Assembly (NCBI GenBank): GCA_905181625.1
Contig: CAJIYJ010000007.1
Location: 186,001-250,000, forward strand
DNA from: an uncultured Flavobacteriaceae bacterium
Lineage (GTDB): Bacteria > Bacteroidota > Bacteroidia > Flavobacteriales > Flavobacteriaceae
Direction: 5' to 3'
DNA length: 64,000 nt
The translations under genes were made by a program, and so were the position numbers. Shown here piece by piece: positions 1-64,000 of the stretch. The notes beneath the pieces were generated by a model. That model ran no database searches. It was given only the letters and a program-made list of their open reading frames with translations, and was not told where the DNA came from. Position 1 is the first letter of the stretch; each line of letters starts with the position of its first letter.

Positions 1-724
1 AAATTCCTTCAATTTTATCAAATTTTTCAATAAAAACTTCAAAGCTACCTACCTGATCTATATTCCATTTATTCATCTTTTGAATATGCTTAATATCGCC
101 AATAAAGTATAACTTATCAAACTCTATAAGACCAGAATTGTATATACCTACAACTTTAAAAATCCTTTCATTTGGAATAGAAAACGAGTCATTTTTAAAA
201 AAAGTAGTTTTAAATTTATCACTTAAATCAACAGATAATCTTTCAGATAAGTATTGAGATATAATTACTTCATTACTAATATCCTTATTGTAATATGGCA
301 TATCCCCCTTAATTAAGTAAGGGAAAAACTTGTCATAGTTAAAATCTGAACCAACTCCTTTGAAAATCACACCTTCAAAAGTAGAATCAGTAATTATTAA
401 TCCTGACTTATATGCTACAGCTTGAATATGGTTGATTTCTTTATTAGAATTATTAGTATAAAAATCCTGATCAATTAAAATCGGTTTTAATGAAGACTGA
501 GAAGAGTTGTTTTGAAAATTTGAAATCGAAATGTGTCCAAAAAATGAAGATATCTTAGTTTGAATTGTCTTCTGTAATCCAACTCCAGAGGATATTGAAA
601 TCAACATCATTACTAAACCCATAACAATAGATAAAATTGAAATTTTTATTATTGGTGCGGAAATAGTATTTTTATAAGGTTTAGACCTTATAAATCGGGA
701 TGCTATAAATGATTCAAAACTCAT
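1..724 (-). CDS. ABC transporter permease, LolC/LolE-type (3' end cut by window)
   Basis: The minus-strand reading frame is open from an ATG at 724 to the window edge (241 codons seen). The N-terminus (SFESFIASRFIRSKPYKNT) followed by a hydrophobic segment at about residues 22-50 (PIIKISILSIVMGLVMMLIS) and then a soluble stretch is the layout of lipoprotein-releasing/MacB-type permeases: first membrane helix, then the large periplasmic domain. Family knowledge says such permeases work with an ABC ATPase in the inner membrane to move lipoproteins or peptides. The remaining helices lie outside the window. The start codon is only 5 bp from the divergent start of the next gene. A -7-like box TACTTTTG lies at 753-760, inside that neighbour. 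Confidence 0.8.
   Translation of the reverse strand, partial: MSFESFIASRFIRSKPYKNTISAPIIKISILSIVMGLVMMLISISSGVGLQKTIQTKISSFFGHISISNFQNNSSQSSLKPILIDQDFYTNNSNKEINHIQAVAYKSGLIITDSTFEGVIFKGVGSDFNYDKFFPYLIKGDMPYYNKDISNEVIISQYLSERLSVDLSDKFKTTFFKNDSFSIPNERIFKVVGIYNSGLIEFDKLYFIGDIKHIQKMNKWNIDQVGSFEVFIEKFDKIEGI
671..694. repeat. 10-bp perfect inverted repeat, 4-nt loop
   Basis: TTTATAAGGT, loop TTAG, then ACCTTATAAA. It lies inside the first codons of the permease gene and about 36 bp upstream of the divergent DUF1343 start. It may be an operator for either gene; its function is inferred only from position. Confidence 0.5.
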
Positions 725-729
725 AAACA

Positions 730-1911
730 ATGAAACTTAATAGATTAAAAGTCAAAAGTACCTTTTTTTTGATTTTAATTACATTTAACCATTTATCTTT
801 TTCTCAGGACAATATTCCCATAAGCGTTGGTGCCAATCAATTAAATGAGTATCTAACTGAAATAATAAATTTAGATGTAGGAGTAATTGCTAACTCAACT
901 TCTAGAATTAGAAATAATAAAAAATCAATTCATTTAATTGACTCTCTTTTAAAACTAAATATCAATGTTAAGAAAGTATTCTCACCTGAACATGGATTTA
1001 GAGGAGAAGCTGATGCGGGAGAAAAAATAAAAAACAGTATAGATTTAAAAACTGGATTAGAAATTATATCATTATACGGTTCTAACAGGAAACCATCTGA
1101 CGAACAGTTAAAAGATCTAGATATTCTTGTTTTTGATATTCAAGATGTAGGAGCCAGATTTTACACCTATATTTCTACCCTCCACTACGTAATGGAAGCA
1201 GCAGCAAAAAATAATTTAAAACTTATTATTCTAGATAGACCTAACCCCAATGCACATTACGTGGATGGTCCTGTACTTAATATGGAATTCAAAAGCTTTA
1301 TTGGAATGCACCCTGTTCCAATAGTTCATGGGCTGACCATTGGAGAATATGCTATGATGATTAATAATGAGGGATGGTTAGAAAACGGTGTTAAATGTAA
1401 TATAAAGGTGGTTCCTGTGAATAATTATAAAAGATCTGTTATTTATAACCTTCCAATAAAGCCCTCCCCTAACCTTCCAAATAAAAAATCGATTAACTTA
1501 TACCCAAGTCTATGTTTATTTGAAAGAACATCCGTGAGTATAGGTAGAGGAACTAATTTACAATTTCAAATAATAGGAACCCCTTATTGGACAAATAAAA
1601 AGTTTTCATTTACTCCAAAATCAATGCCTGGAGCTAAATATCCAAAACATATAAATAAAAAATGCTTCGGAGAGAACTTAAGTGAAACTCCTCTACTAAG
1701 TGAAATAAACTTAAGTTGGATTATAAAAGCTTATAACAATTCAAGTAACAAGAAAATGTTTTTTAAAAAAGGGTTCAACAAACTAGCGGGAAATCAAAAG
1801 CTTCAAGAACAAATAACTAACGGAATTAGTGAAAAAGATATAAAGTTGAGTTGGCAAAAAAATTTGAATAATTTCAAAAAAATTAGATCTAAATATTTAA
1901 TTTATGATTAG
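730..1911 (+). CDS. DUF1343 family exported protein (NamZ-like exo-beta-N-acetylmuramidase family)
   Basis: 393 residues with an N-terminal signal peptide (basic MKLNRLKVK, hydrophobic core, cleavage near FSQ-DN at about residue 26). The conserved DUF1343 blocks are present: NSTSRI near 55, FSPEHGFRGEADAG near 84-97, LVFDIQDVGARFYTYIST near 133-150, and ILDRPNPN near 167. The founding enzyme NamZ removes terminal N-acetylmuramic acid from peptidoglycan fragments, so a role in wall turnover or recycling is likely, in the periplasm or outside. Length matches the family. Its end overlaps the convergent queE by 4 bp. The start at 730 gives a standard signal peptide. Exact substrate is inferred from family only. 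Confidence 0.85.
   Translation: MKLNRLKVKSTFFLILITFNHLSFSQDNIPISVGANQLNEYLTEIINLDVGVIANSTSRIRNNKKSIHLIDSLLKLNINVKKVFSPEHGFRGEADAGEKIKNSIDLKTGLEIISLYGSNRKPSDEQLKDLDILVFDIQDVGARFYTYISTLHYVMEAAAKNNLKLIILDRPNPNAHYVDGPVLNMEFKSFIGMHPVPIVHGLTIGEYAMMINNEGWLENGVKCNIKVVPVNNYKRSVIYNLPIKPSPNLPNKKSINLYPSLCLFERTSVSIGRGTNLQFQIIGTPYWTNKKFSFTPKSMPGAKYPKHINKKCFGENLSETPLLSEINLSWIIKAYNNSSNKKMFFKKGFNKLAGNQKLQEQITNGISEKDIKLSWQKNLNNFKKIRSKYLIYD
753..760 (-). promoter_or_regulatory. -7 promoter box for the ABC permease
   Basis: TACTTTTG on the minus strand fits the Bacteroidota TAnnTTTG element, 28 bp before the permease ATG and inside the 5' coding part of the divergent gene. No TTG is found at the expected -33 distance, so support is partial. 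Confidence 0.35.
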
Positions 1912-2540
1912 GGAATGTTTAAATATTTGTGAGTTTGAAGAGAAACTTTCCATTTTGTATTTTTCATTACATAATCAACAATTATTGGCATCATCTTATC
2001 TCTATTGCTCCACTCAGGTTGAAGATACAGGATGCAATCAGTGTTAACTTTTTGAGCTTCATTTTCTGCAAACTCTAAATCGTTTAAATTATACACTATA
2101 ACCTTAAGCTCATTAGCTTTATTGTAAATTTCATTTAGTGGATTTTTATTTTTCTTAGGAGAAAGACAAATCCAATCCCAATCGCCAGTTAGCTTGTAAG
2201 CTCCAGAAGTCTCTATATGAGTTTTTATTTTATACTCATTTAGCAACCTAGTCAGGGGAAACATATTCCACATTAATGGTTCTCCACCTGTGACAACAAC
2301 TGTATTAGAATTTGACTTAGCATCATTTACTATATTTTCTATATTAGTAGGTGGATGAATTTCAGGATCCCAACTTTCTTTAACATCACACCAGTGGCAA
2401 CCCACATCACACCCTCCTAGTCTTATGAAATATGCAGCTGAGCCTTTATAAAATCCCTCACCTTGTATAGTATAAAAGGCCTCCATTAAAGGAAGTAAAA
2501 TTCCTTCGTTTATTTTTATGTTGATGTCACTTGAATTCAT
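1908..2540 (-). CDS. queE: 7-carboxy-7-deazaguanine synthase (radical SAM)
   Basis: 210 residues. QueE rearranges 6-carboxytetrahydropterin to 7-carboxy-7-deazaguanine in queuosine/7-deazaguanine biosynthesis, using a [4Fe-4S] cluster and S-adenosylmethionine. The sequence shows the family N-terminus (MEAFYTIQGEG, about residues 19-29) and the radical-SAM cysteines C44, C48 and C51 in CDVGCHWC, then VVTGGEPLMW near 83-92 for SAM binding. Length is normal for the Bacteroidota form. No other que gene is in the window. The gene is convergent with and overlaps the DUF1343 gene by 4 bp. Confidence 0.95.
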   Translation of the reverse strand: MNSSDINIKINEGILLPLMEAFYTIQGEGFYKGSAAYFIRLGGCDVGCHWCDVKESWDPEIHPPTNIENIVNDAKSNSNTVVVTGGEPLMWNMFPLTRLLNEYKIKTHIETSGAYKLTGDWDWICLSPKKNKNPLNEIYNKANELKVIVYNLNDLEFAENEAQKVNTDCILYLQPEWSNRDKMMPIIVDYVMKNTKWKVSLQTHKYLNIP

Positions 2541-2544
2541 TCTG

Positions 2545-2552
2545 CAAATATA
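2545..2552 (-). promoter_or_regulatory. -7 promoter box before queE, possibly leaderless
   Basis: TATATTTG on the minus strand matches TAnnTTTG exactly, but only 4 nt separate it from the queE ATG. If used, the transcript would start at or next to the start codon. There is no TTG at -33. Confidence 0.35.
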
Positions 2553-2611
2553 TAGGATAAAATCAATTTTGATTTAAAAGGAATTATTACTTTTAATAAA
2601 CTTTTATAAAC

Positions 2612-3157
2612 ATGAATAAATACGTAATTATTTTAATAATAGTTTTAATCTATGGATGCAATGATAGGAATTATAATATTTCAAAGGGAAAAGTTGGAAA
2701 GATAAACTCTGAAATAATTGTAAAGCAACTTGATTCTATATTTATATTAGATTCCATTGTTAGAAGAATAGGGGAAGGTGATTATATGTTTTCAGGAGAT
2801 GATAATTACTTGATTTTTGACACACAAAGAAATCACCTACTAACTTTAACTCCAAGACAACAACATGATGCTAATGAAACTATTGAAACTATTGAAATAA
2901 TAAGCGAAAAATTTTCAACAAAGAATGGATTGACCGTTAACAGTAACTTTGAAGAAATTCAAAAAACACATAATATTTCTGCAATCCAAAATACAATTAA
3001 TAATATCATAGTATTTGTAGACGAAATTGATGCTTATTTTATAATTGATAAAAACAACCTTCCAATTGATTTAAGATTAGGAACAGAGAATGAAATTAAA
3101 GAAATAAATATTCCTCCAAATTCTAAAATTAAAAAATTTATGATTGGATGGTATTAA
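2612..3157 (+). CDS. Small lipoprotein of unknown function
   Basis: 181 residues. The N-terminus (MNKYVIILIIVLIYGC) is a short hydrophobic signal ending in a plausible lipobox, IYGC, with C16 as the lipidated residue, so a membrane-anchored periplasmic or outer-membrane protein is likely. The mature part is polar with a block at about 110-145 (KNGLTVNSNFEEIQKTH... IVFVDEIDAYFIIDK), reminiscent of short Bacteroidota lipoproteins with a strand-rich C-terminal domain. I do not recognise a named family. It is divergent from queE and probably co-transcribed with the VOC gene 6 bp downstream. Confidence 0.7.
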   Translation: MNKYVIILIIVLIYGCNDRNYNISKGKVGKINSEIIVKQLDSIFILDSIVRRIGEGDYMFSGDDNYLIFDTQRNHLLTLTPRQQHDANETIETIEIISEKFSTKNGLTVNSNFEEIQKTHNISAIQNTINNIIVFVDEIDAYFIIDKNNLPIDLRLGTENEIKEINIPPNSKIKKFMIGWY

Positions 3158-3163
3158 ATTAAT

Positions 3164-3586
3164 ATGAACGAATTATCCCCTTTCCATTTAGCTATTTCAG
3201 TAAATAATTTTGAAAGTTGCAAGATTTTTTATAAAGAAATCCTCGGTTGTAAGGAAGGAAGAAGCAGTGATCATTGGGCAGATTTTAATTTTTTCGGACA
3301 CCAGTTAGTAATTCACTTTGAAAAAAGCAGAATAAACTCGTCTAATAGCAACCTAATAGATGGAAAAGAAGTTCCTGTCCCTCATTTTGGTATTATTTTA
3401 AAGTGGAATGATTTTAATAATTTTGCAGATTCCCTAACAAAAAAGAAAGTCAAATTCATCATAAAACCTTACATTAGGTTTAAGGGTTTAGTTGGTGAGC
3501 AATCCACAATGTTTTTTAAAGATCCTTCCGAAAATGCTTTAGAGTTCAAATCGTTCAAAGACACAAAACAAATTTTCACTAAATAA
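3164..3586 (+). CDS. VOC (glyoxalase/bleomycin-resistance/dioxygenase) family protein
   Basis: 140 residues forming two beta-alpha-beta-beta-beta modules typical of the vicinal-oxygen-chelate fold: FHLAISVNNFESCKIFYKEILG at about 6-27 and, in the second half, PHFGIILKWNDFNNFADSL near 72-90 and FFKDPSENALEFK near 115-127. The H8, H54/H57, H73 and E126 region residues are candidates for the metal site. Family members include lyases and dioxygenases; nothing here fixes the substrate. The stop codon directly abuts the convergent folD stop. Confidence 0.85.
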   Translation: MNELSPFHLAISVNNFESCKIFYKEILGCKEGRSSDHWADFNFFGHQLVIHFEKSRINSSNSNLIDGKEVPVPHFGIILKWNDFNNFADSLTKKKVKFIIKPYIRFKGLVGEQSTMFFKDPSENALEFKSFKDTKQIFTK

Positions 3587-4462
3587 TTAGCTATTAAATT
3601 CTCTTGAAAGTAAAGTGTTTTTTAGTAGCATAGCTATTGTCATAGGACCAACTCCACCAGGGACTGGAGTAATGTAACTTACTTTAGATTTAACAGAATT
3701 AAAATCAACATCTCCTTTAATAACGTACCCTTTGGGGTGATTGTCGTCTTTTACTCTTGTTATTCCTACATCAATAATCACAACACCCTTTTTAATCATA
3801 TTAGACTTAAGAAAATCTGGTATTCCTAAAGCTGAAATTATTATATCTGCGTTTTTAGTGAATTCTTCTAAATTTTTTGTCCTACTGTGAACAACAGTTA
3901 CAGTTGAATCTCCGGGGTTACCTTTACTGTTCATTAGAATACTAATAGGTCTTCCTACTATGTGACTTCTTCCTATTACAACAGTATGCTTTCCAACTGT
4001 ATCTATTTCATATCTCTTCAATAGTTCCATAATTCCATAAGGTGTGGCAGGAATAAATGTCTTCATATTAAGTGCCATTTTACCAAAGTTTGTAGGATGA
4101 AAGCCATCTACATCTTTATTTGGATCAATCGCTAATACTACTTTTTCTTCATCAATATGTTTTGGCAATGGCAATTGAACAATAAAGCCGTCGATCTCAT
4201 CATTATTATTAAGCTCCTGTATTTTTTTAAGAAGTTCTGACTCTAAAATATCGGCTGATAACTTGACTAAAGTAGAATTAAAACCAATTTGCTGACATGA
4301 CTTGACCTTACTAGCTACATACGTTAAACTAGCTCCATCATTGCCTACAATAACAGCGGCTAAGTGAGGAGGTTTTTCACCTTTTGAAATGATAGTATCT
4401 ACTTCTAGTTTAATCTCTTGCTTAATTAAATTTGAAATACTTTTTCCGTCAATTATTTTCAT
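3587..4462 (-). CDS. folD: Methylenetetrahydrofolate dehydrogenase/cyclohydrolase
   Basis: 291 residues, the usual length. FolD interconverts 5,10-methylene-THF and 10-formyl-THF in the cytosol, feeding purine and formyl-Met synthesis. Visible motifs: YVASKVKSCQQIGF (Y48, K52 catalytic region), DGFIVQLPLPKHI near 92-104, DVDGFHPTNFG near 116-126, VVIGRSHIVGRPIS near 160-173 (NADP site), and PVPGGVGPMTIAMLL near 264-278. It lies 9 bp downstream of ffh on the same strand, so it is probably in the same transcript. It fits metabolically with gcvP elsewhere in the window, which also makes methylene-THF. Confidence 0.97.
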   Translation of the reverse strand: MKIIDGKSISNLIKQEIKLEVDTIISKGEKPPHLAAVIVGNDGASLTYVASKVKSCQQIGFNSTLVKLSADILESELLKKIQELNNNDEIDGFIVQLPLPKHIDEEKVVLAIDPNKDVDGFHPTNFGKMALNMKTFIPATPYGIMELLKRYEIDTVGKHTVVIGRSHIVGRPISILMNSKGNPGDSTVTVVHSRTKNLEEFTKNADIIISALGIPDFLKSNMIKKGVVIIDVGITRVKDDNHPKGYVIKGDVDFNSVKSKVSYITPVPGGVGPMTIAMLLKNTLLSREFNS

Positions 4463-4471
4463 AGTTATATT

Positions 4472-5800
4472 TTACTTCATCCCTTGCATCATCTGCGTTA
4501 ATTTATTCGAGCCTCCTCCTTGCATCATCTTCATCATTTTAGACATCTGTTCAAATTGCTTTATTAATTTATTTAGTTCTTGGACCTCTAAACCACTTCC
4601 ATTTGATATTCTTTTTTTCCTGCTAACATCAATAATTTTAGGGTTAGATCTTTCTTTAGGCGTCATAGAATAAATTAAGGCTTCAATGTGTTTAAAAGAA
4701 TCATTGTCAATTTCATTATCTCCAATAGCTTTACTAGCTCCAGGAATCATGCTCACCATATCCTTGAGATTCCCCATTTGTTTTATTTTTTTAATTTGAC
4801 CTAAAAAATCATCGAAGCCAAATTGACTTTTAGCAATTTTTTTGTTTAATATACGAGCTTGTTTTTCATCATAAAAGTCTTGAGCTTTCTCAACAAGAGA
4901 AACTATATCACCCATACCCAAAATTCGATCGGCCATTCTTTCGGGGTGAAATACATCAATAGCATCCATTTTTTCACCAGTTCCAATAAACTTGATAGGC
5001 TTGTTAACCACTGATTTAATTGAAAGTGCAGCACCCCCACGTGTATCTCCATCAAGTTTAGTTAGTATTACCCCATCAAAATTTAAAATATCATTAAATG
5101 CCTTTGCAGTATTAACAGCATCTTGACCTGTCATTGAATCTACAACAAAAAGTGTTTCATTAGGATTAACGGCTTGATGAATATCCTTAATTTCATTCAT
5201 CATTTTTTCATCAACAGCCAATCTACCCGCAGTATCAATAATAACAGTATTAAACCCATTATTATTAGCATAAACAACAGAATCAGCTGCTATTTTAACT
5301 GGATTTTTTTCAGAATCATCGCTATAAACTTCTACAGCTAACTGTTTGCCAAGAATTTTAATTTGATCGATTGCAGCAGGTCTATAAACATCGCATGCTA
5401 CCAAAAGTGGTTTTTTAGATTTTTTACTTATTAAATATTTAGCAAGCTTTCCACTAAATGTAGTTTTACCAGAACCTTGTAAACCAGACATTAATATAAC
5501 GGTTAAATTGTTTGACAAGTTAATCCCAACAGAATTTCCCCCCATTAAATTTGCCAATTCGTCTTTGACAATTTTTATCATCAATTGACTAGGATTGATC
5601 GTGGTCAAGACATTTTGACCTAATGCCTTCAGTTTGATATTTGCAGTAAATTCTTTAGCGGTCTTGAAATTAACATCAGCTTCAAGCAAAGCTCTTCTTA
5701 CTTCTTTTAAAGTTTCAGCAACATTAATTTCTGTAATTTTACCATGGCCTTTAAGAACCTTTAAAGCAGAATTAAGTTTATCAGTAAGGTTGTTAAACAT
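4472..5800 (-). CDS. ffh: Signal recognition particle GTPase Ffh (SRP54)
   Basis: 442 residues: N-domain (1-85), GTPase G-domain (about 95-295) and methionine-rich M-domain (about 320-442). Motifs seen: P-loop GLQGSGKT at 106-113, DTAGR near 190, TKLDGDTRGGAALS near 247-260, and a Met-rich tail (QMSKMMKMMQGG, QMMQGMK) that binds SRP RNA and signal sequences. It directs nascent membrane and exported proteins to FtsY and SecYEG. The gene sits behind a 28-bp palindrome that overlaps a -7-like box. No SRP RNA gene was seen nearby. Confidence 0.97.
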   Translation of the reverse strand: MFNNLTDKLNSALKVLKGHGKITEINVAETLKEVRRALLEADVNFKTAKEFTANIKLKALGQNVLTTINPSQLMIKIVKDELANLMGGNSVGINLSNNLTVILMSGLQGSGKTTFSGKLAKYLISKKSKKPLLVACDVYRPAAIDQIKILGKQLAVEVYSDDSEKNPVKIAADSVVYANNNGFNTVIIDTAGRLAVDEKMMNEIKDIHQAVNPNETLFVVDSMTGQDAVNTAKAFNDILNFDGVILTKLDGDTRGGAALSIKSVVNKPIKFIGTGEKMDAIDVFHPERMADRILGMGDIVSLVEKAQDFYDEKQARILNKKIAKSQFGFDDFLGQIKKIKQMGNLKDMVSMIPGASKAIGDNEIDNDSFKHIEALIYSMTPKERSNPKIIDVSRKKRISNGSGLEVQELNKLIKQFEQMSKMMKMMQGGGSNKLTQMMQGMK

Positions 5801-5811
5801 TAATATAATTT

Positions 5812-5839
5812 TATTTACAAATCTAATGATTTGTAAATA
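5812..5839. repeat. 12-bp-arm perfect palindrome upstream of ffh
   Basis: TATTTACAAATC, loop TAAT, then GATTTGTAAATA: a perfect dyad between argS and ffh, 11 bp before the ffh start. It contains the -7-like box. It may be an operator or a transcript hairpin. No T-tract follows, so it is a poor terminator. Confidence 0.6.
5818..5825 (-). promoter_or_regulatory. -7 promoter box for ffh
   Basis: TAGATTTG on the minus strand matches TAnnTTTG exactly and ends 17 bp before the ffh ATG. It spans the loop and one arm of the palindrome at 5812-5839. No TTG is present at -33. Confidence 0.4.
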
Positions 5840-5891
5840 TTAGTACTAAAAAGTATCTATGTTTATTTTTATAAATTCGATAATATCTCTA

Positions 5892-7673
5892 CTACATTTT
5901 ATTTGGAACATCAATTCCTAACAAAGACATTGAAGATTTTATTACTAAACCAACTTTATAAGAAAGGTTCAACCTAAAACTTTTTGTCAAATTATCATCT
6001 ACTTTTAAAATTGATGTTGATTGATAATATGAATTAAAAGACTTTACAAGTTCGTAGGTATAATTAGCTACTAACGCAGGGCTCAAATTATCAGCGGAAT
6101 TTTTAATTGCTTGGGGAAATTGAGTCAATAACTTTAAAATATTTTTTTCTTTTATATTGATTTTTAAATTATGATCTACCGTTGATTTAGAGAAATTTTC
6201 TTTATTAACTAATGATTGTATTCTAGCATATGTATATTGAATAAAGGGACCTGTATTACCATTAAAATCAATAGACTCTTTGGGGTCAAATAATATTCTT
6301 TTTTTGGGATCAACTTTTAATATAAAATATTTAAGAGCTCCTAATCCAATTACACTACTAAGATTGTTTTTTTCTTCAATTGAAAATTCTTCAACTTTAC
6401 CTAATTCTTGTATTAATAAACTAGCGTTTGTTTTCATTTCATGAATTAACTCATCTGCATCTACTACTGTGCCTTCTCTACTTTTCATTTTTCCAGAGGG
6501 TAAGTCCACCATACCATAACTTAAATGATATAGTTGATTAGACCAGTCAAAACCTAATTTATTTAATATTCTAAACAACACTTTAAAATGATAATCTTGT
6601 TCATTTCCAACAGTGTAAATAACTCCACTCATTTTGGGATAATCTTTATATCTTAAATAAGCTGTGCCTAAATCTTGGGTCATATAAACTGAAGTTCCAT
6701 CTGACCTAAGTAATATCTTTTCATCTAAACCTTCATCACTTAAGTCTATCCAAACTGAACCATCTTCTTTTATAAAAAAAATATTATTATCTAAACCTTT
6801 TCTTATAATTTCTTTACCAAGCAAATAAGTTTTACTTTCATAATAATATGAATCAAAATCAACCCCTAAATCAGTGTATGTTTTATCAAAACCTTCATAG
6901 ACCCAAGAATTCATTCTACTCCAAAGTTCTATAACTTTTTCATCACCTGATTCCCATTTAATCAATAAATTTTGAGCTTCTAAAAAAATAGAAGAATTTT
7001 TTTCAGCATCTACTTTAGTATGACCATCTTTTATTAATTCAGAAATTTCTTCTTTATATATTTTATCAAAAAGAACATAATATTTCCCTACAAATAAATC
7101 ACCTTTATCACCAGTATCCTTTGGGGAAGTGTTATTCCCGTATTTTAACCAGGCTATAATTGATTTACAAATATGTATTCCTCTATCATTTATGATTTGT
7201 GTTTTATTAACTTTCTTTCCTGAAGCTTCTAATATTTTAGATATAGAATATCCTAAAAGGATATTTCTAACATGTCCTAAATGAAGTGGTTTATTGGTGT
7301 TTGGGGATGAATATTCCACTAAATATAGCGGATCACTATCAGTTGGTTTAGCAATTCCAAAATCTTCTATTTGAATAATTTCATTTAAAAATTGAATATA
7401 AAATTCACTATTAATAACAAGGTTTACAAATCCTTGAATCAAATTATAACTTTCAACATATTTAGAATTATTTACAAGAAAGACACCTATTTCACTTCCT
7501 ATTTCAGAAGGAGATTTCCTGATCAACTTAACTAAAGGAAATATCACTAGAGTAACATCTCCTTCAAAATCTTTTTTAGTAAGTTGAATTTCAATATTCT
7601 GAAAGTCAATTTCGTATTGGGAATTTAAAAATTGTGATAACTCTGCTTTTAAAATGGTATTGATATTCATCAA
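5892..7673 (-). CDS. argS: Arginyl-tRNA synthetase
   Basis: 593 residues, class I synthetase that charges tRNA-Arg. N-terminal additional domain (1-110), class I HIGH-type motif HLGH at 131-134 in PNTNKPLHLGHVRNILLG, KMSKS-equivalent KMKSREGT near 395-402, and an all-alpha anticodon-binding C-terminal domain ending with the conserved Leu/Gly/Ile-rich tail (SLLGIDVPNKM). Full length. Upstream of ffh-folD on the same strand with a 91-bp gap holding a palindrome, so ffh likely has its own control. Confidence 0.97.
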   Translation of the reverse strand: MMNINTILKAELSQFLNSQYEIDFQNIEIQLTKKDFEGDVTLVIFPLVKLIRKSPSEIGSEIGVFLVNNSKYVESYNLIQGFVNLVINSEFYIQFLNEIIQIEDFGIAKPTDSDPLYLVEYSSPNTNKPLHLGHVRNILLGYSISKILEASGKKVNKTQIINDRGIHICKSIIAWLKYGNNTSPKDTGDKGDLFVGKYYVLFDKIYKEEISELIKDGHTKVDAEKNSSIFLEAQNLLIKWESGDEKVIELWSRMNSWVYEGFDKTYTDLGVDFDSYYYESKTYLLGKEIIRKGLDNNIFFIKEDGSVWIDLSDEGLDEKILLRSDGTSVYMTQDLGTAYLRYKDYPKMSGVIYTVGNEQDYHFKVLFRILNKLGFDWSNQLYHLSYGMVDLPSGKMKSREGTVVDADELIHEMKTNASLLIQELGKVEEFSIEEKNNLSSVIGLGALKYFILKVDPKKRILFDPKESIDFNGNTGPFIQYTYARIQSLVNKENFSKSTVDHNLKINIKEKNILKLLTQFPQAIKNSADNLSPALVANYTYELVKSFNSYYQSTSILKVDDNLTKSFRLNLSYKVGLVIKSSMSLLGIDVPNKM

Positions 7674-7754
7674 ATTAATTTGAAGTAAATATACTTATAA
7701 AATGAATAAATATATTTTTTTGAAATACCTTTATAATCAAATAGAGTATAAAAA

Positions 7755-8156
7755 ATGCTAAGGAATGTTTCTTATAATAATTCTATAATATCTAATGAGA
7801 TTGAAATACTAGTTGGTAAACAGTTTACAATTTTGGAAAGGATTAAAATGAAAGGAATTGGATCTTCAAATTTACTTATTCAGTATAGCAATGACAAAAT
7901 CAACAACTTATTAAATTTAGACAATAACCTTAATAAATGTAATATTGAGATTAGACCGAAAGGAATAATAATAAGATTTAAAGTTCTTCTTGAAACTTAT
8001 GCATTAGTAATGCCATATTATAAATTAAAAGTTTTTAAAGGTAAGTCTGATCAATATTCTTTATATAAAGATGAATACGTTATGAAACTTAAAGTTAAAA
8101 ATTTAAATGATCACGATTTTTTCAAAAAAATATCAAAATTTAGAATTTCTAGTTAA
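7755..8156 (+). CDS. Hypothetical protein, 133 aa
   Basis: I do not recognise this protein. It has no signal peptide or membrane helix. The sequence (alternating hydrophobic/charged, e.g. CNIEIRPKGIIIRFKVLLETYALVMPYYKLKVFKG at about 62-96) predicts a compact alpha/beta domain. The last 8 bp overlap the convergent ctlX gene, and it is divergent from argS with an 81-bp gap. Lys/Asn/Ile-rich composition matches neighbours, so there is no sign of transfer. The length of the uninterrupted frame and its clean fit between genes support it as real. Confidence 0.6.
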   Translation: MLRNVSYNNSIISNEIEILVGKQFTILERIKMKGIGSSNLLIQYSNDKINNLLNLDNNLNKCNIEIRPKGIIIRFKVLLETYALVMPYYKLKVFKGKSDQYSLYKDEYVMKLKVKNLNDHDFFKKISKFRISS

Positions 8157-9072
8157 AAACTTCAGCAATCATACACCTTACACTGCCTCCCCCACACTTT
8201 TCAATAATATCTACACTTGATGATATGATTTTGGAGTGCTTTTCTATTTTTTTAATTTGAATATAATCTAATGAATCATAAGCTGTTTGACTCATAACAA
8301 TAAAACTATCATTGTTTGTTTCTAATTCAATCATATTACCTGCAAATGAAGATAATTGATTTTCTGAAATTATAATGAGCTCCTTATTATCATCTTTTAA
8401 ACTTTGTACAACCTTATCTCTTTCTTGGTTATCGTCAATCGAATCAAGACATATTACAGCATATTTTCGGGCTAAACACATCATCACATTGGTATGGTAA
8501 ATTACCTGTCTTTTTAATTTGACTGTATGAAATGAATTAAAAACAATAGGCATAAACTTAAAATCATCACAAAACTCCTCAATTAAACTTTCATTTGTTC
8601 TTTCAGAAAGAGAACAATAAGCTTTTTTATTAATTCTATCTAAAACCATACTTCCTGTACCTTCTAGAAATAAGTTGCTGTTTTCTGCTTTACTGTAATC
8701 AAACACTTGATTAATTTCAATGTTACTTTTTTCTAAAAAAGCAATTACTCCGTCACTTCTTTCAAGCCTTCGATTATTTGCAAACATAGGAAATGTTGCT
8801 ATAATTTTATTTTCATGAAAACTAATCCAATTATTAGGAAAAATAGAGTCTGGAGTATCAAACTTCAAATCATCTTGGTATACTAAAACTTTTACACCTG
8901 ATAACTTTATTTTATCAACTAAGTCATCAAATTCAATTAGAGCTTGATTTAAAATAAAATCATTACTTATGTTTTTAACTTCAGATTGAAAAAAATTATT
9001 TTTTAGAGTTTCTTTATTTACTCTAAAGCTAGAAGGTCTTATCATTAAAACTGAATGTAAATTATAAATCAT
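8149..9072 (-). CDS. ctlX: Citrulline-utilisation hydrolase CtlX-type amidinotransferase-fold enzyme
   Basis: 307 residues of the guanidino-group-modifying (pentein) superfamily. The N-terminus VLMIRPSSFRVNKET matches the CtlX subfamily. Catalytic features: FPNNWISFHE near 98-107 (substrate carboxylate site), FLEGTGSMVLDR near 135-146 (acid/base region), FHTVKLKRQVIYHTNVMM near 181-198 with the catalytic His, and C300 in GGGSVRCM as nucleophile. Characterised relatives hydrolyse citrulline toward ornithine, linking to arginine breakdown. It sits 3 bp downstream of a second pentein-fold enzyme, so the two probably act in one arginine/guanidine pathway. The exact substrate is not provable from sequence. 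Confidence 0.8.
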   Translation of the reverse strand: MIYNLHSVLMIRPSSFRVNKETLKNNFFQSEVKNISNDFILNQALIEFDDLVDKIKLSGVKVLVYQDDLKFDTPDSIFPNNWISFHENKIIATFPMFANNRRLERSDGVIAFLEKSNIEINQVFDYSKAENSNLFLEGTGSMVLDRINKKAYCSLSERTNESLIEEFCDDFKFMPIVFNSFHTVKLKRQVIYHTNVMMCLARKYAVICLDSIDDNQERDKVVQSLKDDNKELIIISENQLSSFAGNMIELETNNDSFIVMSQTAYDSLDYIQIKKIEKHSKIISSSVDIIEKCGGGSVRCMIAEVFN

Positions 9073-9075
9073 GAT

Positions 9076-9984
9076 CTAATTTCTAACCAAAGGTAAAGAA
9101 GAACACCTAAATAATCCTTCTTGTTTAGATATTTCACTTAAATCTACTCTCTCTACTGTTAGACCTTTTTTTACTAGCCAATCATTAAGTCTTTTAAAAA
9201 CAGGTTGAGAAACAACAGTTCTAGAGTTTATAGAAAGGACGTTACTATTCATTTCATACATTTCCTTGTCTGAAATTTCAAAAATATTATCACTTCCAAA
9301 AAAAGAAACTAGCCATTTATAATCATCTTTATTCTCAAATGCTTGGGGGTAAATAATAGCTTTGTTTTTTCCTACAATTTGCAAACAACAATCTAAATGA
9401 AGAATATTTTCTAAAGGATTGTTTAGCGACTTATTTAGTTGGAATCCTTTTATTTTTTTATTTGGAAAAAAATCTTTAAAATACTCTAATGCATGACGAT
9501 TAGTTCTTGCAGTAATTAATTTAGAATAATCTTCTTTATTATAATATCCAATAAAAATATGATTATCGTGATAGAGCAAATCCCCTCCTTCAATGTGAAT
9601 GTATTCTGGCAAAATTATTATCTTTGCAGAAAATTTATCTAAGATTGATTCTATACCTTTAAATTCTTTAGCCCTATTAGGTAAAATATTAGATTTGAAG
9701 AAAAATTCATCTATAACAAAACCAATGTCACGTACAAAAATTTGATTACAGTCTTTAATTAAATCTGGTCTATAAACTTCAATTCCATACTTTACAAGTA
9801 CATTAGAAAAATTATCTAACTCTTTGATCATGTCTATTTCTAAAGGATAATTTCCGGAAATTAAATTTTCTATCGATTTAGGATCATATAAATCCTTTAA
9901 ATCTGGTATTCCACCTGAACTATTTGCTATACCTATAATAACAGATTTTAACTTTGATGTTTCGTCTTTTACCAAGAAGTTCAT
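9076..9984 (-). CDS. Arginine deiminase/DDAH-family amidinohydrolase
   Basis: 302 residues, second pentein-fold enzyme. Visible: DCNQIFVRDIGFVIDEFFF near 82-100 (Asp/Arg substrate contacts), ILPEYIHIEGGDLLYHD near 126-142 (Glu/Asp catalytic region), LHLDCCLQIVGKNKAIIYP near 196-214 with the catalytic His, and C294 in EGLFRCSSLPL as nucleophile. Known relatives hydrolyse arginine or N-methylated arginines, giving citrulline. Paired with ctlX 3 bp downstream this suggests arginine to citrulline to ornithine conversion, but the substrate is inferred. It lies 9 bp behind gltA on the same strand. Confidence 0.8.
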   Translation of the reverse strand: MNFLVKDETSKLKSVIIGIANSSGGIPDLKDLYDPKSIENLISGNYPLEIDMIKELDNFSNVLVKYGIEVYRPDLIKDCNQIFVRDIGFVIDEFFFKSNILPNRAKEFKGIESILDKFSAKIIILPEYIHIEGGDLLYHDNHIFIGYYNKEDYSKLITARTNRHALEYFKDFFPNKKIKGFQLNKSLNNPLENILHLDCCLQIVGKNKAIIYPQAFENKDDYKWLVSFFGSDNIFEISDKEMYEMNSNVLSINSRTVVSQPVFKRLNDWLVKKGLTVERVDLSEISKQEGLFRCSSLPLVRN

Positions 9985-9993
9985 AAATTAATT

Positions 9994-11277
9994 TTACCTT
10001 AAATCTAAGTCTAAAAAATCTCTGTACTTTTCGCCAATATAAATTTGTCTTGGTCTTCCAATTGGTTCTTTATTTTCTCTCATTTCTTTCCATTGAGCAA
10101 TCCATCCTGGAAGTCTCCCTAACGCAAACATTACCGTAAACATTTCGTTGGGAATTTCTAAAGCTTTATAAATTATTCCAGAGTAAAAATCTACATTAGG
10201 ATAAAGTTTTCTATCTACAAAATATGGATCTGCAAGAGCTTCTTTCTCCAAATCTTTAGCAATTTCTAATATAGGATCAGTTATTCCAAGTTCTTTTAAA
10301 ACTTCGTCAGCTGCTACTTTTATGATTTTAGCTCTTGGGTCAAAATTTTTATAAACTCTATGTCCAAAACCCATTAATCTAAATGAATCTGATTTATCTT
10401 TCGCTTTAGCCATGAATTTTTTAGTATCACCACCATCATTTTCAATTGCTTCTAACATTTCTATAACAGCTTGATTTGCACCACCATGTAACCTTCCCCA
10501 TAAAGCAGATATGCCAGCAGAAACAGAGGCAAATAAACCAGCATGAGATGAACCTACAATTCTAACGGTTGAAGTAGAACAGTTTTGTTCGTGATCGGCA
10601 TGTAAAATCAATAATTTATTAATAGCACTCACAATTGTATCGTTTTGGATATATTCTTTATTAGGACGCTTAAACATCATTTTGGTGATGTTCTCTACAT
10701 AGCCTAAAGAATAGTCTCCATAATCTAGAGGAAGACCTTTTGCTCTTCTATATACCCAAGCAACAATAATTGGTAACTTGGCCAAGATTTTAACTATAGC
10801 ATTATACATTTCCTCTTTAGACTCAAGATCTGAAACAGAGGGATTAAATGAAACTAATGCGCTAGTTAGTGAAGAAAGAACACCCATTGGGTGAGCAGAT
10901 TTCGGAAAACTTTCTAAAATTTTCTTTAAGTCTTCATCAACTATAGAATTTTCTTTGATATCAAATAAAAACTGATCTAGTTTTTCTTGATTAGGAAGGT
11001 TGCCAAATATTAATAAGTATGCAACTTCTAAAAAATCAGCTTTTTCAGCAAGGTCTTCTATCGAATAACCTCTGTACCTTAAAATTCCTTTTTCTCCATC
11101 AAGAAAGGTTATGGCGCTTTTACATGACCCAGTGTTTTTAAAGCCTGGATCTATTGTGATTACATTAGTTTTACCACGTAAAGAACTTATGTCAATGGCA
11201 ACTTCATCCTCAGATCCTTTTATACATTCAAATTCGTAATTTTGATTACCAACATTAAGATTTGCCTTATTGTTCAT
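9994..11277 (-). CDS. gltA: Citrate synthase
   Basis: 427 residues, type II (hexameric) citrate synthase, condensing acetyl-CoA with oxaloacetate at the entry to the TCA cycle. Motifs: LILHADHEQNCSTSTVR (catalytic His region), GRLHGGANQAVIEML (second catalytic His), GFGHRVYKNFDPRA, and DFYSGIIYKAL with the catalytic Asp. I chose the ATG at 11277 (MNNKANLNVG) because the frame upstream to 11349 would overlap the eno gene by 44 bp and has no conserved sequence. Transcribed with eno upstream (28-bp gap) and the two amidinohydrolase genes downstream. Confidence 0.96.
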   Translation of the reverse strand: MNNKANLNVGNQNYEFECIKGSEDEVAIDISSLRGKTNVITIDPGFKNTGSCKSAITFLDGEKGILRYRGYSIEDLAEKADFLEVAYLLIFGNLPNQEKLDQFLFDIKENSIVDEDLKKILESFPKSAHPMGVLSSLTSALVSFNPSVSDLESKEEMYNAIVKILAKLPIIVAWVYRRAKGLPLDYGDYSLGYVENITKMMFKRPNKEYIQNDTIVSAINKLLILHADHEQNCSTSTVRIVGSSHAGLFASVSAGISALWGRLHGGANQAVIEMLEAIENDGGDTKKFMAKAKDKSDSFRLMGFGHRVYKNFDPRAKIIKVAADEVLKELGITDPILEIAKDLEKEALADPYFVDRKLYPNVDFYSGIIYKALEIPNEMFTVMFALGRLPGWIAQWKEMRENKEPIGRPRQIYIGEKYRDFLDLDLR

Positions 11278-11305
11278 TTTATGTTTTAAAGTTAGAAAAA
11301 ATTGA

Positions 11306-12598
11306 TTAAATTTTAATATTAAAAGCCTTGTTTTTAGGAAAGTAAGCATTTTTTCCTAAACCCTCTTCTATTCTTAAAAGCTGATTATATTTTGCTATTC
11401 TATCACTTCTAGAAGCAGAACCAGTTTTAATTTGACCAGTTGAAAGCCCAACAGATAAATCTGCAATTGTATAATCTTCTGTTTCTCCAGAACGATGAGA
11501 CATTACGCTAGTAAATCCAGCTGTATGAGCCATATTAACAGCATCAATAGTTTCGGAAAGTGTGCCAATTTGATTTACTTTGATTAAAATAGAGTTACCA
11601 ATTTTATTTTCAATTCCTTTTGATAGTCTTTCAACATTTGTGACAAATAGATCATCTCCAACAAGCTGAACTTTATCACCACAAATTTCAGTTAAATATT
11701 TCCATCCATCCCAGTCATTTTCATCCATACCATCTTCAATAGAAATAATAGGAAATTGTTTAGCTAATTCAGAAAGGTACTCTGCCTGTTGTTTAGAATT
11801 TAGAACTTTTCCGTTTTTCCCTTCAAACTTTGAATAATCATACATACCGTCAACATAAAACTCAGAAGAGGCACAATCTAAAGCTATCATAACCTGATCA
11901 CCTGCCGAATAACCGGATTTTTCTATTGCTTGAATAATCGTGTTTAGTGCGTCTTCAGTCCCATCAAGTTTTGGAGCAAAACCTCCTTCATCACCAACAG
12001 ATGTAGACAGCCCTCTTTCAGATAAAATCTTTTTAAGATTATGAAAAATTTCAGTACCAATTTGCATAGCATGAGTAAAAGATCCTGCCATAACGGGCAT
12101 AATCATAAACTCTTGAAAGGCTATTGGAGCATCAGAATGAGAACCTCCATTTATGATATTCATCATTGGAACTGGAAGAGTTCGGCCTTTTCCTTCTGAA
12201 ATATAAGAATAAAGCGGAACACCTTTTTCTTTACTAGCTGCTTTAGCAACAGCTAAAGAAACTCCTAAAATAGCATTAGCACCTAATTTTGCTTTATTAG
12301 GAGTACCATCGGCTTTAATCATTAAGTCATCTATAACCTTTTGATCATAAACAGAGTGGCCAATAATTTCTTTAGAAATAATATTGTTTACATTTGATAC
12401 AGCGCTTAAAACACCTTTACCCATATAACTTGAACCTCCATCTCTAAGTTCAACTGCTTCGTGTTCTCCAGTTGAAGCTCCTGAGGGAACGGCTGCTCTT
12501 CCAAGAAATCCATTTTCAGTTAAAACATCTACTTCAACAGTAGGATTTCCTCTAGAATCAAAAATTTGTCTAGCGTGGATATTTGTGATTTTACTCAT
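11306..12598 (-). CDS. eno: Enolase (phosphopyruvate hydratase)
   Basis: 430 residues, converting 2-phosphoglycerate to phosphoenolpyruvate. Conserved blocks: [19 protein letters not shown] near 7-25, [15 protein letters not shown] near 39-53, [10 protein letters not shown] near 203-212, metal ligands in [10 protein letters not shown] near 243-252 and [11 protein letters not shown] near 285-295, DDLFVTN near 313-319, and the signature [14 protein letters not shown] near 334-347 with SHRSGETED near 366-374. Full length. It lies between carA and gltA on the same strand with 2-bp and 28-bp spacings, so co-transcription is likely. Confidence 0.98.
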
Positions 12599-12600
12599 AT

Positions 12601-13710
12601 TTATTTATTAGATTTAATAAGTTCCAAAAATTGGTCAAAAAGATAATTTGAGTCATGAGGACCAGGACTTGCTTCTGGGTGATATTGAACAGAGAAGCAA
12701 TTATTATTAATTACTTTAATCCCTGCGATAGTATTATCGTTTAAATGAACATGAGTTATTTCAATATCATCATTTAATTCTGCTTCTTCTCTATTTATAG
12801 CAAAACCATGGTTTTGAGAAGTTATTTCTCCTTTACCAGTGACTAAGTTTAAAATTGGATGATTAATTCCTCGATGACCATTATGCATTTTATAAGTTGA
12901 TATACCATTAGCTAAGGCAATTACTTGATGTCCTAAACATATTCCAAAAAGAGGTGCTTTATTTTTTAAAATATTTTTAGCTATTTCAATAGCATTTTTT
13001 AACGGCTCTGGATCACCAGGGCCATTCGAAATAAAATATCCGTCTGGCTTCCAATCACTCATTTCTTTAAAAGTAGAGCTACAAGGGAAAACCTTAATAT
13101 AAGCTTCTCTTTTTGATAAATTTTTTAAAATATTTTTTTTAATACCTAAATCTAAAACAGCAATTTTAATCTTAGAATTAGGATCACCATGAAAAAATGG
13201 TTCTTTAGCAGAAACTTTAGAAGCTAAATCCAAACCTTCCATAGAAGGTGTGTTTTTGAGATTTTTTTTCAGTTGATCAATTGAATCAACATCTGTAGAT
13301 ATCACAGCATTCATAGCGCCGTTATCTCTAATATAAGATACAAGAGCTCTTGTGTCAACATCAGAAATCGCAACAACATTATGCTTAAAGAAAAAATTCT
13401 GTAAAGAGTCGTCAGCTCTGAGCCTTGAATAAAGATTGTTAAAATTTTTACAAATCAAGCCTGCTATTTTAGGGCTGTTTGACTCAACTTCATCATCATT
13501 AACTCCATAATTACCAATATGAGCATTTGTAGTAACCATTAATTGACCAAAATAAGAAGGGTCTGTAAAAATTTCTTGATAACCAGTCATTCCAGTATTA
13601 AAACAAAGCTCACCATAAGCTTCACCTTTAACTCCTAATGATTTGCCAAAAAAAACAGTACCGTCTTGCAAAAGAATAAGCGCCTTGTTTCGATTAGAAT
13701 ATTCGTTCAT
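12601..13710 (-). CDS. carA: Carbamoyl-phosphate synthase small subunit
   Basis: 369 residues. CarA is the glutaminase subunit that passes ammonia to CarB for carbamoyl phosphate (pyrimidines and arginine). N-terminal CarA domain ([23 protein letters not shown]... [17 protein letters not shown], residues 11-52) and a C-terminal class I amidotransferase domain with nucleophile Cys in [16 protein letters not shown] near 253-268 and the His/Glu pair in [14 protein letters not shown] near 343-356. carB is not in the window. It starts 19 bp past the T-run of the intrinsic terminator of the ribosomal operon, and a -7-like box sits almost on its start codon. Confidence 0.97.
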
Positions 13711-13717
13711 TTTATTT

Positions 13718-13725
13718 CAAAAATA
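13718..13725 (-). promoter_or_regulatory. -7 promoter box before carA, possibly leaderless
   Basis: TATTTTTG on the minus strand lies between the rplQ terminator and the carA ATG, 7 nt before it. It matches TAnnTTTG exactly. A separate promoter is needed here if the terminator works. No TTG at -33. Confidence 0.4.
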
Positions 13726-13728
13726 ATA

Positions 13729-13760
13729 CAAAAAAAAGGATAAACATTAAGTTTACCCTT
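13729..13760 (-). terminator. Intrinsic terminator of the ribosomal protein operon
   Basis: On the minus strand: AAGGGTAAAC, loop TTAAT, GTTTATCCTT (10-bp stem with one G-U pair), then a run of T. It lies 47 bp after the rplQ stop and separates the 17-kb ribosomal block from carA-eno-gltA. Confidence 0.85.
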
Positions 13761-13806
13761 TGAATTGATGAAATTTATAAAAAATTTAATATATCGATGA
13801 ATCTGA

Positions 13807-14364
13807 TTACTTTTCCTCAATATTTGAAGAATTAGATTCTTTATTTTCAATATTAGATGCATCAGAAGAGTTAGTTTCTTCAACAACAGGTGTTTCTTCA
13901 ACTACGGGAGTTTCTTCAATTACTGCATCTTCAATTACAGAAGATGACTTAGATTTACTTCTTCTTCTTTTCTTCTTAGAAGAATCAGTATTGGAATTAT
14001 AAATAGTGTTATAATCAACTAACTCAATCATAGCCATACTAGCATTATCGCCTAACCTATTTCCTAACTTAATTACTCTAGTATAACCACCTGGCCTATC
14101 TCCAATTTTGACAGAAACATCTCTGAATAATTCTGTAACAGCATACTTGTCTTTTAAATAACTAAAAACAATTCTTCTGTTATGAGTAGAGTCAGTTTTA
14201 GATTTAGTGATTAATGGTTCGATATATCTCTTTAAAGCCTTAGCTTTTGCTACAGTTGTATTAATAGACTTGTGCTCAATTAAAGAACAAGCCATGTTTG
14301 CCAACATATAGCTTCTATGCGCTGTTTTTCTACCTAAATGCGCTATTTTTTTTCCGTGTCTCAT
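13807..14364 (-). CDS. rplQ: 50S ribosomal protein L17 with acidic repeat tail
   Basis: 185 residues. Residues 1-118 are a standard L17 ([17 protein letters not shown], near the exit tunnel base of the 50S subunit). Residues about 125-185 are an extension: a basic patch ([10 protein letters not shown]), then Glu/Val-rich repeats ([17 protein letters not shown]) and a Ser/Asn/Glu tail. Bacteroidota L17 proteins often carry such tails; role unknown. It is the last gene before the intrinsic terminator. Confidence 0.97.
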
Positions 14365-14373
14365 GTTTATAAA

Positions 14374-15366
14374 TTAATCTTTATCTAATTTATATTTAGA
14401 TAAATCCATACCAAAATTTAATCCTTTAACGATAACTAACTCTTCAAGTTCAGTTAAAGATTTTTTTCCAAAATTTCTAAATTTCATTAAATCACTCTTG
14501 TTAAAAGAAACTAAATCACCTAAAGTATCAACTTCAGCAGCCTTTAAACAATTTAAAGCTCTAACAGAAAGGTCCATATCAATAAGACGAGTCTTCAAAA
14601 GCTGTCTCATGTGTAATGATTCTTCATCGTAAGTTTCAGTTTGAGCAATCTCATCAGCTTCTAAAGTTATTCTCTCATCAGAGAATAACATGAAGTGATG
14701 AATTAAAGTTTTAGCTCCTTCAGTTAATGCATCTTTTGGATGAATAGAACCATCTGTAACAATTTCGAAAATTAACTTTTCATAATCAGTTTTTTGTTCA
14801 ACTCTAAAGTTCTCGATTGTATACTTAACATTTTTGATTGGTGTAAAAATTGAATCTATAAAAATTGTTCCAATTGGCGCACCAGCTTTTTTGTTTTCTT
14901 CAGCAGGAACATAACCTCTACCTTTTTCGATAGTTAATTCCATATTAAGGCTAACATTTTTCTCTAAATTACATATAACTAAATCTGGGTTTAAAACCTG
15001 AAACCCTGATATGAATTTTTGTAAATCACCTGCTAGAATTTGTTCTTGACCAAGAATAGATACTGAAATGTTTTCACTATCAACAGAATCAATTTGTCTT
15101 TTAAGACAAACTTGTTTCAGATTTAAAACAATTTCTGTTACGTCTTCTACTATCCCAGTAAGAGATGAAAATTCATGTTCTACACTGTCTATTTTTACAG
15201 ACGTGAAAGCAAAACCTTCTAAAGATGATAATAAAACTCTTCTTAGAGCATTTCCTACAGTTAAGCCATATCCAGGCTCAAGAGGTCTAAATTCAAACTT
15301 ACCTTCGAATTCAGAAGAATCAATCATTATTACTTTATCTGGTTTTTGAAAATTAAATACTGCCAT
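14374..15366 (-). CDS. rpoA: DNA-directed RNA polymerase alpha subunit
   Basis: 330 residues. N-terminal assembly domain (1-235; [20 protein letters not shown] near 33-52, the dimerisation and beta/beta' contact) and C-terminal domain (about 255-320; [23 protein letters not shown], with [11 protein letters not shown]) that contacts UP elements and activators. Full length. Located between rpsD and rplQ, the usual alpha-operon place. Confidence 0.98.
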
Positions 15367-15381
15367 AATTACTATGTGTTT

Positions 15382-15987
15382 TTATTTCGAATATAATTCG
15401 ACGATTAATTGTTCTTTAATATTTTCTGGGATGTTTTCTCTTTCTGGAATAGATACAAATACACCTTCCATTCTGTCACTGTTCCACGACATCCATTCAA
15501 AAACAGTAGAACTATTAGATAGAGAACTCTCTATTGATGAAATAGTCTTAGATTTTTCACGTACACCTATTACTTCACCTGCTTTCATAAGCCTTGATGG
15601 AATATTGCACAACTCACCATTTACAGTAATATGCCTATGACTAACTAATTGTCTTGCAGCACTTCTTGATGATGCTACACCTAACCTATAAACGATATTG
15701 TCTAAACGAGATTCACACAACTGAAGTAAAACCTCACCAGTAACACCTTTACTTTGATTAGCTTTTTTGAAAAGATTTCTAAATTGACGTTCAAGAATAC
15801 CATAAGTATACTTAGCTTTTTGCTTTTCCATAAGTTGGATAGCATATTCAGATTTTTTCCCTCTTCTTCTATTATTTCCATGCTGTCCAGGGGGATAATT
15901 TTTCTTTTCAAAAGATTTATCTTCTCCGAAGATTGCTTCACCAAATTTTCTTGCTATTTTGGTTTTAGGACCGGTATATCTTGCCAT
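15382..15987 (-). CDS. rpsD: 30S ribosomal protein S4
   Basis: 201 residues. Starts [17 protein letters not shown] with no N-terminal zinc cysteines, so it is the zinc-free form. [11 protein letters not shown] near 32-42 and the S4 RNA-binding domain ([33 protein letters not shown], about 91-123). S4 starts 30S assembly on the 16S 5' domain. It is followed by rpoA 15 bp downstream and preceded by rpsK with a 69-bp gap, the largest gap in the alpha part of the block. Confidence 0.98.
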
Positions 15988-16056
15988 AATTATTGTTTTT
16001 TTAAATTTTTGTGAATTAAGGTCTGTCCTTCGACAAAAATTATATTTATATTTTGT

Positions 16057-16440
16057 TTAAACTCTTCTTCTTTTTGGTGGTCTACATCCGTTATGTGGCA
16101 TAGGAGAAACGTCAAAAATTTCAGTAACCTCTATCCCATTATTATGGATAGTTCTTATTGCTGACTCTCTTCCATTACCAGGACCTTTCACATAAACCTT
16201 TGCTTTACGCATTCCTGCCTCATGTGCAACTTTCACGGCTTCTTCAGCTGCTAGTTGAGCAGCATAAGGTGTGTTTTTTTTAGACCCTCTAAATCCCATT
16301 TTCCCTGCTGATGACCAGGATATTACTTCACCTTTTTTATTAGTTAGTGAAATAATAATGTTATTAAATGAAGCATTTATATGAACTTCACCATAAGAAT
16401 CAATAAGTACTTTTCTTTTTTTAGATACTGCTTTAGCCAT
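16057..16440 (-). CDS. rpsK: 30S ribosomal protein S11
   Basis: 127 residues. Conserved [43 protein letters not shown] (about 20-62) and the C-terminal [16 protein letters not shown]11 lies in the 30S platform next to the mRNA exit. Upstream neighbour rpsM ends 8 bp away, as in other bacterial alpha operons. Confidence 0.98.
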
Positions 16441-16448
16441 ACTATATG

Positions 16449-16823
16449 TTATTTAGTTACTTTTTTCTTGTTAGCAACAGTTTTTCTTTTTCCTTTTCTA
16501 GTTCTAGAATTATTTTTAGTTCTCTGACCTCTTAACGGCAATCCAGATCTATGTCTGATTCCTCTGTAGCAACCAATATCCATCAATCTTTTGATGTTTA
16601 TTTGGTTTTCAGATCTTAGCTCACCTTCTATCTTAAAACTACCTACAGCTTCTCTAACACTAGCTGTGTCTTCATCGTTCCAGTCAGAAACTTTTTTATC
16701 TTCACTAACCTTAGCTAGTTCCAATATTTTTTTTGCGCGAGTTCTACCTATTCCGAAGATATAGGTTAAAGCGATTACTCCTCTTTTTTGTTTAGGTATA
16801 TCTACCCCTGAAATTCTTGCCAT
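16449..16823 (-). CDS. rpsM: 30S ribosomal protein S13
   Basis: 124 residues. [34 protein letters not shown] at the start (helix-two-turn-helix) and [28 protein letters not shown] (about 83-110), with a basic tail (KKKVTK) that contacts P-site tRNA and bridge B1 of the 50S subunit. Standard length. It follows rpmJ by 3 bp. Confidence 0.98.
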
Positions 16824-16826
16824 AAT

Positions 16827-16943
16827 TTATCCTTGTCTTTGTTTGAATCTAGGATTCTTTTTGTTAATTACATAAAGAGTTCCCTTTCGTCGTACTATCT
16901 TACATTCGGGACTTCTTTTCTTTACTGATGCTCTAACTTTCAT
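16827..16943 (-). CDS. rpmJ: 50S ribosomal protein L36 (cysteine-poor form)
   Basis: A 38-residue protein starting [20 protein letters not shown] and ending NPRFKQRQG, found between infA and rpsM where rpmJ is expected. Only C14 remains of the four zinc ligands of the C+ form, so this is the zinc-independent L36 common in Bacteroidota. The ATG at 16943 gives the exact family length. Confidence 0.95.
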
Positions 16944-16947
16944 AATT

Positions 16948-17163
16948 TTAATATCTATAAGTTATCCTTGCTTTAGTTAAATCATATGGACTCATTTCCA
17001 GTTTAACTTTATCACCAGGAAGTAATTTAATATAATGCATTCTCATTTTACCTGAAATATGAGCAGTTACAACATGACCATTTTGAAGTTCTATTCTAAA
17101 CATTGCGTTAGAAAGAGCTTCTATTATAGTACCGTCTTGTTCTATAGCTGCTTGTTTGGCCAT
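16948..17163 (-). CDS. infA: Translation initiation factor IF-1
   Basis: 71 residues, a single S1/OB-fold domain: [29 protein letters not shown] and [21 protein letters not shown]-1 binds the 30S A-site during initiation. It is 1 bp from the secY stop and 4 bp from the rpmJ start, as in the classical spc-alpha junction. Confidence 0.98.
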
Positions 17164-17164
17164 A

Positions 17165-18514
17165 TTACGCTAATTTTCTTTTTTTACCAGATTTCATTAA
17201 ACCATCATAATGTCTGTTTAATAAATAGGCGTTAATTTGTTGTATTGTATCAATTGCTACTCCTACCATAATTAATAGTGAAGTTCCCCCATAAAATAAT
17301 GCCCAACCTTGTTGCATACCTACAATTTGAACTATAACAGCAGGTAAAACAGAAAGTGCAGCTAAAAACAAAGAACCAGGAAAAGTTATTAAAGACATAA
17401 TTTTATCTAAAAACTCTGCAGTTTCTCCACCAGGTCTAATCCCTGGAACAAAACCTCCACTTCTTTTTAAATCATCTGACATTTTATTAGTTGGAACAGT
17501 AATGGCTGTATAAAAATAAGTAAACACAATTATTAAAAATCCAAATAATATATTGTACCAAAGTCCAAACATATCTGAAAAAGAGGCTTGCATCCATTGA
17601 CCAATATTTGAATCACTACCCATTAGCTGTCCTAAATACGCCGGAGCAAACATAATTGCTTGAGCAAAAATAATTGGCATAACACCAGAAGCATTTAATC
17701 TTAAAGGAATATATTGTCTTGTACCAGCTTGATTTTTATCAAAACCACCTGAAGCAGTTCTTCTAGCATATTGAACTGGAATTTGTCTAACGGCAAGTAC
17801 TAATAAGACACATAGTCCAATAACAACCACCCAAATAACTAATTCAATTAATATTAGAATCAATCCTCCATTACTTTCCGTAACTCTAGACGCAAATTCT
17901 TGAGCAAAAGATCCAGGTAAAGAAGCTATAATACCTACAGTAATTAATAAAGAAATACCATTTCCAATTCCTCTATCTGTAATTTTCTCACCTAACCACA
18001 TAGCGAAAACACAACCCGTTACTAAAATTATCACGGATGGAGCTATAAAACCAAAGCCTTTTCCCATTATAAAGGCACTATCAGGAACTCCTAAAGCACC
18101 TAAACTATATAAATAAGCAGGAGCTTGAACTATACATATAAGAATAGTTAACCATCTAGTTATTTGATTAATTGTTTTTCTCCCACTTTCACCTTCCTTC
18201 TGTAATTTTTGCAAATATGGTATAGCAATACCCATTAATTGAACAACAATTGAAGCGGAAATATATGGCATTATACCTAGCGCAAAAACAGAGGCATTAG
18301 CAAAAGCTCCACCTGTAAATGCATTTAAAATTCCCAAAAGACCTCCACCTTGAGTTCTATTAGATAGTTCAGCTAATTGAACAGAATCAATACCTGGAAG
18401 AACAACTTGTGCTCCTAATCGATAAATAGCAAGAAAAAATAAAGTAAGAAAAATTCTATTCCTTAACTCCTCAATCTTCCAAATATTTTTTAATGTTTCT
18501 ATAAAATTAGACAT
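17165..18514 (-). CDS. secY: Preprotein translocase subunit SecY
   Basis: 449 residues with ten predicted transmembrane segments and the conserved N-terminal helix ([27 protein letters not shown], 17-43), [15 protein letters not shown] near 79-93, and the cytoplasmic loop [12 protein letters not shown]-type block ([21 protein letters not shown]) near 349-369. It forms the channel for exported and membrane proteins in the inner membrane and works with Ffh, also in this window. It follows rplO by 8 bp. Confidence 0.98.
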
Positions 18515-18522
18515 ACTACTTT

Positions 18523-18975
18523 TTATAATGTTATAGCTTCTCCACCGCTCTTCTCTATTGCTGCCTTCGCAGTTGCTGAAAATTTATGAGCAGTAATCTT
18601 AATGGGAGAATTAATTTTGCCTGTTGCCAATACCTTAATCAAATCTTTCTTTTTAGCTAAACCATTTGCAATAAATGAATCAACATCCATAGAATCCTTA
18701 ACATTTTTATTGTCAATTAACGATTGAATAGTATCTAAGTTAACTGCTTGATACTCTACTCGATTAATGTTTGTAAAACCAAATTTTGGAACTCTTCTTT
18801 GAAGTGGCATTTGCCCACCTTCAAATCCTAATTTCTTTGAATATCCAGAACGAGATTTCTGTCCATTGTGGCCTCTTGAAGCTGTACCACCTTTTCCAGA
18901 ACCTTGACCTCTTCCAAGTCTTTTTTTAGAAGTATGGATAGATCCTTTTTCAGGTTTTAAATTACTTAAATTCAT
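18523..18975 (-). CDS. rplO: 50S ribosomal protein L15
   Basis: 150 residues. MNLSNLKPEKGS, then a Gly/Arg/Lys-rich N-terminal extension (KKRLGRGQGSGKGGTASRGHNGQKSRSG, 17-44) that reaches into the 23S core, and GFEGGQMPLQRRVPKFGF near 50-67. Normal length. Situated between rpmD and secY in the spc operon. Confidence 0.98.
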   Translation of the reverse strand: MNLSNLKPEKGSIHTSKKRLGRGQGSGKGGTASRGHNGQKSRSGYSKKLGFEGGQMPLQRRVPKFGFTNINRVEYQAVNLDTIQSLIDNKNVKDSMDVDSFIANGLAKKKDLIKVLATGKINSPIKITAHKFSATAKAAIEKSGGEAITL

Positions 18976-18982
18976 ATATATA

Positions 18983-19159
18983 TTATTTAATAACAGTAAC
19001 TAAATGTTTTACTTTATTAATCATTCCAACGATGCTAGGTGTATCTTCATGTTCAACAACTTGACCTATTTTTTTTAAACCTAAAGCCAAAAGAGTTTTC
19101 TTTTGAGTTGCAGGTCTTTTAATTTCGCTTCTGACTTTTTTTATTTTAATTATTGCCAT
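18983..19159 (-). CDS. rpmD: 50S ribosomal protein L30
   Basis: A 58-residue protein starting [20 protein letters not shown] and ending [11 protein letters not shown], between rpsE and rplO where rpmD belongs. [22 protein letters not shown] (21-41) is the typical L30 core. The ATG at 19159 lies 4 bp after the rpsE stop. Confidence 0.95.
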
Positions 19160-19163
19160 TATA

Positions 19164-19682
19164 TTATCCGTTAAAAACTTTTTCTAATGTTATTCCTCTT
19201 TCACTAGCTACCGTGTTAGCATTTCTTAATCTTAATAATGCGTCAAATGTAGCTTTAACAACATTATGAGGATTTGAAGAACCTTGAGATTTAGATAATA
19301 CATCTTGAACTCCCAATGATTCCAATACTGCTCTTACTGCTCCACCCGCAATAACTCCTGTACCTTGTGAAGCTGGTTTCATAAAGACTTTTGCTCCACC
19401 GTGCTTTCCTTTTTGTTCGTGTGGAAGAGTTCCCTTATATAAAGGAATTTTAACTAAATTCTTTTTAGCATCTTCAACTGCTTTAGCAATAGATGTAGCA
19501 ACATCCTTAGATTTTCCTAAACCATGTCCAACAACACCATTTTCATCACCAACTATAACAATAGCAGTAAATCCAAAGGCTCTACCACCTTTTGTAACTT
19601 TAGTTACTCTTTGAATACTGACTAATCTATCTTTTAAGTCTAGACCACCAGGTTTTACAAACTCATTTTTATTGTTCTTCAT
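19164..19682 (-). CDS. rpsE: 30S ribosomal protein S5
   Basis: 172 residues. Double-stranded-RNA-binding N-domain ([46 protein letters not shown], about 16-61) and the S5 C-domain ([29 protein letters not shown]). S5 shapes the mRNA entry site and decoding fidelity. Follows rplR by 2 bp. Confidence 0.98.
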
Positions 19683-19684
19683 AA

Positions 19685-20047
19685 TTAAAATTTAAGTCCA
19701 GCTTCTCTAGCGCCTTCAGCTAATGATTTCACTCTACCATGATATAAATATCCTCCTCTGTCAAAACCTATTTTTTGAAAGCCAGCTTTTAATGCTTTAT
19801 GACCAATTGAAACACCAACTAATTTTGATAATTCAATTCTAGTCTTGGCTTTAGCATTATCACAAATATCTTTATCTCTTGAGGATGCTGATGCTAGTGT
19901 TTTACCAGAAACATCATCTACTAACTGAGCATAGATTTCTTTATTACTTCTGAATACAGACAACCTTGGACGACTTTCACTACCAAGAACGTGTGGTCTA
20001 ATTCTTCGTTTAATTTTGTTTCTCTTATTTACTTTTGATAAACTCAT
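19685..20047 (-). CDS. rplR: 50S ribosomal protein L18
   Basis: 120 residues. [20 protein letters not shown] (26-45) and [26 protein letters not shown] at the C-terminus are diagnostic. L18 carries 5S rRNA together with L5. Located between rplF (10 bp) and rpsE (2 bp). Confidence 0.98.
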
Positions 20048-20057
20048 TTTACTTTAT

Positions 20058-20600
20058 TTATGCAGATTTACCTGCTTTTCTACGAATTTGTTCTCCAACA
20101 TATCTAACTCCCTTTCCTTTGTAAGGTTCGGGTCTTCTAAAACCTCTGATTTTGGCAGCAATTGATCCAATTAATTGCTTGTCAAAAGATGTTAATTTAA
20201 TAATAGGGTTTTTTCCTTTTTCTGAAATAGCATCAACCTTAACCTCAACAGGTATCATAAACACTATATTATGCGAAAATCCTAATGCTAATTCAAGTCT
20301 TTGACCCTGATTAGATGCTCTATAACCAACTCCTACTAATTCTAAATCTTTTGTCCAACCAGTGCTAACACCGTTAACCATGTTAGAAAACAAAGAACGA
20401 TATAAACCATGCTTAGCTTTCATTGGTTTAGAATCAGATGATCTTGAAACTATCAAAGTGTTTTCAACTTGTTCAACAGTAATAGTATCATAAGGTTGAG
20501 ATAACTCTCCTAATTTTCCTTTTACTAATAAAAGATTAGATTGAATTTCTACTGAAACACCCTCTGGGATTAAAACTGGATTTTTTCCTATTCTAGACAT
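20058..20600 (-). CDS. rplF: 50S ribosomal protein L6
   Basis: 180 residues with the two repeated L6 domains: MSRIGKNPVLIPEGVSVEIQ at the start, LVGVGYRASNQGQRLELALGFSH near 88-110, and the signature PEPYKGKGVRYVGEQIRRKAGKSA at the end. L6 sits at the GTPase-associated region near the sarcin-ricin loop. Preceded by rpsH with a 14-bp gap. Confidence 0.98.
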   Translation of the reverse strand: MSRIGKNPVLIPEGVSVEIQSNLLLVKGKLGELSQPYDTITVEQVENTLIVSRSSDSKPMKAKHGLYRSLFSNMVNGVSTGWTKDLELVGVGYRASNQGQRLELALGFSHNIVFMIPVEVKVDAISEKGKNPIIKLTSFDKQLIGSIAAKIRGFRRPEPYKGKGVRYVGEQIRRKAGKSA

Positions 20601-20614
20601 TTTTAAATTCTTTT

Positions 20615-21013
20615 TTAATATACGTAACAGAGAATTTCTCCTCCAATATTTGATTGCTTAGCTTTTTTATCTGTCATTAACCCCCTAGATGTCGAAACTA
20701 TAGCAACACCTAAACCATTAAGAACTCTAGGTAAACTTTCCGAATTAGAATATTTTCTTAATCCAGGTTTACTAATTCTATCTAATTTTTTTATAACAGG
20801 TTCCTTAGTTAAAGAATTATATTTAAGAGCAATTTTAATTGTTCCTTGTACTGAATCATCTTCAAACTTGTAACTTAAAATATAACCCTGATCAAAAAGA
20901 ATTTTAGTCATTTCTTTTTTAACATTAGATGATGGAATTACAACAACCTTGTGACCTGCACTATTGGCGTTTCTAATTCTTGTTAAGTAATCTGCAATTG
21001 TATCTGTATTCAT
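20615..21013 (-). CDS. rpsH: 30S ribosomal protein S8
   Basis: 132 residues. TDTIADYLTRIRNANSAGHKVVVIPSSNVKKEM (3-35) and the C-terminal GLGVAIVSTSRGLMTDKKAKQSNIGGEILCYVY are diagnostic. S8 binds 16S helix 21; in E. coli it represses the spc operon. Whether that control exists here cannot be judged. Follows rpsN by 18 bp. Confidence 0.98.
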   Translation of the reverse strand: MNTDTIADYLTRIRNANSAGHKVVVIPSSNVKKEMTKILFDQGYILSYKFEDDSVQGTIKIALKYNSLTKEPVIKKLDRISKPGLRKYSNSESLPRVLNGLGVAIVSTSRGLMTDKKAKQSNIGGEILCYVY

Positions 21014-21031
21014 TATTATTTTTTAATTAAA

Positions 21032-21301
21032 TTACCAACTGGCTTTTCTTACACCTGGAATTAAACCTTTATTAGCCATTTCTCGAAACGTAACCCTAGA
21101 AATACCGAATTGTCTGATATAACCTTTTGGTCTTCCTGTTAACTTACATCTGTTGTGCATTCTAACAGGTGAAGAATTTCTTGGAAGTTTTTGTAATCCT
21201 TCTTGATCACCAGCTTCTTTTAAAGCTTTTCTTTTATCAGCATACTTAGCACACAATTTTGCTCTTTTGACCTCACGGGCCTTCATTGATTCTTTAGCCA
21301 T
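21032..21301 (-). CDS. rpsN: 30S ribosomal protein S14 (zinc-independent form)
   Basis: 89 residues, the long zinc-free type: [24 protein letters not shown] and the C-terminal signature [39 protein letters not shown]. There is no CxxC pair. It binds the 30S head near the A-site. Between rplE (4 bp) and rpsH. Confidence 0.98.
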
Positions 21302-21305
21302 ATTA

Positions 21306-21857
21306 TTAATTCTTTTTAAATGGTAAACCTAACTCGGTTAATAACGATTTAGCTTCTTTATCAGTATTAGCACTTGTTACAAAAGTTATATCCATACCTG
21401 ATATTTTGTTTACCTTATCAATATCAATTTCTGGAAATATAATTTGCTCAGTAACTCCTAAGTTATAATTTCCTCTGCCATCAAAACCAGAAGCTTTGAT
21501 ACCTTGAAAATCACGAACTCTTGGAAGAGCTGATGTTATTAATCTATCTAAAAACTCATACATTCTTTCAGATCTAAGAGTAACCTTAGCACCAATTGGA
21601 ATTCCTTTTCTTAATTTAAAATTGGCAACATCTTTTTTAGACATTGTATGAATTGCTTTTTGACCTGAAATAGTAGTTAATTCTTCAACAGCATGATCAA
21701 TTAATTTTTTATCTGCAACGGCTCCACCAACTCCTTTGCTGATAACAATTTTTTTCAGCTTAGGAACCATCATAACATTTTTGTAAGAATACTCTTCCTT
21801 TAAAGAAGGGATAATTCTTTCATTAAACTCTTTTTTTAATCTAGGTTGGTAATTCAT
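21306..21857 (-). CDS. rplE: 50S ribosomal protein L5
   Basis: 183 residues. [43 protein letters not shown] (2-44) and [21 protein letters not shown] (129-149) are diagnostic. L5 binds 5S rRNA and makes bridge B1b to S13. Normal length; 2 bp from the rplX stop. Confidence 0.98.
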
Positions 21858-21859
21858 AA

Positions 21860-22171
21860 TTAAACTATTTCATCAGATTTTAATGCAATTCTACTTTTTT
21901 TACCTTCAATTGTTTTATATCCAATTCTAGTTGTTTCACCCTTAGATGTTAACAATGATAGATTTGAAATATGTAATGGAGCTTCTTTTTCTGTAATCCC
22001 TCCTTTAGGGTTTTCAGAACTAGGTTTATTATGTTTTTTTACCATATTTACCCCTTCCACAATTGCTAATCTTTTAGATCTAAAAAGTTTTACAACTTTA
22101 CCTTCTGAACCTTTATGGTCTCCAGCTAAAACTTTTACTTTATCTCCTGTTTTTATTTTAATTTTAGTCAT
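21860..22171 (-). CDS. rplX: 50S ribosomal protein L24
   Basis: 103 residues with an N-terminal KOW motif ([46 protein letters not shown], 5-50). An assembly initiator for the 50S subunit that binds the 23S 5' end. Between rplN (9 bp) and rplE (2 bp). Confidence 0.98.
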
Positions 22172-22180
22172 AATTGTAAA

Positions 22181-22549
22181 TTATAAAACCTCAGGTGCTA
22201 ATGAAACAATTTTCATGAATTTTTTATCTCTTAATTCTCTAGCAACAGGGCCGAAAACTCTCGTTCCTCTCATTTCGCCAGCAGCATCTAACAAAACACA
22301 TGCATTATCATCAAACCTAATGTATGATCCGTCTTTTCTTCTGACTTCTTTTTTAGTTCTAACTACTACAGCAGTAGAAACTTGTCCTTTTTTCACAGCT
22401 CCATTGGGTGTTGTGTGCTTAACTGTAACAACTATTTTATCACCAACAGAAGCGTATCTTCTTTTGGTTCCTCCTAACACTCTAATAGTTAGTACTTCTT
22501 TAGCACCTGTATTATCCGCAACTGTTAATCTTGATTCTTGTTGTAACAT
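22181..22549 (-). CDS. rplN: 50S ribosomal protein L14
   Basis: 122 residues. [27 protein letters not shown] at the start and [40 protein letters not shown] at the end are the L14 signature. It forms part of bridge B5/B8 and the binding site of RsfS. Two bp from the rpsQ stop. Confidence 0.98.
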
Positions 22550-22551
22550 AA

Positions 22552-22809
22552 TTATTTAGCTCTTTCTAAAATTTGAACAAGTCTCCAGCATTTTGATTTA
22601 CTAAGAGGTCTTGTTTCCATTATTTTTACTGTATCTCCAATATTACATTCGTTTTCTTGATCATGAGCAACATAGCTCTTAGTCTTTAAAACGTATTTAC
22701 CATACATTGGATGTTTTACTTTGTTAACTTCAGCAACTACTATAGATTTCTCCATTTTGTTACTTGTAACAATTCCTATTCTTTCTTTTCTTAAATTTCT
22801 TGTTTCCAT
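22552..22809 (-). CDS. rpsQ: 30S ribosomal protein S17
   Basis: 85 residues, OB-fold. [37 protein letters not shown] (4-40) and [24 protein letters not shown] (58-81) are diagnostic. Binds the 16S 5' domain. Between rpmC (15 bp) and rplN. Confidence 0.98.
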
Positions 22810-22824
22810 TAATAAATAATATTA

Positions 22825-23016
22825 TTATTGAACAGACCTTGAGGTTAATTCAGTATTTATCCTTGCAACAGTTTTTCTTAAATTCTTGATTTGCATAGGG
22901 TTCTCAATAGGTGAAATAGCATGAGTCATTTTCATTTCAGAAAGTTCTTTCTTGAAAGCCTGCAGCTTTTCGCCTAATTCTTCAATCGATAATTCTTTTA
23001 CTTCTTTTTGTTTCAT
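22825..23016 (-). CDS. rpmC: 50S ribosomal protein L29
   Basis: 63 residues, two long helices: MKQKEVKELSIEELGEKLQAFKKELSEMKMTHAISPIENPMQIKNLRK-type sequence, ending TELTSRSVQ. L29 lies at the exit tunnel next to L23, near the docking site of SRP and trigger factor. Between rplP (9 bp) and rpsQ. Confidence 0.97.
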   Translation of the reverse strand: MKQKEVKELSIEELGEKLQAFKKELSEMKMTHAISPIENPMQIKNLRKTVARINTELTSRSVQ

Positions 23017-23025
23017 TATATAAAT

Positions 23026-23445
23026 TTATGCTTCAAAATCTCTTGCAATGATAAACTTAGTTTTAACAGGAAGTTTTTGAGCTGCAAGCCTCAAAGCTTC
23101 TTTTGCTACTTCAATAGGAACACCAGCTACTTCGAACATAATTCTACCTGGTTTAACTACAGCTACAAAATATTCTGGAGCACCTTTACCTTTACCCATC
23201 CTTACTTCTAATGGTTTTTTAGTAATAGGTTTGTCCGGAAATATTTTAATCCACAACTGACCTTCACGTTTCATATATCTCGTTGCTGCAATACGGGCTG
23301 CCTCAATCTGTCTAGATGTCAAGAAACTAGTGTCTATAGACTTAATTCCAAACATTCCGTTAGAAAGGATATGTCCTCTTTGTGAAAAGCCTTTCATACG
23401 GCCTTTCTGCATTTTTCTAAATTTTGTTCTTTTCGGTGATAACAT
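23026..23445 (-). CDS. rplP: 50S ribosomal protein L16
   Basis: 139 residues. [19 protein letters not shown] at the start and [25 protein letters not shown] (82-106) are diagnostic. L16 helps position A-site tRNA and the peptidyl-transferase region. Separated from rpsC by 17 bp. Confidence 0.98.
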
Positions 23446-23462
23446 CTATACTATATATTTAA

Positions 23463-24182
23463 TTATCTTCTTCTTTTATTTCTTCCTTTTGAAGGACCTC
23501 CTCCTTTTGATTTTGAAGAACTTAAGCTTAAGCCTACTAATGGAGATAACTCTCTTTTACCATAAACTTCGCCTTTCATAATCCAAACCTTTATACCAAG
23601 TTTTCCATATGTAGTCTGCGCTTCAACTAAAGCGTAATCTATATCAGCTCTAAAAGTTGATAATGGAATTCTACCTTCTTTATACATTTCAGACCTAGCC
23701 ATTTCAGCTCCATTTAAACGACCAGAAATTTGTATTTTAATTCCCTCAGCATTCATTCTCATTGAAGCAGCAATAGCCATCTTAATAGCTCGTCTATAAG
23801 AAATTCTACTTTCAATTTGCCTTGCAATACTTGAACCTACAAGCTGAGCTTCAAGCTCAGGTCTTTTAATTTCAATAATATTTAATTGAACTTCCTTTCC
23901 AGAAAGTTTCTTTAACTCTTCTTTTAATTTGTCTACTTCTTGTCCTGCTTTACCAATAATAATTCCAGGTCTTGCAGTAGTAATAGTAAGGGTTACTAAT
24001 TTTAAAGTTCTTTCAATAATGACTCTAGACACACTAGCCTTAGCTAAACGTGCAAAAACATATTTTCTTAATTTAAAATCTTCAGCTAACTTATCACCAT
24101 AATCTCTTCCACCATACCAATTAGATTCCCATCCTCTAATTATGCCTAATCTAATACCTACTGGATTTGTTTTTTGTCCCAT
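23463..24182 (-). CDS. rpsC: 30S ribosomal protein S3
   Basis: 239 residues. [24 protein letters not shown] at the start, a type-2 KH domain with [15 protein letters not shown] (about 74-88), and the C-terminal domain [25 protein letters not shown]3 lines the mRNA entry channel and has helicase function with S4 and S5. I start at the ATG at 24182 (MGQKTNP), the universal S3 start, not at the in-frame ATG 12 bp upstream, which overlaps rplV. Confidence 0.97.
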
Positions 24183-24183
24183 A

Positions 24184-24588
24184 TTAACTATCAATTGTTT
24201 GTGATCCTAATACCAAAGTAACATGATTAGATCGTTTTCTTATTCTATGCGCTCTACCTTGTGGAGCAGGTCTAAGTCTCTTTAACATAGCTGCACTATC
24301 CACTCTAATTTCTTTAACAAATAAATTAGCTTGTTCCACATCTGCATCCTCATTTTTAGCTTGCCAGTTAGCAATAGCTGAAATTAGAAGTTTTTCAAGT
24401 TTACCTGATGCTTCCTTTTGGCTAAACTTTAAAATTGTTAGTGCCATATCAACTTTTTTACCTCGAACAGAATCAGCAACGATTCTCATTTTACGAGGAG
24501 ATGTAGGGCAACTATTAAGTTTAGCAAAAGCTATGCTTTTTTTAGCTTCCTTAATTTTTTCAGCACTTTGTCTTTTTCTTAATCCCAT
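24184..24588 (-). CDS. rplV: 50S ribosomal protein L22
   Basis: 134 residues. Core [28 protein letters not shown] near 24-51 and the tunnel-lining beta-hairpin with [27 protein letters not shown] (102-128). The N-terminal extension [22 protein letters not shown] is normal for Bacteroidota. L22 reaches into the exit tunnel. It ends 1 bp before rpsC. Confidence 0.98.
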
Positions 24589-24599
24589 TGCAAATTAAA

Positions 24600-24878
24600 T
24601 TATTTTCTTCCTTTGTTTTTCGCGCCAGCATGACCACGGAATGAGCGTGTTGGAGAAAATTCTCCTAATTTATGACCAACCATATTTTCAGTTATATAAA
24701 CTGGAACAAACTGACGTCCATTATGGACTGCTATAGTTTGTCCAACAAAATCAGGAATTATCATTGAAGCTCTTGACCATGTTTTAACAACAGCTTTTTT
24801 ATTAGAGTCCAAATTCTTTTGAACTTTTTTAGTTAAACTGTAATGAACGTAAGGTCCTTTTTTTAGTGAACGTGCCAT
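24600..24878 (-). CDS. rpsS: 30S ribosomal protein S19
   Basis: 92 residues. [19 protein letters not shown] at the start and [25 protein letters not shown] at the end are diagnostic. S19 is in the 30S head and pairs with S13. Between rplB (7 bp) and rplV (11 bp). Confidence 0.98.
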
Positions 24879-24885
24879 TTATTTA

Positions 24886-25707
24886 CTACTTTTTTCTTTC
24901 AATTATATATTTATTACTCGCTTTCTTCTTATCTCGTGTTTTAAATCCTTTAGCTGGAATTCCATTTTTAGATCTAGGATGACCACCAGATGCACGACCT
25001 TCTCCACCACCCATCGGGTGATCAACAGGGTTCATTGCAACAGGACGTGTCCTAGGTCTTCTACCTAACCAACGTTTAGAACCAGCTTTACCATGAACAG
25101 TCAATTGGTGATCTGAATTAGATACTGAACCAATTGTAGCATGACATACTGATAAAATCAATCTAGTTTCACCAGAGGGCATTTTAACAGTAGCAAACTT
25201 GCCATCTCTTGCCATTAACTGAGCAAAAGAACCAGCACTTCTAGCAATAGCCGCACCTTTACCAGGTTGCATTTCTATTGAAGAAATTATAGTTCCTAAA
25301 GGAATATCAGATAAAGGCATACAATTACCAATATCCGGTGATTTTTTAGAACCAGAAACTATTTTTTGCCCAACCTTTAAACCTTTTAAAGCGATAATAT
25401 AACGTTTCTCATCATCTTCAAACTTAGTAAGTGCTATAAAGGCTGTTCTATTTGGGTCATATTCAATAGATAAAACTTCAGCAGAAACATCATGTCTATC
25501 TCTCTTAAAATCAATTAATCTATATCTTTTTTTATGTCCACCACCAATAAATTTCATAGTCATTTTACCTTGACTATTTCTACCACCAGATCTATGCTTT
25601 GGAGAAAGTAAACTTTTCTCAGGCTTATCTGTTGTAATGGCATCAAAACCATTGACAACTCTTCCTCTTTGTCCAGGTGTGATCGGTTTTAGTGCTTTAA
25701 CTGACAT
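24886..25707 (-). CDS. rplB: 50S ribosomal protein L2
   Basis: 273 residues. [29 protein letters not shown] near 35-63, an OB/SH3 core, and the near-invariant [25 protein letters not shown] loop near 225-249 next to the peptidyl-transferase centre. Full length. Between rplW (10 bp) and rpsS. Confidence 0.98.
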
Positions 25708-25717
25708 TGTTTATTAT

Positions 25718-26008
25718 TTAAAGTTTATTATAAAAATCTATTGTATCACCTTCTGAAATCTGAACTATAGCTTTTTTCGTAGTCACAGATTTTCCTCTTT
25801 GAATTCCAGTTTTAGTATACCTAGTTCTTCTTTCAGCTCCGTATCTCATGGTTCTAACTTTATCAACTGAGACACCATAAGCAGTTTCAATAGCTTTTTT
25901 AATTTGAACTTTGTTAGCATTAGTATTTACTAAAAAAGTAAATCTATTTTTAAGTTCGCTATCTGCGGTAGCTTTTTCTGTAATAACTGGTTTAAGTAAA
26001 ATCTCCAT
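25718..26008 (-). CDS. rplW: 50S ribosomal protein L23
   Basis: 96 residues. LKPVITEKATADSELKNRFTFLVNTNANKVQIKKAIETAYGVSVDKVRTM (5-54) is diagnostic. L23 is the SRP and trigger-factor docking protein at the exit tunnel. It ends 10 bp before rplB and begins 1 bp after the rplD stop. Confidence 0.98.
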   Translation of the reverse strand: MEILLKPVITEKATADSELKNRFTFLVNTNANKVQIKKAIETAYGVSVDKVRTMRYGAERRTRYTKTGIQRGKSVTTKKAIVQISEGDTIDFYNKL

Positions 26009-26009
26009 A

Positions 26010-26636
26010 TTAACTTAAGTTTGATTCAATTTGTTCTAATGAGCTCTCTAAAAAAACTAAATGCTGAGCATTCATAATACCGTAAGTACTTATCTCAGAG
26101 TTAGTTACGACTTTACTACGCTCTAAATTACGTGCCGACAAATATACATTTTTATTAATCCCACCCAAGATAAAAAGAGACTTTTTACCCTGAAGATCTA
26201 ATGCATTAATAATATCTGTAAACAACTTAGTCTTAGGCGCTTCAAAATTAAAATCTTCAATAACTGAAACAGATTTAGATTTTATTTTCAAACTTAGAGC
26301 CGATCTTCTAGCTAAACGCTTGACGTTTTTATTAAGTTTTTGAGAATATGACCTTACCCTAGGGCCAAAAATAGTACCACCACCTCTAAAAAGTGGATTT
26401 TTGATACTACCAGCTCTTGCAGTACCAGTACCCTTTTGCTTTTTGATTTTTCTAGTACTTCCAGTAATCTCAGCTCTTTCTTTAGTTTTATTAGTCCCTT
26501 GACGATTATTAGCTAAAAATCTTTTTACATCAAGATATATAGCATGATCATTAGGAGTAACTTCAAAAATAGATTTAGAAAGCTCAACTGATCTTCCCGT
26601 ATCCTTACCTTTTATATTTAAAACAGATACTTTCAT
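26010..26636 (-). CDS. rplD: 50S ribosomal protein L4
   Basis: 208 residues. KKQKGTGTARAGSIKNPLFRGGGTIFGPRVRSYSQKLNKNVKRLARRSALSLK (about 69-121) is the diagnostic extended loop region lining the exit tunnel. In E. coli L4 represses its own operon; no evidence either way here. Its start overlaps the rplC stop by one base. Confidence 0.98.
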   Translation of the reverse strand: MKVSVLNIKGKDTGRSVELSKSIFEVTPNDHAIYLDVKRFLANNRQGTNKTKERAEITGSTRKIKKQKGTGTARAGSIKNPLFRGGGTIFGPRVRSYSQKLNKNVKRLARRSALSLKIKSKSVSVIEDFNFEAPKTKLFTDIINALDLQGKKSLFILGGINKNVYLSARNLERSKVVTNSEISTYGIMNAQHLVFLESSLEQIESNLS

Positions 26637-27253
26637 TATTTTCTAATTATTACGTATGAGTTTTTGTGTCCAGGAATACAACCTTTTAAAACAAGTATAT
26701 TTTTCTCTGAAACAACTTTTATAACTTTAAGGTTTTGAACAGTGATAGTTTCATTACCCATTCTACCTGCCATTTTCATTCCTTTAAATACTCTAGCTGG
26801 ATATGAAGCAGCTCCAATAGAACCTGGTGCTCTTAATCTGTTATGCTGTCCGTGAGTAGCTTGACCAACTCCAGCAAAACCATGTCTTTTTACAACACCC
26901 TGAAAACCTTTACCTTTAGAGGTTCCTGAAACATCAACAAATTCACCTTCTAAAAAGTGATCAACAGTTATTGAATCTCCAAGATTAATCTCCTTATCAA
27001 AGTTTTTAAATTCTACAACTTTATGCTTAGCAGATGTCTTTGATTTCTTAAAATGTCCTGCCTCAGCATTAGTTGTGTGCTTTTCATTTTTATCGTTAAA
27101 CCCTAATTGGACTGCACTATAACCGTCAACCTCATCAGTTTTAACCTGAGTAACAACACAAGGACCAGCTTCAATGACAGTACATGGTAAATTCTTACCA
27201 TTTTCATCATATATGCTTGTCATACCTATTTTTTTTCCGATCAACCCAGACAT
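26636..27253 (-). CDS. rplC: 50S ribosomal protein L3
   Basis: 205 residues. [32 protein letters not shown] at the start, [37 protein letters not shown] near 112-148 (including the loop near the peptidyl-transferase centre whose Gln is methylated by PrmB in other bacteria), and [13 protein letters not shown]. Follows rpsJ by 21 bp. Confidence 0.98.
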
Positions 27254-27274
27254 TATTTTTCTATTTTAAATTAA

Positions 27275-27580
27275 TTATACTTTAATCTCAACTTCAACAC
27301 CACTAGGTAATTCAAGTTTCATTAGAGCGTCAATTGTTTTTGATGAAGAACTATATATATCCAGTAATCTTTTATAAGAAGATAACTGAAATTGTTCTCT
27401 TGATTTTTTATTAACGTGAGGAGACCTTAACACGGTAAATATCTTTTTGTGTGTTGGTAAAGGAATAGGTCCAGTCACTATCGCCCCAGTTGTTTTGACA
27501 GTCTTAACAATTTTCTCTGCAGACTTGTCAACCAAATTGAAGTCGTATGATTTTAATTTTATTCTAATTTTTTGACTCAT
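27275..27580 (-). CDS. rpsJ: 30S ribosomal protein S10
   Basis: 101 residues. [60 protein letters not shown] (5-64) is diagnostic. S10 is in the 30S head and is also NusE in transcription antitermination. It starts 10 bp after fusA without tuf between them, the usual Bacteroidota order. Confidence 0.98.
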
Positions 27581-27590
27581 TTTATTGGTT

Positions 27591-29717
27591 TTAATCTTTT
27601 GTTCCGTTTATTGATGCTATCACTTCCTCTGAAACATTTTTAGGTGTTGCAGCATAATGATCAAATTCCATAGTTGAAGTAGCTCGTCCAGAACTTAAAG
27701 TTCTTAATGAAGTTACATAACCAAACATTTCAGATAATGGAACTAAACCTTTAACAACTTTAGCACCAGCTCTATCATCCATATTGTTTACAAGACCTCT
27801 TCTTCTGTTTAGGTCACCAACAACATCACCCATATTAGCTTCAGGTGTTAAAACTTCTAATTTCATTATTGGTTCCATTATAACTGACTTAGCTAATTTA
27901 GCAGCATTCTTATAACCTAGCTTTGCAGCAAGTTCAAAAGAAAGAGAATCTGAATCGACAGCATGAAAAGAACCATCTTTTAAAGTAACTTTCATAGCAT
28001 CCATTTCAAAACCAGCTAAAGGACCATTTTTCATAGCTTCTCTAAAACCTTTTTCAACAGATGGAATAAATTCTCTTGGAACATTACCACCTTTAATTTT
28101 ATTAATAAACTCTAGACCAACTTTCCCTTCATCTGCAGGCTCCATAATAAAAGAAATATCAGCAAATTTACCTCTACCACCAGATTGTTTTTTATAAATT
28201 TCTCGATGATCAGCAATTGCCGTAATAGCTTCTTTATATTCAACTTGTGGTTGACCTTGGTTTACTTCAACTTTAAATTCTCTTCTTAGTCTATCAACAA
28301 GAATGTCTAAGTGAAGTTCTCCCATTCCAGAAATAATAGTTTGACCAGAGGCCTCGTCTGTTTTAACCTGAAAAGTAGGATCTTCTTCTGCTAGTTTACC
28401 TAGTGCCATTCCTAACTTGTCTACATCAGCTTTAGTTTTTGGCTCGACTGCAATACCAATTACTGGATCAGGAAAATTCATACTCTCCAAAACTATTGGA
28501 TGTTTCTCTGTTGTTAATGTATCGCCTGTTTTAATATCTTTAAAACCAACAGCCGCACCAATATCACCCGCTTCAATAAAAGGGACTGAATTTTGCTTAT
28601 CTGCATGCATTTGGAAAATTCTAGAAATTCTCTCTTTATTTCCAGATCTATTATTTAATATATAAGAACCAGCATCTAATCTACCAGAATAAACTCTAAA
28701 AAAAGCTAATCTCCCAACAAAAGGATCTGTTGCAATTTTAAAAGCTAAAGCAGAAAATGGTTCAGAAACATTAGGTTTTCTTTCAATTTCTAAATCAGTT
28801 TTAGGATCAATTCCTATAATAGCCTCTTTATCTAAAGGTGAAGGTAAGTATCTACAAACAGCATCTAAAAGAAACTGAACTCCTTTATTTTTAAAAGCCG
28901 AACCACAAATCATTGGAATAATACTCATGTCTTGAGTAGCTTTTCTCAATGCTTCATGAACTTCATCTTCTGAGATAGAATCAGGATCATCGAAGAATTT
29001 TTCAAGTAAAGCATCATCGTATTCAGCTACTGCTTCAATCAAATTAGCTCTATACTCATGAACTTCCTCTTTCATATCTTCAGGAATATCAACTACATCA
29101 AAAGTTGCACCCATTTTATCTTCATGCCATACAATTGCTTGATTTTTAACCAAATCAACAATACCTTTAAAATTATCTTCATCACCAATCGGTAAAACTA
29201 TTGGAACAGCATTAGATTTTAGCATTGACTTAATTTGGTTACAAACATTTAAAAAGTTTGAACCTTGTCTATCCATTTTATTCACAAAGCCCATTCTTGG
29301 AACTTTATAATTATCAGCAAGTCTCCAGTTAGTTTCAGATTGAGGCTCAACACCATCAACTGCACTAAACAAAAACACTAAACCGTCTAATACTCTTAAT
29401 GATCTATTAACTTCAACTGTGAAATCAACGTGACCCGGTGTGTCTATAATATTAAAATGATAAGGTTTAGACTCATCATTTTTCTCTCCTTGATTAGTTG
29501 GAAAATTCCAAGTACAGGTTGTGGCTGCTGATGTAATGGTAATACCTCTCTCTTGCTCTTGCTCCATCCAATCCATTGTAGCAGCACCATCATGAACCTC
29601 ACCAATTTTATGACTAACTCCAGTATAATATAATATACGTTCAGTTGTTGTAGTTTTCCCTGCATCAATGTGAGCAGCGATACCAATGTTACGCGTGAAT
29701 TTTAAATCTCTAGCCAT
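27591..29717 (-). CDS. fusA: Translation elongation factor G
   Basis: 708 residues in five domains. GTPase motifs: AHIDAGKTT at 15-23, [11 protein letters not shown] (switch I) near 60, DTPGHVDF near 92-99, NKMDRQG near 146-152. Domains III-V at the C-terminal half, with the tip loop of domain IV near the [16 protein letters not shown] stretch. It drives translocation. Full length, in the str operon after rpsG (6-bp gap). Not a fragment or second EF-G paralogue by context. Confidence 0.98.
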
Positions 29718-29723
29718 TGTATA

Positions 29724-30200
29724 TTAAAATCTAAAATGTGAAAATGCTTTATTGGCTTCAGCCATTTTATGAACATCTGTTTTCTTTTTTACAGCAGCAC
29801 CTTCTTCTTTATCAGCTGCTAAAATTTCAGAAGCTAATTTTAATGCCATTGACTTTTCATTACGTTTTCTTGCAGCAGTAATTAACCATTTCATAGCCAT
29901 GGAAATTTTTCTGTCTGGTCTTATTGGCATTGGAATTTGGAAAGTTGCTCCACCGACACGTCTACTTCTTACTTCAACGTGAGGCATAACATTAGACAAA
30001 CCATCTTTCCACACTTGAAGGGAGGTTTTTTCTTCATTCTGCTTTTTTTCTTCAATGATATCAATAGCATCATAAAAAAGCGTGAATGCTGTGGATTTTT
30101 TACCACTCCACATTAGGTTATTGACAAATCTTGTAACTAATTGATCGTTAAACCTTGAATCAGGGAGTAACGGTCTTTTCTTTGCCTTACTTTTTCTCAT
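29724..30200 (-). CDS. rpsG: 30S ribosomal protein S7
   Basis: 158 residues. [38 protein letters not shown] (1-38) and [32 protein letters not shown] (76-107) are diagnostic. S7 organises the 30S head at the E-site. A 53-bp spacer with a small dyad separates it from rpsL. Confidence 0.98.
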
Positions 30201-30219
30201 TTATTTTAGTTTTAGAGAG

Positions 30220-30239
30220 GTTCAAAATTAAAATTGAAC
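30220..30239. repeat. Small dyad in the rpsL-rpsG spacer
   Basis: GTTCAA, 8-nt loop, TTGAAC. In E. coli S7 binds the mRNA between rpsL and rpsG to repress its own synthesis, so a hairpin here is of interest, but six pairs in AT-rich DNA is weak support. Confidence 0.25.
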
Positions 30240-30253
30240 GTCATCAATTAAAT

Positions 30254-30628
30254 TTATTTTTTAGGACGCTTCGCCCCATACTTTGATCTTCTTTGTAATC
30301 TACCTTCAACACCAGCGGTATCTAATGCTCCTCTAACAATGTGATATCTTACACCTGGAAGGTCTTTAACTCTTCCTCCTCTTACTAAAACAATTGAATG
30401 TTCTTGCAGATTATGTCCTTCACCAGGGATGTAAGCATTTATTTCAGTTCCATTAGTTAATCTTACCCTAGCAACTTTTCTCATTGCTGAGTTAGGTTTT
30501 TTAGGTGTAGTTGTATAAACTCTAGTACAAACTCCTCTTTTCTGAGGACATGAAACTAAAGCAGCAGATTTACTCTTTTTAGTAATCTTAGATCTTCCTT
30601 TTCGAACCAACTGTGATATTGTAGGCAT
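30254..30628 (-). CDS. rpsL: 30S ribosomal protein S12
   Basis: 124 residues. [23 protein letters not shown] at the start, [31 protein letters not shown] (27-57) with the streptomycin-region K43, and [24 protein letters not shown] near 77-100. First gene of the 17-kb ribosomal block; it has a perfect Bacteroidota promoter 41 bp upstream. Confidence 0.98.
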
Positions 30629-30668
30629 ATGCTATCTTAATGTTTGTTTTTTCCCCTATTTGGGCGTG

Positions 30669-30698
30669 CAAATGTAATTTAATTTTAGAATTAATCAA
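30669..30698 (-). promoter_or_regulatory. Promoter of the rpsL (str-S10-spc-alpha) operon
   Basis: Minus strand: TTG at 30698-30696, 19 bp, then TACATTTG at 30676-30669, an exact match to the Bacteroidota consensus TTG-N19-TAnnTTTG. The G of the box is 41 bp before the rpsL ATG, giving a leader of about 35 nt without a Shine-Dalgarno sequence. Confidence 0.8.
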
Positions 30699-30805
30699 AT
30701 GGAATATCAAAAAATAATTGAAATTAACGTTAAAACAAACAAACAAGTGTATATATATAAGGACAGAGTGAGGATTATAATTAATTGATAACGATCTAAT
30801 TACAA

Positions 30806-30840
30806 ATACTATAAAATAATAAAAATATACTATAAAATAA
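30806..30840. repeat. 14-bp direct repeat, 21-bp period
   Basis: ATACTATAAAATAA occurs at 30806-30819 and again at 30827-30840. The two-helical-turn spacing puts both copies on the same DNA face, as expected for a regulator binding site. The region is AT-rich, so chance is possible. Confidence 0.5.
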
Positions 30841-30977
30841 AAAAATACAGTTTTATACTTTTAAAAAAAAATATTTAATAAATCGATAACAGGTATAGAA
30901 ATTAAAAATATGAATAAGAATTACCTAACATTCAGTAAAGAATTAATTATTAAATTACGAATATGATAGCATTAAGG

Positions 30978-30999
30978 TTAAAAAATTATTAAAAAATTA
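30978..30999. repeat. Tandem 11-bp repeat
   Basis: TTAAAAAATTA occurs twice head to tail, 115 bp before susC. Phased A-tracts of about one helical turn suggest intrinsic DNA bending. Confidence 0.4.
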
Positions 31000-31056
31000 T
31001 TAAACCTGTATTTATGAGGAGAATTACATAAGAAGTGTCAAAAATCATCTATTTAG

Positions 31057-31087
31057 TTGTTTTATTAACTTATTATTAACATTTTTG
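31057..31087 (+). promoter_or_regulatory. Candidate susC promoter
   Basis: TTG at 31057-31059, 20 bp, then CATTTTTG at 31080-31087, one mismatch from TAnnTTTG. It ends 27 bp before the susC ATG. Confidence 0.5.
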
Positions 31088-31113
31088 CAGTTCAAATAAT
31101 TATTAAAACTAAT

Positions 31114-34100
31114 ATGAAAACAAATTTATTTAAGTTTTTAACATTATCGTTTATGATAATGTTTCAATGGAGTTTTGCACAAAAAAGTGTTAGCGGTACT
31201 GTTGCCGACAATACTGGTGTGCCTCTTCCAGGTGCTACGGTTCAAGTAGTAGGAACAACTAATGGTGTTACTACTGATTTTGACGGAGCTTACTTAATCA
31301 CAGCTAATGAAGGAGATGTTCTTTCAATAAGCTATGTAGGGTTCGCTACTCAAAACGTAACTGTTGGTGCTTCGGCAACAATTAATGTTCAACTTGCATC
31401 TGACAACTCTCTAGAAGAGGTTGTAGTTACTGCACTTGGTATTACTAGAGAGGCTAAATCTCTTGGTTATGCTCAACAAGCAGTTAGTGGTGATGCATTA
31501 ACAAAAACAAAAGAACTTGACTTTAGAACTGCTCTAGCAGGTAAAGTAGCTGGTGTTCAGGTAATTACTGGAACTAGTTCTTCTTATGAGCCAAGTGCTA
31601 TACGTTTAAGAGGTGAAACAGATATCTTATACGTAATTGATGGGATTAAAGTTTCTGCTACAGATATTAATACTGACAACATTGACAACATCACAGTACT
31701 TAAAGGTGCTGCTGCAACTGCTCTTTATGGGTCAGAAGCAAAAAGTGGTGTAATTGTAATTACTTCTAAGAAAGCGAAAGCTGGAGAGTCTTACATAACA
31801 GTTGATCACAATACAGTTGTATCTAATGTTAGTAGACTTCATCCATATCAAAATGAGTATGGTGGTGGTTACTACCAAGACTGGGATACTTTTACATACA
31901 ATCCAGCAACAGACCCTGCTTCATATGCAGCATTCCAAGGACAAAACATACCTTATTATGCAGCTGATGAATCTTGGGGACCAAGAATGGATGGTACTCA
32001 AGCAAGACATTGGGATTCATGGATTCCTGGTCACTCAGAATTTGGAAAAACAAGAGGATGGTCTCCAAATCCAAATAACGTAAAGAATTTCTACCAAACT
32101 GGTATGAGTTCAAGTACAAGTTTATCATTTGGTAAAGGTGGTGAAGACTTTAGCTTTAGAGCTACTGGACGTGCTACAAACGGTACGTTGCCTCTACCTA
32201 ATGCAGGAAGAGATACTTATGATATAAACATCAACACTTCTTTAAATGCTACAGATAAACTTACAGTTTACGCAAGTTTAAATGCAAAAATTCAAAATAC
32301 TGACAATTATGCAGCTAGTGGATATGGAAGTATCCAGTCTAACATGAGTCAGTGGTTTCAAAGACAATTAGATATGGACAGATTAGCAGAAAACTATCTA
32401 GTTGACGGTGTATTTTACACTTGGAATAGAAGATCTGCTAGAAATGCTCGTCCACAGTACTGGGATGCTCCACAATATGAGCAGTTCCAAAATACAAACA
32501 ATAATAAAAACTCAACTTACTCTGGTAACTTTGGTATTAACTACGACATAATGGAAGGTCTTTCCGCTAATGTCGAAGTTAAAAGAAGAGCTTACAACAG
32601 AACTAGTTGGGGTAGAGGTTATATAGGTCAAAACACTTTGAACACTCAAGCTAGTTACAATGAAGGTTCTTATACAACCGAAAACAATGAGTTTGCTGCT
32701 AGACTTAACTTTGACAAAAAGGTTACATCTGATTTTGATGTAAGTGCGATTTTAGGTTATGGTGCTGGTCAAAACAAAACAATCTCAACTTCAGCAAGTA
32801 CTTCTGGTGGTCTAGCGATACCAGATTTCTATATTCTTGCAAATTCTGTTGATAAGCCAAATTATTCTACTGGAAGATATAATCAAAGCAGAATTTCTGC
32901 TTTTGGTCTTTTATCTTTAGGATATAAAAGCATGTTATACTTAGACGGATCTTACCGATTTGACTGGCAATCAACTGCATCAGCTGATGCTAACAGAGTT
33001 GAAACGTTTGGGGTTTCTGGTAGTTTCTTATTTGATAAATTAATCAATGTAGATGCAATTAGCTTTGGTAAATTAAGAGCTGGTTATTCTGAAGCTCCAA
33101 TTTTTCCAGGTGCTTATGAAACAAGTCCAACTTATTCATCAGGTACATCTTATGGTTCATTAGCTTCTTTAGCTGTGCCAAACACTCTTTCTAATCCAAA
33201 CTTAACGGGTGGAATGAGAACAGAACTTGAGTACGGTATTGAATTTAAGTTTTTAAACAACAGATTAGGTCTTGATGTTACATATTTTGACAGAGAAGAC
33301 TCTAACTTACCTGTAGCAATTAGTTCTGCTGCAAGTACAGGTTATACTGGATTGAATGTGAATTCAAAAATTACTTCTTCAAATGGTGTTGAAGTAATGC
33401 TTTCAGGTACACCAATTCAAAATGAAAATCTTAGATGGGATGTTTCAGTAAACTTCGCAACTATGGAAAAAACAGTTGACTTTATCTACGAAGGAATTGA
33501 AAGAAATATATTAAACTCATGGTTATCATGGTCTAGTATGGATTTGCAAGAAATCGTTGGTGAAGAATGGGGTATGCTATATGGAAGAAAAAGAAGACAA
33601 GATGCTAATGGAAATTGGATGTACTTTGCAAGTGGTAACCACATGTATGATAACAACCAACTTCTTGGAAACATCATGCCAAACTATACTGGAGGTATAA
33701 ACTCTAACTTAGTATTTAAAAACTGGGATTTAGCTGTTAATATTGACTTTCAAGACGGTGGTTTATATCACTCTGTAACAGATATGTTCTCAATGGCTTC
33801 TGGACAACATGAGTACACAGCAGGTTTAAATGATAAAGGAAATCCAAAAAGAGATGCAGTTTCAGCTGGAGGTGGTATTCACCAAGTAGGTGTTTACGCT
33901 GATGGTTCTGTTGCTGATATATACAGAGCTCCAGATTCTTGGGCTTGGGGTAACTGGACAAGAGATGATCTATGGTTAGTAGATGCTTCTTTTGTTAAGT
34001 TAAGACAAGTAAGACTTGGTTATACATTTGATGCAGACCAAGTAGCTAAAACTCCTTTTAGTGATATTAGCGTAGCGGTAATTGGCACAAATCTTGCTAT

Positions 34101-34263
34101 CTTATCTGAAAATACTGACTGGGGTGATTATAGAGGAAGTAAAACTCCTGGTTTAGATCCTTCAGAATTAGGTGCAGGGTGGTCAGGTGGAAGTTATGCT
34201 AGTGAAGGTGGACAATTACCATCAGCTAGATCATTTGGTCTTAACGTAAGTCTTAAATTTTAA
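31114..34263 (+). CDS. SusC/RagA-type TonB-dependent outer-membrane transporter
   Basis: 1049 residues. Signal peptide 1-23 (cleavage after SFAQ), a carboxypeptidase-regulatory-like domain (KSVSGTVADNTGVPLPGATVQVVGT... about 24-95), the TonB-box region EEVVVTALG (101-109), a plug domain (about 115-220, ending SEAKSGVIVITSKK) and a 22-stranded barrel finishing with the aromatic C-terminus LNVSLKF. It forms with the SusD protein downstream an energy-driven outer-membrane importer. No glycoside hydrolase, sulfatase or sensor gene is nearby, so this is an orphan pair and the substrate (glycan or peptide) is unknown. Base use is visibly richer in G/C and in favoured codons than the flanking genes, which suggests high expression. 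Confidence 0.95.
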   Translation: MKTNLFKFLTLSFMIMFQWSFAQKSVSGTVADNTGVPLPGATVQVVGTTNGVTTDFDGAYLITANEGDVLSISYVGFATQNVTVGASATINVQLASDNSLEEVVVTALGITREAKSLGYAQQAVSGDALTKTKELDFRTALAGKVAGVQVITGTSSSYEPSAIRLRGETDILYVIDGIKVSATDINTDNIDNITVLKGAAATALYGSEAKSGVIVITSKKAKAGESYITVDHNTVVSNVSRLHPYQNEYGGGYYQDWDTFTYNPATDPASYAAFQGQNIPYYAADESWGPRMDGTQARHWDSWIPGHSEFGKTRGWSPNPNNVKNFYQTGMSSSTSLSFGKGGEDFSFRATGRATNGTLPLPNAGRDTYDININTSLNATDKLTVYASLNAKIQNTDNYAASGYGSIQSNMSQWFQRQLDMDRLAENYLVDGVFYTWNRRSARNARPQYWDAPQYEQFQNTNNNKNSTYSGNFGINYDIMEGLSANVEVKRRAYNRTSWGRGYIGQNTLNTQASYNEGSYTTENNEFAARLNFDKKVTSDFDVSAILGYGAGQNKTISTSASTSGGLAIPDFYILANSVDKPNYSTGRYNQSRISAFGLLSLGYKSMLYLDGSYRFDWQSTASADANRVETFGVSGSFLFDKLINVDAISFGKLRAGYSEAPIFPGAYETSPTYSSGTSYGSLASLAVPNTLSNPNLTGGMRTELEYGIEFKFLNNRLGLDVTYFDREDSNLPVAISSAASTGYTGLNVNSKITSSNGVEVMLSGTPIQNENLRWDVSVNFATMEKTVDFIYEGIERNILNSWLSWSSMDLQEIVGEEWGMLYGRKRRQDANGNWMYFASGNHMYDNNQLLGNIMPNYTGGINSNLVFKNWDLAVNIDFQDGGLYHSVTDMFSMASGQHEYTAGLNDKGNPKRDAVSAGGGIHQVGVYADGSVADIYRAPDSWAWGNWTRDDLWLVDASFVKLRQVRLGYTFDADQVAKTPFSDISVAVIGTNLAILSENTDWGDYRGSKTPGLDPSELGAGWSGGSYASEGGQLPSARSFGLNVSLKF

Positions 34264-34281
34264 TTAGTAATCATATAAATA

Positions 34282-35740
34282 ATGAAAACACAAATTCAAA
34301 AAATAATCGGATTATTAACAATAAGTAGCTTATTGTTTGTATCCTGTGAGACTGTTGACTTTGGAGATGAAAATCTAAATCCAAACGCGGTTTCTAAAGC
34401 TAACACTGGTGCCTTAATAACGGGTGCAATGAGAAACATTCCTAGTATTGTTAGTAATGTTGATTCTGGTGTATTGTACGCTCAGCATGTTTCTGAGATT
34501 ACCTATAACGATGAATCTTGTTATGAAACAATTCAATGGAACTTTGATGGTTTCTATTCTGGTCCACTTATGGATCTTCAAACTGTAATTAATTTAAATA
34601 CTTCAGACCCTACTGCTTATTCAAGCTCAGGATCAGCTGGTATGCAAATGGGTGTTGCTCACTTATTACAAGTTTACATGTATCACGTAATGACTGATAG
34701 ATGGGGAGCAATTCCTTATTCTGAAGCATTAAAAGGTGTAGATAATCTTAAACCAAAATTTGATGATCAAAAAGATGTCTATATGGGCCTATTCGCTCAA
34801 ATAGATGCTGCTTTAGGTATGTTAGATGGTGGTGGTTTATCAGGAGACTTTATGTTTAATGGTAATGCAACATCATGGAAAAAGTTTGGTAATACTATGA
34901 AAATGGTAATGGCTTTAAGAATTGCAGATGTTGATGCTGCTACAGCTCAAGCTAAATTTTTAGAAGCTCACAGCGCTGGAGTAATTGGAGCTGGTGGAGA
35001 TATTCACTACCCTTACACTGCTGCTGATGCAAACGATAGCCCTTGGCAAGATAGATTCCAATCTAGGGATGACTATGCTACTAGTAATACTATGGTTGAT
35101 CACTTAATTGCTTCAAGTGACCCAAGATTGCATAAGTATGCTCAACCGGTTGGACAAGCAGGAGATGCTTCAGGTCAAGTTACTTACGCAACTGTAGATG
35201 GAAAAGTATACGGTGGGATGCCTTATGGTGTTCTTAACCCAGGAATCCTACAATCATGGGTTTCTTACTTGCCATCAGAAATAATTTATACAAGTGCTGC
35301 AACAAAAGGTGGTATGTTATATTCTTATGCTCAAGTAGCATTTGGTTATGCTGAAGCTGCTCAAAGAGGTTGGTCAGTTCCTGGCGATGCTCAAACATGG
35401 TACGGAATTGGAATCAATGCTTCTATGACACAATGGGGTGTAAAGTTCAGCTGATGCTGCTACTTACGTTGCTTCTGTTGGTGCTGCTTCTATGCAAACA
35501 ATTGCTGAAGAAAAATGGAAAGCTTTATACATGCAAGGTGAAGAAGCTTGGGCTGAACACAGAAGATTAGATTATCCTGTTTTAGCTACTGCTAAAGACG
35601 CTTTAACTGGTACTGGAATTCCTAAAAGATTAGGATATGGTGCTACTACTGCTAGTGCAAACAAAGCTAATCACGATGCTGCGGTTGCTAAAGTATCTGG
35701 ATACAGTCAAGATTCAAAAGTGTGGTGGGATACTAAATAA
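34282..35740 (+). pseudogene. SusD/RagB family lipoprotein, frameshifted
   Basis: The frame from 34282 encodes 390 residues and stops at 35452-35454. The following +1 frame continues the protein without a break from 35444 to a stop at 35738-35740 (SSADAATYVASVGAASMQTIAEEKWKALYMQGEEAW...). Removing one A from the AAA at 35442-35444 restores a single 485-residue SusD protein, a normal family length. Lipoprotein signal with lipobox VSC (C22), then the TPR-type helical SusD fold (SusD-like group). SusD caps SusC and binds substrate at the cell surface. Either a recent mutation or a base-call error; the downstream frame shows no other decay. Confidence 0.85.
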
Positions 35741-35760
35741 TCAGTACCTACTTCTTAATA

Positions 35761-35791
35761 AAAAAAAAGCACCCAAATGGGTGCTTTTTTT
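35761..35791. terminator. Intrinsic terminator after susCD
   Basis: GCACCC, loop AAAT, GGGTGC, flanked by A-tract on the left and T-tract on the right, so it can act in both directions. It lies 20 bp after the susD stop. Confidence 0.9.
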
Positions 35792-35909
35792 ATACTAATA
35801 AATTAAGGTCCTTTTACTTATATTTCAGCTAATAAGCACCTTATGAAAAAAATATTTATAATTTTTACAATTTAGACCCACTTATGCAGTTTCACAATTT
35901 GGCCCAGTT

Positions 35910-36539
35910 GTGTCAGATTTATTAGTTGAAGGGAACGTCAATTTGTATGACCTAACAAAATACGATGATAATGTAAAGGGAAGTCCTTACTTAACAGAGA
36001 CGTTTGAATTAGGAAAAATCATTTTTAAAAATGGTAAACAATATAATGCTCTAGTTAGGCTGAATATATCAGAACAAAAATTTGAAATTAAAAATAATAA
36101 TAACAACCAAGCAAGTGCAATTGAAATTAATGAAACCGTTACAATTAGTATTGGAGATAAAACATATAATTTGTATTCATTTAAAATGAACGGATCAACT
36201 AATACAATAGGGATATTAGAAGATGTTTTAAAGTTAGAAAACTATGAGTTATATTATTTTCCTCAGAAAAAAGTTGAAAAACCAATAGTTTCAGGAATAA
36301 GTGCTCCAGCATCTGGTTATACAAAAACACCTCGTGCTGAGTGGAAAGATAGTAGTGTTTTTCTAATCTTTTACAACGACCAAACATACATAGTCCCTAC
36401 ATCTCACAAAAAAATGAAAGAATTGAATCTTATTGATGGAAAAGCATATAAAAAATATAGAAAAGCAAACAAACTTAATCTTAAGAATAAAGAAAGTCTA
36501 AAGAGTTTTGTTACTTATTTAAATTCAACTCAGCTATAA
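35910..36539 (+). CDS. Exported protein of unknown function (N-terminus probably frameshifted)
   Basis: 209 residues from a GTG at 35910. I do not recognise the family; it is a strand-rich domain (VSDLLVEGNVNLYDL..., about 1-120) followed by a helical C-terminal part. The same frame is open upstream to 35862 (FRPTYAVSQFGPVV), resembling the end of a signal peptide. An ATG at 35843 begins MKKIFIIF in another frame. Removing one T from the TTTTT run at 35862-35866 joins both into a 231-residue secreted protein. The stop abuts the start of the rRNA methyltransferase gene, so they are likely co-transcribed. Confidence 0.6.
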   Translation: MSDLLVEGNVNLYDLTKYDDNVKGSPYLTETFELGKIIFKNGKQYNALVRLNISEQKFEIKNNNNNQASAIEINETVTISIGDKTYNLYSFKMNGSTNTIGILEDVLKLENYELYYFPQKKVEKPIVSGISAPASGYTKTPRAEWKDSSVFLIFYNDQTYIVPTSHKKMKELNLIDGKAYKKYRKANKLNLKNKESLKSFVTYLNSTQL

Positions 36540-37280
36540 ATGGAAAAAGAAACAACTCAAATTTATGGAATAAGATCTGTTATGGAAGCAATAGATTCTG
36601 GTGAATCTATTAATAGAGTCTTTGTTCAAAGAGGACTGACTGGGGCTTCTGCTTTCGATTTAATGAGAATTTTAAAAAGAAAATCTATTGAAATATCTTA
36701 CGTTCCAGTAGAAAAGTTAAATAGGCTTACTCCTAAGAATCATCAAGGTGTCGTAGCTACTATAGCTCCTATTAAATTTTTATCAATAGATGATTTAAGC
36801 GAAATTTTAGAAACAAAAAAAGAATCTGCTTCTATATTAGTTTTAGATCAACTATCTGATGTGAGGAATTTTGGAGGAATTGTTAGAACTGCCGAGTGTA
36901 CCGCAGTTGATTGTATTGTTATTCAATCAAGCGGAAGTGCTCCTGTAAATGGTGATACTATTAAAACTTCTTCAGGAGCTGTGTTTAATGTGCCTATATG
37001 TAAAGTCGGCCATATTAAAGATGCTCTTTTTCTTTTAAAACAATTTGAAGTTCCTATTTATGGTGCTACTGAAAAAGCTGAAAAAACAATTTACCAAACT
37101 AGTTTCAAAAAATCTCAAGCGATCGTCATGGGTTCTGAAGGAAAAGGATTATCAAGCTCAGTAATTAACTTATGTGATCAACTTATTAAAATTCCTTTAC
37201 TTGGAAAGATTGAATCATTAAATGTATCGGTAGCTTGTGGTACAATTTTATATGAAATAGTTAGACAAAAAAACTATTAA
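36540..37280 (+). CDS. rlmB: TrmH/SpoU-family 23S rRNA 2'-O-methyltransferase (RlmB-like)
   Basis: 246 residues. N-terminal L30e-like RNA-binding domain (TTQIYGIRSVMEAIDSGESINRVFVQRG, 4-31) and a C-terminal SPOUT domain with the three motifs: LDQLSDVRNFGGIVRTAECTAVDCIV (about 102-127), VMGSEGKGLSSSVINLCDQLIKIPL (about 198-222) and ESLNVSVACGTILYEIV (226-242), which form the knotted SAM site. RlmB methylates G2251 in 23S rRNA; the exact nucleotide target is inferred from family. Convergent with yjjG, with stops abutting. Confidence 0.9.
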   Translation: MEKETTQIYGIRSVMEAIDSGESINRVFVQRGLTGASAFDLMRILKRKSIEISYVPVEKLNRLTPKNHQGVVATIAPIKFLSIDDLSEILETKKESASILVLDQLSDVRNFGGIVRTAECTAVDCIVIQSSGSAPVNGDTIKTSSGAVFNVPICKVGHIKDALFLLKQFEVPIYGATEKAEKTIYQTSFKKSQAIVMGSEGKGLSSSVINLCDQLIKIPLLGKIESLNVSVACGTILYEIVRQKNY

Positions 37281-37964
37281 TTATAAAATAGAATTTAACG
37301 ATTTTAAATCGGTTATTATTCTGCAGTGTGAATGGGTAGGCTCATTATTATTATTGAAATGAATGGCACTAAAACCAGCCTCTAAAGCTCCTATAACATC
37401 TGCTTCTAGATTATCACCAATCATTAGACTTTCACTTTTAGTTGCTCCAGCTACATTTAAAGCATATTCAAATACTTTAGCATTAGGTTTCTTCACTCCT
37501 ACCGTTTCTGAATCAATAATACATGAAAAGTATTTATCAAGATTAGAATTTGATATTTTTTTATTTTGAACTTCGGTAAATCCATTAGTGATAATATGTA
37601 ATTTATACTTCCCTATTAAATGGTCTAAGACTAGTAAAGCATCTTTAACTAAAAAATTATGGTCGGGTAAGTGTGTCACATAATCATCCGCCATAAGATC
37701 AATTACATCGTTAGATATAGTCACATTAAGTTTTTCAAAAGCAGACTTAAGTCTATTATGTCTTAAATATTCTTTAGATATTTTCTCATCTCTATATAGC
37801 TTCCATAAAGAAAAATTGATTGGCATATAAATTTTTAAAAATCTGTCCAGCTCAATAGAAATATTATATTTATTCAATAAATACTTAAATGTTAAAGAAG
37901 AGTTTTTTTTAAAATCCCATAAAGTATGGTCTAAGTCAAAAAATACATGCTTAATGTGATTCAT
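37281..37964 (-). CDS. yjjG: YjjG-family noncanonical pyrimidine nucleotidase (HAD superfamily)
   Basis: 227 residues. HAD motif I DLDHTLWD (D10, D12 nucleophile/acid), helical cap (about 18-90), motif II IITNGFTEVQ near 119-128, Lys in GVKKPNAKVFEYAL near 155-168 and motif III/IV SLMIGDNLEADVIGALEAG near 179-197. YjjG-type enzymes dephosphorylate unusual or damaged pyrimidine nucleotides. It lies 14 bp behind mpl on the same strand. Confidence 0.9.
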   Translation of the reverse strand: MNHIKHVFFDLDHTLWDFKKNSSLTFKYLLNKYNISIELDRFLKIYMPINFSLWKLYRDEKISKEYLRHNRLKSAFEKLNVTISNDVIDLMADDYVTHLPDHNFLVKDALLVLDHLIGKYKLHIITNGFTEVQNKKISNSNLDKYFSCIIDSETVGVKKPNAKVFEYALNVAGATKSESLMIGDNLEADVIGALEAGFSAIHFNNNNEPTHSHCRIITDLKSLNSIL

Positions 37965-37978
37965 AAAAAAATGATTAT

Positions 37979-39334
37979 TTACTTAATTTGATTTGTAATA
38001 TACTCTAAATCAAGCGAAGCGTAATTTCCAGAACTCATTAAAAGTAAATTAGTATTGCTGTAAGATTGAGATAATAAAAAGTCTTTTAGAGCCTCTGGAT
38101 TTGAGAAAATACGTAGTTTATCATCATTAAAGGCTTTCTTGATGTTTTGATCATTAATTTCTTTCAACCCTTTGTTTTTTATAGCTTTTGGATCATAAAA
38201 CAAAATAGCAGTATCTGCACTTTTTAAACTGTCTTTGTATTCCACTATAAACTCTTCATTTAAACTACTAAAAGTATGTAATTCAAGTAAAGCTATAAGT
38301 TTTCTATTCTTATATTGATTTTTTAAAGCTTTGGTAGTTGCTATAACCTTACTAGGAGAGTGAGCGAAGTCTTTAAAGACCGTTCTGTCTTCCATATCAA
38401 GGATTAACTCCAAACGCTTGTCAGCACCTTTAAATGAGGTAATTGAGTGATTAAACTCTTCTTCATGAACACCCATCAACTGGCAAACAAGCTTTGCACC
38501 TGATAAATTACTTAGATTATGTTCACCAAATATTTTTAATGGTAAATCTCCTTCATTAGTTTTAAGGAATGAAATATCATTATCAATAAAATAATCAGGC
38601 ATTGAATATTCTAACTTTCTAATTGGTCTGGTGCAATTTTCGGTAATTTGATTAACTTGTTTGTCCCGTTTATTATAAACTAAAACTCCACCCGAAACAA
38701 TAGTTTCTAAAAAAAGTTCAAACTGTTTTAAATAGATTTCTTTAGTTGGGAAAACATTTATGTGATCCCAGGAAATTCCACTTAAAAGAGCAATATTAGG
38801 TTTATACAGATGAAATTTAGGACGCCTGTCTATAGGTGAAGACAAATACTCGTCTCCTTCTAACAAAATAAAATCATTTTCATCAGTTAAGTGAACCATT
38901 GTTTCAAACCCTTCTAACTGAGCTCCTACCATAAAATCAACCTCTTTTCCGTTGTCGTTTAAAACATGTAAAACCATTGCTGTGATAGATGTTTTTCCAT
39001 GACTTCCACCAATCACAACCCTTGTTTTGTTTTTAGACATTTCATAAATAAACTCAGGATAGGAAACTATTTTTAGCTTCTTGTTTTGAGCTTCAACTAG
39101 CTCAATATTATCTACTTTAGCATGCATTCCAAGGACAACGAAATCTATATCATTAGTTATTCTAGAAGCATTCCATCCGAAGCTATCAGGAAGTAGACCG
39201 TATTTATCTAATCTAGATTTAGAAGGTTCAAAAATATGATCATCACTACCTGTGACATGATATTCTTTTAAATGAAGAGCAATAGCTAAATTATGCATTG
39301 CACTTCCTCCAACTGCAATAAAATGAATTCTCAT
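37979..39334 (-). CDS. mpl: UDP-N-acetylmuramate:L-Ala-gamma-D-Glu-meso-Dap ligase (Mpl, Mur ligase family)
   Basis: 451 residues. Three-domain Mur ligase: N-terminal Rossmann (MRIHFIAVGGSAMHNLAIALHLKEYHVTGSDD, 1-32), ATP P-loop GGSHGKTS at 109-116, central and C-terminal domains with FKDFAHSPSKV near 314-324. The start and the tripeptide-type arrangement fit Mpl, which re-attaches recycled murein tripeptide to UDP-MurNAc, rather than MurC, though MurC cannot be fully excluded without alignment. A peptidoglycan recycling role agrees with the NamZ-like gene at 730. In the run adk-obg-mpl-yjjG. Confidence 0.87.
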   Translation of the reverse strand: MRIHFIAVGGSAMHNLAIALHLKEYHVTGSDDHIFEPSKSRLDKYGLLPDSFGWNASRITNDIDFVVLGMHAKVDNIELVEAQNKKLKIVSYPEFIYEMSKNKTRVVIGGSHGKTSITAMVLHVLNDNGKEVDFMVGAQLEGFETMVHLTDENDFILLEGDEYLSSPIDRRPKFHLYKPNIALLSGISWDHINVFPTKEIYLKQFELFLETIVSGGVLVYNKRDKQVNQITENCTRPIRKLEYSMPDYFIDNDISFLKTNEGDLPLKIFGEHNLSNLSGAKLVCQLMGVHEEEFNHSITSFKGADKRLELILDMEDRTVFKDFAHSPSKVIATTKALKNQYKNRKLIALLELHTFSSLNEEFIVEYKDSLKSADTAILFYDPKAIKNKGLKEINDQNIKKAFNDDKLRIFSNPEALKDFLLSQSYSNTNLLLMSSGNYASLDLEYITNQIK

Positions 39335-39406
39335 AGTTTTATTAAAGTAAAAGTCAATAACTAATTTATTAAATAGATTCTCTATAAAAGAAGAAAACTA
39401 ATGAAA

Positions 39407-40408
39407 TTATGGATTTAAAACTTTCCATAAATCATCTTTTAATTCTACAAGACCTTGGTTAGAAACAGATGAAATAAAATCAAAAGGAATATTTTTAATT
39501 TTTTTTGATATTTCTAAGCTGATTTCATCTTTTCTCTTTTTATCAATTAAGTCAGATTTAGAAATTACAATAATCCTGTCTTTGTCTAATAATTCTGGAT
39601 TATATTTTTTTAATTCATTTAGTAGAATATTATATTGACCAACTACTTTTTCAGACTCACATGAAATTAAAAAAAGTAAAATAGAGTTTCGTTCAATATG
39701 TCTTAAAAAATGATGCCCTAATCCTTTTCCTTCAGATGCACCTTCAATAATTCCTGGAATATCTGCAATAACAAAAGATCTATAATCTCTATACTCTACA
39801 ATGCCCAAATTGGGCTTGAGAGTAGTAAATTCATAATTACCTATTTTAGGCTTTGCTGATGTAATGGTTTTCAATAAAGTAGACTTTCCTGCATTTGGAA
39901 AACCAACTAAACCAACATCTGCTAAAACCTTAAGTTCGAGCGTGATTTGAATTTCCTTTCCTTTAATCCCTGGTTGAGAGTAACGAGGAGCTTGATTAGT
40001 CGATGATCTAAAGTTCCAGTTACCTAAACCACCCATTCCTCCATCAAGAATTATTTTTTCATCACCATGATCTATTGTTTCAAAAATTACTTTGTTAGTT
40101 AAAGAATCCTTTATAACAGTACCTAAAGGAACTTTTATATAAACATCTTTTCCATCCGACCCAGAGCTTCTGCTTCCACTTCCATCTCCTCCGTGACCAG
40201 ATCTAAAGTGTCTTTTAAATTTAAAATGATGAAGAGTCCACAAAGATTTATCTGCTATAACTATAATATGGCCTCCTCTTCCTCCATCTCCACCATCGGG
40301 ACCTCCTTTAGTTATATACTTTTCCCTATGAAAATGTGCGGATCCCTTACCTCCATTTCCTGAAAAGATATCTACTTTAACATAGTCTACAAAATTTCCT
40401 TCAGTCAT
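39407..40408 (-). CDS. obgE: GTPase Obg
   Basis: 333 residues. Gly-rich N-terminal OBG fold ([21 protein letters not shown]... [14 protein letters not shown], 10-48), G-domain with P-loop GFPNAGKST at 169-177, [22 protein letters not shown] near 216-237, and G4 SKSDL near 286-290. Involved in 50S maturation and growth control. The start overlaps the adk stop by one base, so translational coupling is likely. Confidence 0.97.
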
Positions 40409-40983
40409 TATATATTTGAATCAATAACATTAAATATTCTCTCGCTTATCTCACTTATCTCTCCAGTTCCTTCAATCTCAAAAAATTTGTCTTGAGATCT
40501 GTAATAATTAATTAGAGTAGAAGTTTTTTTATTGTACTGCTCAAATCTATTTTTAATCTTAGATCTATCTTGATCATCTACTCTTCCGCTGTCTTTTCCT
40601 CTACTTATAAGTCTATCTGTTAAAATTTTTTCGTCAACTTCTAAGGCAATAGTCATTGATATACTTAATTTTTTATTTATTAAAAATTTATCCAACATTT
40701 CAGCCTGATGTGTCGTTCTAGGAAATCCATCAAAAATAAAACCACCTGCATTAGGAGTCTTATTCACTTCTGCTTCTAACATTTGAATCGTAACTCCGTC
40801 AGGAACTAATTCTCCCTTCTCCATGTATGATTTCGCAAGTATACCAAGTTCTGTTTGCTTAGAGATATTGTATCTAAAAACATCTCCAGTAGATATATGA
40901 ATTAGATCGTATTTCTTTTTAACAAATTCAGCTTGAGTACCTTTTCCAGAACCAGGTTTTCCAAATAAAATTAAGTTTATCAT
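40408..40983 (-). CDS. adk: Adenylate kinase
   Basis: 191 residues from the ATG at 40983. P-loop GKPGSGKGT at 8-16, [12 protein letters not shown] near 29-40, [12 protein letters not shown] near 84-95, and LID arginines in [15 protein letters not shown] near 120-134, the short-LID form. It balances AMP, ADP and ATP. I reject the in-frame ATG at 41025: the extra 14 residues are not adk-like and a -7 promoter box (41008-41015) lies inside them. Not fused to hpt. Confidence 0.96.
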
Positions 40984-41007
40984 AAGTAAGTCAAAATTTA
41001 CAAAAAG

Positions 41008-41015
41008 CAAATATA
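41008..41015 (-). promoter_or_regulatory. -7 promoter box for adk-obg-mpl-yjjG
   Basis: TATATTTG on the minus strand, exact match, ending 24 bp before the chosen adk ATG. It supports the shorter adk start. The -33 TTG is not at standard spacing. Confidence 0.5.
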
Positions 41016-41061
41016 CCCAAATCAATATTTAAATTATTCTATAATTAATTACATTTTAATG

Positions 41062-41069
41062 TATTTTTG
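41062..41069 (+). promoter_or_regulatory. -7 promoter box for purKE
   Basis: TATTTTTG, an exact TAnnTTTG match, ending 15 bp before the purK ATG and directed away from the adk box. No TTG at -33. Confidence 0.5.
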
Positions 41070-41084
41070 CCAAAATAATTTATT

Positions 41085-42239
41085 ATGAATTATTTCTCTT
41101 CAAATTTTACACTAGGAATACTTGGCGGAGGTCAGCTTGGAAAGATGTTACTTAATGTAACATCAAGGCTGAGTATTAAAACAAATATTCTTGATCCAAG
41201 TGAAAATTCCCCTTGTAAAAAGCTCTGTAATGAATTCACCACAGGTAATTTAATGGATTTTGATGCAGTTTATGAATTCGGTAAAAAATGTGATTTAGTT
41301 ACTTATGAAATTGAACATGTAAATATTGAGGCGTTAGAAAAGCTAGAATATGAGGGGGTTAAAGTTTTTCCAAACTCAAATACATTAAAAATAATTCAAG
41401 ATAAGTCTAAGCAAAAACAATTTTTCATAGACAATAAAATTCCTACCGCAAAGTTCTATTATTTTAAGTCTTTAGATCAGTTTAAAACCTCCAAAGAAAA
41501 AGATCATATAAAATTTCCATGTGTATGGAAAAAAACAAAATTTGGATATGATGGTTATGGAGTTAAAATAATTCATTCTAAAAATAATTTTGATGAGCTT
41601 CCAAATGATGCCTTTATAATTGAAGAGCTAATCCCGTTTAAAAAGGAACTTGCTACTACTATAGCTCGAAATAAATCAGGACAAATTGAAGTTTTTCCGA
41701 TTGTAGAAATGGAATTCAACAAAATATCAAATCAAGTAGAGTATGTAATTTGTCCAGCACAAATTGATAATAGCCTGACAATTAAAGCAAGAGAAATAGC
41801 TCTAAAAGTTTCAGAATCCTTTAATCATATCGGACTGTTAGCTGTAGAAATGTTTTTAACCGAAGATAATGCCATTTTAGTAAATGAAGTTGCTCCAAGA
41901 CCACATAACAGTGCTCATTATTCTATTGAAGCTTGCTCTAGCTCTCAATTTGATCAACACATAAATGCTATTCTAGACTTGCCGTTAGGGTGTTCTAAAT
42001 CTAATGTTTATGCAATAATGGCTAACTTAGTAGGAAGTGAAGGTTCGGTAGGTCAGGTGTCTTACCTAGGAATTGAGGAGGCTATGAAAATTGACAATGT
42101 CAAAATTCATTTATATGGAAAACAGCAGACAAAGCCTAATAGAAAAATGGGACATGTTACAATTATTGATACCAAATTAAAAGAAGGACTTGAAAAAGCT
42201 AAAAAAGTAAAGAAACTGATTCAAATTAAAACAATATAA
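41085..42239 (+). CDS. purK: 5-(carboxyamino)imidazole ribonucleotide synthase
   Basis: 384 residues. PurK carboxylates AIR to N5-CAIR with ATP and bicarbonate. N-terminal GILGGGQLGKMLLNVTSRL (11-29), an ATP-grasp domain (WKKTKFGYDGYGVKI near 148-162, FIIEELIPFKKELATTIAR near 178-196) and NEVAPRPHNSAHYSIEACSSSQFDQH near 268-293. Directly followed by purE (2-bp gap), so both steps of the CAIR route are co-expressed. Confidence 0.97.
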   Translation: MNYFSSNFTLGILGGGQLGKMLLNVTSRLSIKTNILDPSENSPCKKLCNEFTTGNLMDFDAVYEFGKKCDLVTYEIEHVNIEALEKLEYEGVKVFPNSNTLKIIQDKSKQKQFFIDNKIPTAKFYYFKSLDQFKTSKEKDHIKFPCVWKKTKFGYDGYGVKIIHSKNNFDELPNDAFIIEELIPFKKELATTIARNKSGQIEVFPIVEMEFNKISNQVEYVICPAQIDNSLTIKAREIALKVSESFNHIGLLAVEMFLTEDNAILVNEVAPRPHNSAHYSIEACSSSQFDQHINAILDLPLGCSKSNVYAIMANLVGSEGSVGQVSYLGIEEAMKIDNVKIHLYGKQQTKPNRKMGHVTIIDTKLKEGLEKAKKVKKLIQIKTI

Positions 42240-42241
42240 TT

Positions 42242-42718
42242 ATGGCAAAGGTTGGAATTATAATGGGAAGCAAATCAGACCTTCCAGTAATGCAAGAAGC
42301 TGTAGATGCTTTAAATAAATTTGAAATATCAATCGAGGTCGATATAGTATCGGCACATAGAACTCCTGAAAAAATGATGGAGTACGGTAAAAATGCACAT
42401 CTCAGAGGGATTTCTGTAATAATAGCAGGTGCTGGTGGTGCCGCTCATCTTCCTGGAATGATAGCTTCATTAACCCCATTACCAGTTATAGGAGTTCCTA
42501 TAAAGTCTAGTAATTCAATTGATGGATGGGATTCTATTTTATCAATACTTCAAATGCCTGGAGGAGTACCCGTTGCTACAGTCGCTTTAAATGGCGCCAA
42601 AAATGCAGGTATATTAGCGGCTTCGATAATTGGATCGAGTGATGTAAAAATTCAAAACAAAATAATTGATTATAAGTCTTCACTCAAAGAAAGTGTAATT
42701 AAGGATTCCTTAATTTAA
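42242..42718 (+). CDS. purE: N5-CAIR mutase (PurE class I)
   Basis: 158 residues. Class I signature: IIMGSKSDLPVM (6-17), VSAHRTPEKMMEYG (39-52) with the catalytic His, and AGAGGAAHLPGMIASLTPLPVIGVPI (61-86). It turns N5-CAIR into CAIR in purine synthesis and works with PurK upstream. The stop overlaps the convergent UbiA-like gene by 4 bp. Confidence 0.97.
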   Translation: MAKVGIIMGSKSDLPVMQEAVDALNKFEISIEVDIVSAHRTPEKMMEYGKNAHLRGISVIIAGAGGAAHLPGMIASLTPLPVIGVPIKSSNSIDGWDSILSILQMPGGVPVATVALNGAKNAGILAASIIGSSDVKIQNKIIDYKSSLKESVIKDSLI

Positions 42719-43539
42719 ATAATATTCTCAATAATTAAGATCACAATTAGCCAATAAATTGGCAAACCCTCTATTAAAAAACTTGTATAATATTTTGACT
42801 GATTCACTTTAGTATTAAATATAAATATAGCTGTAATAAAGGCTATAATTATATCTGATAAAAGAAATTTACTTTCATTCGATTCTATAAAAAATCCCAT
42901 AATACAGAATATAATCAAAAGCAAATAAGCTAAAATTTTTGTTTTATTTATTCCAATAACTTGAGGGATAGTTTTTAGTTTAATAGAATCATATTGTAAG
43001 TCTCGAATCTCAAATGGCAGAGTGTAGACAAAAATAAAAATAAATCTCTGAATAAACAGCCATGTTGTATCTGATAAATTAACAATTACACCCTCACTAA
43101 ATGGCATCAAAACTGTTGAGCCTGCCCAGCAAAATGCAACAATAAATATTTTAATCTTACTGTAATTCCTGATGTTTATACTAGATCTGTTAAAAGGAAT
43201 CACATAAGTCAAGCAAAATAAAAACAGTACAGATCCTAATAATCTAGTATTAGAATTAAGAAAAAAAACTGAAATGAATAAAAAAAACCCTGATACAAAG
43301 CTTAGAATTTGAATTTTTTTTATTGGTGCATTTTTAGTGAAAAAATAATATGGTAAAGTAGAAGCATACTTTATAAAATTATAAACCACTATTGTTGCAC
43401 AAAAGACACATACAAATAATGCATAACTAAAATCTAAATCAAATCTTAAACAAGTAATTATAATTAAAGAAATAACGCAAACGGATAAATGTAAACTTGA
43501 TTTTATATAAAAATTGAAAATTGAAACTAATTTTTTCAC
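42715..43539 (-). CDS. UbiA-like polytopic membrane protein
   Basis: 274 residues, GTG start at 43539, about eight hydrophobic segments. The segment LPFEIRDLQYDSIKLKTIPQVIGINKTK (about 172-199) matches the second Asp-rich region of UbiA prenyltransferases (DxxxD followed by KTxP). The first Asp-rich motif (NDxxDxxxD) is missing: the equivalent place reads VVYNFIKYAST near residue 51-61. Catalysis on a prenyl diphosphate is therefore doubtful; it could be a divergent enzyme or a repurposed fold. The GTG start is chosen as the first in-frame start giving MKKL-type N-terminus, with a -7 box 5 nt upstream. Divergent from gcvP. Confidence 0.75.
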   Translation of the reverse strand: MKKLVSIFNFYIKSSLHLSVCVISLIIITCLRFDLDFSYALFVCVFCATIVVYNFIKYASTLPYYFFTKNAPIKKIQILSFVSGFFLFISVFFLNSNTRLLGSVLFLFCLTYVIPFNRSSINIRNYSKIKIFIVAFCWAGSTVLMPFSEGVIVNLSDTTWLFIQRFIFIFVYTLPFEIRDLQYDSIKLKTIPQVIGINKTKILAYLLLIIFCIMGFFIESNESKFLLSDIIIAFITAIFIFNTKVNQSKYYTSFLIEGLPIYWLIVILIIENII

Positions 43540-43544
43540 TAATA

Positions 43545-43552
43545 CAAAATTA
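43545..43552 (-). promoter_or_regulatory. -7 promoter box before the UbiA-like gene, possibly leaderless
   Basis: TAATTTTG on the minus strand, 5 nt before the GTG start. An exact TAnnTTTG match; no TTG at normal -33 spacing. Confidence 0.35.
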
Positions 43553-43622
43553 GAAAAGTGTTAACAATACACTCTTTTTAAGTTAAAAACTTTCATTTTT
43601 AAATTAAAAAATAAATAAATAT

Positions 43623-43663
43623 ATTGTGCATAATGACTATTTTTGTAAGCTTATTGTACATAA
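43623..43663. repeat. 11-bp imperfect direct repeat around the gcvP -7 box
   Basis: ATTGTGCATAA (43623-43633) and ATTGTACATAA (43653-43663), one mismatch, 30 bp apart, i.e. about three helical turns. They bracket the -7 box at 43638-43645. May be a repressor or activator site. Confidence 0.45.
43638..43645 (+). promoter_or_regulatory. -7 promoter box for gcvP
   Basis: TATTTTTG, exact match, ending 21 bp before the gcvP ATG. No TTG at -33. Confidence 0.45.
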
Positions 43664-43666
43664 CAA

Positions 43667-46513
43667 ATGAAAGGTTTTTCAAACAGACATATCGGGATTA
43701 ATTCATCAGATAAAAAACAAATGTTAGACTGTTTAAAAGTAGACAGTATAGAACAATTAATTTCTGAAACGATACCCTCAAATATTAGATTAAAAAACGA
43801 AATGGATCTTGATCCAGCTTTAAGTGAATATGACTATTTAAATCATATAGAAAAACTTTCTAAAAAAAATAAAGTTTTTAAATCATATATAGGACTTGGT
43901 TATAATGAAGCCATTATTCCTTCCGTAATAAAAAGAAACATCCTAGAAAATCCGAGTTGGTATACAGCTTACACTCCCTATCAAGCAGAAATAGCCCAAG
44001 GAAGAATGCAAGCTTTATTAAATTATCAAACCATAATTTGTGATTTAACAGGAATGGAACTGGCAAATGCTTCATTATTAGACGAAAGTACTGCCGCTGC
44101 AGAAGCAATGACTATGCTTTTTAGTTTAAGAAGCAAAGATCAAAAAAACAACTTAGCAAATAGTTTTTTTGTTTCTAACGATACTTTTGCTCAAACTGTT
44201 TCGCTTTTAAAAACAAGAGCTGAGCCTCTTGGAATTAAAGTAGTTGTAGGAGAGATTGATGAGTTTGAATTTAATAAAGAATTTTATGGATGTCTCATAC
44301 AATATCCCGGCATACATGGAGAGATAAAAGATCTTGCTAAATATTGTGAAATTGCAAAATCAAAAGGACTCAAAATTGTAGTTGCTGCTGACCTTCTTTC
44401 ATTATGTATTCTAAAAGAGCCTGCTTGTTTTGGTGTTGATGTGGTTGTTGGAACTTCACAAAGATTTGGAATTCCACTTGGCTATGGAGGACCTCACGCA
44501 GCTTTTTTTGCTACAAAAGAAGAATATAAAAGATCAATTCCTGGAAGAATTATTGGGGTTTCTAAAGATGTTGATGAAAACACTGCGCTTAGAATGGCTT
44601 TACAAACAAGAGAGCAACACATAAAAAGAGCAAGAGCTACTTCAAACATATGTACTTCTCAAGTTCTACTTGCAGTTATGGCAAGTATGTATGGTGTTTT
44701 CCACGGACCGATAGGGTTAAAAGAAATAGCTAAAAAAATTCACGGACTAGCTGTTTTATTGGAAAATGCTTTAAATAAAATTGGCATTAAACAATTAAAC
44801 GAAAATTACTTTGACACTTTACTTTTAGAAGGTTCATCAGAAAAAATTCGATTAATAGCTGAAAAAAATAAAATTAACTTTAATTATATAAGCGACAAAC
44901 TTTTTTCTATTTCATTAAATGAAACCACATCACTTAATGATATTCAATTAATAATTAATTTAATTTCAAAGGCAACATATAAAGAAACTATCATAGCGGA
45001 TGTTTCAACGGGTTCAATAAGGATTTCAACAAGTTTTCTAAGAGAATCGTCTTTTTTACAAGCCAATATTTTTAATAGTCATCACTCAGAAACTGGTCTA
45101 ATGAGATATATTAAAAATCTTGAAAGAAAAGATTTATCACTAACTCATTCTATGATATCTCTCGGTTCCTGTACAATGAAGTTAAATGCTGCTTCAGAAA
45201 TGATTCCCATCAGTTGGTCTAAATGGAATAATATTCATCCTTTTGCTCCTTTAAGTCAAGCTAAAGGTTATAAAAAATTACTCAAAAAATTAGAAAATCA
45301 ACTTAATGTTATAACTGGTTTTGCAGGTACTTCACTTCAACCAAATTCTGGAGCTCAAGGAGAGTATGCTGGATTAATGGTGATTAGAGCCTATCTGAAA
45401 AGTACAAAACAAGGTCATAGAAATATTTGCTTAATACCTTCATCTGCTCACGGAACAAACCCTGCATCTGCTGTAATGGCGGGAATGAAAGTAGTAGTAA
45501 TTGGCACAGATAAACACGGTAATATTAATGTAGATGAATTAAAAGAAAAAGCAAAATTACACGAAGAAAACTTAGCAGCTTTAATGATTACATACCCATC
45601 AACTCATGGTGTATTTGAATCATCTATTCAAGAAGTCTCAAAAACCATTCACAATCACGGAGGTCAAGTGTATATGGATGGAGCTAATATGAATGCTCAA
45701 GTAGGACTGACTAACCCATATATAATTGGTGCAGACGTATGTCACCTAAACCTACATAAAACTTTTGCTATTCCTCATGGTGGAGGAGGACCAGGAGTTG
45801 GACCTATATGTGTAGCTCAACATTTAGTTCCGTTTTTACCAAACAATCCTATTATAAACGTCAGTTCTAAAGAAAGTGTAGAATCTATTTCTGCTGCTCC
45901 TTGGGGATCCGCCTTAGCTTGTGTAATTTCATATGGGTATATATGCATGTTAGGAGCTGAAGGATTAAAGTCTTCAACTGAATATGCTATTTTAAATGCA
46001 AACTACATTAAGTATAGAATTGAAAATCATTATAATATTTTATATAAGGGTGAAGGAGGAAGAGCTGCGCATGAGCTAATAATTGATTGTCGTCCATTCA
46101 AGTCATATGGTATAGAAGTAATGGATATTGCTAAAAGGTTGATTGATTATGGTTTTCACGCTCCTACCGTTTCATTTCCAGTTCCAGGAACTATGATGAT
46201 AGAACCGACTGAAAGTGAAAATTTAGAAGAAATTGATAGATTTTGTGAAGCAATGATTTCAATAAGAAAAGAAATTGAACAGTGCTCTAAAGAAGACAAG
46301 AATAACCTTCTTTGTAACGCTCCACATACAATGAAAATGATAAGCTCTGAAAAATGGAATCATCCATATTCAAGAGAAATAGCGGCTTTTCCAACACCTT
46401 TTGTTATAGAAAATAAATTTTGGCCGACTGTAAGAAGAGTTGATGATGCATATGGTGATAGAAATTTAATGTGTACTTGCGCTCCAATGGAAACATACAT
46501 AGAAGCAGGATAA
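43667..46513 (+). CDS. gcvP: Glycine dehydrogenase (decarboxylating), P-protein, single-chain
   Basis: 948 residues, the fused homodimeric type. N-terminal half FSNRHIGINSSDKKQMLD (4-21), YTPYQAEIAQGRMQALLNYQT near 104-124; C-terminal half with SLGSCTMKLNAASEM near 500-514, SGAQGEYAGLMVIRAY, SSAHGTNPASAVMAGM, and the PLP lysine in HLNLHKTFAIPHGGGGPG near residue 700. It decarboxylates glycine and loads the H-protein; CH2-THF then enters one-carbon metabolism with FolD. gcvH and gcvT are not in the window. No glycine riboswitch fold is evident upstream. Confidence 0.98.
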   Translation: MKGFSNRHIGINSSDKKQMLDCLKVDSIEQLISETIPSNIRLKNEMDLDPALSEYDYLNHIEKLSKKNKVFKSYIGLGYNEAIIPSVIKRNILENPSWYTAYTPYQAEIAQGRMQALLNYQTIICDLTGMELANASLLDESTAAAEAMTMLFSLRSKDQKNNLANSFFVSNDTFAQTVSLLKTRAEPLGIKVVVGEIDEFEFNKEFYGCLIQYPGIHGEIKDLAKYCEIAKSKGLKIVVAADLLSLCILKEPACFGVDVVVGTSQRFGIPLGYGGPHAAFFATKEEYKRSIPGRIIGVSKDVDENTALRMALQTREQHIKRARATSNICTSQVLLAVMASMYGVFHGPIGLKEIAKKIHGLAVLLENALNKIGIKQLNENYFDTLLLEGSSEKIRLIAEKNKINFNYISDKLFSISLNETTSLNDIQLIINLISKATYKETIIADVSTGSIRISTSFLRESSFLQANIFNSHHSETGLMRYIKNLERKDLSLTHSMISLGSCTMKLNAASEMIPISWSKWNNIHPFAPLSQAKGYKKLLKKLENQLNVITGFAGTSLQPNSGAQGEYAGLMVIRAYLKSTKQGHRNICLIPSSAHGTNPASAVMAGMKVVVIGTDKHGNINVDELKEKAKLHEENLAALMITYPSTHGVFESSIQEVSKTIHNHGGQVYMDGANMNAQVGLTNPYIIGADVCHLNLHKTFAIPHGGGGPGVGPICVAQHLVPFLPNNPIINVSSKESVESISAAPWGSALACVISYGYICMLGAEGLKSSTEYAILNANYIKYRIENHYNILYKGEGGRAAHELIIDCRPFKSYGIEVMDIAKRLIDYGFHAPTVSFPVPGTMMIEPTESENLEEIDRFCEAMISIRKEIEQCSKEDKNNLLCNAPHTMKMISSEKWNHPYSREIAAFPTPFVIENKFWPTVRRVDDAYGDRNLMCTCAPMETYIEAG

Positions 46514-46554
46514 TGTATTAATTTTTTTTAATTTAGAATATTAAACTTTATAAA

Positions 46555-47619
46555 ATGTCAATTTACATAACAGGAACTGGTTCATATATTCCAGAATTAA
46601 TAAAAAAAAATCAACAATTTCTTGATAATAAATTTTTAAATTCTGACGGTTCTGAATTTAAAGTTTCTAATGACATATTAATAAAAAAATTTAAAGAAAT
46701 TACAGGAATTGAGGAACGTAGATATGCAAAGAATCATCATAATTCTTCAGATCTAGCCTTTTTTGCTGCTGAAAAAGCTATTAAAGACGCTAATATCAAT
46801 CAAGAAACTATTGATTACATTATTGTAGCTCATAATTTTGGAGATATAAAACATGGAACCAAACAGATTGATCAACTTCCTAGCATAGCTAGTAGAGTTA
46901 AGTATAACTTAGGCATAATTAATCCTGATTGTGTGTGTTATGATTTAATATTTGGATGTCCTGGATGGATTGAGGGAGTAATTCATGCTAATGCCTTTAT
47001 AAAAGCTGGAATTGCTAAAAAATGTTTAGTTATTGGATCGGAAACTTTATCAAGAACAGTTGATGTAAACGATAGAGATTCCATGATATTTGCCGATGGC
47101 GCAGGTGCAACAATTATAGAAGAAAAAGATGATAATTTGAATCAGGGAATTCTTTCTCATAAAACTTGCACATTTTCTAATGAGAATACTTATGATTTAT
47201 TTTTAGGCGAATCATTTGATTCAAATAATAAATCAAAAGAAAAGTATATAAAAATGCATGGGCATAAAATTTATGAATTTGCCATTACGAAGGTTCCACA
47301 AGCACTAAAAGATTGTTTAGAAGCAAGTGGTAAATCAATAAACGATGTTAAAAAGATATTTTTACATCAAGCAAATGAAAAAATGGATGATGCAATGGTA
47401 GATAGGCTTTATAAACTTTACGATTTGCCGAGACCAGAAAATGTAATGCCAATGTCAATTAGAAAATTAGGTAATAGTTCAGTAGCTACAATCCCTACTC
47501 TTTTTGACTTAGTTAAAAATAATAAAATAGAAAATCATTCTCTTAAAAATGGTGATGTTATTTTATTTGGAAGCGTTGGAGCAGGTATGAATGTGAATGC
47601 TATTGCCTATCAAATATAA
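46555..47619 (+). CDS. 3-oxoacyl-ACP synthase III (KAS III/FabH-like)
   Basis: 354 residues, thiolase fold. Catalytic triad visible: C135 in LIFGCPGWIEG, H271 in IFLHQANEKM, N307 in KLGNSSVATIP. FADGAGATIIEE (179-190) is the usual DG-A motif. Somewhat longer than housekeeping FabH (about 320-335), with an inserted stretch near 24-42. Starts fatty-acid chains or makes a special beta-ketoacyl or related product; no other lipid genes adjoin it, so its specific role is open. 41 bp after gcvP, possibly read from the same transcript. Confidence 0.88.
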   Translation: MSIYITGTGSYIPELIKKNQQFLDNKFLNSDGSEFKVSNDILIKKFKEITGIEERRYAKNHHNSSDLAFFAAEKAIKDANINQETIDYIIVAHNFGDIKHGTKQIDQLPSIASRVKYNLGIINPDCVCYDLIFGCPGWIEGVIHANAFIKAGIAKKCLVIGSETLSRTVDVNDRDSMIFADGAGATIIEEKDDNLNQGILSHKTCTFSNENTYDLFLGESFDSNNKSKEKYIKMHGHKIYEFAITKVPQALKDCLEASGKSINDVKKIFLHQANEKMDDAMVDRLYKLYDLPRPENVMPMSIRKLGNSSVATIPTLFDLVKNNKIENHSLKNGDVILFGSVGAGMNVNAIAYQI

Positions 47620-47667
47620 TGTCAAATAAATAAATTTTCATTCCAGCTTTATTATATTCAATATTCA

Positions 47668-47675
47668 TAACTTTG
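47668..47675 (+). promoter_or_regulatory. -7 promoter box for the MlaE/MlaF-like pair
   Basis: TAACTTTG, an exact TAnnTTTG match ending 16 bp before the permease ATG. No TTG at -33. Confidence 0.4.
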
Positions 47676-47691
47676 AATAATTAATAATACT

Positions 47692-48426
47692 ATGTTTTAC
47701 TTAAGTGACATTGGGAAATACTTTATAATGATAAAAATGTCATTTTTCAAACCAAGTAAATGGAAAGTGCTCAGAAAATTAATTTTTAAAGAAATAAATG
47801 ATTTAATAATTGAATCAATACCTATTGTCGCTATTTTATCTTTTTTCATAGGTGCTGTAATATCAATTCAAACTGCTTTAAACCTTAGTAGTCCATTTAT
47901 ATCAAAATCATTAATTGGATTTGCAACAAGACAATCCGTTATACTTGAATTTGCTCCAACATTTATGTCAATAATAATGGCAGGAAAAGTAGGGTCCTAT
48001 ATCACATCAAGTATAGGGACCATGAGAGTTACTGAACAAATAGATGCCCTAGAAGTAATGGGGATAAACCCACTTAATTATCTTGTATTTCCAAAAATAG
48101 TAGCTTTATTATTTTACCCATTCGTTATTACTATTTCAATGTTTGTTGCAATTTTTGGAGGGTTTTTAGCAATGACTTTTGCAGGTGTACCAAGTGAGGC
48201 TTATATCTCTGGAATTCAAATGGAATTCGAACCTTATCACATAGTGTATGCATACATTAAAACATTTTTATTCGCTATAATCTTAGCTACAGTCCCTTCA
48301 TATCATGGGTTTTACATGAAAGGTGGTGCACTAGAAGTTGGTAAAGCGAGTACCTTGTCTTTTGTTTGGACATCTATAATAATAATAGTAGTCAACTTTA
48401 TTATAACTCAATTATTATTAAGCTAA
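47692..48426 (+). CDS. MlaE-family ABC transporter permease
   Basis: 244 residues with five to six hydrophobic segments. The MlaE signature is clear: FFIGAVISIQTALNL near 56-70, EFAPTFMSIIMAGKVGSYITSSIGTMRVTEQIDALEVMGINPLNYLVFPK about 83-132. MlaE permeases work with an ATPase and an MCE (MlaD) protein to move phospholipids between inner and outer membrane. The ATPase overlaps by one base downstream; no MlaD gene follows here. Confidence 0.93.
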   Translation: MFYLSDIGKYFIMIKMSFFKPSKWKVLRKLIFKEINDLIIESIPIVAILSFFIGAVISIQTALNLSSPFISKSLIGFATRQSVILEFAPTFMSIIMAGKVGSYITSSIGTMRVTEQIDALEVMGINPLNYLVFPKIVALLFYPFVITISMFVAIFGGFLAMTFAGVPSEAYISGIQMEFEPYHIVYAYIKTFLFAIILATVPSYHGFYMKGGALEVGKASTLSFVWTSIIIIVVNFIITQLLLS

Positions 48427-49178
48427 TGATAGAAATAAAAAACATAATAAAGTCTTTCAACGAAAGTACAATAGTAAATAATGTGTCTACAACTTTTCTC
48501 AAAGGAAAAACAAATTTAATTATTGGACAAAGTGGTTCTGGAAAAACTGTTCTTTTAAAATGTTTATTAGGATTGCATACACCAGATTCTGGAGAAATAA
48601 TTTATGATGGAGTATCTAATAAAAAGATGAATGATTCCAGTAAAACTTTATTGAGAAGAGAAATGGGAATGGTTTTTCAAGGAAGTGCACTCTTTGATTC
48701 TATGACAGTAATAGAGAATGTGATGTTTCCTTTAACGATGCTCTCTGATAAAAATGATGAAGAAATTAGAGAAAAAGCAGAAATTGCTATTCAAAGGGTT
48801 GAGTTAGAGAAAGCTTACGATAAATTGCCATCTGAACTATCTGGTGGCATGCAAAAGAGAGTGGCAATAGCAAGGGCTATAGTTATGAACCCTAAATATT
48901 TATTTTGTGACGAACCCAACTCAGGGCTAGACCCGAGAACTTCAATTATAATAGATAAATTGATTCAGGAAATTACTAAAGAATTTAATATAACTACGAT
49001 TATCAATTCTCATGATATGAATTCAGTGATGGAAATTGGGGAGAAAATTATTTTTTTAGTTGATGGAGAAAAAAACTGGGAAGGAACAAATAAGGAAATA
49101 TTTAAAACAACAAATCAATCTGTTACAGATTTCGTATACTCGTCAGAGCTATTAAAAAAAGTAAAAAAATATCTATAA
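48426..49178 (+). CDS. MlaF-like ABC transporter ATP-binding protein
   Basis: 250 residues from the ATG at 48426, which overlaps the permease stop (TAATG). Walker A GQSGSGKT at 34-41, Q-loop VFQGSALFDSMTVIENV near 81-97, signature ELSGGMQKRVAIARA near 138-152, Walker B YLFCDEPNSGLDP near 158-170, and the H-loop SHD near 196. The GSALFDSMTV form is typical of MlaF/Ttg2A. An in-frame start 60 bp upstream is rejected because it lies within the permease gene. Convergent with the DUF389 gene (3-bp gap). Confidence 0.94.
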   Translation: MIEIKNIIKSFNESTIVNNVSTTFLKGKTNLIIGQSGSGKTVLLKCLLGLHTPDSGEIIYDGVSNKKMNDSSKTLLRREMGMVFQGSALFDSMTVIENVMFPLTMLSDKNDEEIREKAEIAIQRVELEKAYDKLPSELSGGMQKRVAIARAIVMNPKYLFCDEPNSGLDPRTSIIIDKLIQEITKEFNITTIINSHDMNSVMEIGEKIIFLVDGEKNWEGTNKEIFKTTNQSVTDFVYSSELLKKVKKYL

Positions 49179-49181
49179 ATT

Positions 49182-50654
49182 TTATTTTCTAATCAATTCA
49201 AAAGATTCATTTGAAAGTTTAAAAAATAGCCATTTTTTAAGTTTATTCTCTTGATTTATAATACTTTGCTCTAAAACATCTTCTGACCATTTTACAGTAA
49301 ATACCGGAATGGTGTCATTTGGCGAAATTTCCATTAGATAATTAAACTCTTCAATATCTTCATAATTAAATTTTACTTCATCTAGAATAGATTGATAAAA
49401 AAGGTTATTATTTTCTATTTTCTCAAGTCTATTTATTTTTTTTGTTAAAATCTCGATTTGATTAGACTTATTTATTAAATCTAAAGAATCTCTATATCTA
49501 AGTTCACTTAAAAAACGTTTTTGTTCCTTAAAATCATTCTCAATTTCCAGCTGATTAAAAACAATCTCAGTTAATGATAAATTAGGGTACTTTTTTAATT
49601 TGGCTTTAAGGAGATCAATAGTTTCCATTGAAATAGGCTCTAATCCAAAAGTATTTAATACAATTTTAGATTTTTTATCTAACCATGGCCAAACAAAATT
49701 AGATGACATATCATCATAGTTATAATTAATAATAGCAGTCTTTTCTAAATAATCTTTATTCTTTAATCCGTCTAGCTCAACTCTTAAAAATTCATTAGCT
49801 GAATTTTTAAATTTACTTTCATTAAGAACTCCAGAAAATGTAAAAAATGCTGGAATAAGCATCAAAACTGAAAAGATAGTAACTAAACGAGCAATTGTGG
49901 TTCTTCTTTTTGAATTAGCATAATTTATCATTGGGAATCTCAGTAACTTAACCACCAAATAAGTAGCTAAAACTATGTAAAGAGTATTAATCATAAATAA
50001 ATACATAGCTCCTAACGCAAAATAAGGTTTGCCAGTCGCTAAACCAAAGCCAACAGTGCAAAGTGGTGGCATAAGAGCTGTAGCAATCGCTACACCAAAA
50101 ACTACTGAAGAGATCGTTCCTTTTTTTGTTCTTGCAATAATAAGCGCTAGTCCCCCAAAAAAAGCAATTAGAACATCTCTAATGTCTGGCTTTGTTCTGG
50201 ACAAAAGTTCAGAAGACTCTTCTCTAAGAGGGAAAAAAGAAAAAAACAAATAAGCAGTAAGAACACTTAAAATGACCATCACTGTGAAGTTTATCAATGA
50301 TTTTTTTAAAGTCTCTAAGTCATTTATGGCAATCGACATACCAAAACCTAATATTGGACCCATTAATGGAGAAATCAACATCGCCCCAATCACAACTGGA
50401 ATAGAGTTAGCATTTAATCCAACCGAAGCGACAAAAATCGAACAAATCAATATCCATGCATTAGGACCTTTAATCGAAATATCGTTTTTTATAGAAATCA
50501 ATGTAGTCTCTTTATCTGTATCTTTTCTAAAATCTAATACTTCTTTTAAAAAAGAGAATAAAGAAAAAAACAATCCTTTAGCATTTTTAGAAATGGATTG
50601 ATTTTCGGAATTTACATTTGACTCTTCATCTGAAAAATTAAATTTAGTTTCCAT
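49182..50654 (-). CDS. DUF389 domain integral membrane protein
   Basis: 490 residues. A DUF389 membrane core of about seven segments in residues 65-270 (GPNAWILICSIFVASVGLNANSIPVVIGAMLISPLMGPILGFGMSIAI... GGLALIIARTKKGTISSVVFGVAIATALMPPLCTVGFGLATG), then a soluble C-terminal region (about 275-490) with a helical, coiled-coil-like part near 370-420. Function of the family is not established. It ends a minus-strand series starting with pdhA and is 4 bp behind the nucleotidyltransferase gene. Confidence 0.9.
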   Translation of the reverse strand: METKFNFSDEESNVNSENQSISKNAKGLFFSLFSFLKEVLDFRKDTDKETTLISIKNDISIKGPNAWILICSIFVASVGLNANSIPVVIGAMLISPLMGPILGFGMSIAINDLETLKKSLINFTVMVILSVLTAYLFFSFFPLREESSELLSRTKPDIRDVLIAFFGGLALIIARTKKGTISSVVFGVAIATALMPPLCTVGFGLATGKPYFALGAMYLFMINTLYIVLATYLVVKLLRFPMINYANSKRRTTIARLVTIFSVLMLIPAFFTFSGVLNESKFKNSANEFLRVELDGLKNKDYLEKTAIINYNYDDMSSNFVWPWLDKKSKIVLNTFGLEPISMETIDLLKAKLKKYPNLSLTEIVFNQLEIENDFKEQKRFLSELRYRDSLDLINKSNQIEILTKKINRLEKIENNNLFYQSILDEVKFNYEDIEEFNYLMEISPNDTIPVFTVKWSEDVLEQSIINQENKLKKWLFFKLSNESFELIRK

Positions 50655-50658
50655 AAAA

Positions 50659-51063
50659 TTATTTTTGTTTAAGACCGGTTAAGTCCGACGAACTTCTAAT
50701 CTTATCACCTAAACCATCTGCCATTTGAATATTATGTTTTTTACAAATAACCGATTCAGGAACTTCTTCTGTACTTCTATCTCCACCATTAGCAAAGATA
50801 TCAGGCTTGATAGATTCAAGAGAAGCACATACTGTCTTATCCATATCAATCGATAAAAAAACTTCATCAACCACTTTAAGTGACTTAACAATTTCTACTC
50901 TATCCTTCTCATCCATAAATGGTTTTCCTTTTTTTAAAACACATTGATGATTATTATTAACAATAACCACTAATCTATCTCCTAATTCTTTTGATAGTTT
51001 TAAATACTCTAGATGTCCAACATGAATTGGATCAAAATAACCACTAACTGCAACTGTTTTCAT
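50659..51063 (-). CDS. Cytidylyltransferase/adenylyltransferase-family protein (RfaE/TagD-like)
   Basis: 134 residues. GYFDPIHVGHLEYLKLSKELGDRLVVIVNN (8-37) contains the HxGH nucleotide-transfer motif (H14-H17); C-terminal KIRSSSDL is the equivalent of the RTSxxI motif. FANGGDRSTEEVPE near 91-104 is a substrate loop. Relatives attach CTP or ATP to sugar- or glycerol-phosphates; substrate unknown here. Start overlaps the SprT gene stop by 4 bp. Confidence 0.85.
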   Translation of the reverse strand: MKTVAVSGYFDPIHVGHLEYLKLSKELGDRLVVIVNNNHQCVLKKGKPFMDEKDRVEIVKSLKVVDEVFLSIDMDKTVCASLESIKPDIFANGGDRSTEEVPESVICKKHNIQMADGLGDKIRSSSDLTGLKQK

Positions 51064-51665
51064 TTTTCTATTGATTTAATTCTTGCTACAGGAGAAAACA
51101 AATACTCTCTTCCCGAAGACAGTTCTTTACAAATATATCTTTTTCTCAATTTACGTTTAACTAAAAAAACTTTACCTTGATCATATTCGAATAAACAATC
51201 TTCTGAAAGATCATTTAAAAAGATTTTATTATCATTAAAATAATCATATTTATTTAATGCAACAACTAAGTTTGTGTCAGAATCTGTAGATGCAGAAGGG
51301 TTTTTAATATGAGTTGCTAATTTTGAAAGAATATCGTTTGGAAAAATTTTATTATTTAAAAAAGGCAACATCAATAACTTATATGTATTCTTCCACTCGA
51401 CTCCATGAGGATTAACTCTTTTTTTAATGTTTTTATACACTTTAAAATGTGCTAATTCATGGATTAAAGTTATTAGGAACCTGTATTTATTATTAATATG
51501 ATTTAAAGTAATCTGGTTAGATCCATTTCTTAATTTTTTAAAATCACCATGTTTGGTTTTTCTAACCTTAACAATTTTAATATTAAGATGTTTTTCAAAA
51601 ATCAAAGGTTTAACTAATTCGTGGGAGGCTTCGGGTATTAGTTCTAATATATCAAATTCAATCAT
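51060..51665 (-). CDS. SprT-like zinc metalloprotease-fold protein
   Basis: 201 residues. Zincin motif HELAH at 69-73 with the third histidine in NPHGVEWK (H87), as in the SprT family. There is no C-terminal four-Cys zinc ribbon: the tail is KRKLRKRYICKELSSGREYLFSPVARI. SPRTN relatives degrade DNA-protein crosslinks, but the role of short bacterial SprT proteins is unproven. Overlaps both neighbours by 4 bp, so it belongs to one operon. Confidence 0.85.
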   Translation of the reverse strand: MIEFDILELIPEASHELVKPLIFEKHLNIKIVKVRKTKHGDFKKLRNGSNQITLNHINNKYRFLITLIHELAHFKVYKNIKKRVNPHGVEWKNTYKLLMLPFLNNKIFPNDILSKLATHIKNPSASTDSDTNLVVALNKYDYFNDNKIFLNDLSEDCLFEYDQGKVFLVKRKLRKRYICKELSSGREYLFSPVARIKSIEK

Positions 51666-52333
51666 GGGTTTGAAGTAGAAACCGGAATAGTTTTTCCGTT
51701 AAAAAGTTTGTTCCCTTCTGTTGAAAAATTGTAAATATAGTTTGCCATTTCTAACGGACTTACTTTAGCTTGAAAACCTGGAAATGCTTCTTCTAACATT
51801 TCTGTTTGAACAGCTCCTAAAGCTAGACAGTTAAAGCTTGGACCTGAGTCTTTAAATTCTTCACTTAACATTTCAGTTAAAATGTTTAAAGCTCCTTTAC
51901 TGCTAGAGTAAGCAGAAAGGCCAGGGAATTTGCTAGAGCCACCAATTCCTCCAATACTACTAATGTTGACGACATGACTTTTTTTATGAAAACCAGGTAA
52001 GAGTAATCTAATTAGTTCAGCTAATCCAAATACATTGACTTTGTAAATTGATTCAAAATCATTAAATGAAGTTTCAGAAAATGGCTTATTAATTAAACTT
52101 CCAGCATTATTAATTAAAATATCTACTTGGCTAAAATCATTTAAAATAAGTTTAACTGTTTTTAAAATTGATTTTTCACATGAAATATCCAATTCATAAG
52201 CTGTAACGTTTGGAATATTTAATTTAGAGATACTTCTAGATAAAGCAATAACCTTATAACCTTTATCACAAAATAACTTTGTCAATTCAAACCCTATACC
52301 TCTACTCGCTCCAGTAATAATTACATTTTTCAT
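51662..52333 (-). CDS. Short-chain dehydrogenase/reductase (SDR)
   Basis: 223 residues. Classical SDR motifs: TGASRGIG at 7-14 (cofactor), NNAG at 75-78, S126 region in NISSIGG, and catalytic Y142/K146 in YSSSKGALN. R11 and R33 suggest NADP preference. Substrate unknown. It follows pdhC by 9 bp and overlaps the SprT gene, so it is co-transcribed with pyruvate dehydrogenase genes, which does not itself indicate its substrate. Confidence 0.92.
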   Translation of the reverse strand: MKNVIITGASRGIGFELTKLFCDKGYKVIALSRSISKLNIPNVTAYELDISCEKSILKTVKLILNDFSQVDILINNAGSLINKPFSETSFNDFESIYKVNVFGLAELIRLLLPGFHKKSHVVNISSIGGIGGSSKFPGLSAYSSSKGALNILTEMLSEEFKDSGPSFNCLALGAVQTEMLEEAFPGFQAKVSPLEMANYIYNFSTEGNKLFNGKTIPVSTSNP

Positions 52334-52342
52334 GAAAGGCTT

Positions 52343-53944
52343 TTAAACTAACATCGTTACTGGGTTTTCTATATAACCCTTTAGAGTCTCTAAAAATAGA
52401 GATCCAGTAACACCATCAACCGTTCTATGGTCACATGCTAAAGTTAACTTCATAGTGTTACCAACTTGTATTTTATCCTCTTTTACAACTGGTTTTTGAA
52501 CAATACTTCCAACAGATAATATTGCTGAATTTGGCTGATTAATTATTGAGGTGAATTCTTGAATTCCAAACATACCTAAATTAGACACAGTAAAAGTACT
52601 CCCTTGCATCTGTTCGGGAAGAAGTTTTTTATCTCTAGCTTTAGCAGCATAATCTTTTATCATAGCTCCAGTTTCAGGTAGAGATTTTTGATCTGCAAAA
52701 CGAATTACAGGAACTACTAAGCCGTCAGTAATCCCAACAGCTACACCAATATGAACATAATGGTTTAACCTTATCTTGTCCTCAAACCATTGAGAATTAA
52801 CCCTAGGGTGTTGTTTTAAAGATATAGCACAAGCTTTAACTATAATATCATTAAAAGAAATTTTGGTGTCCGGTATAGTGTTGTATTGCTTTCTGAAAGC
52901 AATCGCATTGTCCATATCAAACTCTACACTTAAATAATAATGAGGGGCTGTAAACTTAGATTCTTTTAATCTTTTAGCTATAACTTTTCTCATTTGAGAA
53001 TTTTCAATTTCTTCAAAATCTTCAGTTTCAGAATGATTACTCCGAATACTCATTAATGGAATGTCTGATTTTAAGGGAATAAAGTTCTCAATATCTTCTT
53101 TTACTATTCTACCATTATCTCCAGAACCTTTTACTAAAAGTAAGTCAATGTTTTTTTCTTTAGCTATTTTCTTTGCAAGTGGAGACACTAAGATTCTATC
53201 AGAATCAATTTTTGATTTACCTTCATCCACTACTGGTTTAGTAACTTCAATTTTATTTTCAGTTAAAATTTCTTTTTCTGAACTGTTTACAGAAACACCT
53301 AATTCTCCTGCTTCATATTTTTTAATTTCTGACTGAAAGTTAGCACCTTCATCTCCAATAATAGCTAATAGACTATCAACTAAAGCAGTTTCCCCTTCTT
53401 TAATTCCAATATACAATAGTGTACCCTCTTGGAACGATTCAAACTCCATAGTAGCCTTATCAGTTTCTATTTCAGCCAAGATATCTCCTTCTTTTACTTG
53501 ATCTCCAATATTAACTAACCAAGAAGAAACAGTACCTTCTTCCATTGTGTCACTTAGTCTAGGCATGGTCACTACCTTGTAATTGAGGTTAGTATTTACT
53601 TCTGTATTTATTATATCTAAACTTTCTGTTTGCTCTATTTGATCTACTAAATCTAATTGTCCATTATTAGGTTTTTCAACAACAAGTAATGAAGAAATAT
53701 CTTCATCTTTTTCACCAACAATAGCTAACAAAGTATCTACAGCTGCTGTTTCACCTTCTTTAATTCCGATATGCAAAAGAGTTCCCTCATAAAAAGACTC
53801 AAACTCCATCGTAGCTTTGTCAGTTTCTATTTCAGCTAAAATATCACCCTCTTTTACTTGATCTCCAATATTTATAAGCCACTTAGCAACTACACCCTCT
53901 TCCATTGTGTCGCTTAATCTGGGCATGTTTATTATTTGTGCCAT
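52343..53944 (-). CDS. pdhC: Pyruvate dehydrogenase E2 (dihydrolipoamide acetyltransferase), two lipoyl domains
   Basis: 533 residues. Lipoyl domain 1 at 1-78 (lipoylated K43 in DKATMEF) and lipoyl domain 2 at 124-198 (K163); the two are exactly 120 residues apart and nearly identical. Peripheral subunit-binding domain near 245-285 (VSPLAKKIAKEKNIDLLLVKGSGDNGRIVKEDI) and the acyltransferase core 310-533 with catalytic DHRTVDG near 507-513. It transfers acetyl groups to CoA. The start overlaps the pdhA stop by one base. E1 beta and E3 are not in the window. Confidence 0.96.
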   Translation of the reverse strand: MAQIINMPRLSDTMEEGVVAKWLINIGDQVKEGDILAEIETDKATMEFESFYEGTLLHIGIKEGETAAVDTLLAIVGEKDEDISSLLVVEKPNNGQLDLVDQIEQTESLDIINTEVNTNLNYKVVTMPRLSDTMEEGTVSSWLVNIGDQVKEGDILAEIETDKATMEFESFQEGTLLYIGIKEGETALVDSLLAIIGDEGANFQSEIKKYEAGELGVSVNSSEKEILTENKIEVTKPVVDEGKSKIDSDRILVSPLAKKIAKEKNIDLLLVKGSGDNGRIVKEDIENFIPLKSDIPLMSIRSNHSETEDFEEIENSQMRKVIAKRLKESKFTAPHYYLSVEFDMDNAIAFRKQYNTIPDTKISFNDIIVKACAISLKQHPRVNSQWFEDKIRLNHYVHIGVAVGITDGLVVPVIRFADQKSLPETGAMIKDYAAKARDKKLLPEQMQGSTFTVSNLGMFGIQEFTSIINQPNSAILSVGSIVQKPVVKEDKIQVGNTMKLTLACDHRTVDGVTGSLFLETLKGYIENPVTMLV

Positions 53945-54945
53945 TATTTTAATTTATGAGAAATAAAGTTATAGTCTTCTTGTTCATAAACGGCATCATA
54001 CATCACACTTTTATCTGGATAAGGAGATTCTTCAGCAAATTTCTCACATTCCAAAACTTTAGATTTGATAGACTGATCAATTATTGAGATCTCATCCTCA
54101 GAAGCGAATTCGTTTTCTAAAATCATTTTTTTCACCTGACTTATTGGATCAATTTTTCTGTATTCATTAACTTCATCTTTTGTTCTATATTTTTGAGCAT
54201 CTGACATAGAGTGTCCTCTGTACCTGTAAGTCTTCATTTCTAAAAAACTTGGACCACCTCCTTTTCTAGCTCTAGAAATAGCCTCATCAAGAGCTTCAGC
54301 GACTTTAATAGGATTCATTCCGTCAACTGGGCCACACGGCATTTCATAACCCAAGCCTAATTTCCAAATATCAGAATGATTAGAAGTTCTTTCAACAGAT
54401 GTTCCCATAGCGTATCCGTTGTTTTCAACAACAAAAACGACAGGTAGCTTCCATAGCATTGCTAAGTTTAAAGTTTCATGTAAAGAACCTTGACGAACAG
54501 CTCCATCTCCCATAAAACAAAGAGTTACTGCTCCTCTATTAAAATACTTATCGCCAAATGCCATTCCAGCTCCTAATGGAATTTGTCCACCAACAATACC
54601 ATGACCTCCATGAAACCTATGCTCTTTAGAAAAAATATGCATAGATCCGCCTAAACCCATAGAAGTTCCAGTAGATTTTCCATATAATTCCGCCATTATT
54701 CTTTTGGGGTCTACACCCATTCCAATAGGCATAACATGATTCCTGTAAGCAGTTATCATCCTGTCTTTATTAAGATCCATAACATGGAGAGCTCCTGCAA
54801 GTACAGCCTCTTGTCCATTATATAGATGTAGAAATCCTCTTACTTTTTGTTGGATATAAACAGCAGCCAATTTGTCTTCAAATTTTCTCCAAAAAAGCAT
54901 GTCTTCATACCATTTTAAATAAGTTTCTTTGGTAATTTCTTTCAT
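53944..54945 (-). CDS. pdhA: Pyruvate dehydrogenase E1 component, alpha subunit
   Basis: 333 residues. TPP-binding motif GDGAVRQGSLHETLNLAMLWKLPVVFVVENNGYAMGTS near 147-184, GGSMHIFSKEHRFHGGHGIVGGQIPLGAG near 100-128, and the phosphorylation-loop-like RYRGHSMSDAQKYR near 240-253. It decarboxylates pyruvate with the beta subunit, encoded elsewhere. A perfect promoter lies upstream. First gene of a six-gene minus-strand operon. Confidence 0.97.
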   Translation of the reverse strand: MKEITKETYLKWYEDMLFWRKFEDKLAAVYIQQKVRGFLHLYNGQEAVLAGALHVMDLNKDRMITAYRNHVMPIGMGVDPKRIMAELYGKSTGTSMGLGGSMHIFSKEHRFHGGHGIVGGQIPLGAGMAFGDKYFNRGAVTLCFMGDGAVRQGSLHETLNLAMLWKLPVVFVVENNGYAMGTSVERTSNHSDIWKLGLGYEMPCGPVDGMNPIKVAEALDEAISRARKGGGPSFLEMKTYRYRGHSMSDAQKYRTKDEVNEYRKIDPISQVKKMILENEFASEDEISIIDQSIKSKVLECEKFAEESPYPDKSVMYDAVYEQEDYNFISHKLK

Positions 54946-54973
54946 TAATTGATTAAATATTTTTTAAAATAAA

Positions 54974-55004
54974 CAAACCTAATATCACTAATTTATTATG
55001 TCAA
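54974..55004 (-). promoter_or_regulatory. Promoter of the pdhA-pdhC operon
   Basis: Minus strand: TTG at 55004-55002, 20 bp, TAGGTTTG at 54981-54974, an exact Bacteroidota consensus match. The box ends 29 bp before the pdhA ATG. Confidence 0.8.
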
Positions 55005-55051
55005 AGTTAACATATCTATACAATTCATTAAAGATATTAAGAAAAAAATAA

Positions 55052-56179
55052 TTAATAAAAATTATAAGTAAAAGAAAACCTAAGAGTATTTTCTAATGGA
55101 CTAATAACTGATGAGGTTGATAATAGGTATGATAAATCTAAATTAATATCGGTAAGTTTAAAACCAGTTCCAAATGTTAAATATTTTCTTGCACCTTTAT
55201 TTTCATGTTCATTAAAATAACCAGCTCTTAATGCAAAAGAGTCGTTATACAGGTATTCTAACCCAAAAGCTAATGTGATTTCTTGTAACTCTTCGCTAAA
55301 ACCGTCAGGAGCATCTCCAAAAGATTTAAAAACTCCAGATAAAAAACCTACATCTACCTGATTGTATCCTATTATTTGGTCATTAGAATTATAAATGGGA
55401 ACACTAGGAGAAGGAACTAATAATTTATTAAGTTCAATATTAAGTGAAATTTTATTTGAAGAGTCAAATATAAAATCAAAAGCTGTTCCAATTTTTAAAT
55501 TAGTGGGAATAAAATTCTTTCTACCCAACTCTTCATATTTCATTCTTGGACCCAAATTAGACAAATTAAAACCAGCTCTCCAAATTCCATTAAAATTTTT
55601 GTAAGCTCTTACATCAGATTGATAAAACCCTGAGATATCAACTGCAAAAGAACTTGCAGAATCTGAATCTGAATCTACAGATTGGAGCTTTACATCAGAC
55701 ATTAAAAACCTTCCTGTAACCGCCATTGCAAAATAATCACTAAGTTTTAATGCATAAGAAGCATCCAAAGTAAATTCATTAGGGTTCTCGAGAATAGGAA
55801 TGTCTTGTGGGTTTTGAATTATATCTATATCGCCTAAACTGAAATATTTGAAACTTGCAGACCACGAACTCCTTTCATCGATTACATTAAAGTAATTAAT
55901 ATTAGCTAAAAATACATCACTAACTAACTTGCTTAAATAAGGGGTATAACTGACCCCTAGCCCTCCAATTTGATCTGAAAAAACATATTTTGAAGGATTC
56001 CAATGTTGAGAAAATGCATCAGGAGAGGTTGCTACTCCTTGCTCTCCTAACCCTGAGGCTCTAGCATCAGCAGAAATCATTAAAAAAGGAACGGCTGTAG
56101 TTATAACCCTTCTTTCTTGAGAGAAATTAGCTTTGACTATTAATATAAAAAAGAAAATTAAAAGATATTTTTTATTCAT
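55052..56179 (-). CDS. porV: Type IX secretion outer-membrane protein PorV (LptO)
   Basis: 375 residues. Signal peptide 1-20 (cleavage after NFSQ), then PFLMISADARASGLGEQGVATSPDAFSQHWNPSKYVF near 30-66, the hallmark N-terminus of PorV, and a FadL-like beta-barrel ending in the aromatic FSFTYNFY. PorV shuttles T9SS cargo from the SprA translocon to the PorU sortase. In Flavobacterium johnsoniae porU lies between porV and gldJ; here the divergent gldJ is the next gene and porU is missing. The 107-bp downstream gap precedes pdhA. Confidence 0.93.
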   Translation of the reverse strand: MNKKYLLIFFFILIVKANFSQERRVITTAVPFLMISADARASGLGEQGVATSPDAFSQHWNPSKYVFSDQIGGLGVSYTPYLSKLVSDVFLANINYFNVIDERSSWSASFKYFSLGDIDIIQNPQDIPILENPNEFTLDASYALKLSDYFAMAVTGRFLMSDVKLQSVDSDSDSASSFAVDISGFYQSDVRAYKNFNGIWRAGFNLSNLGPRMKYEELGRKNFIPTNLKIGTAFDFIFDSSNKISLNIELNKLLVPSPSVPIYNSNDQIIGYNQVDVGFLSGVFKSFGDAPDGFSEELQEITLAFGLEYLYNDSFALRAGYFNEHENKGARKYLTFGTGFKLTDINLDLSYLLSTSSVISPLENTLRFSFTYNFY

Positions 56180-56298
56180 AATATTAAAACGTTAAATATA
56201 TAGAAATATTATTTTTGCGATGAATTATTTAAATTAATTTTTTTTTTAAACTATTTACTATCTTAGCGAGTCAGAATTCAAAAGTTAAAATAAAATAC

Positions 56299-57879
56299 AT
56301 GAATATTAAAACCTTATTTAAATCATTTTCTTTAATCGTAATGATTATTTTATTTATTGGTTGTAGCAGAAATAACAATTCAACTAAAAGGGGTAAAAAC
56401 ATTTCACAAGGAACAGGATTTGGAATCAACTCTAAGGACGGTGGGTTTCAATATGACAATAAATACAAAGGCCAAATGACTGGTCCTGGCTTAGTGTTTG
56501 TTGAAGGTGGAACATTCACAAAAGGAAATGTAAAAGATAATGTAATGCACGATTGGAACAATACACCAACTCAGCAATATGTAAGATCCTTTTACATTGA
56601 TGAAACTGAAGTTACTAACTTAATGTATTTAGAATATCTAGATTGGATGAAAAAAGTTTTTTCAGATATTGAAAATTTACATTCTATATACGTTGCTGCA
56701 CTTCCAGATACTCTAGTCTGGAGAAATCCCTTAGGATTTAATGAAGATATGGTAGACAACTACCTTAGACACCCTGCGTTTCAAGACCACCCTGTAGTAG
56801 GTGTTAGTTGGGAGCAAGCATCTAGATATGCGAAATGGAGAACTGATAGAGTTAATGAATTAATGTTAGTTTCGAAAGGATTGTTAAGACCAGAAGCAAT
56901 TCAAGCTGATAGTTTGAAGGATGGTTACTCATTTAATACAGATGCATACTATTTAGACCCTAGCAAAGCTTATGGAGGAAGAATGAATGAGGTTGCTGGA
57001 GATAAAGCAAAAGAAACAAATGAAGATGGTGAAGAAATAGTGAGTTATGCTGACAGACAGGATGGTATTTTACTACCTGAGTATAGACTTCCAACTGAAA
57101 CAGAATGGGAGTATGCAGCACTAGCTTTGAGTGAAATAAGAGCAGAAAACATATACAGAGGGAAGAAGAAATTTCCATGGGATGGTGAATACACAAGATC
57201 AGGCAAGAAAAAGAACTTAGGAGATCAATTAGCTAACTTTAAGCTTTCTGCTGGAGATTATGGTGGAATAGCAGGGTGGTCAGAAACTGGTTCGGGAATA
57301 ACTACTGCAGTTAGATCCTATCCCCCTAATGATTTTGGACTATACGGGATGGCTGGAAATGTAGCAGAATGGGTAGCAGATGTCTACAGACCAATAATTG
57401 ATGAAGCTATTAATGATTTTAACTATTACAGGGGAAGTGTTTATACAAATCCTTCAATTGGTGATGACGGAAAGGTAATTACAATTGATCCTGATAGCGC
57501 TACATTTGACAACCTACCAGGTTCTGTTAAAGAAGAAGTAGTTTCAGACTCTATATATAGAGTAAACTACTCTGTGGGTGATAATAGAAATTTTAATGAT
57601 GGTGATGTAAATTCAATTAGAGAATATGGTTTAGAAGGATCTGTTGAAGATTCTATGTATGACTCTCCTACATCAGAATCAAAAGAAGGAACAATAACTT
57701 TAATAAATAATGAAGCTCGAGTATTTAAGGGTGGGTCCTGGTTAGATAGAGCTTATTATCTAGATCCTGCTCAAAGAAGATTTTTGCCTCAGGATATGAC
57801 CAATAATTTTATTGGCTTCAGGTGTGCAATGTCATATTTAGGAGAATCGAGAAATGCTAAAAAGCCTAAAAAAAGATAA
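56299..57879 (+). CDS. gldJ: Gliding motility / T9SS lipoprotein GldJ
   Basis: 526 residues. Lipoprotein signal with lipobox FIGC (C22). The rest is a formylglycine-generating-enzyme-like (sulfatase-modifying factor) domain: PGLVFVEGGTFTKGNVKDN near 63-81, YIDETEVTNLMYLEYLDWM near 98-116, RLPTETEWEYAAL near 264-276, YGMAGNVAEWVADVYRP near 350-366 and VFKGGSWLDRAYYLDPAQRRF near 474-494. GldJ is structural, not a known FGE. It stabilises GldK and is needed for gliding/T9SS in Flavobacterium. Followed by murF with a 55-bp gap, as in Flavobacterium. Confidence 0.93.
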   Translation: MNIKTLFKSFSLIVMIILFIGCSRNNNSTKRGKNISQGTGFGINSKDGGFQYDNKYKGQMTGPGLVFVEGGTFTKGNVKDNVMHDWNNTPTQQYVRSFYIDETEVTNLMYLEYLDWMKKVFSDIENLHSIYVAALPDTLVWRNPLGFNEDMVDNYLRHPAFQDHPVVGVSWEQASRYAKWRTDRVNELMLVSKGLLRPEAIQADSLKDGYSFNTDAYYLDPSKAYGGRMNEVAGDKAKETNEDGEEIVSYADRQDGILLPEYRLPTETEWEYAALALSEIRAENIYRGKKKFPWDGEYTRSGKKKNLGDQLANFKLSAGDYGGIAGWSETGSGITTAVRSYPPNDFGLYGMAGNVAEWVADVYRPIIDEAINDFNYYRGSVYTNPSIGDDGKVITIDPDSATFDNLPGSVKEEVVSDSIYRVNYSVGDNRNFNDGDVNSIREYGLEGSVEDSMYDSPTSESKEGTITLINNEARVFKGGSWLDRAYYLDPAQRRFLPQDMTNNFIGFRCAMSYLGESRNAKKPKKR

Positions 57880-57934
57880 ATCAATTATTTTTACATACTT
57901 AATTAGTTTATCAATAATTCATTAAATTTAATAA

Positions 57935-59206
57935 ATGGATATTGACAAGCTATATACTTATTTTAAAGAATGTGAAGATATTTCTACAGATTCGAGAGTT
58001 TTAAAAAAAAACAGTTTATTTTTCGCACTAAAAGGTGATAATTTTGACGGAAATGAATACGCTTTAGAAGCGCTAGACAAAGGAGCTAAATATGCTATAA
58101 TAGATAGTCAAATTTCAGATAATCCTAAATTTATTAAAGTTAAAAACGTTCTAAAAACCTTACAATCATTATCTGCCCTCCATAGAACAAAATTGACAAA
58201 TACAACTATTATAGCTATAACTGGAAGTAATGGGAAAACAACAAGCAAAGAATTAATAAATTCTGTACTTAGTTTTGGAAATAAGTCTAATTCAACAAAA
58301 GGCAATCTAAATAATCATATCGGGGTTCCTTTAACTTTATTAGGAATAAAGGAAACATCAGAGTTTGCTATAGTTGAGATGGGAGCTAATCATATAAAAG
58401 AAATTTCATTTTTAACAAATCTTGTTAAACCGGATATAGGTTATATTACAAATTTTGGAAAAGCACACTTAGAAGGGTTTAGAGATTTAAATGGAGTTAT
58501 TAAGGGTAAAACAGAACTTTACGATTGGCTAATAAAAAATGACAGGATCATACTAATCAACAATGATGATGCTATTCAAAATAAATTCAAAAAAGAAAAC
58601 TCTATAACATTCAGTGTTAATAAAAAATCTAATTATAATTTTAAAAAAAATACAAAAAACTTTATTTCAGTTAGTTATAAAAATATAGAAATTAACAGTC
58701 AATTAATTGGTGATTATAATTTTTCGAATATTGGAGCAGCAATAGCGCTTGGATTAAATTTTAAAATTCCTATTCAAAATATTAAAAAAGCTATAGAATC
58801 CTATATCCCTAAAAACAATAGGTCACAAATAATTAAAAAAAATAATCAAAAAATAATTTTAGATGCATATAACGCCAACCCTAGTAGTATGTTAGCTGCC
58901 ATAGATTCATTTTTGAATATAGAAGGCTCAAAAGCTATAATATTAGGAGACATGTTTGAATTAGGACAAGAATCCAGTAGTTTACATTTAGAAATAATCA
59001 ACTATTGCTTAAAAAGTAAAATCAATAAAATTTATTTAATAGGAAATGAGTTTTATAATGAACATAACAAAAAAGCTAAATCATTATTTTTTAAAACAAA
59101 ATCTGATTTTAAAAAATATTTAAAATCTAATAGCATTAAAGAAAACAATATTCTTATAAAGGGCTCTAGAGCGATGAGAATGGAAGAAATAGCAGACATT
59201 CTATAA
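57935..59206 (+). CDS. murF: UDP-N-acetylmuramoyl-tripeptide:D-Ala-D-Ala ligase
   Basis: 423 residues. N-terminal MurF substrate domain (STDSRVLKKNSLFFALKGDNFDGNEYALEALDKGAKYAI, 17-55), P-loop TGSNGKTT at 96-103, VEMGANHIKEISFL near 149-162, and C-terminal LDAYNANPSSMLAAI near 310-324 with GDMFELG near 338. Completes the UDP-MurNAc-pentapeptide. The gldJ-murF adjacency is a flavobacterial feature. Confidence 0.96.
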   Translation: MDIDKLYTYFKECEDISTDSRVLKKNSLFFALKGDNFDGNEYALEALDKGAKYAIIDSQISDNPKFIKVKNVLKTLQSLSALHRTKLTNTTIIAITGSNGKTTSKELINSVLSFGNKSNSTKGNLNNHIGVPLTLLGIKETSEFAIVEMGANHIKEISFLTNLVKPDIGYITNFGKAHLEGFRDLNGVIKGKTELYDWLIKNDRIILINNDDAIQNKFKKENSITFSVNKKSNYNFKKNTKNFISVSYKNIEINSQLIGDYNFSNIGAAIALGLNFKIPIQNIKKAIESYIPKNNRSQIIKKNNQKIILDAYNANPSSMLAAIDSFLNIEGSKAIILGDMFELGQESSSLHLEIINYCLKSKINKIYLIGNEFYNEHNKKAKSLFFKTKSDFKKYLKSNSIKENNILIKGSRAMRMEEIADIL

Positions 59207-59229
59207 TTAATGACATTAAAACTTAAATT

Positions 59230-60846
59230 ATGAAAAACACATTTTTAATTTTTAGTTTTCTTTTAGCTTTTTTAAGCTGTCAGACAACAAATGAATGGAA
59301 TGCTTATAACGAAACCTCCGAAATACTTGAAAACAAAAAGCATCCTATTGATAGAATGCAATTCAAACTCATTCAATCAAAATACAATGACAAGAATGCA
59401 TGGCTCAAACCTTTTGAAAAAGAACTAAAGAATTTTACAGAGTTGAATTACACTAATTTGAAAGAAATAATAATTGAAAAAGATATACCAACTATTCAAA
59501 AATTCATTATTTCAGGAGAATTAACCTATGAAGAATTAACTCTATTTTATTTATATAGAATTAAAAAAATTGAATTTAACAAAGATTTGTATCTCAACTC
59601 TATAATCTCTTTAAACCCAGATATATTAAATCAAGCAAGAGAAAAAGATAAAAAAAAGCCTAAATCTATTTACTCTTTGTACGGAATCCCTATTCTATTA
59701 AAAGATAATATTAACTATAAAGGGATATCTACAACAGCAGGATCTGTAGCATTAATTGACAATAATGCAGAGGATGCCTATGTAGTGAAAAAATTAAAAG
59801 AAAATGGCGCAATTATTCTAGGAAAAACAAACTTGAGTGAATGGGCTTATTATTTCTGTAATAACTGTCCTCTTGGATATAGTGCAATTGGCGGACAAAC
59901 TTTAAACCCTTATGGAAGAAAAAAATTTGAATCTGGAGGTTCTAGCTCTGGGAGTGGTGTAGCTATTTCTTCAAATTTTTCGTCAGTTGCCTTAGGTTCC
60001 GAAACTTCAGGATCTATATTATCACCAGCATCATTAAACTCTATAGTTGGCTTAAAACCCACTATTGGGTTAGTAAGTAGAACTGGAATTGTACCGATTT
60101 CGAATACATTAGATACCTCAGGTCCAATGACAAAAAATGTAATTGACAATATTATAGTTTTCAATGCTATAACAGGATTTGACAAAGATGATAGTTTTTC
60201 AGTTAGTAAAAATAAAATTGAAATGGAGACTGTTTTAAATTCAACATTGAAAAATAAAAGATTTGGAGTATTTAAAAACCTATTGGACGAACCACTATAC
60301 GCTGAGGCTATTGAACAAATAAAAAAAGAAGGTGGACTAATATTTGAATTCACTCCTCCCGAAATTAATTACAACGGATTTAGGAAAATTTTAGACGTTG
60401 ATATGAAAAAGGATTTACCTAAATACCTTAATAAATATTCTAAAAATTCAATAAAAAACATAAAAGAAATAATTGACTTTAACATTGAAGATTCTTTAAA
60501 AAGAGCCCCCTATGGTCAGGGGATTTTCAAAAGTATTGCGTTAAATAATACTACAGATTTAGAAATTTCTGAGATCAAAAGTAGAATAAAACTTGAAGGT
60601 AAAAGATACTTTGATGAAGCTATAAATAAATATGATTTAGATGCCGTACTCTCAATAAACAACTATCATGCATCCTACGCTGCAGGAGCTTATTACCCTT
60701 GTTTAACAGTTCCTATGGGCTACAGAGAAAGTGGAGTGCCTTCAAATTTAACATTTATTGGTCCGTCCTACAGTGAAGAAAAATTATATCAGCTAGGTTA
60801 TGCTTTTGAAAAAGAAACTAATAAGAGAGTATCTCCATTTAATTAA
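59230..60846 (+). CDS. Amidase-signature family lipoprotein
   Basis: 538 residues. Lipoprotein signal with lipobox LSC (C17). Amidase-signature core: LYGIPILLKDNINYKG near 150-165 (catalytic Lys in LKDN), GGSSSGSGVAISSN near 237-250 (cis-Ser), and GSETSGSILSPASLNSIVGLKPTIGLVSRTG near 257-287 (nucleophile Ser in ETSGS). AS enzymes hydrolyse amides such as short peptides or glutamine/aryl amides; substrate unknown. Surface or periplasmic anchoring is inferred from the lipobox. Ends overlapping the convergent pirin gene by 4 bp. Confidence 0.88.
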   Translation: MKNTFLIFSFLLAFLSCQTTNEWNAYNETSEILENKKHPIDRMQFKLIQSKYNDKNAWLKPFEKELKNFTELNYTNLKEIIIEKDIPTIQKFIISGELTYEELTLFYLYRIKKIEFNKDLYLNSIISLNPDILNQAREKDKKKPKSIYSLYGIPILLKDNINYKGISTTAGSVALIDNNAEDAYVVKKLKENGAIILGKTNLSEWAYYFCNNCPLGYSAIGGQTLNPYGRKKFESGGSSSGSGVAISSNFSSVALGSETSGSILSPASLNSIVGLKPTIGLVSRTGIVPISNTLDTSGPMTKNVIDNIIVFNAITGFDKDDSFSVSKNKIEMETVLNSTLKNKRFGVFKNLLDEPLYAEAIEQIKKEGGLIFEFTPPEINYNGFRKILDVDMKKDLPKYLNKYSKNSIKNIKEIIDFNIEDSLKRAPYGQGIFKSIALNNTTDLEISEIKSRIKLEGKRYFDEAINKYDLDAVLSINNYHASYAAGAYYPCLTVPMGYRESGVPSNLTFIGPSYSEEKLYQLGYAFEKETNKRVSPFN

Positions 60847-61598
60847 TTTATGAATCTTTCAAAATAAGTTGAATAAGTTATAAGTTTTGGAGTTTTAACT
60901 TCAAATACCTGGCTTTTTTCAAAAACATCAAATGAAACCTGTTTTCTGTCTTGAATTTTTACAAAAGCCCCTTTTAAAGCTTTATCATTTTCTATGCTAA
61001 TTGAGCCATTAATTAAGAAAAAAGAATAAATAGATTTATCATCTAATTCTAAATTAAAAACACCTTTATCAAAATCATATTCTTTTATTTCAACTCCTTC
61101 GGAGTCCATTTCAAAAAGAGATTTATCACCCTTAATTATAGTGGTCTTCATTTTGTCTGATAAAATAACTGGAAAATCCTTTTGTTTATAATCATCATAA
61201 GTGGCAGGCTTATTTAAAGTTTTTGAAATATCAGGATCAAACCAAATTTGAAATATTTCAGATTTATCAAGTATTTCTTCAGCATGTGAAATTCCGCTTC
61301 CAGCTCTAATAATTTGTACATCTCCCTTTATTAACGGAATCCATTTTTGTTGTTTTGAATCGTAGTGTTTTATCCCTCCTTTAATAACAAAACTACATAT
61401 TTCAAAACCTTGATGAGGATGTAATTCAATAGTGCTTTTGGAATTAGGAGTCCAGGCATTAGCCCAGTAAAATAAATTAGAATAGGGTTTTAATTCTCCC
61501 ATATCTTGAGGAAACCCTATGGGTTTTTTTTCTATAATTTCTCCATCATTAAAACGTCCTGAAGCTTGAACTTCTTTACTATAAACTACAATAGACAT
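60843..61598 (-). CDS. Pirin family protein
   Basis: 251 residues, bicupin. HPHQGFEICSFVIKGGIKHYDS near 60-81 gives the metal-binding His-x-His motif (H60, H62) with ISHAEE near 104-109 in place of the further ligands. The C-terminal cupin lacks obvious ligands, as usual. Pirins may act as quercetin dioxygenases or redox sensors; function not provable. It starts 3 bp after the M20 gene stop on the same strand. Confidence 0.85.
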   Translation of the reverse strand: MSIVVYSKEVQASGRFNDGEIIEKKPIGFPQDMGELKPYSNLFYWANAWTPNSKSTIELHPHQGFEICSFVIKGGIKHYDSKQQKWIPLIKGDVQIIRAGSGISHAEEILDKSEIFQIWFDPDISKTLNKPATYDDYKQKDFPVILSDKMKTTIIKGDKSLFEMDSEGVEIKEYDFDKGVFNLELDDKSIYSFFLINGSISIENDKALKGAFVKIQDRKQVSFDVFEKSQVFEVKTPKLITYSTYFERFIN

Positions 61599-61601
61599 TG
61601 A

Positions 61602-62894
61602 TTATTTATTCTTTTTTAAATAATCTAAAGTTAATGTTGTCATTGACTTGATTCCTGTTAACATTGCTGAATCATCGACATAGAAATCAGGTGTGTGATG
61701 AGGTGCTGCTTTTGAAGGGTCAGTTCCCTTTTTAGCACCGCCAATAAAAAAATATATACCTGGGATTTTTTCTTGATAAAAAGAAAAATCTTCTGCTCCT
61801 GTAATAGCATTCATAGAGTGAACATTTTCAGAACCATTTATTCTTTTTAGAGATGGCAACATTTGATTATACAGTTCAGGGTCATTGTAAGTAATAGGGT
61901 AGCTAACTAGATACGTAATTTTTGCTTTTGCATTATTAGCTTCAGCAATATTGTAAACTATCTCATCCAATCTTTTTAGAACTGTTTTTTTCATGTTTTC
62001 ATCAAGAGTTCGGATTGTTCCTAACATATAAAGACTTTCAGGTATTATATTGCTTCTTACTCCTCCATGAATACTTCCAATAGTTACTACTGCCGCTGCT
62101 TCAGTCAATGGCATACTTCTACTAACTATAGTTTGAATTGAGTTAATCATCTGAGAAGCTGTAACAATTGGATCTACGCCTGTCCAAGGAGTTGATCCAT
62201 GAGTTTGAATCCCTTCTATATCAATCCTAAACTCATTAACAGCCGCCATTATTCCTTTTGGTCTAACGTAAACTTTTCCTGCACTAATTTGAGACCAAAT
62301 ATGAAGACCAAAAATAGCATCAACGTCTGGATTTTTCAGAACGCCCTCTTTTACCATTAATTCAGCCCCTCCTTCCTCACCAACTGGTGCTCCTTCTTCT
62401 GCAGGTTGAAATATAAATTTTATAGTTCCAGGAATCTGATCTTTTATTTCATATAATACTTTAGCTACTCCTAATAATATGGCCGTATGAGTATCGTGTC
62501 CACAGGCATGCATAACTGGAACTTCTTCTCCATTATATTCACCAATCATTTTAGAGGCCCATGGCAAATCAGCTCGTTCCTTTACTGGCAAACCATCAAT
62601 ATCCGCTCTTAAAGCTACAACAGGACCAGGCTTCCCACCCTTAAGAACAGCTACAACTCCAGTTTTTGCTACGCCAGTTTGAGGATTTAAACCGATTTTC
62701 TTTAATTCTGCAGCTATTCTATCGGCAGTTTTAAATTCTCTATTGCTCAATTCTGCATTTTCATGAAACCAATGTCTGAGTTCAATTATATCAGATTCAT
62801 AATTGGAAGACAATTCATTAATTTTTTTGTCAAAATTCTGAGAATAACTTGTGAAAGATAGGATCAGAAAAAATAAATATATTTTTTTATGCAT
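61602..62894 (-). CDS. Exported M20 family amidohydrolase (peptidase D / hippurate hydrolase-like)
   Basis: 430 residues. Signal peptide 1-19 (cleavage after SYSQ). Metal-binding motifs: RHWFHENAELSNRE (40-53), HACGHDTH (129-136, with C131 and H133), FQPAEEGAP near 165-173 and a C-terminal ITGAEDFSFYQEKIPGIYFFIGG near 363-385, all as in N-acyl-amino-acid/auxin-conjugate amidohydrolases. The GTGs and dimerisation domain are complete. Periplasmic location is inferred. It is the last host gene before the mobile-element junction, starting 15 bp from the tRNA remnant. Confidence 0.9.
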   Translation of the reverse strand: MHKKIYLFFLILSFTSYSQNFDKKINELSSNYESDIIELRHWFHENAELSNREFKTADRIAAELKKIGLNPQTGVAKTGVVAVLKGGKPGPVVALRADIDGLPVKERADLPWASKMIGEYNGEEVPVMHACGHDTHTAILLGVAKVLYEIKDQIPGTIKFIFQPAEEGAPVGEEGGAELMVKEGVLKNPDVDAIFGLHIWSQISAGKVYVRPKGIMAAVNEFRIDIEGIQTHGSTPWTGVDPIVTASQMINSIQTIVSRSMPLTEAAAVVTIGSIHGGVRSNIIPESLYMLGTIRTLDENMKKTVLKRLDEIVYNIAEANNAKAKITYLVSYPITYNDPELYNQMLPSLKRINGSENVHSMNAITGAEDFSFYQEKIPGIYFFIGGAKKGTDPSKAAPHHTPDFYVDDSAMLTGIKSMTTLTLDYLKKNK

Positions 62895-62908
62895 AGTTTT
62901 AAATTTAG

Positions 62909-62930
62909 TGGGTCATACTGGATACGAACC
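62909..62930 (-). mobile_element. Candidate att site: tRNA 3'-end remnant
   Basis: Read on the minus strand the 22 bp contain the T-loop heart GGTTCGTATCC, T-stem strand CCAGT and acceptor strand ATGACCC plus A. No D-arm, anticodon or 5' acceptor strand (GGGTCAT) is found within 90 bp on the minus strand, so this is not a functional tRNA. tRNA 3' ends are classic tyrosine-integrase att sites. Confidence 0.6.
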
Positions 62931-62994
62931 GATGAAATATATACTACTCAAAGTGTTCTTTATCAATTACTTATAGTTTTATTTTTATTAAACA

Positions 62995-63036
62995 TATCCC
63001 CACTTTGGGGATAATTTTGTCCTCATATTGGGGATA
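62995..63036. repeat. Two spaced dyads with a common GGGGATA half-site
   Basis: TATCCCC-ACTTT-GGGGATA (62995-63013, perfect) and TGTCCTC-ATATT-GGGGATA (63018-63036, imperfect). The GGGGATA half-sites and 5-nt loops are the same; centres are 23 bp apart. They look like a tandem protein-binding site. Confidence 0.6.
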
Positions 63037-63063
63037 ATGGCTAAAATCAAACCATTAAAATCC

Positions 63064-63086
63064 TCCACATACAATTCCACATACAA
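63064..63086. repeat. Tandem 11-bp direct repeat
   Basis: TCCACATACAA at 63064-63074 and again at 63076-63086 (12-bp period). A partial copy, CCACATAC, recurs at 63244-63251. The length and position resemble integrase arm-type or excisionase sites. Confidence 0.5.
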
Positions 63087-63095
63087 GATAATAAG

Positions 63096-63129
63096 AAAAA
63101 AGGGATGCATAAAATTAATTATACACCCC
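63096..63129 (-). terminator. Intrinsic terminator of the small-gene operon
   Basis: Minus-strand hairpin with arms GGGGTGTATAA and TTATGCATCCC-type (nine pairs, two mismatches) followed by TTTTTT, about 110 bp after the stop of the HTH gene. Confidence 0.5.
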
Positions 63130-63237
63130 TCTTAACACAATCAAACTATTATGAAAAGTTGATAGATTGGAAATTGGATTTAGGTTGTTGTGAGTCTATC
63201 AAATATAAATATGATAGAGTTTTAATTATTTAACCCC

Positions 63238-63489
63238 TTAATCCCACATACTATCAAACTCTGTTGAAGTAGTGATATTAAAATGTATTTTGATACAATC
63301 AATTATTGCATCTTTTGAGTAATACCTTCTTCCTCTGAAGGTTGTTCCTTTAATTAGCTTCTCTCTTTGGAAATTCCATAATGTTTTAGGAGATACTCCC
63401 AAAATCTCTAATGTTTGTTCTCTTGTGTGTAGTGGTTCACTTTGTAGGAGTTCAGTATTAACTCCGATTTTACTTAATAGTTCTTGCAT
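63238..63489 (-). CDS. Excisionase-like helix-turn-helix protein
   Basis: 83 residues. A MerR/Xis-type winged HTH: TREQTLEILGVSPKTLWNFQREKLIKGTTFRGRRYYSKDAII (22-63), with recognition helix in SPKTLWNFQREK and wing FRGRRYYS. The protein is small, as are phage/ICE excisionases and AlpA-like regulators. It is the gene nearest the putative att site and points to it. Could instead be a transcriptional regulator of the element. Stop is TAA overlapping a CCACATAC copy. Confidence 0.7.
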   Translation of the reverse strand: MQELLSKIGVNTELLQSEPLHTREQTLEILGVSPKTLWNFQREKLIKGTTFRGRRYYSKDAIIDCIKIHFNITTSTEFDSMWD

Positions 63490-63496
63490 AGTTATT

Positions 63497-63742
63497 TTAA
63501 TATATTAGTAGTTCTTCTTCTGTGTTATCAAGTTTAGTTTCATAATCTAAATCTTGAATTGATTTAATTTCTATTTCTATCTCTTCTATACAATCTTTCC
63601 AACTACCAATCGTATCTAATAAGTTTATCATCGCATCTGTTTCTACATTACCGAAATCGTTACTCAAATTATATATTCTATCCAAGTGGATATCAATCTT
63701 TTCTGTTGAATTATAAATCTTGGTTGTGGCCAGTTTTATCAT
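63497..63742 (-). CDS. Small protein of unknown function
   Basis: 81 residues, no family recognised. Predicted mostly helical, acidic in its C-terminal half (DCIEEIEIEIKSIQDLDYETKLDNTEEELL). Start overlaps the upstream stop by 4 bp (ATGA) and it ends 7 bp before the HTH gene, so it belongs to the same operon. Confidence 0.6.
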   Translation of the reverse strand: MIKLATTKIYNSTEKIDIHLDRIYNLSNDFGNVETDAMINLLDTIGSWKDCIEEIEIEIKSIQDLDYETKLDNTEEELLIY

Positions 63743-63999
63743 CTTGTAGTTAGAGACTCTATTATCTCGTTCAAATCATCTTGTTCCTCTAGAGTTGCAA
63801 ATACAATATCTTCTATCATTTGTTTAAGTTCATCTCTACTCATTGAACCGACCTCATCATCTTCTTCCATCTCATCAGTTGGATGTGCTCTTAAATCATC
63901 TGTATCTCCGTATCCCATCTCACGAAGCACCTCCTCTAAATCAACTAAATCTTCTGGTTTTGATTGAAGTTTATTTGGGATATTCTGTTTCCTATTCAT
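63739..63999 (-). CDS. Small acidic protein of unknown function
   Basis: 86 residues from an ATG at 63999; the frame could extend past the window edge. Very acidic (DLVDLEEVLREMGYGDTDDL, DEMEEDDEVGSMSRDELKQMIEDIV) and helical; residues 53-80 could form an amphipathic helix. No family recognised. Small acidic proteins are common in phages and conjugative elements, but function is unknown. Confidence 0.55.
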   Translation of the reverse strand: MNRKQNIPNKLQSKPEDLVDLEEVLREMGYGDTDDLRAHPTDEMEEDDEVGSMSRDELKQMIEDIVFATLEEQDDLNEIIESLTTR

Positions 64000-64000
64000 T

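Follow-up and report, generated by a model that had tools for sequence, protein, structure and literature searches.

A 10,849-bp stretch of this Flavobacteriaceae genome, lying between an intact tRNA-Val gene and a displaced duplicate of that gene's 3' end, is almost certainly an integrated and recently mobile cargo island that targets the tRNA. This reading draws together the intact tRNA at one end, the displaced 3' fragment at the other, a tyrosine integrase inside, and empty sites in a genome of the same genus (G313) and in one of a second genus (G695). The window is the whole stretch of DNA analysed (64,000 nucleotides, contig C7:186001-250000) and positions without a prefix refer to it. 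Locus L003 is C7:246001-264000, and an L003 coordinate plus 60000 gives the window scale.

A displaced tRNA-Val 3' end and its intact partner

The original prediction described a 22-bp tRNA 3'-end copy at 62909. The fragment is real and isolated, though it comprises 23 bases and starts at 62908 (GTGGGTCATACTGGATACGAACC, 62908-62930). No tRNA was called by ARAGORN within the window, so the displaced copy stands alone. Its left neighbour is an M20 peptidase/amidohydrolase gene (61602-62894), and the small genes to its right gave weak family matches only. With up to 3 mismatches allowed, a single match was obtained in the window (0.00 expected from 100 shuffles) and 2 in the whole genome (1,863,534 bases), where the reversed control pattern gave 0. 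The second genomic match was the end of an intact minus-strand tRNA-Val(GAC), 10,849 bp rightward of the copy, and is the partner with the same terminal bases that had been predicted to lie in this direction. Copy and tRNA match at 22/23 positions and the first 16 are all identical. The tyrosine integrase foreseen beside the intact tRNA was found just inside the element (Table 1). Rfam (E 1 or less) returned the tRNA plus two chance-level matches. A base-composition boundary was also sought and none was seen, GC being 0.26-0.35 in all sliding windows.

Table 1 Features of the element and its ends (window scale unless prefixed; L003 plus 60000 equals window scale)
Feature	Position	Strand	Evidence or remark
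Far attachment site, displaced tRNA-Val 3'-end copy	62908..62930	.	Pattern and junction comparison
Element left end, running on past the window to the tRNA at C7:259757	62931..64000	.	
83-aa HTH_17-type protein, candidate excisionase/directionality factor	63238..63489	-	Pfam, PHROG
81-aa small protein, function unassigned	63497..63742	-	
141-aa protein, function unassigned	63739..64000 (true start 64164)	-	Cut by window end
174-aa protein	L003 4164-4688	-	Weak 21% relative in G310 element
226-aa ParB-like protein	L003 5173-5853	+	PF02195 E 4e-8
287-aa HNH/endonuclease-VII-like protein	L003 5870-6733	-	PHROG 1035 E 3e-14; Pfam HNH_4 E 0.018 only
~160-aa protein with putative signal sequence	L003 7019-7498	+	Relatives 75% (G310), 62% (G239)
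Methyltransferase region, two frames	L003 7595-7936 and 7987-9153	-	PF01555 E 8e-7
234-aa PLP-type protein	L003 9157-9861	-	33% identity to phage proteins
201-aa small serine recombinase	L003 10127-10732	+	PF00239 E 1e-15
264-aa cation-efflux transporter (metal exporter)	L003 10961-11755	-	PF01545 E 3e-18
546-aa tyrosine integrase	L003 12012-13652	-	PF00589 E 1e-9; start codon 104 bp from tRNA
Intact tRNA-Val(GAC)	C7:259757-259832 (L003 13757-13832)	-	tRNA call

The insertion site in other genomes of the genus

The M20 peptidase gene was present in 21/22 genomes of the genus, and 16 of these 21 loci had an intact tRNA-Val(GAC) within the adjoining stretch (up to 1.5 kb examined). Of the other five, one is our own genome, three showed no tRNA and no copy in that stretch, and the fifth had a copy with 3 mismatches but no tRNA call. 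A relative had been expected to show the tRNA next to the amidohydrolase gene with no element between them, and G313 has this empty site. In G313, tRNA-Val lies ~14 bp from the peptidase start, the same distance that separates the displaced copy from the peptidase gene in our genome. When aligned to G313, the two flanks of the element (L003 1601-2930 and 13753-16239) fall side by side, at identities of 83.5% and 70.4%, and overlap by 27 bp, which corresponds to the attachment site.

Across the 16 loci with both genes, the distance from peptidase to tRNA ranged from ~14 to 1058 bp. As its length and content differ among species, the interval separating the M20 gene from tRNA-Val (62894-62908) is a variable spot apart from the element. 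A whole-element DNA search of the 22 genomes found no second copy in the genus; 11/22 matched at E 0.001, and outside our own genome the matches were confined to single genes or short stretches.

The same ends at the same tRNA in a second genus

A metagenome bin labelled Formosa sp. Hel1_33_131 (G686), placed in a different genus by the genome collection (18 genomes), carries a 99% identical integrase beside tRNA-Val. The two integrase genes differ at 7/1641 nt (2 codon changes synonymous, 5 non-synonymous), a number too small to reveal selection for function, and the tRNA genes of the two hosts agree at 76/76 positions. The element in this bin is split over two contigs with its interior unassembled, so near-identity is limited to the two ends (~0.3 kb and 2.0 kb). 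On the second contig (C42), the first 300 element bases stand at the contig end together with the far attachment copy, and 325/327 positions agree with ours, one of the two differences falling in host flank.

Host sequences around the two insertions were far more divergent. Behind the element end on C42 are genes that we take to be murF and gldJ. Both also lie left of our site (57935-59206 and 56299-57879), and the encoded proteins share 47.6% (MurF) and 50.8% (GldJ) amino acid identity between the hosts. The host flank on the G686 integrase contig had no match to ours in place; a block of it, presumably ffh-folD, showed 67% identity to our genome, with a range of 66-69% across the genomes of the genus that matched it (20/22). 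Judged on these comparisons, vertical inheritance of the element in the two genera is untenable. Because near-identical ends occupy the same tRNA in a different genus, we consider that the element jumped recently.

Faulty assembly or binning of the second host, with another strain's element misjoined to Formosa contigs, has to be weighed here, since the identical tRNA gene could act as a false overlap and the element sits at contig ends. Such a chimera is nevertheless very unlikely. Nine sister loci were read, out of 18 genomes that matched (G686 included): five were without the element and had tRNA-Val 31-145 bp from murF, one had a tRNA-Val at ~1.2 kb, and three had no tRNA in the stretch examined. 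G695 represents an empty site, with a tRNA side 97.9% identical to the G686 flank and a 92% identical murF, and the two G686 contigs are therefore the two sides of one filled site. Two contigs, one per junction, thus join the element to both sides of a locus that adjoins in G695. In addition, the far-junction repeat measures only 23 bp, and the name of the tRNA-junction contig, k119, points to assembly overlaps exceeding the tRNA in length.

Comparison of filled and empty sites also located the crossover. At 62924 the displaced copy has A where the tRNA has T. The same A occurs in the displaced copy of G686 and the empty sites of both genera have T, so the A is element-borne. From these junctions, strand exchange is placed within the 16-bp core GTGGGTCATACTGGAT (62908-62923), and base 62924 onward came with the element. 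We read the core as tRNA discriminator, acceptor strand and T-stem strand.

The locus might instead be an immobile remnant of a prophage or larger island, given its broken methyltransferase gene and attachment copies that differ at 1/23 bases. We regard this as improbable: the base in question recurs in the displaced copy of the second host and hence does not reflect decay, the integrase frame is open and almost the same in the two genera, and each genus has empty sites.

Gene content of the element

Thirteen main ORFs occupy the recently mobile island. The original prediction had suggested a defence, conjugation or satellite system as cargo, which was borne out in part only. No conjugation, phage structural or complete defence system was recognised among the element proteins. 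What the cargo does contain is a metal exporter together with a ParB-like protein; a broken methyltransferase gene stands beside one for a PLP-type protein, and further genes encode an HNH/endonuclease-VII-like protein, a small serine recombinase and a putative secreted protein. Pfam and PHROGs scans of the element proteins gave no match to capsid, portal, terminase, primase, relaxase or conjugation genes; relaxase and conjugation genes were sought with Pfam in the 13 main proteins, and capsid, portal, terminase and tail genes with PHROGs in 12/13 (the exporter left out). A PHROGs tail-category match to the integrase (E 0.03) was discounted. Prophage and ICE readings were dropped owing to the absence of structural, packaging and relaxase matches.

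The 83-aa protein, whose gene lies ~300 bp inward of the far attachment site, matched PF12728 (E 9e-5) at 23.1 bits, under the cut-off of 27, and PHROG 66 excisionase at E 2e-4. A single-sequence structure model had a mean pLDDT of 84; a PDB sequence search returned nothing significant and NCBIfam nothing at cut-off. Domain type and position point to an excisionase, and because the HTH matches fall under the Pfam cut-off we retain the word candidate for it. For the gene of the 141-aa protein, a relative with 72% DNA identity lies on another contig of the second host (C3).

A gene for a PLP-type protein adjoins one for a DNA methyltransferase (L003:7595-9861; L051; L052); the two domains are fused in Erythrobacter phage R6L and are encoded by neighbours in Microcystis phage Mae-JY30. 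In our element, the PF01555 match lies on a 113-aa part and the 388-aa part is without a Pfam match; this break is a sign of some decay. The PLP-type protein and the methyltransferase are a possible DNA-modification pair.

Two palindromic sites, 21/23 alike, lie at L003:5847-5869 and 10012-10034 (65847 and 70012), one where the ParB gene ends and the other ~90 bp before the serine recombinase gene. With one mismatch allowed, the genome has no further copy of them. These are possibly operator or partition-type sites. We do not claim the 16-bp palindromes (L003 5851 and 10016) as serine-recombinase sites, as their central two bases differ. A like pair was not listed in six other element loci, at thresholds that caught only one of the two sites here.

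Before the exporter gene, ~125 nt of non-coding sequence (L003:11761-11883) recurs in part, at 74-80%, in G313, G307 and G686, with no exporter seen adjoining the G313 and G307 copies. We read this stretch as a dispersed repeat or cassette boundary.

An integrase family at several tRNA genes

A profile built from five integrases had a full-length match in 3/22 genomes of the genus (9/22 matched at E 1e-10, from which short partial matches were dropped). Among 397 genomes of the family, 8 matches at E 1e-50 were found in 7, one genome having two copies and one match being a half-gene at a contig end. An earlier protein search of 299 genomes, a sample overlapping the 397, gave the integrase in 3 genomes, and a sample of the order gave 1/296, our own genome only. 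Residues R307, H432, R435, H459 and Y468 were identical in 5/5 aligned rows, and K344 in 4/4 though not in all five; these six we take to be the catalytic residues. Searched against PDB sequences, the integrase profile found a single weak match, at the C-terminal end (E 2e-4). Within the genus, the two remaining integrases share 28% and 29% identity with ours, and the closest in other genera are those of G686 (99%) and a Polaribacter MAG (51%). Since our integrase is this distant from both and has closer relatives in other genera, the three carriers of the genus acquired their integrases separately.

In all integrase loci read (11/11), a tRNA lies on the integrase 5' side at 104-222 bp (Val 2, Phe 4, Met 3, Asp 2). 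Far attachment copies were located in 5/11 loci. Three of these have spacings of 10,849 bp (22/23 bp, our element), 6,164 bp (24/24) and 7,558 bp (31/31), and the remaining two, at 6,012 bp (15 bp) and at 16,896 or 17,190 bp (15 bp, two copies), are less sure because the repeats are short. Five of the six loci without a far copy are cut by contig ends, and in L072 none was present in the stretch searched. The two 15-bp copies in L074 (1489 and 1783) are 294 bp apart, which suggests repeated insertion at one tRNA-Asp. Genome G319 carries two family integrases (L071:1154-2518 and 13281-14648; L072) and, beyond the attachment pair, another ParB-methyltransferase-like gene. In a second near pair, at tRNA-Met, G052 and G319 have elements that share 87.6% identity over 2.0 kb, compared with 74% for a gene we take to be lepA; this is weaker evidence because lepA and integrases evolve at different rates.

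Cargo varied among the family elements and included cation efflux (2), MerT/ArsR (1), type I restriction (1) and ParB-methyltransferase fusions (2). The five elements with both ends had a serine recombinase in 4 and a small HTH_17-like protein in 5; in two elements the latter call reflects BLAST clustering with a Pfam-matched member, a cluster outside which our protein falls. The putative secreted-protein gene has 80% DNA identity to a gene of the G310 element, the sole match between these elements at E 1e-4. It is bracketed by 29-bp direct repeats (28/29; L003:6733-6761 and 7513-7541), and gives the impression of a module inserted next to the methyltransferase gene. Between our element and that of G686, integrase identity is 99.6% and that of the next 325 nt is 89%, the differences sitting in the first two thirds and the exporter start being identical. 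With the G686 interior unassembled, this pattern would fit cargo replacement between constant ends.

Probable mechanism of movement

We are very confident, from comparison of the loci and from the integrase family, that the tyrosine integrase integrates the element at the tRNA and leaves the tRNA functional; a circular form would recombine with the final 16 bp of the gene. Excision would, with reasonable probability, be promoted by the small HTH_17 protein. Arrival in new cells probably requires outside help, from phage particles, vesicles, a conjugative helper or DNA uptake; we infer such a helper because transfer genes are unrecognised. As to its kind, virions are a possible carrier and a conjugative helper a less likely one, vesicles or DNA uptake making up the remainder. 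Swappable cargo, such as the metal exporter, would travel with the element, and a host benefit through metal export is plausible.

Were virions the carrier, the element could be a phage satellite, induced and packaged by a helper phage as PICMIs are and as has been proposed for tycheposons. This is a possibility that we entertain with some doubt. The size of 6-11 kb in 4/5 elements with both ends, the tRNA target, the combination of integrase and HTH_17-type protein, restriction/modification genes as cargo, and PLP/methyltransferase genes with phage relatives all agree with it. Yet matches to primase, terminase and capsid genes are absent, seven IMG/VR scans (run without a positive control) gave no relative, and plasmid and phage collections yielded distant integrases only, the best phage integrase being 32.5% identical among 20 of 26 records. 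A conjugative helper would imply an integrative and mobilizable element, moved via an oriT or an unrecognised relaxase. Cross-genus transfer would accord with this, as would the plasmid-like serine recombinase and ParB genes, but Pfam scans of the 13 main proteins gave no relaxase or coupling-protein match and we hold it to be unlikely.

Relation to known elements and significance

As a kind, the tRNA-targeted cargo island is already known. Islander tRNA-targeted islands show no difference in principle from ours, their ends being marked by a regenerated tRNA and a displaced fragment, with a tyrosine integrase (PMC4383910). The nearest characterised case that we found is the 10K genomic island of Riemerella anatipestifer, of ~10 kb and 12 ORFs, which excises as a circle (PMC6764341). 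It likewise has a tyrosine integrase, direct repeats at both ends beside a tRNA and a flavobacterial host, whereas its repeat is 53 bp and its target tRNA-Arg, and the likeness is one of size, layout and host (PMC6764341). Tycheposons, compared by their description, are tRNA-bordered cargo islands of streamlined aquatic bacteria with a tyrosine recombinase; unlike ours, they carry nutrient genes (PMC10872708). PICMI phage satellites resemble our element in being small islands of marine origin that encode an integrase and a regulator, the latter searched for with AlpA or PF12728 models, and in carrying defence cargo in some cases; the PICMI model, however, needs a primase and a fis site, whereas our element has no primase match and a tRNA-Val target (PMC10803314). 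The available part of a flavobacterial phage survey does not contain the word satellite (PMC8776804). Charybdis, a marine mobile element, was considered and rejected, being ~4.6 kb with another host and other genes.

No description of this integrase and element family was recognised among the papers listed from open PMC texts, which did not include the original tycheposon and VEIME papers. Only tentatively, and with considerable doubt, do we suggest an undescribed family of compact, helper-dependent Flavobacteriaceae cargo elements, in which one integrase lineage would switch between at least four tRNA targets and cross genera, a serine recombinase would aid exchange of cargo modules, and the interior would be replaced between near-constant ends.

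Movement of small islands that lack recognisable transfer genes is difficult to observe. The occurrence of the same ends at the same tRNA in two genera, at >99% identity and with empty sites in both, is a clean natural experiment: it dates the transfer as recent, pins the crossover to 16 bp, and asks what carries the element. What goes beyond the routine is this two-genus, two-empty-site evidence of recent movement, together with the surrounding family. The two recombinases and the differing cargo within the family offer a testable model for how metal-export and DNA-modification/restriction genes may spread.
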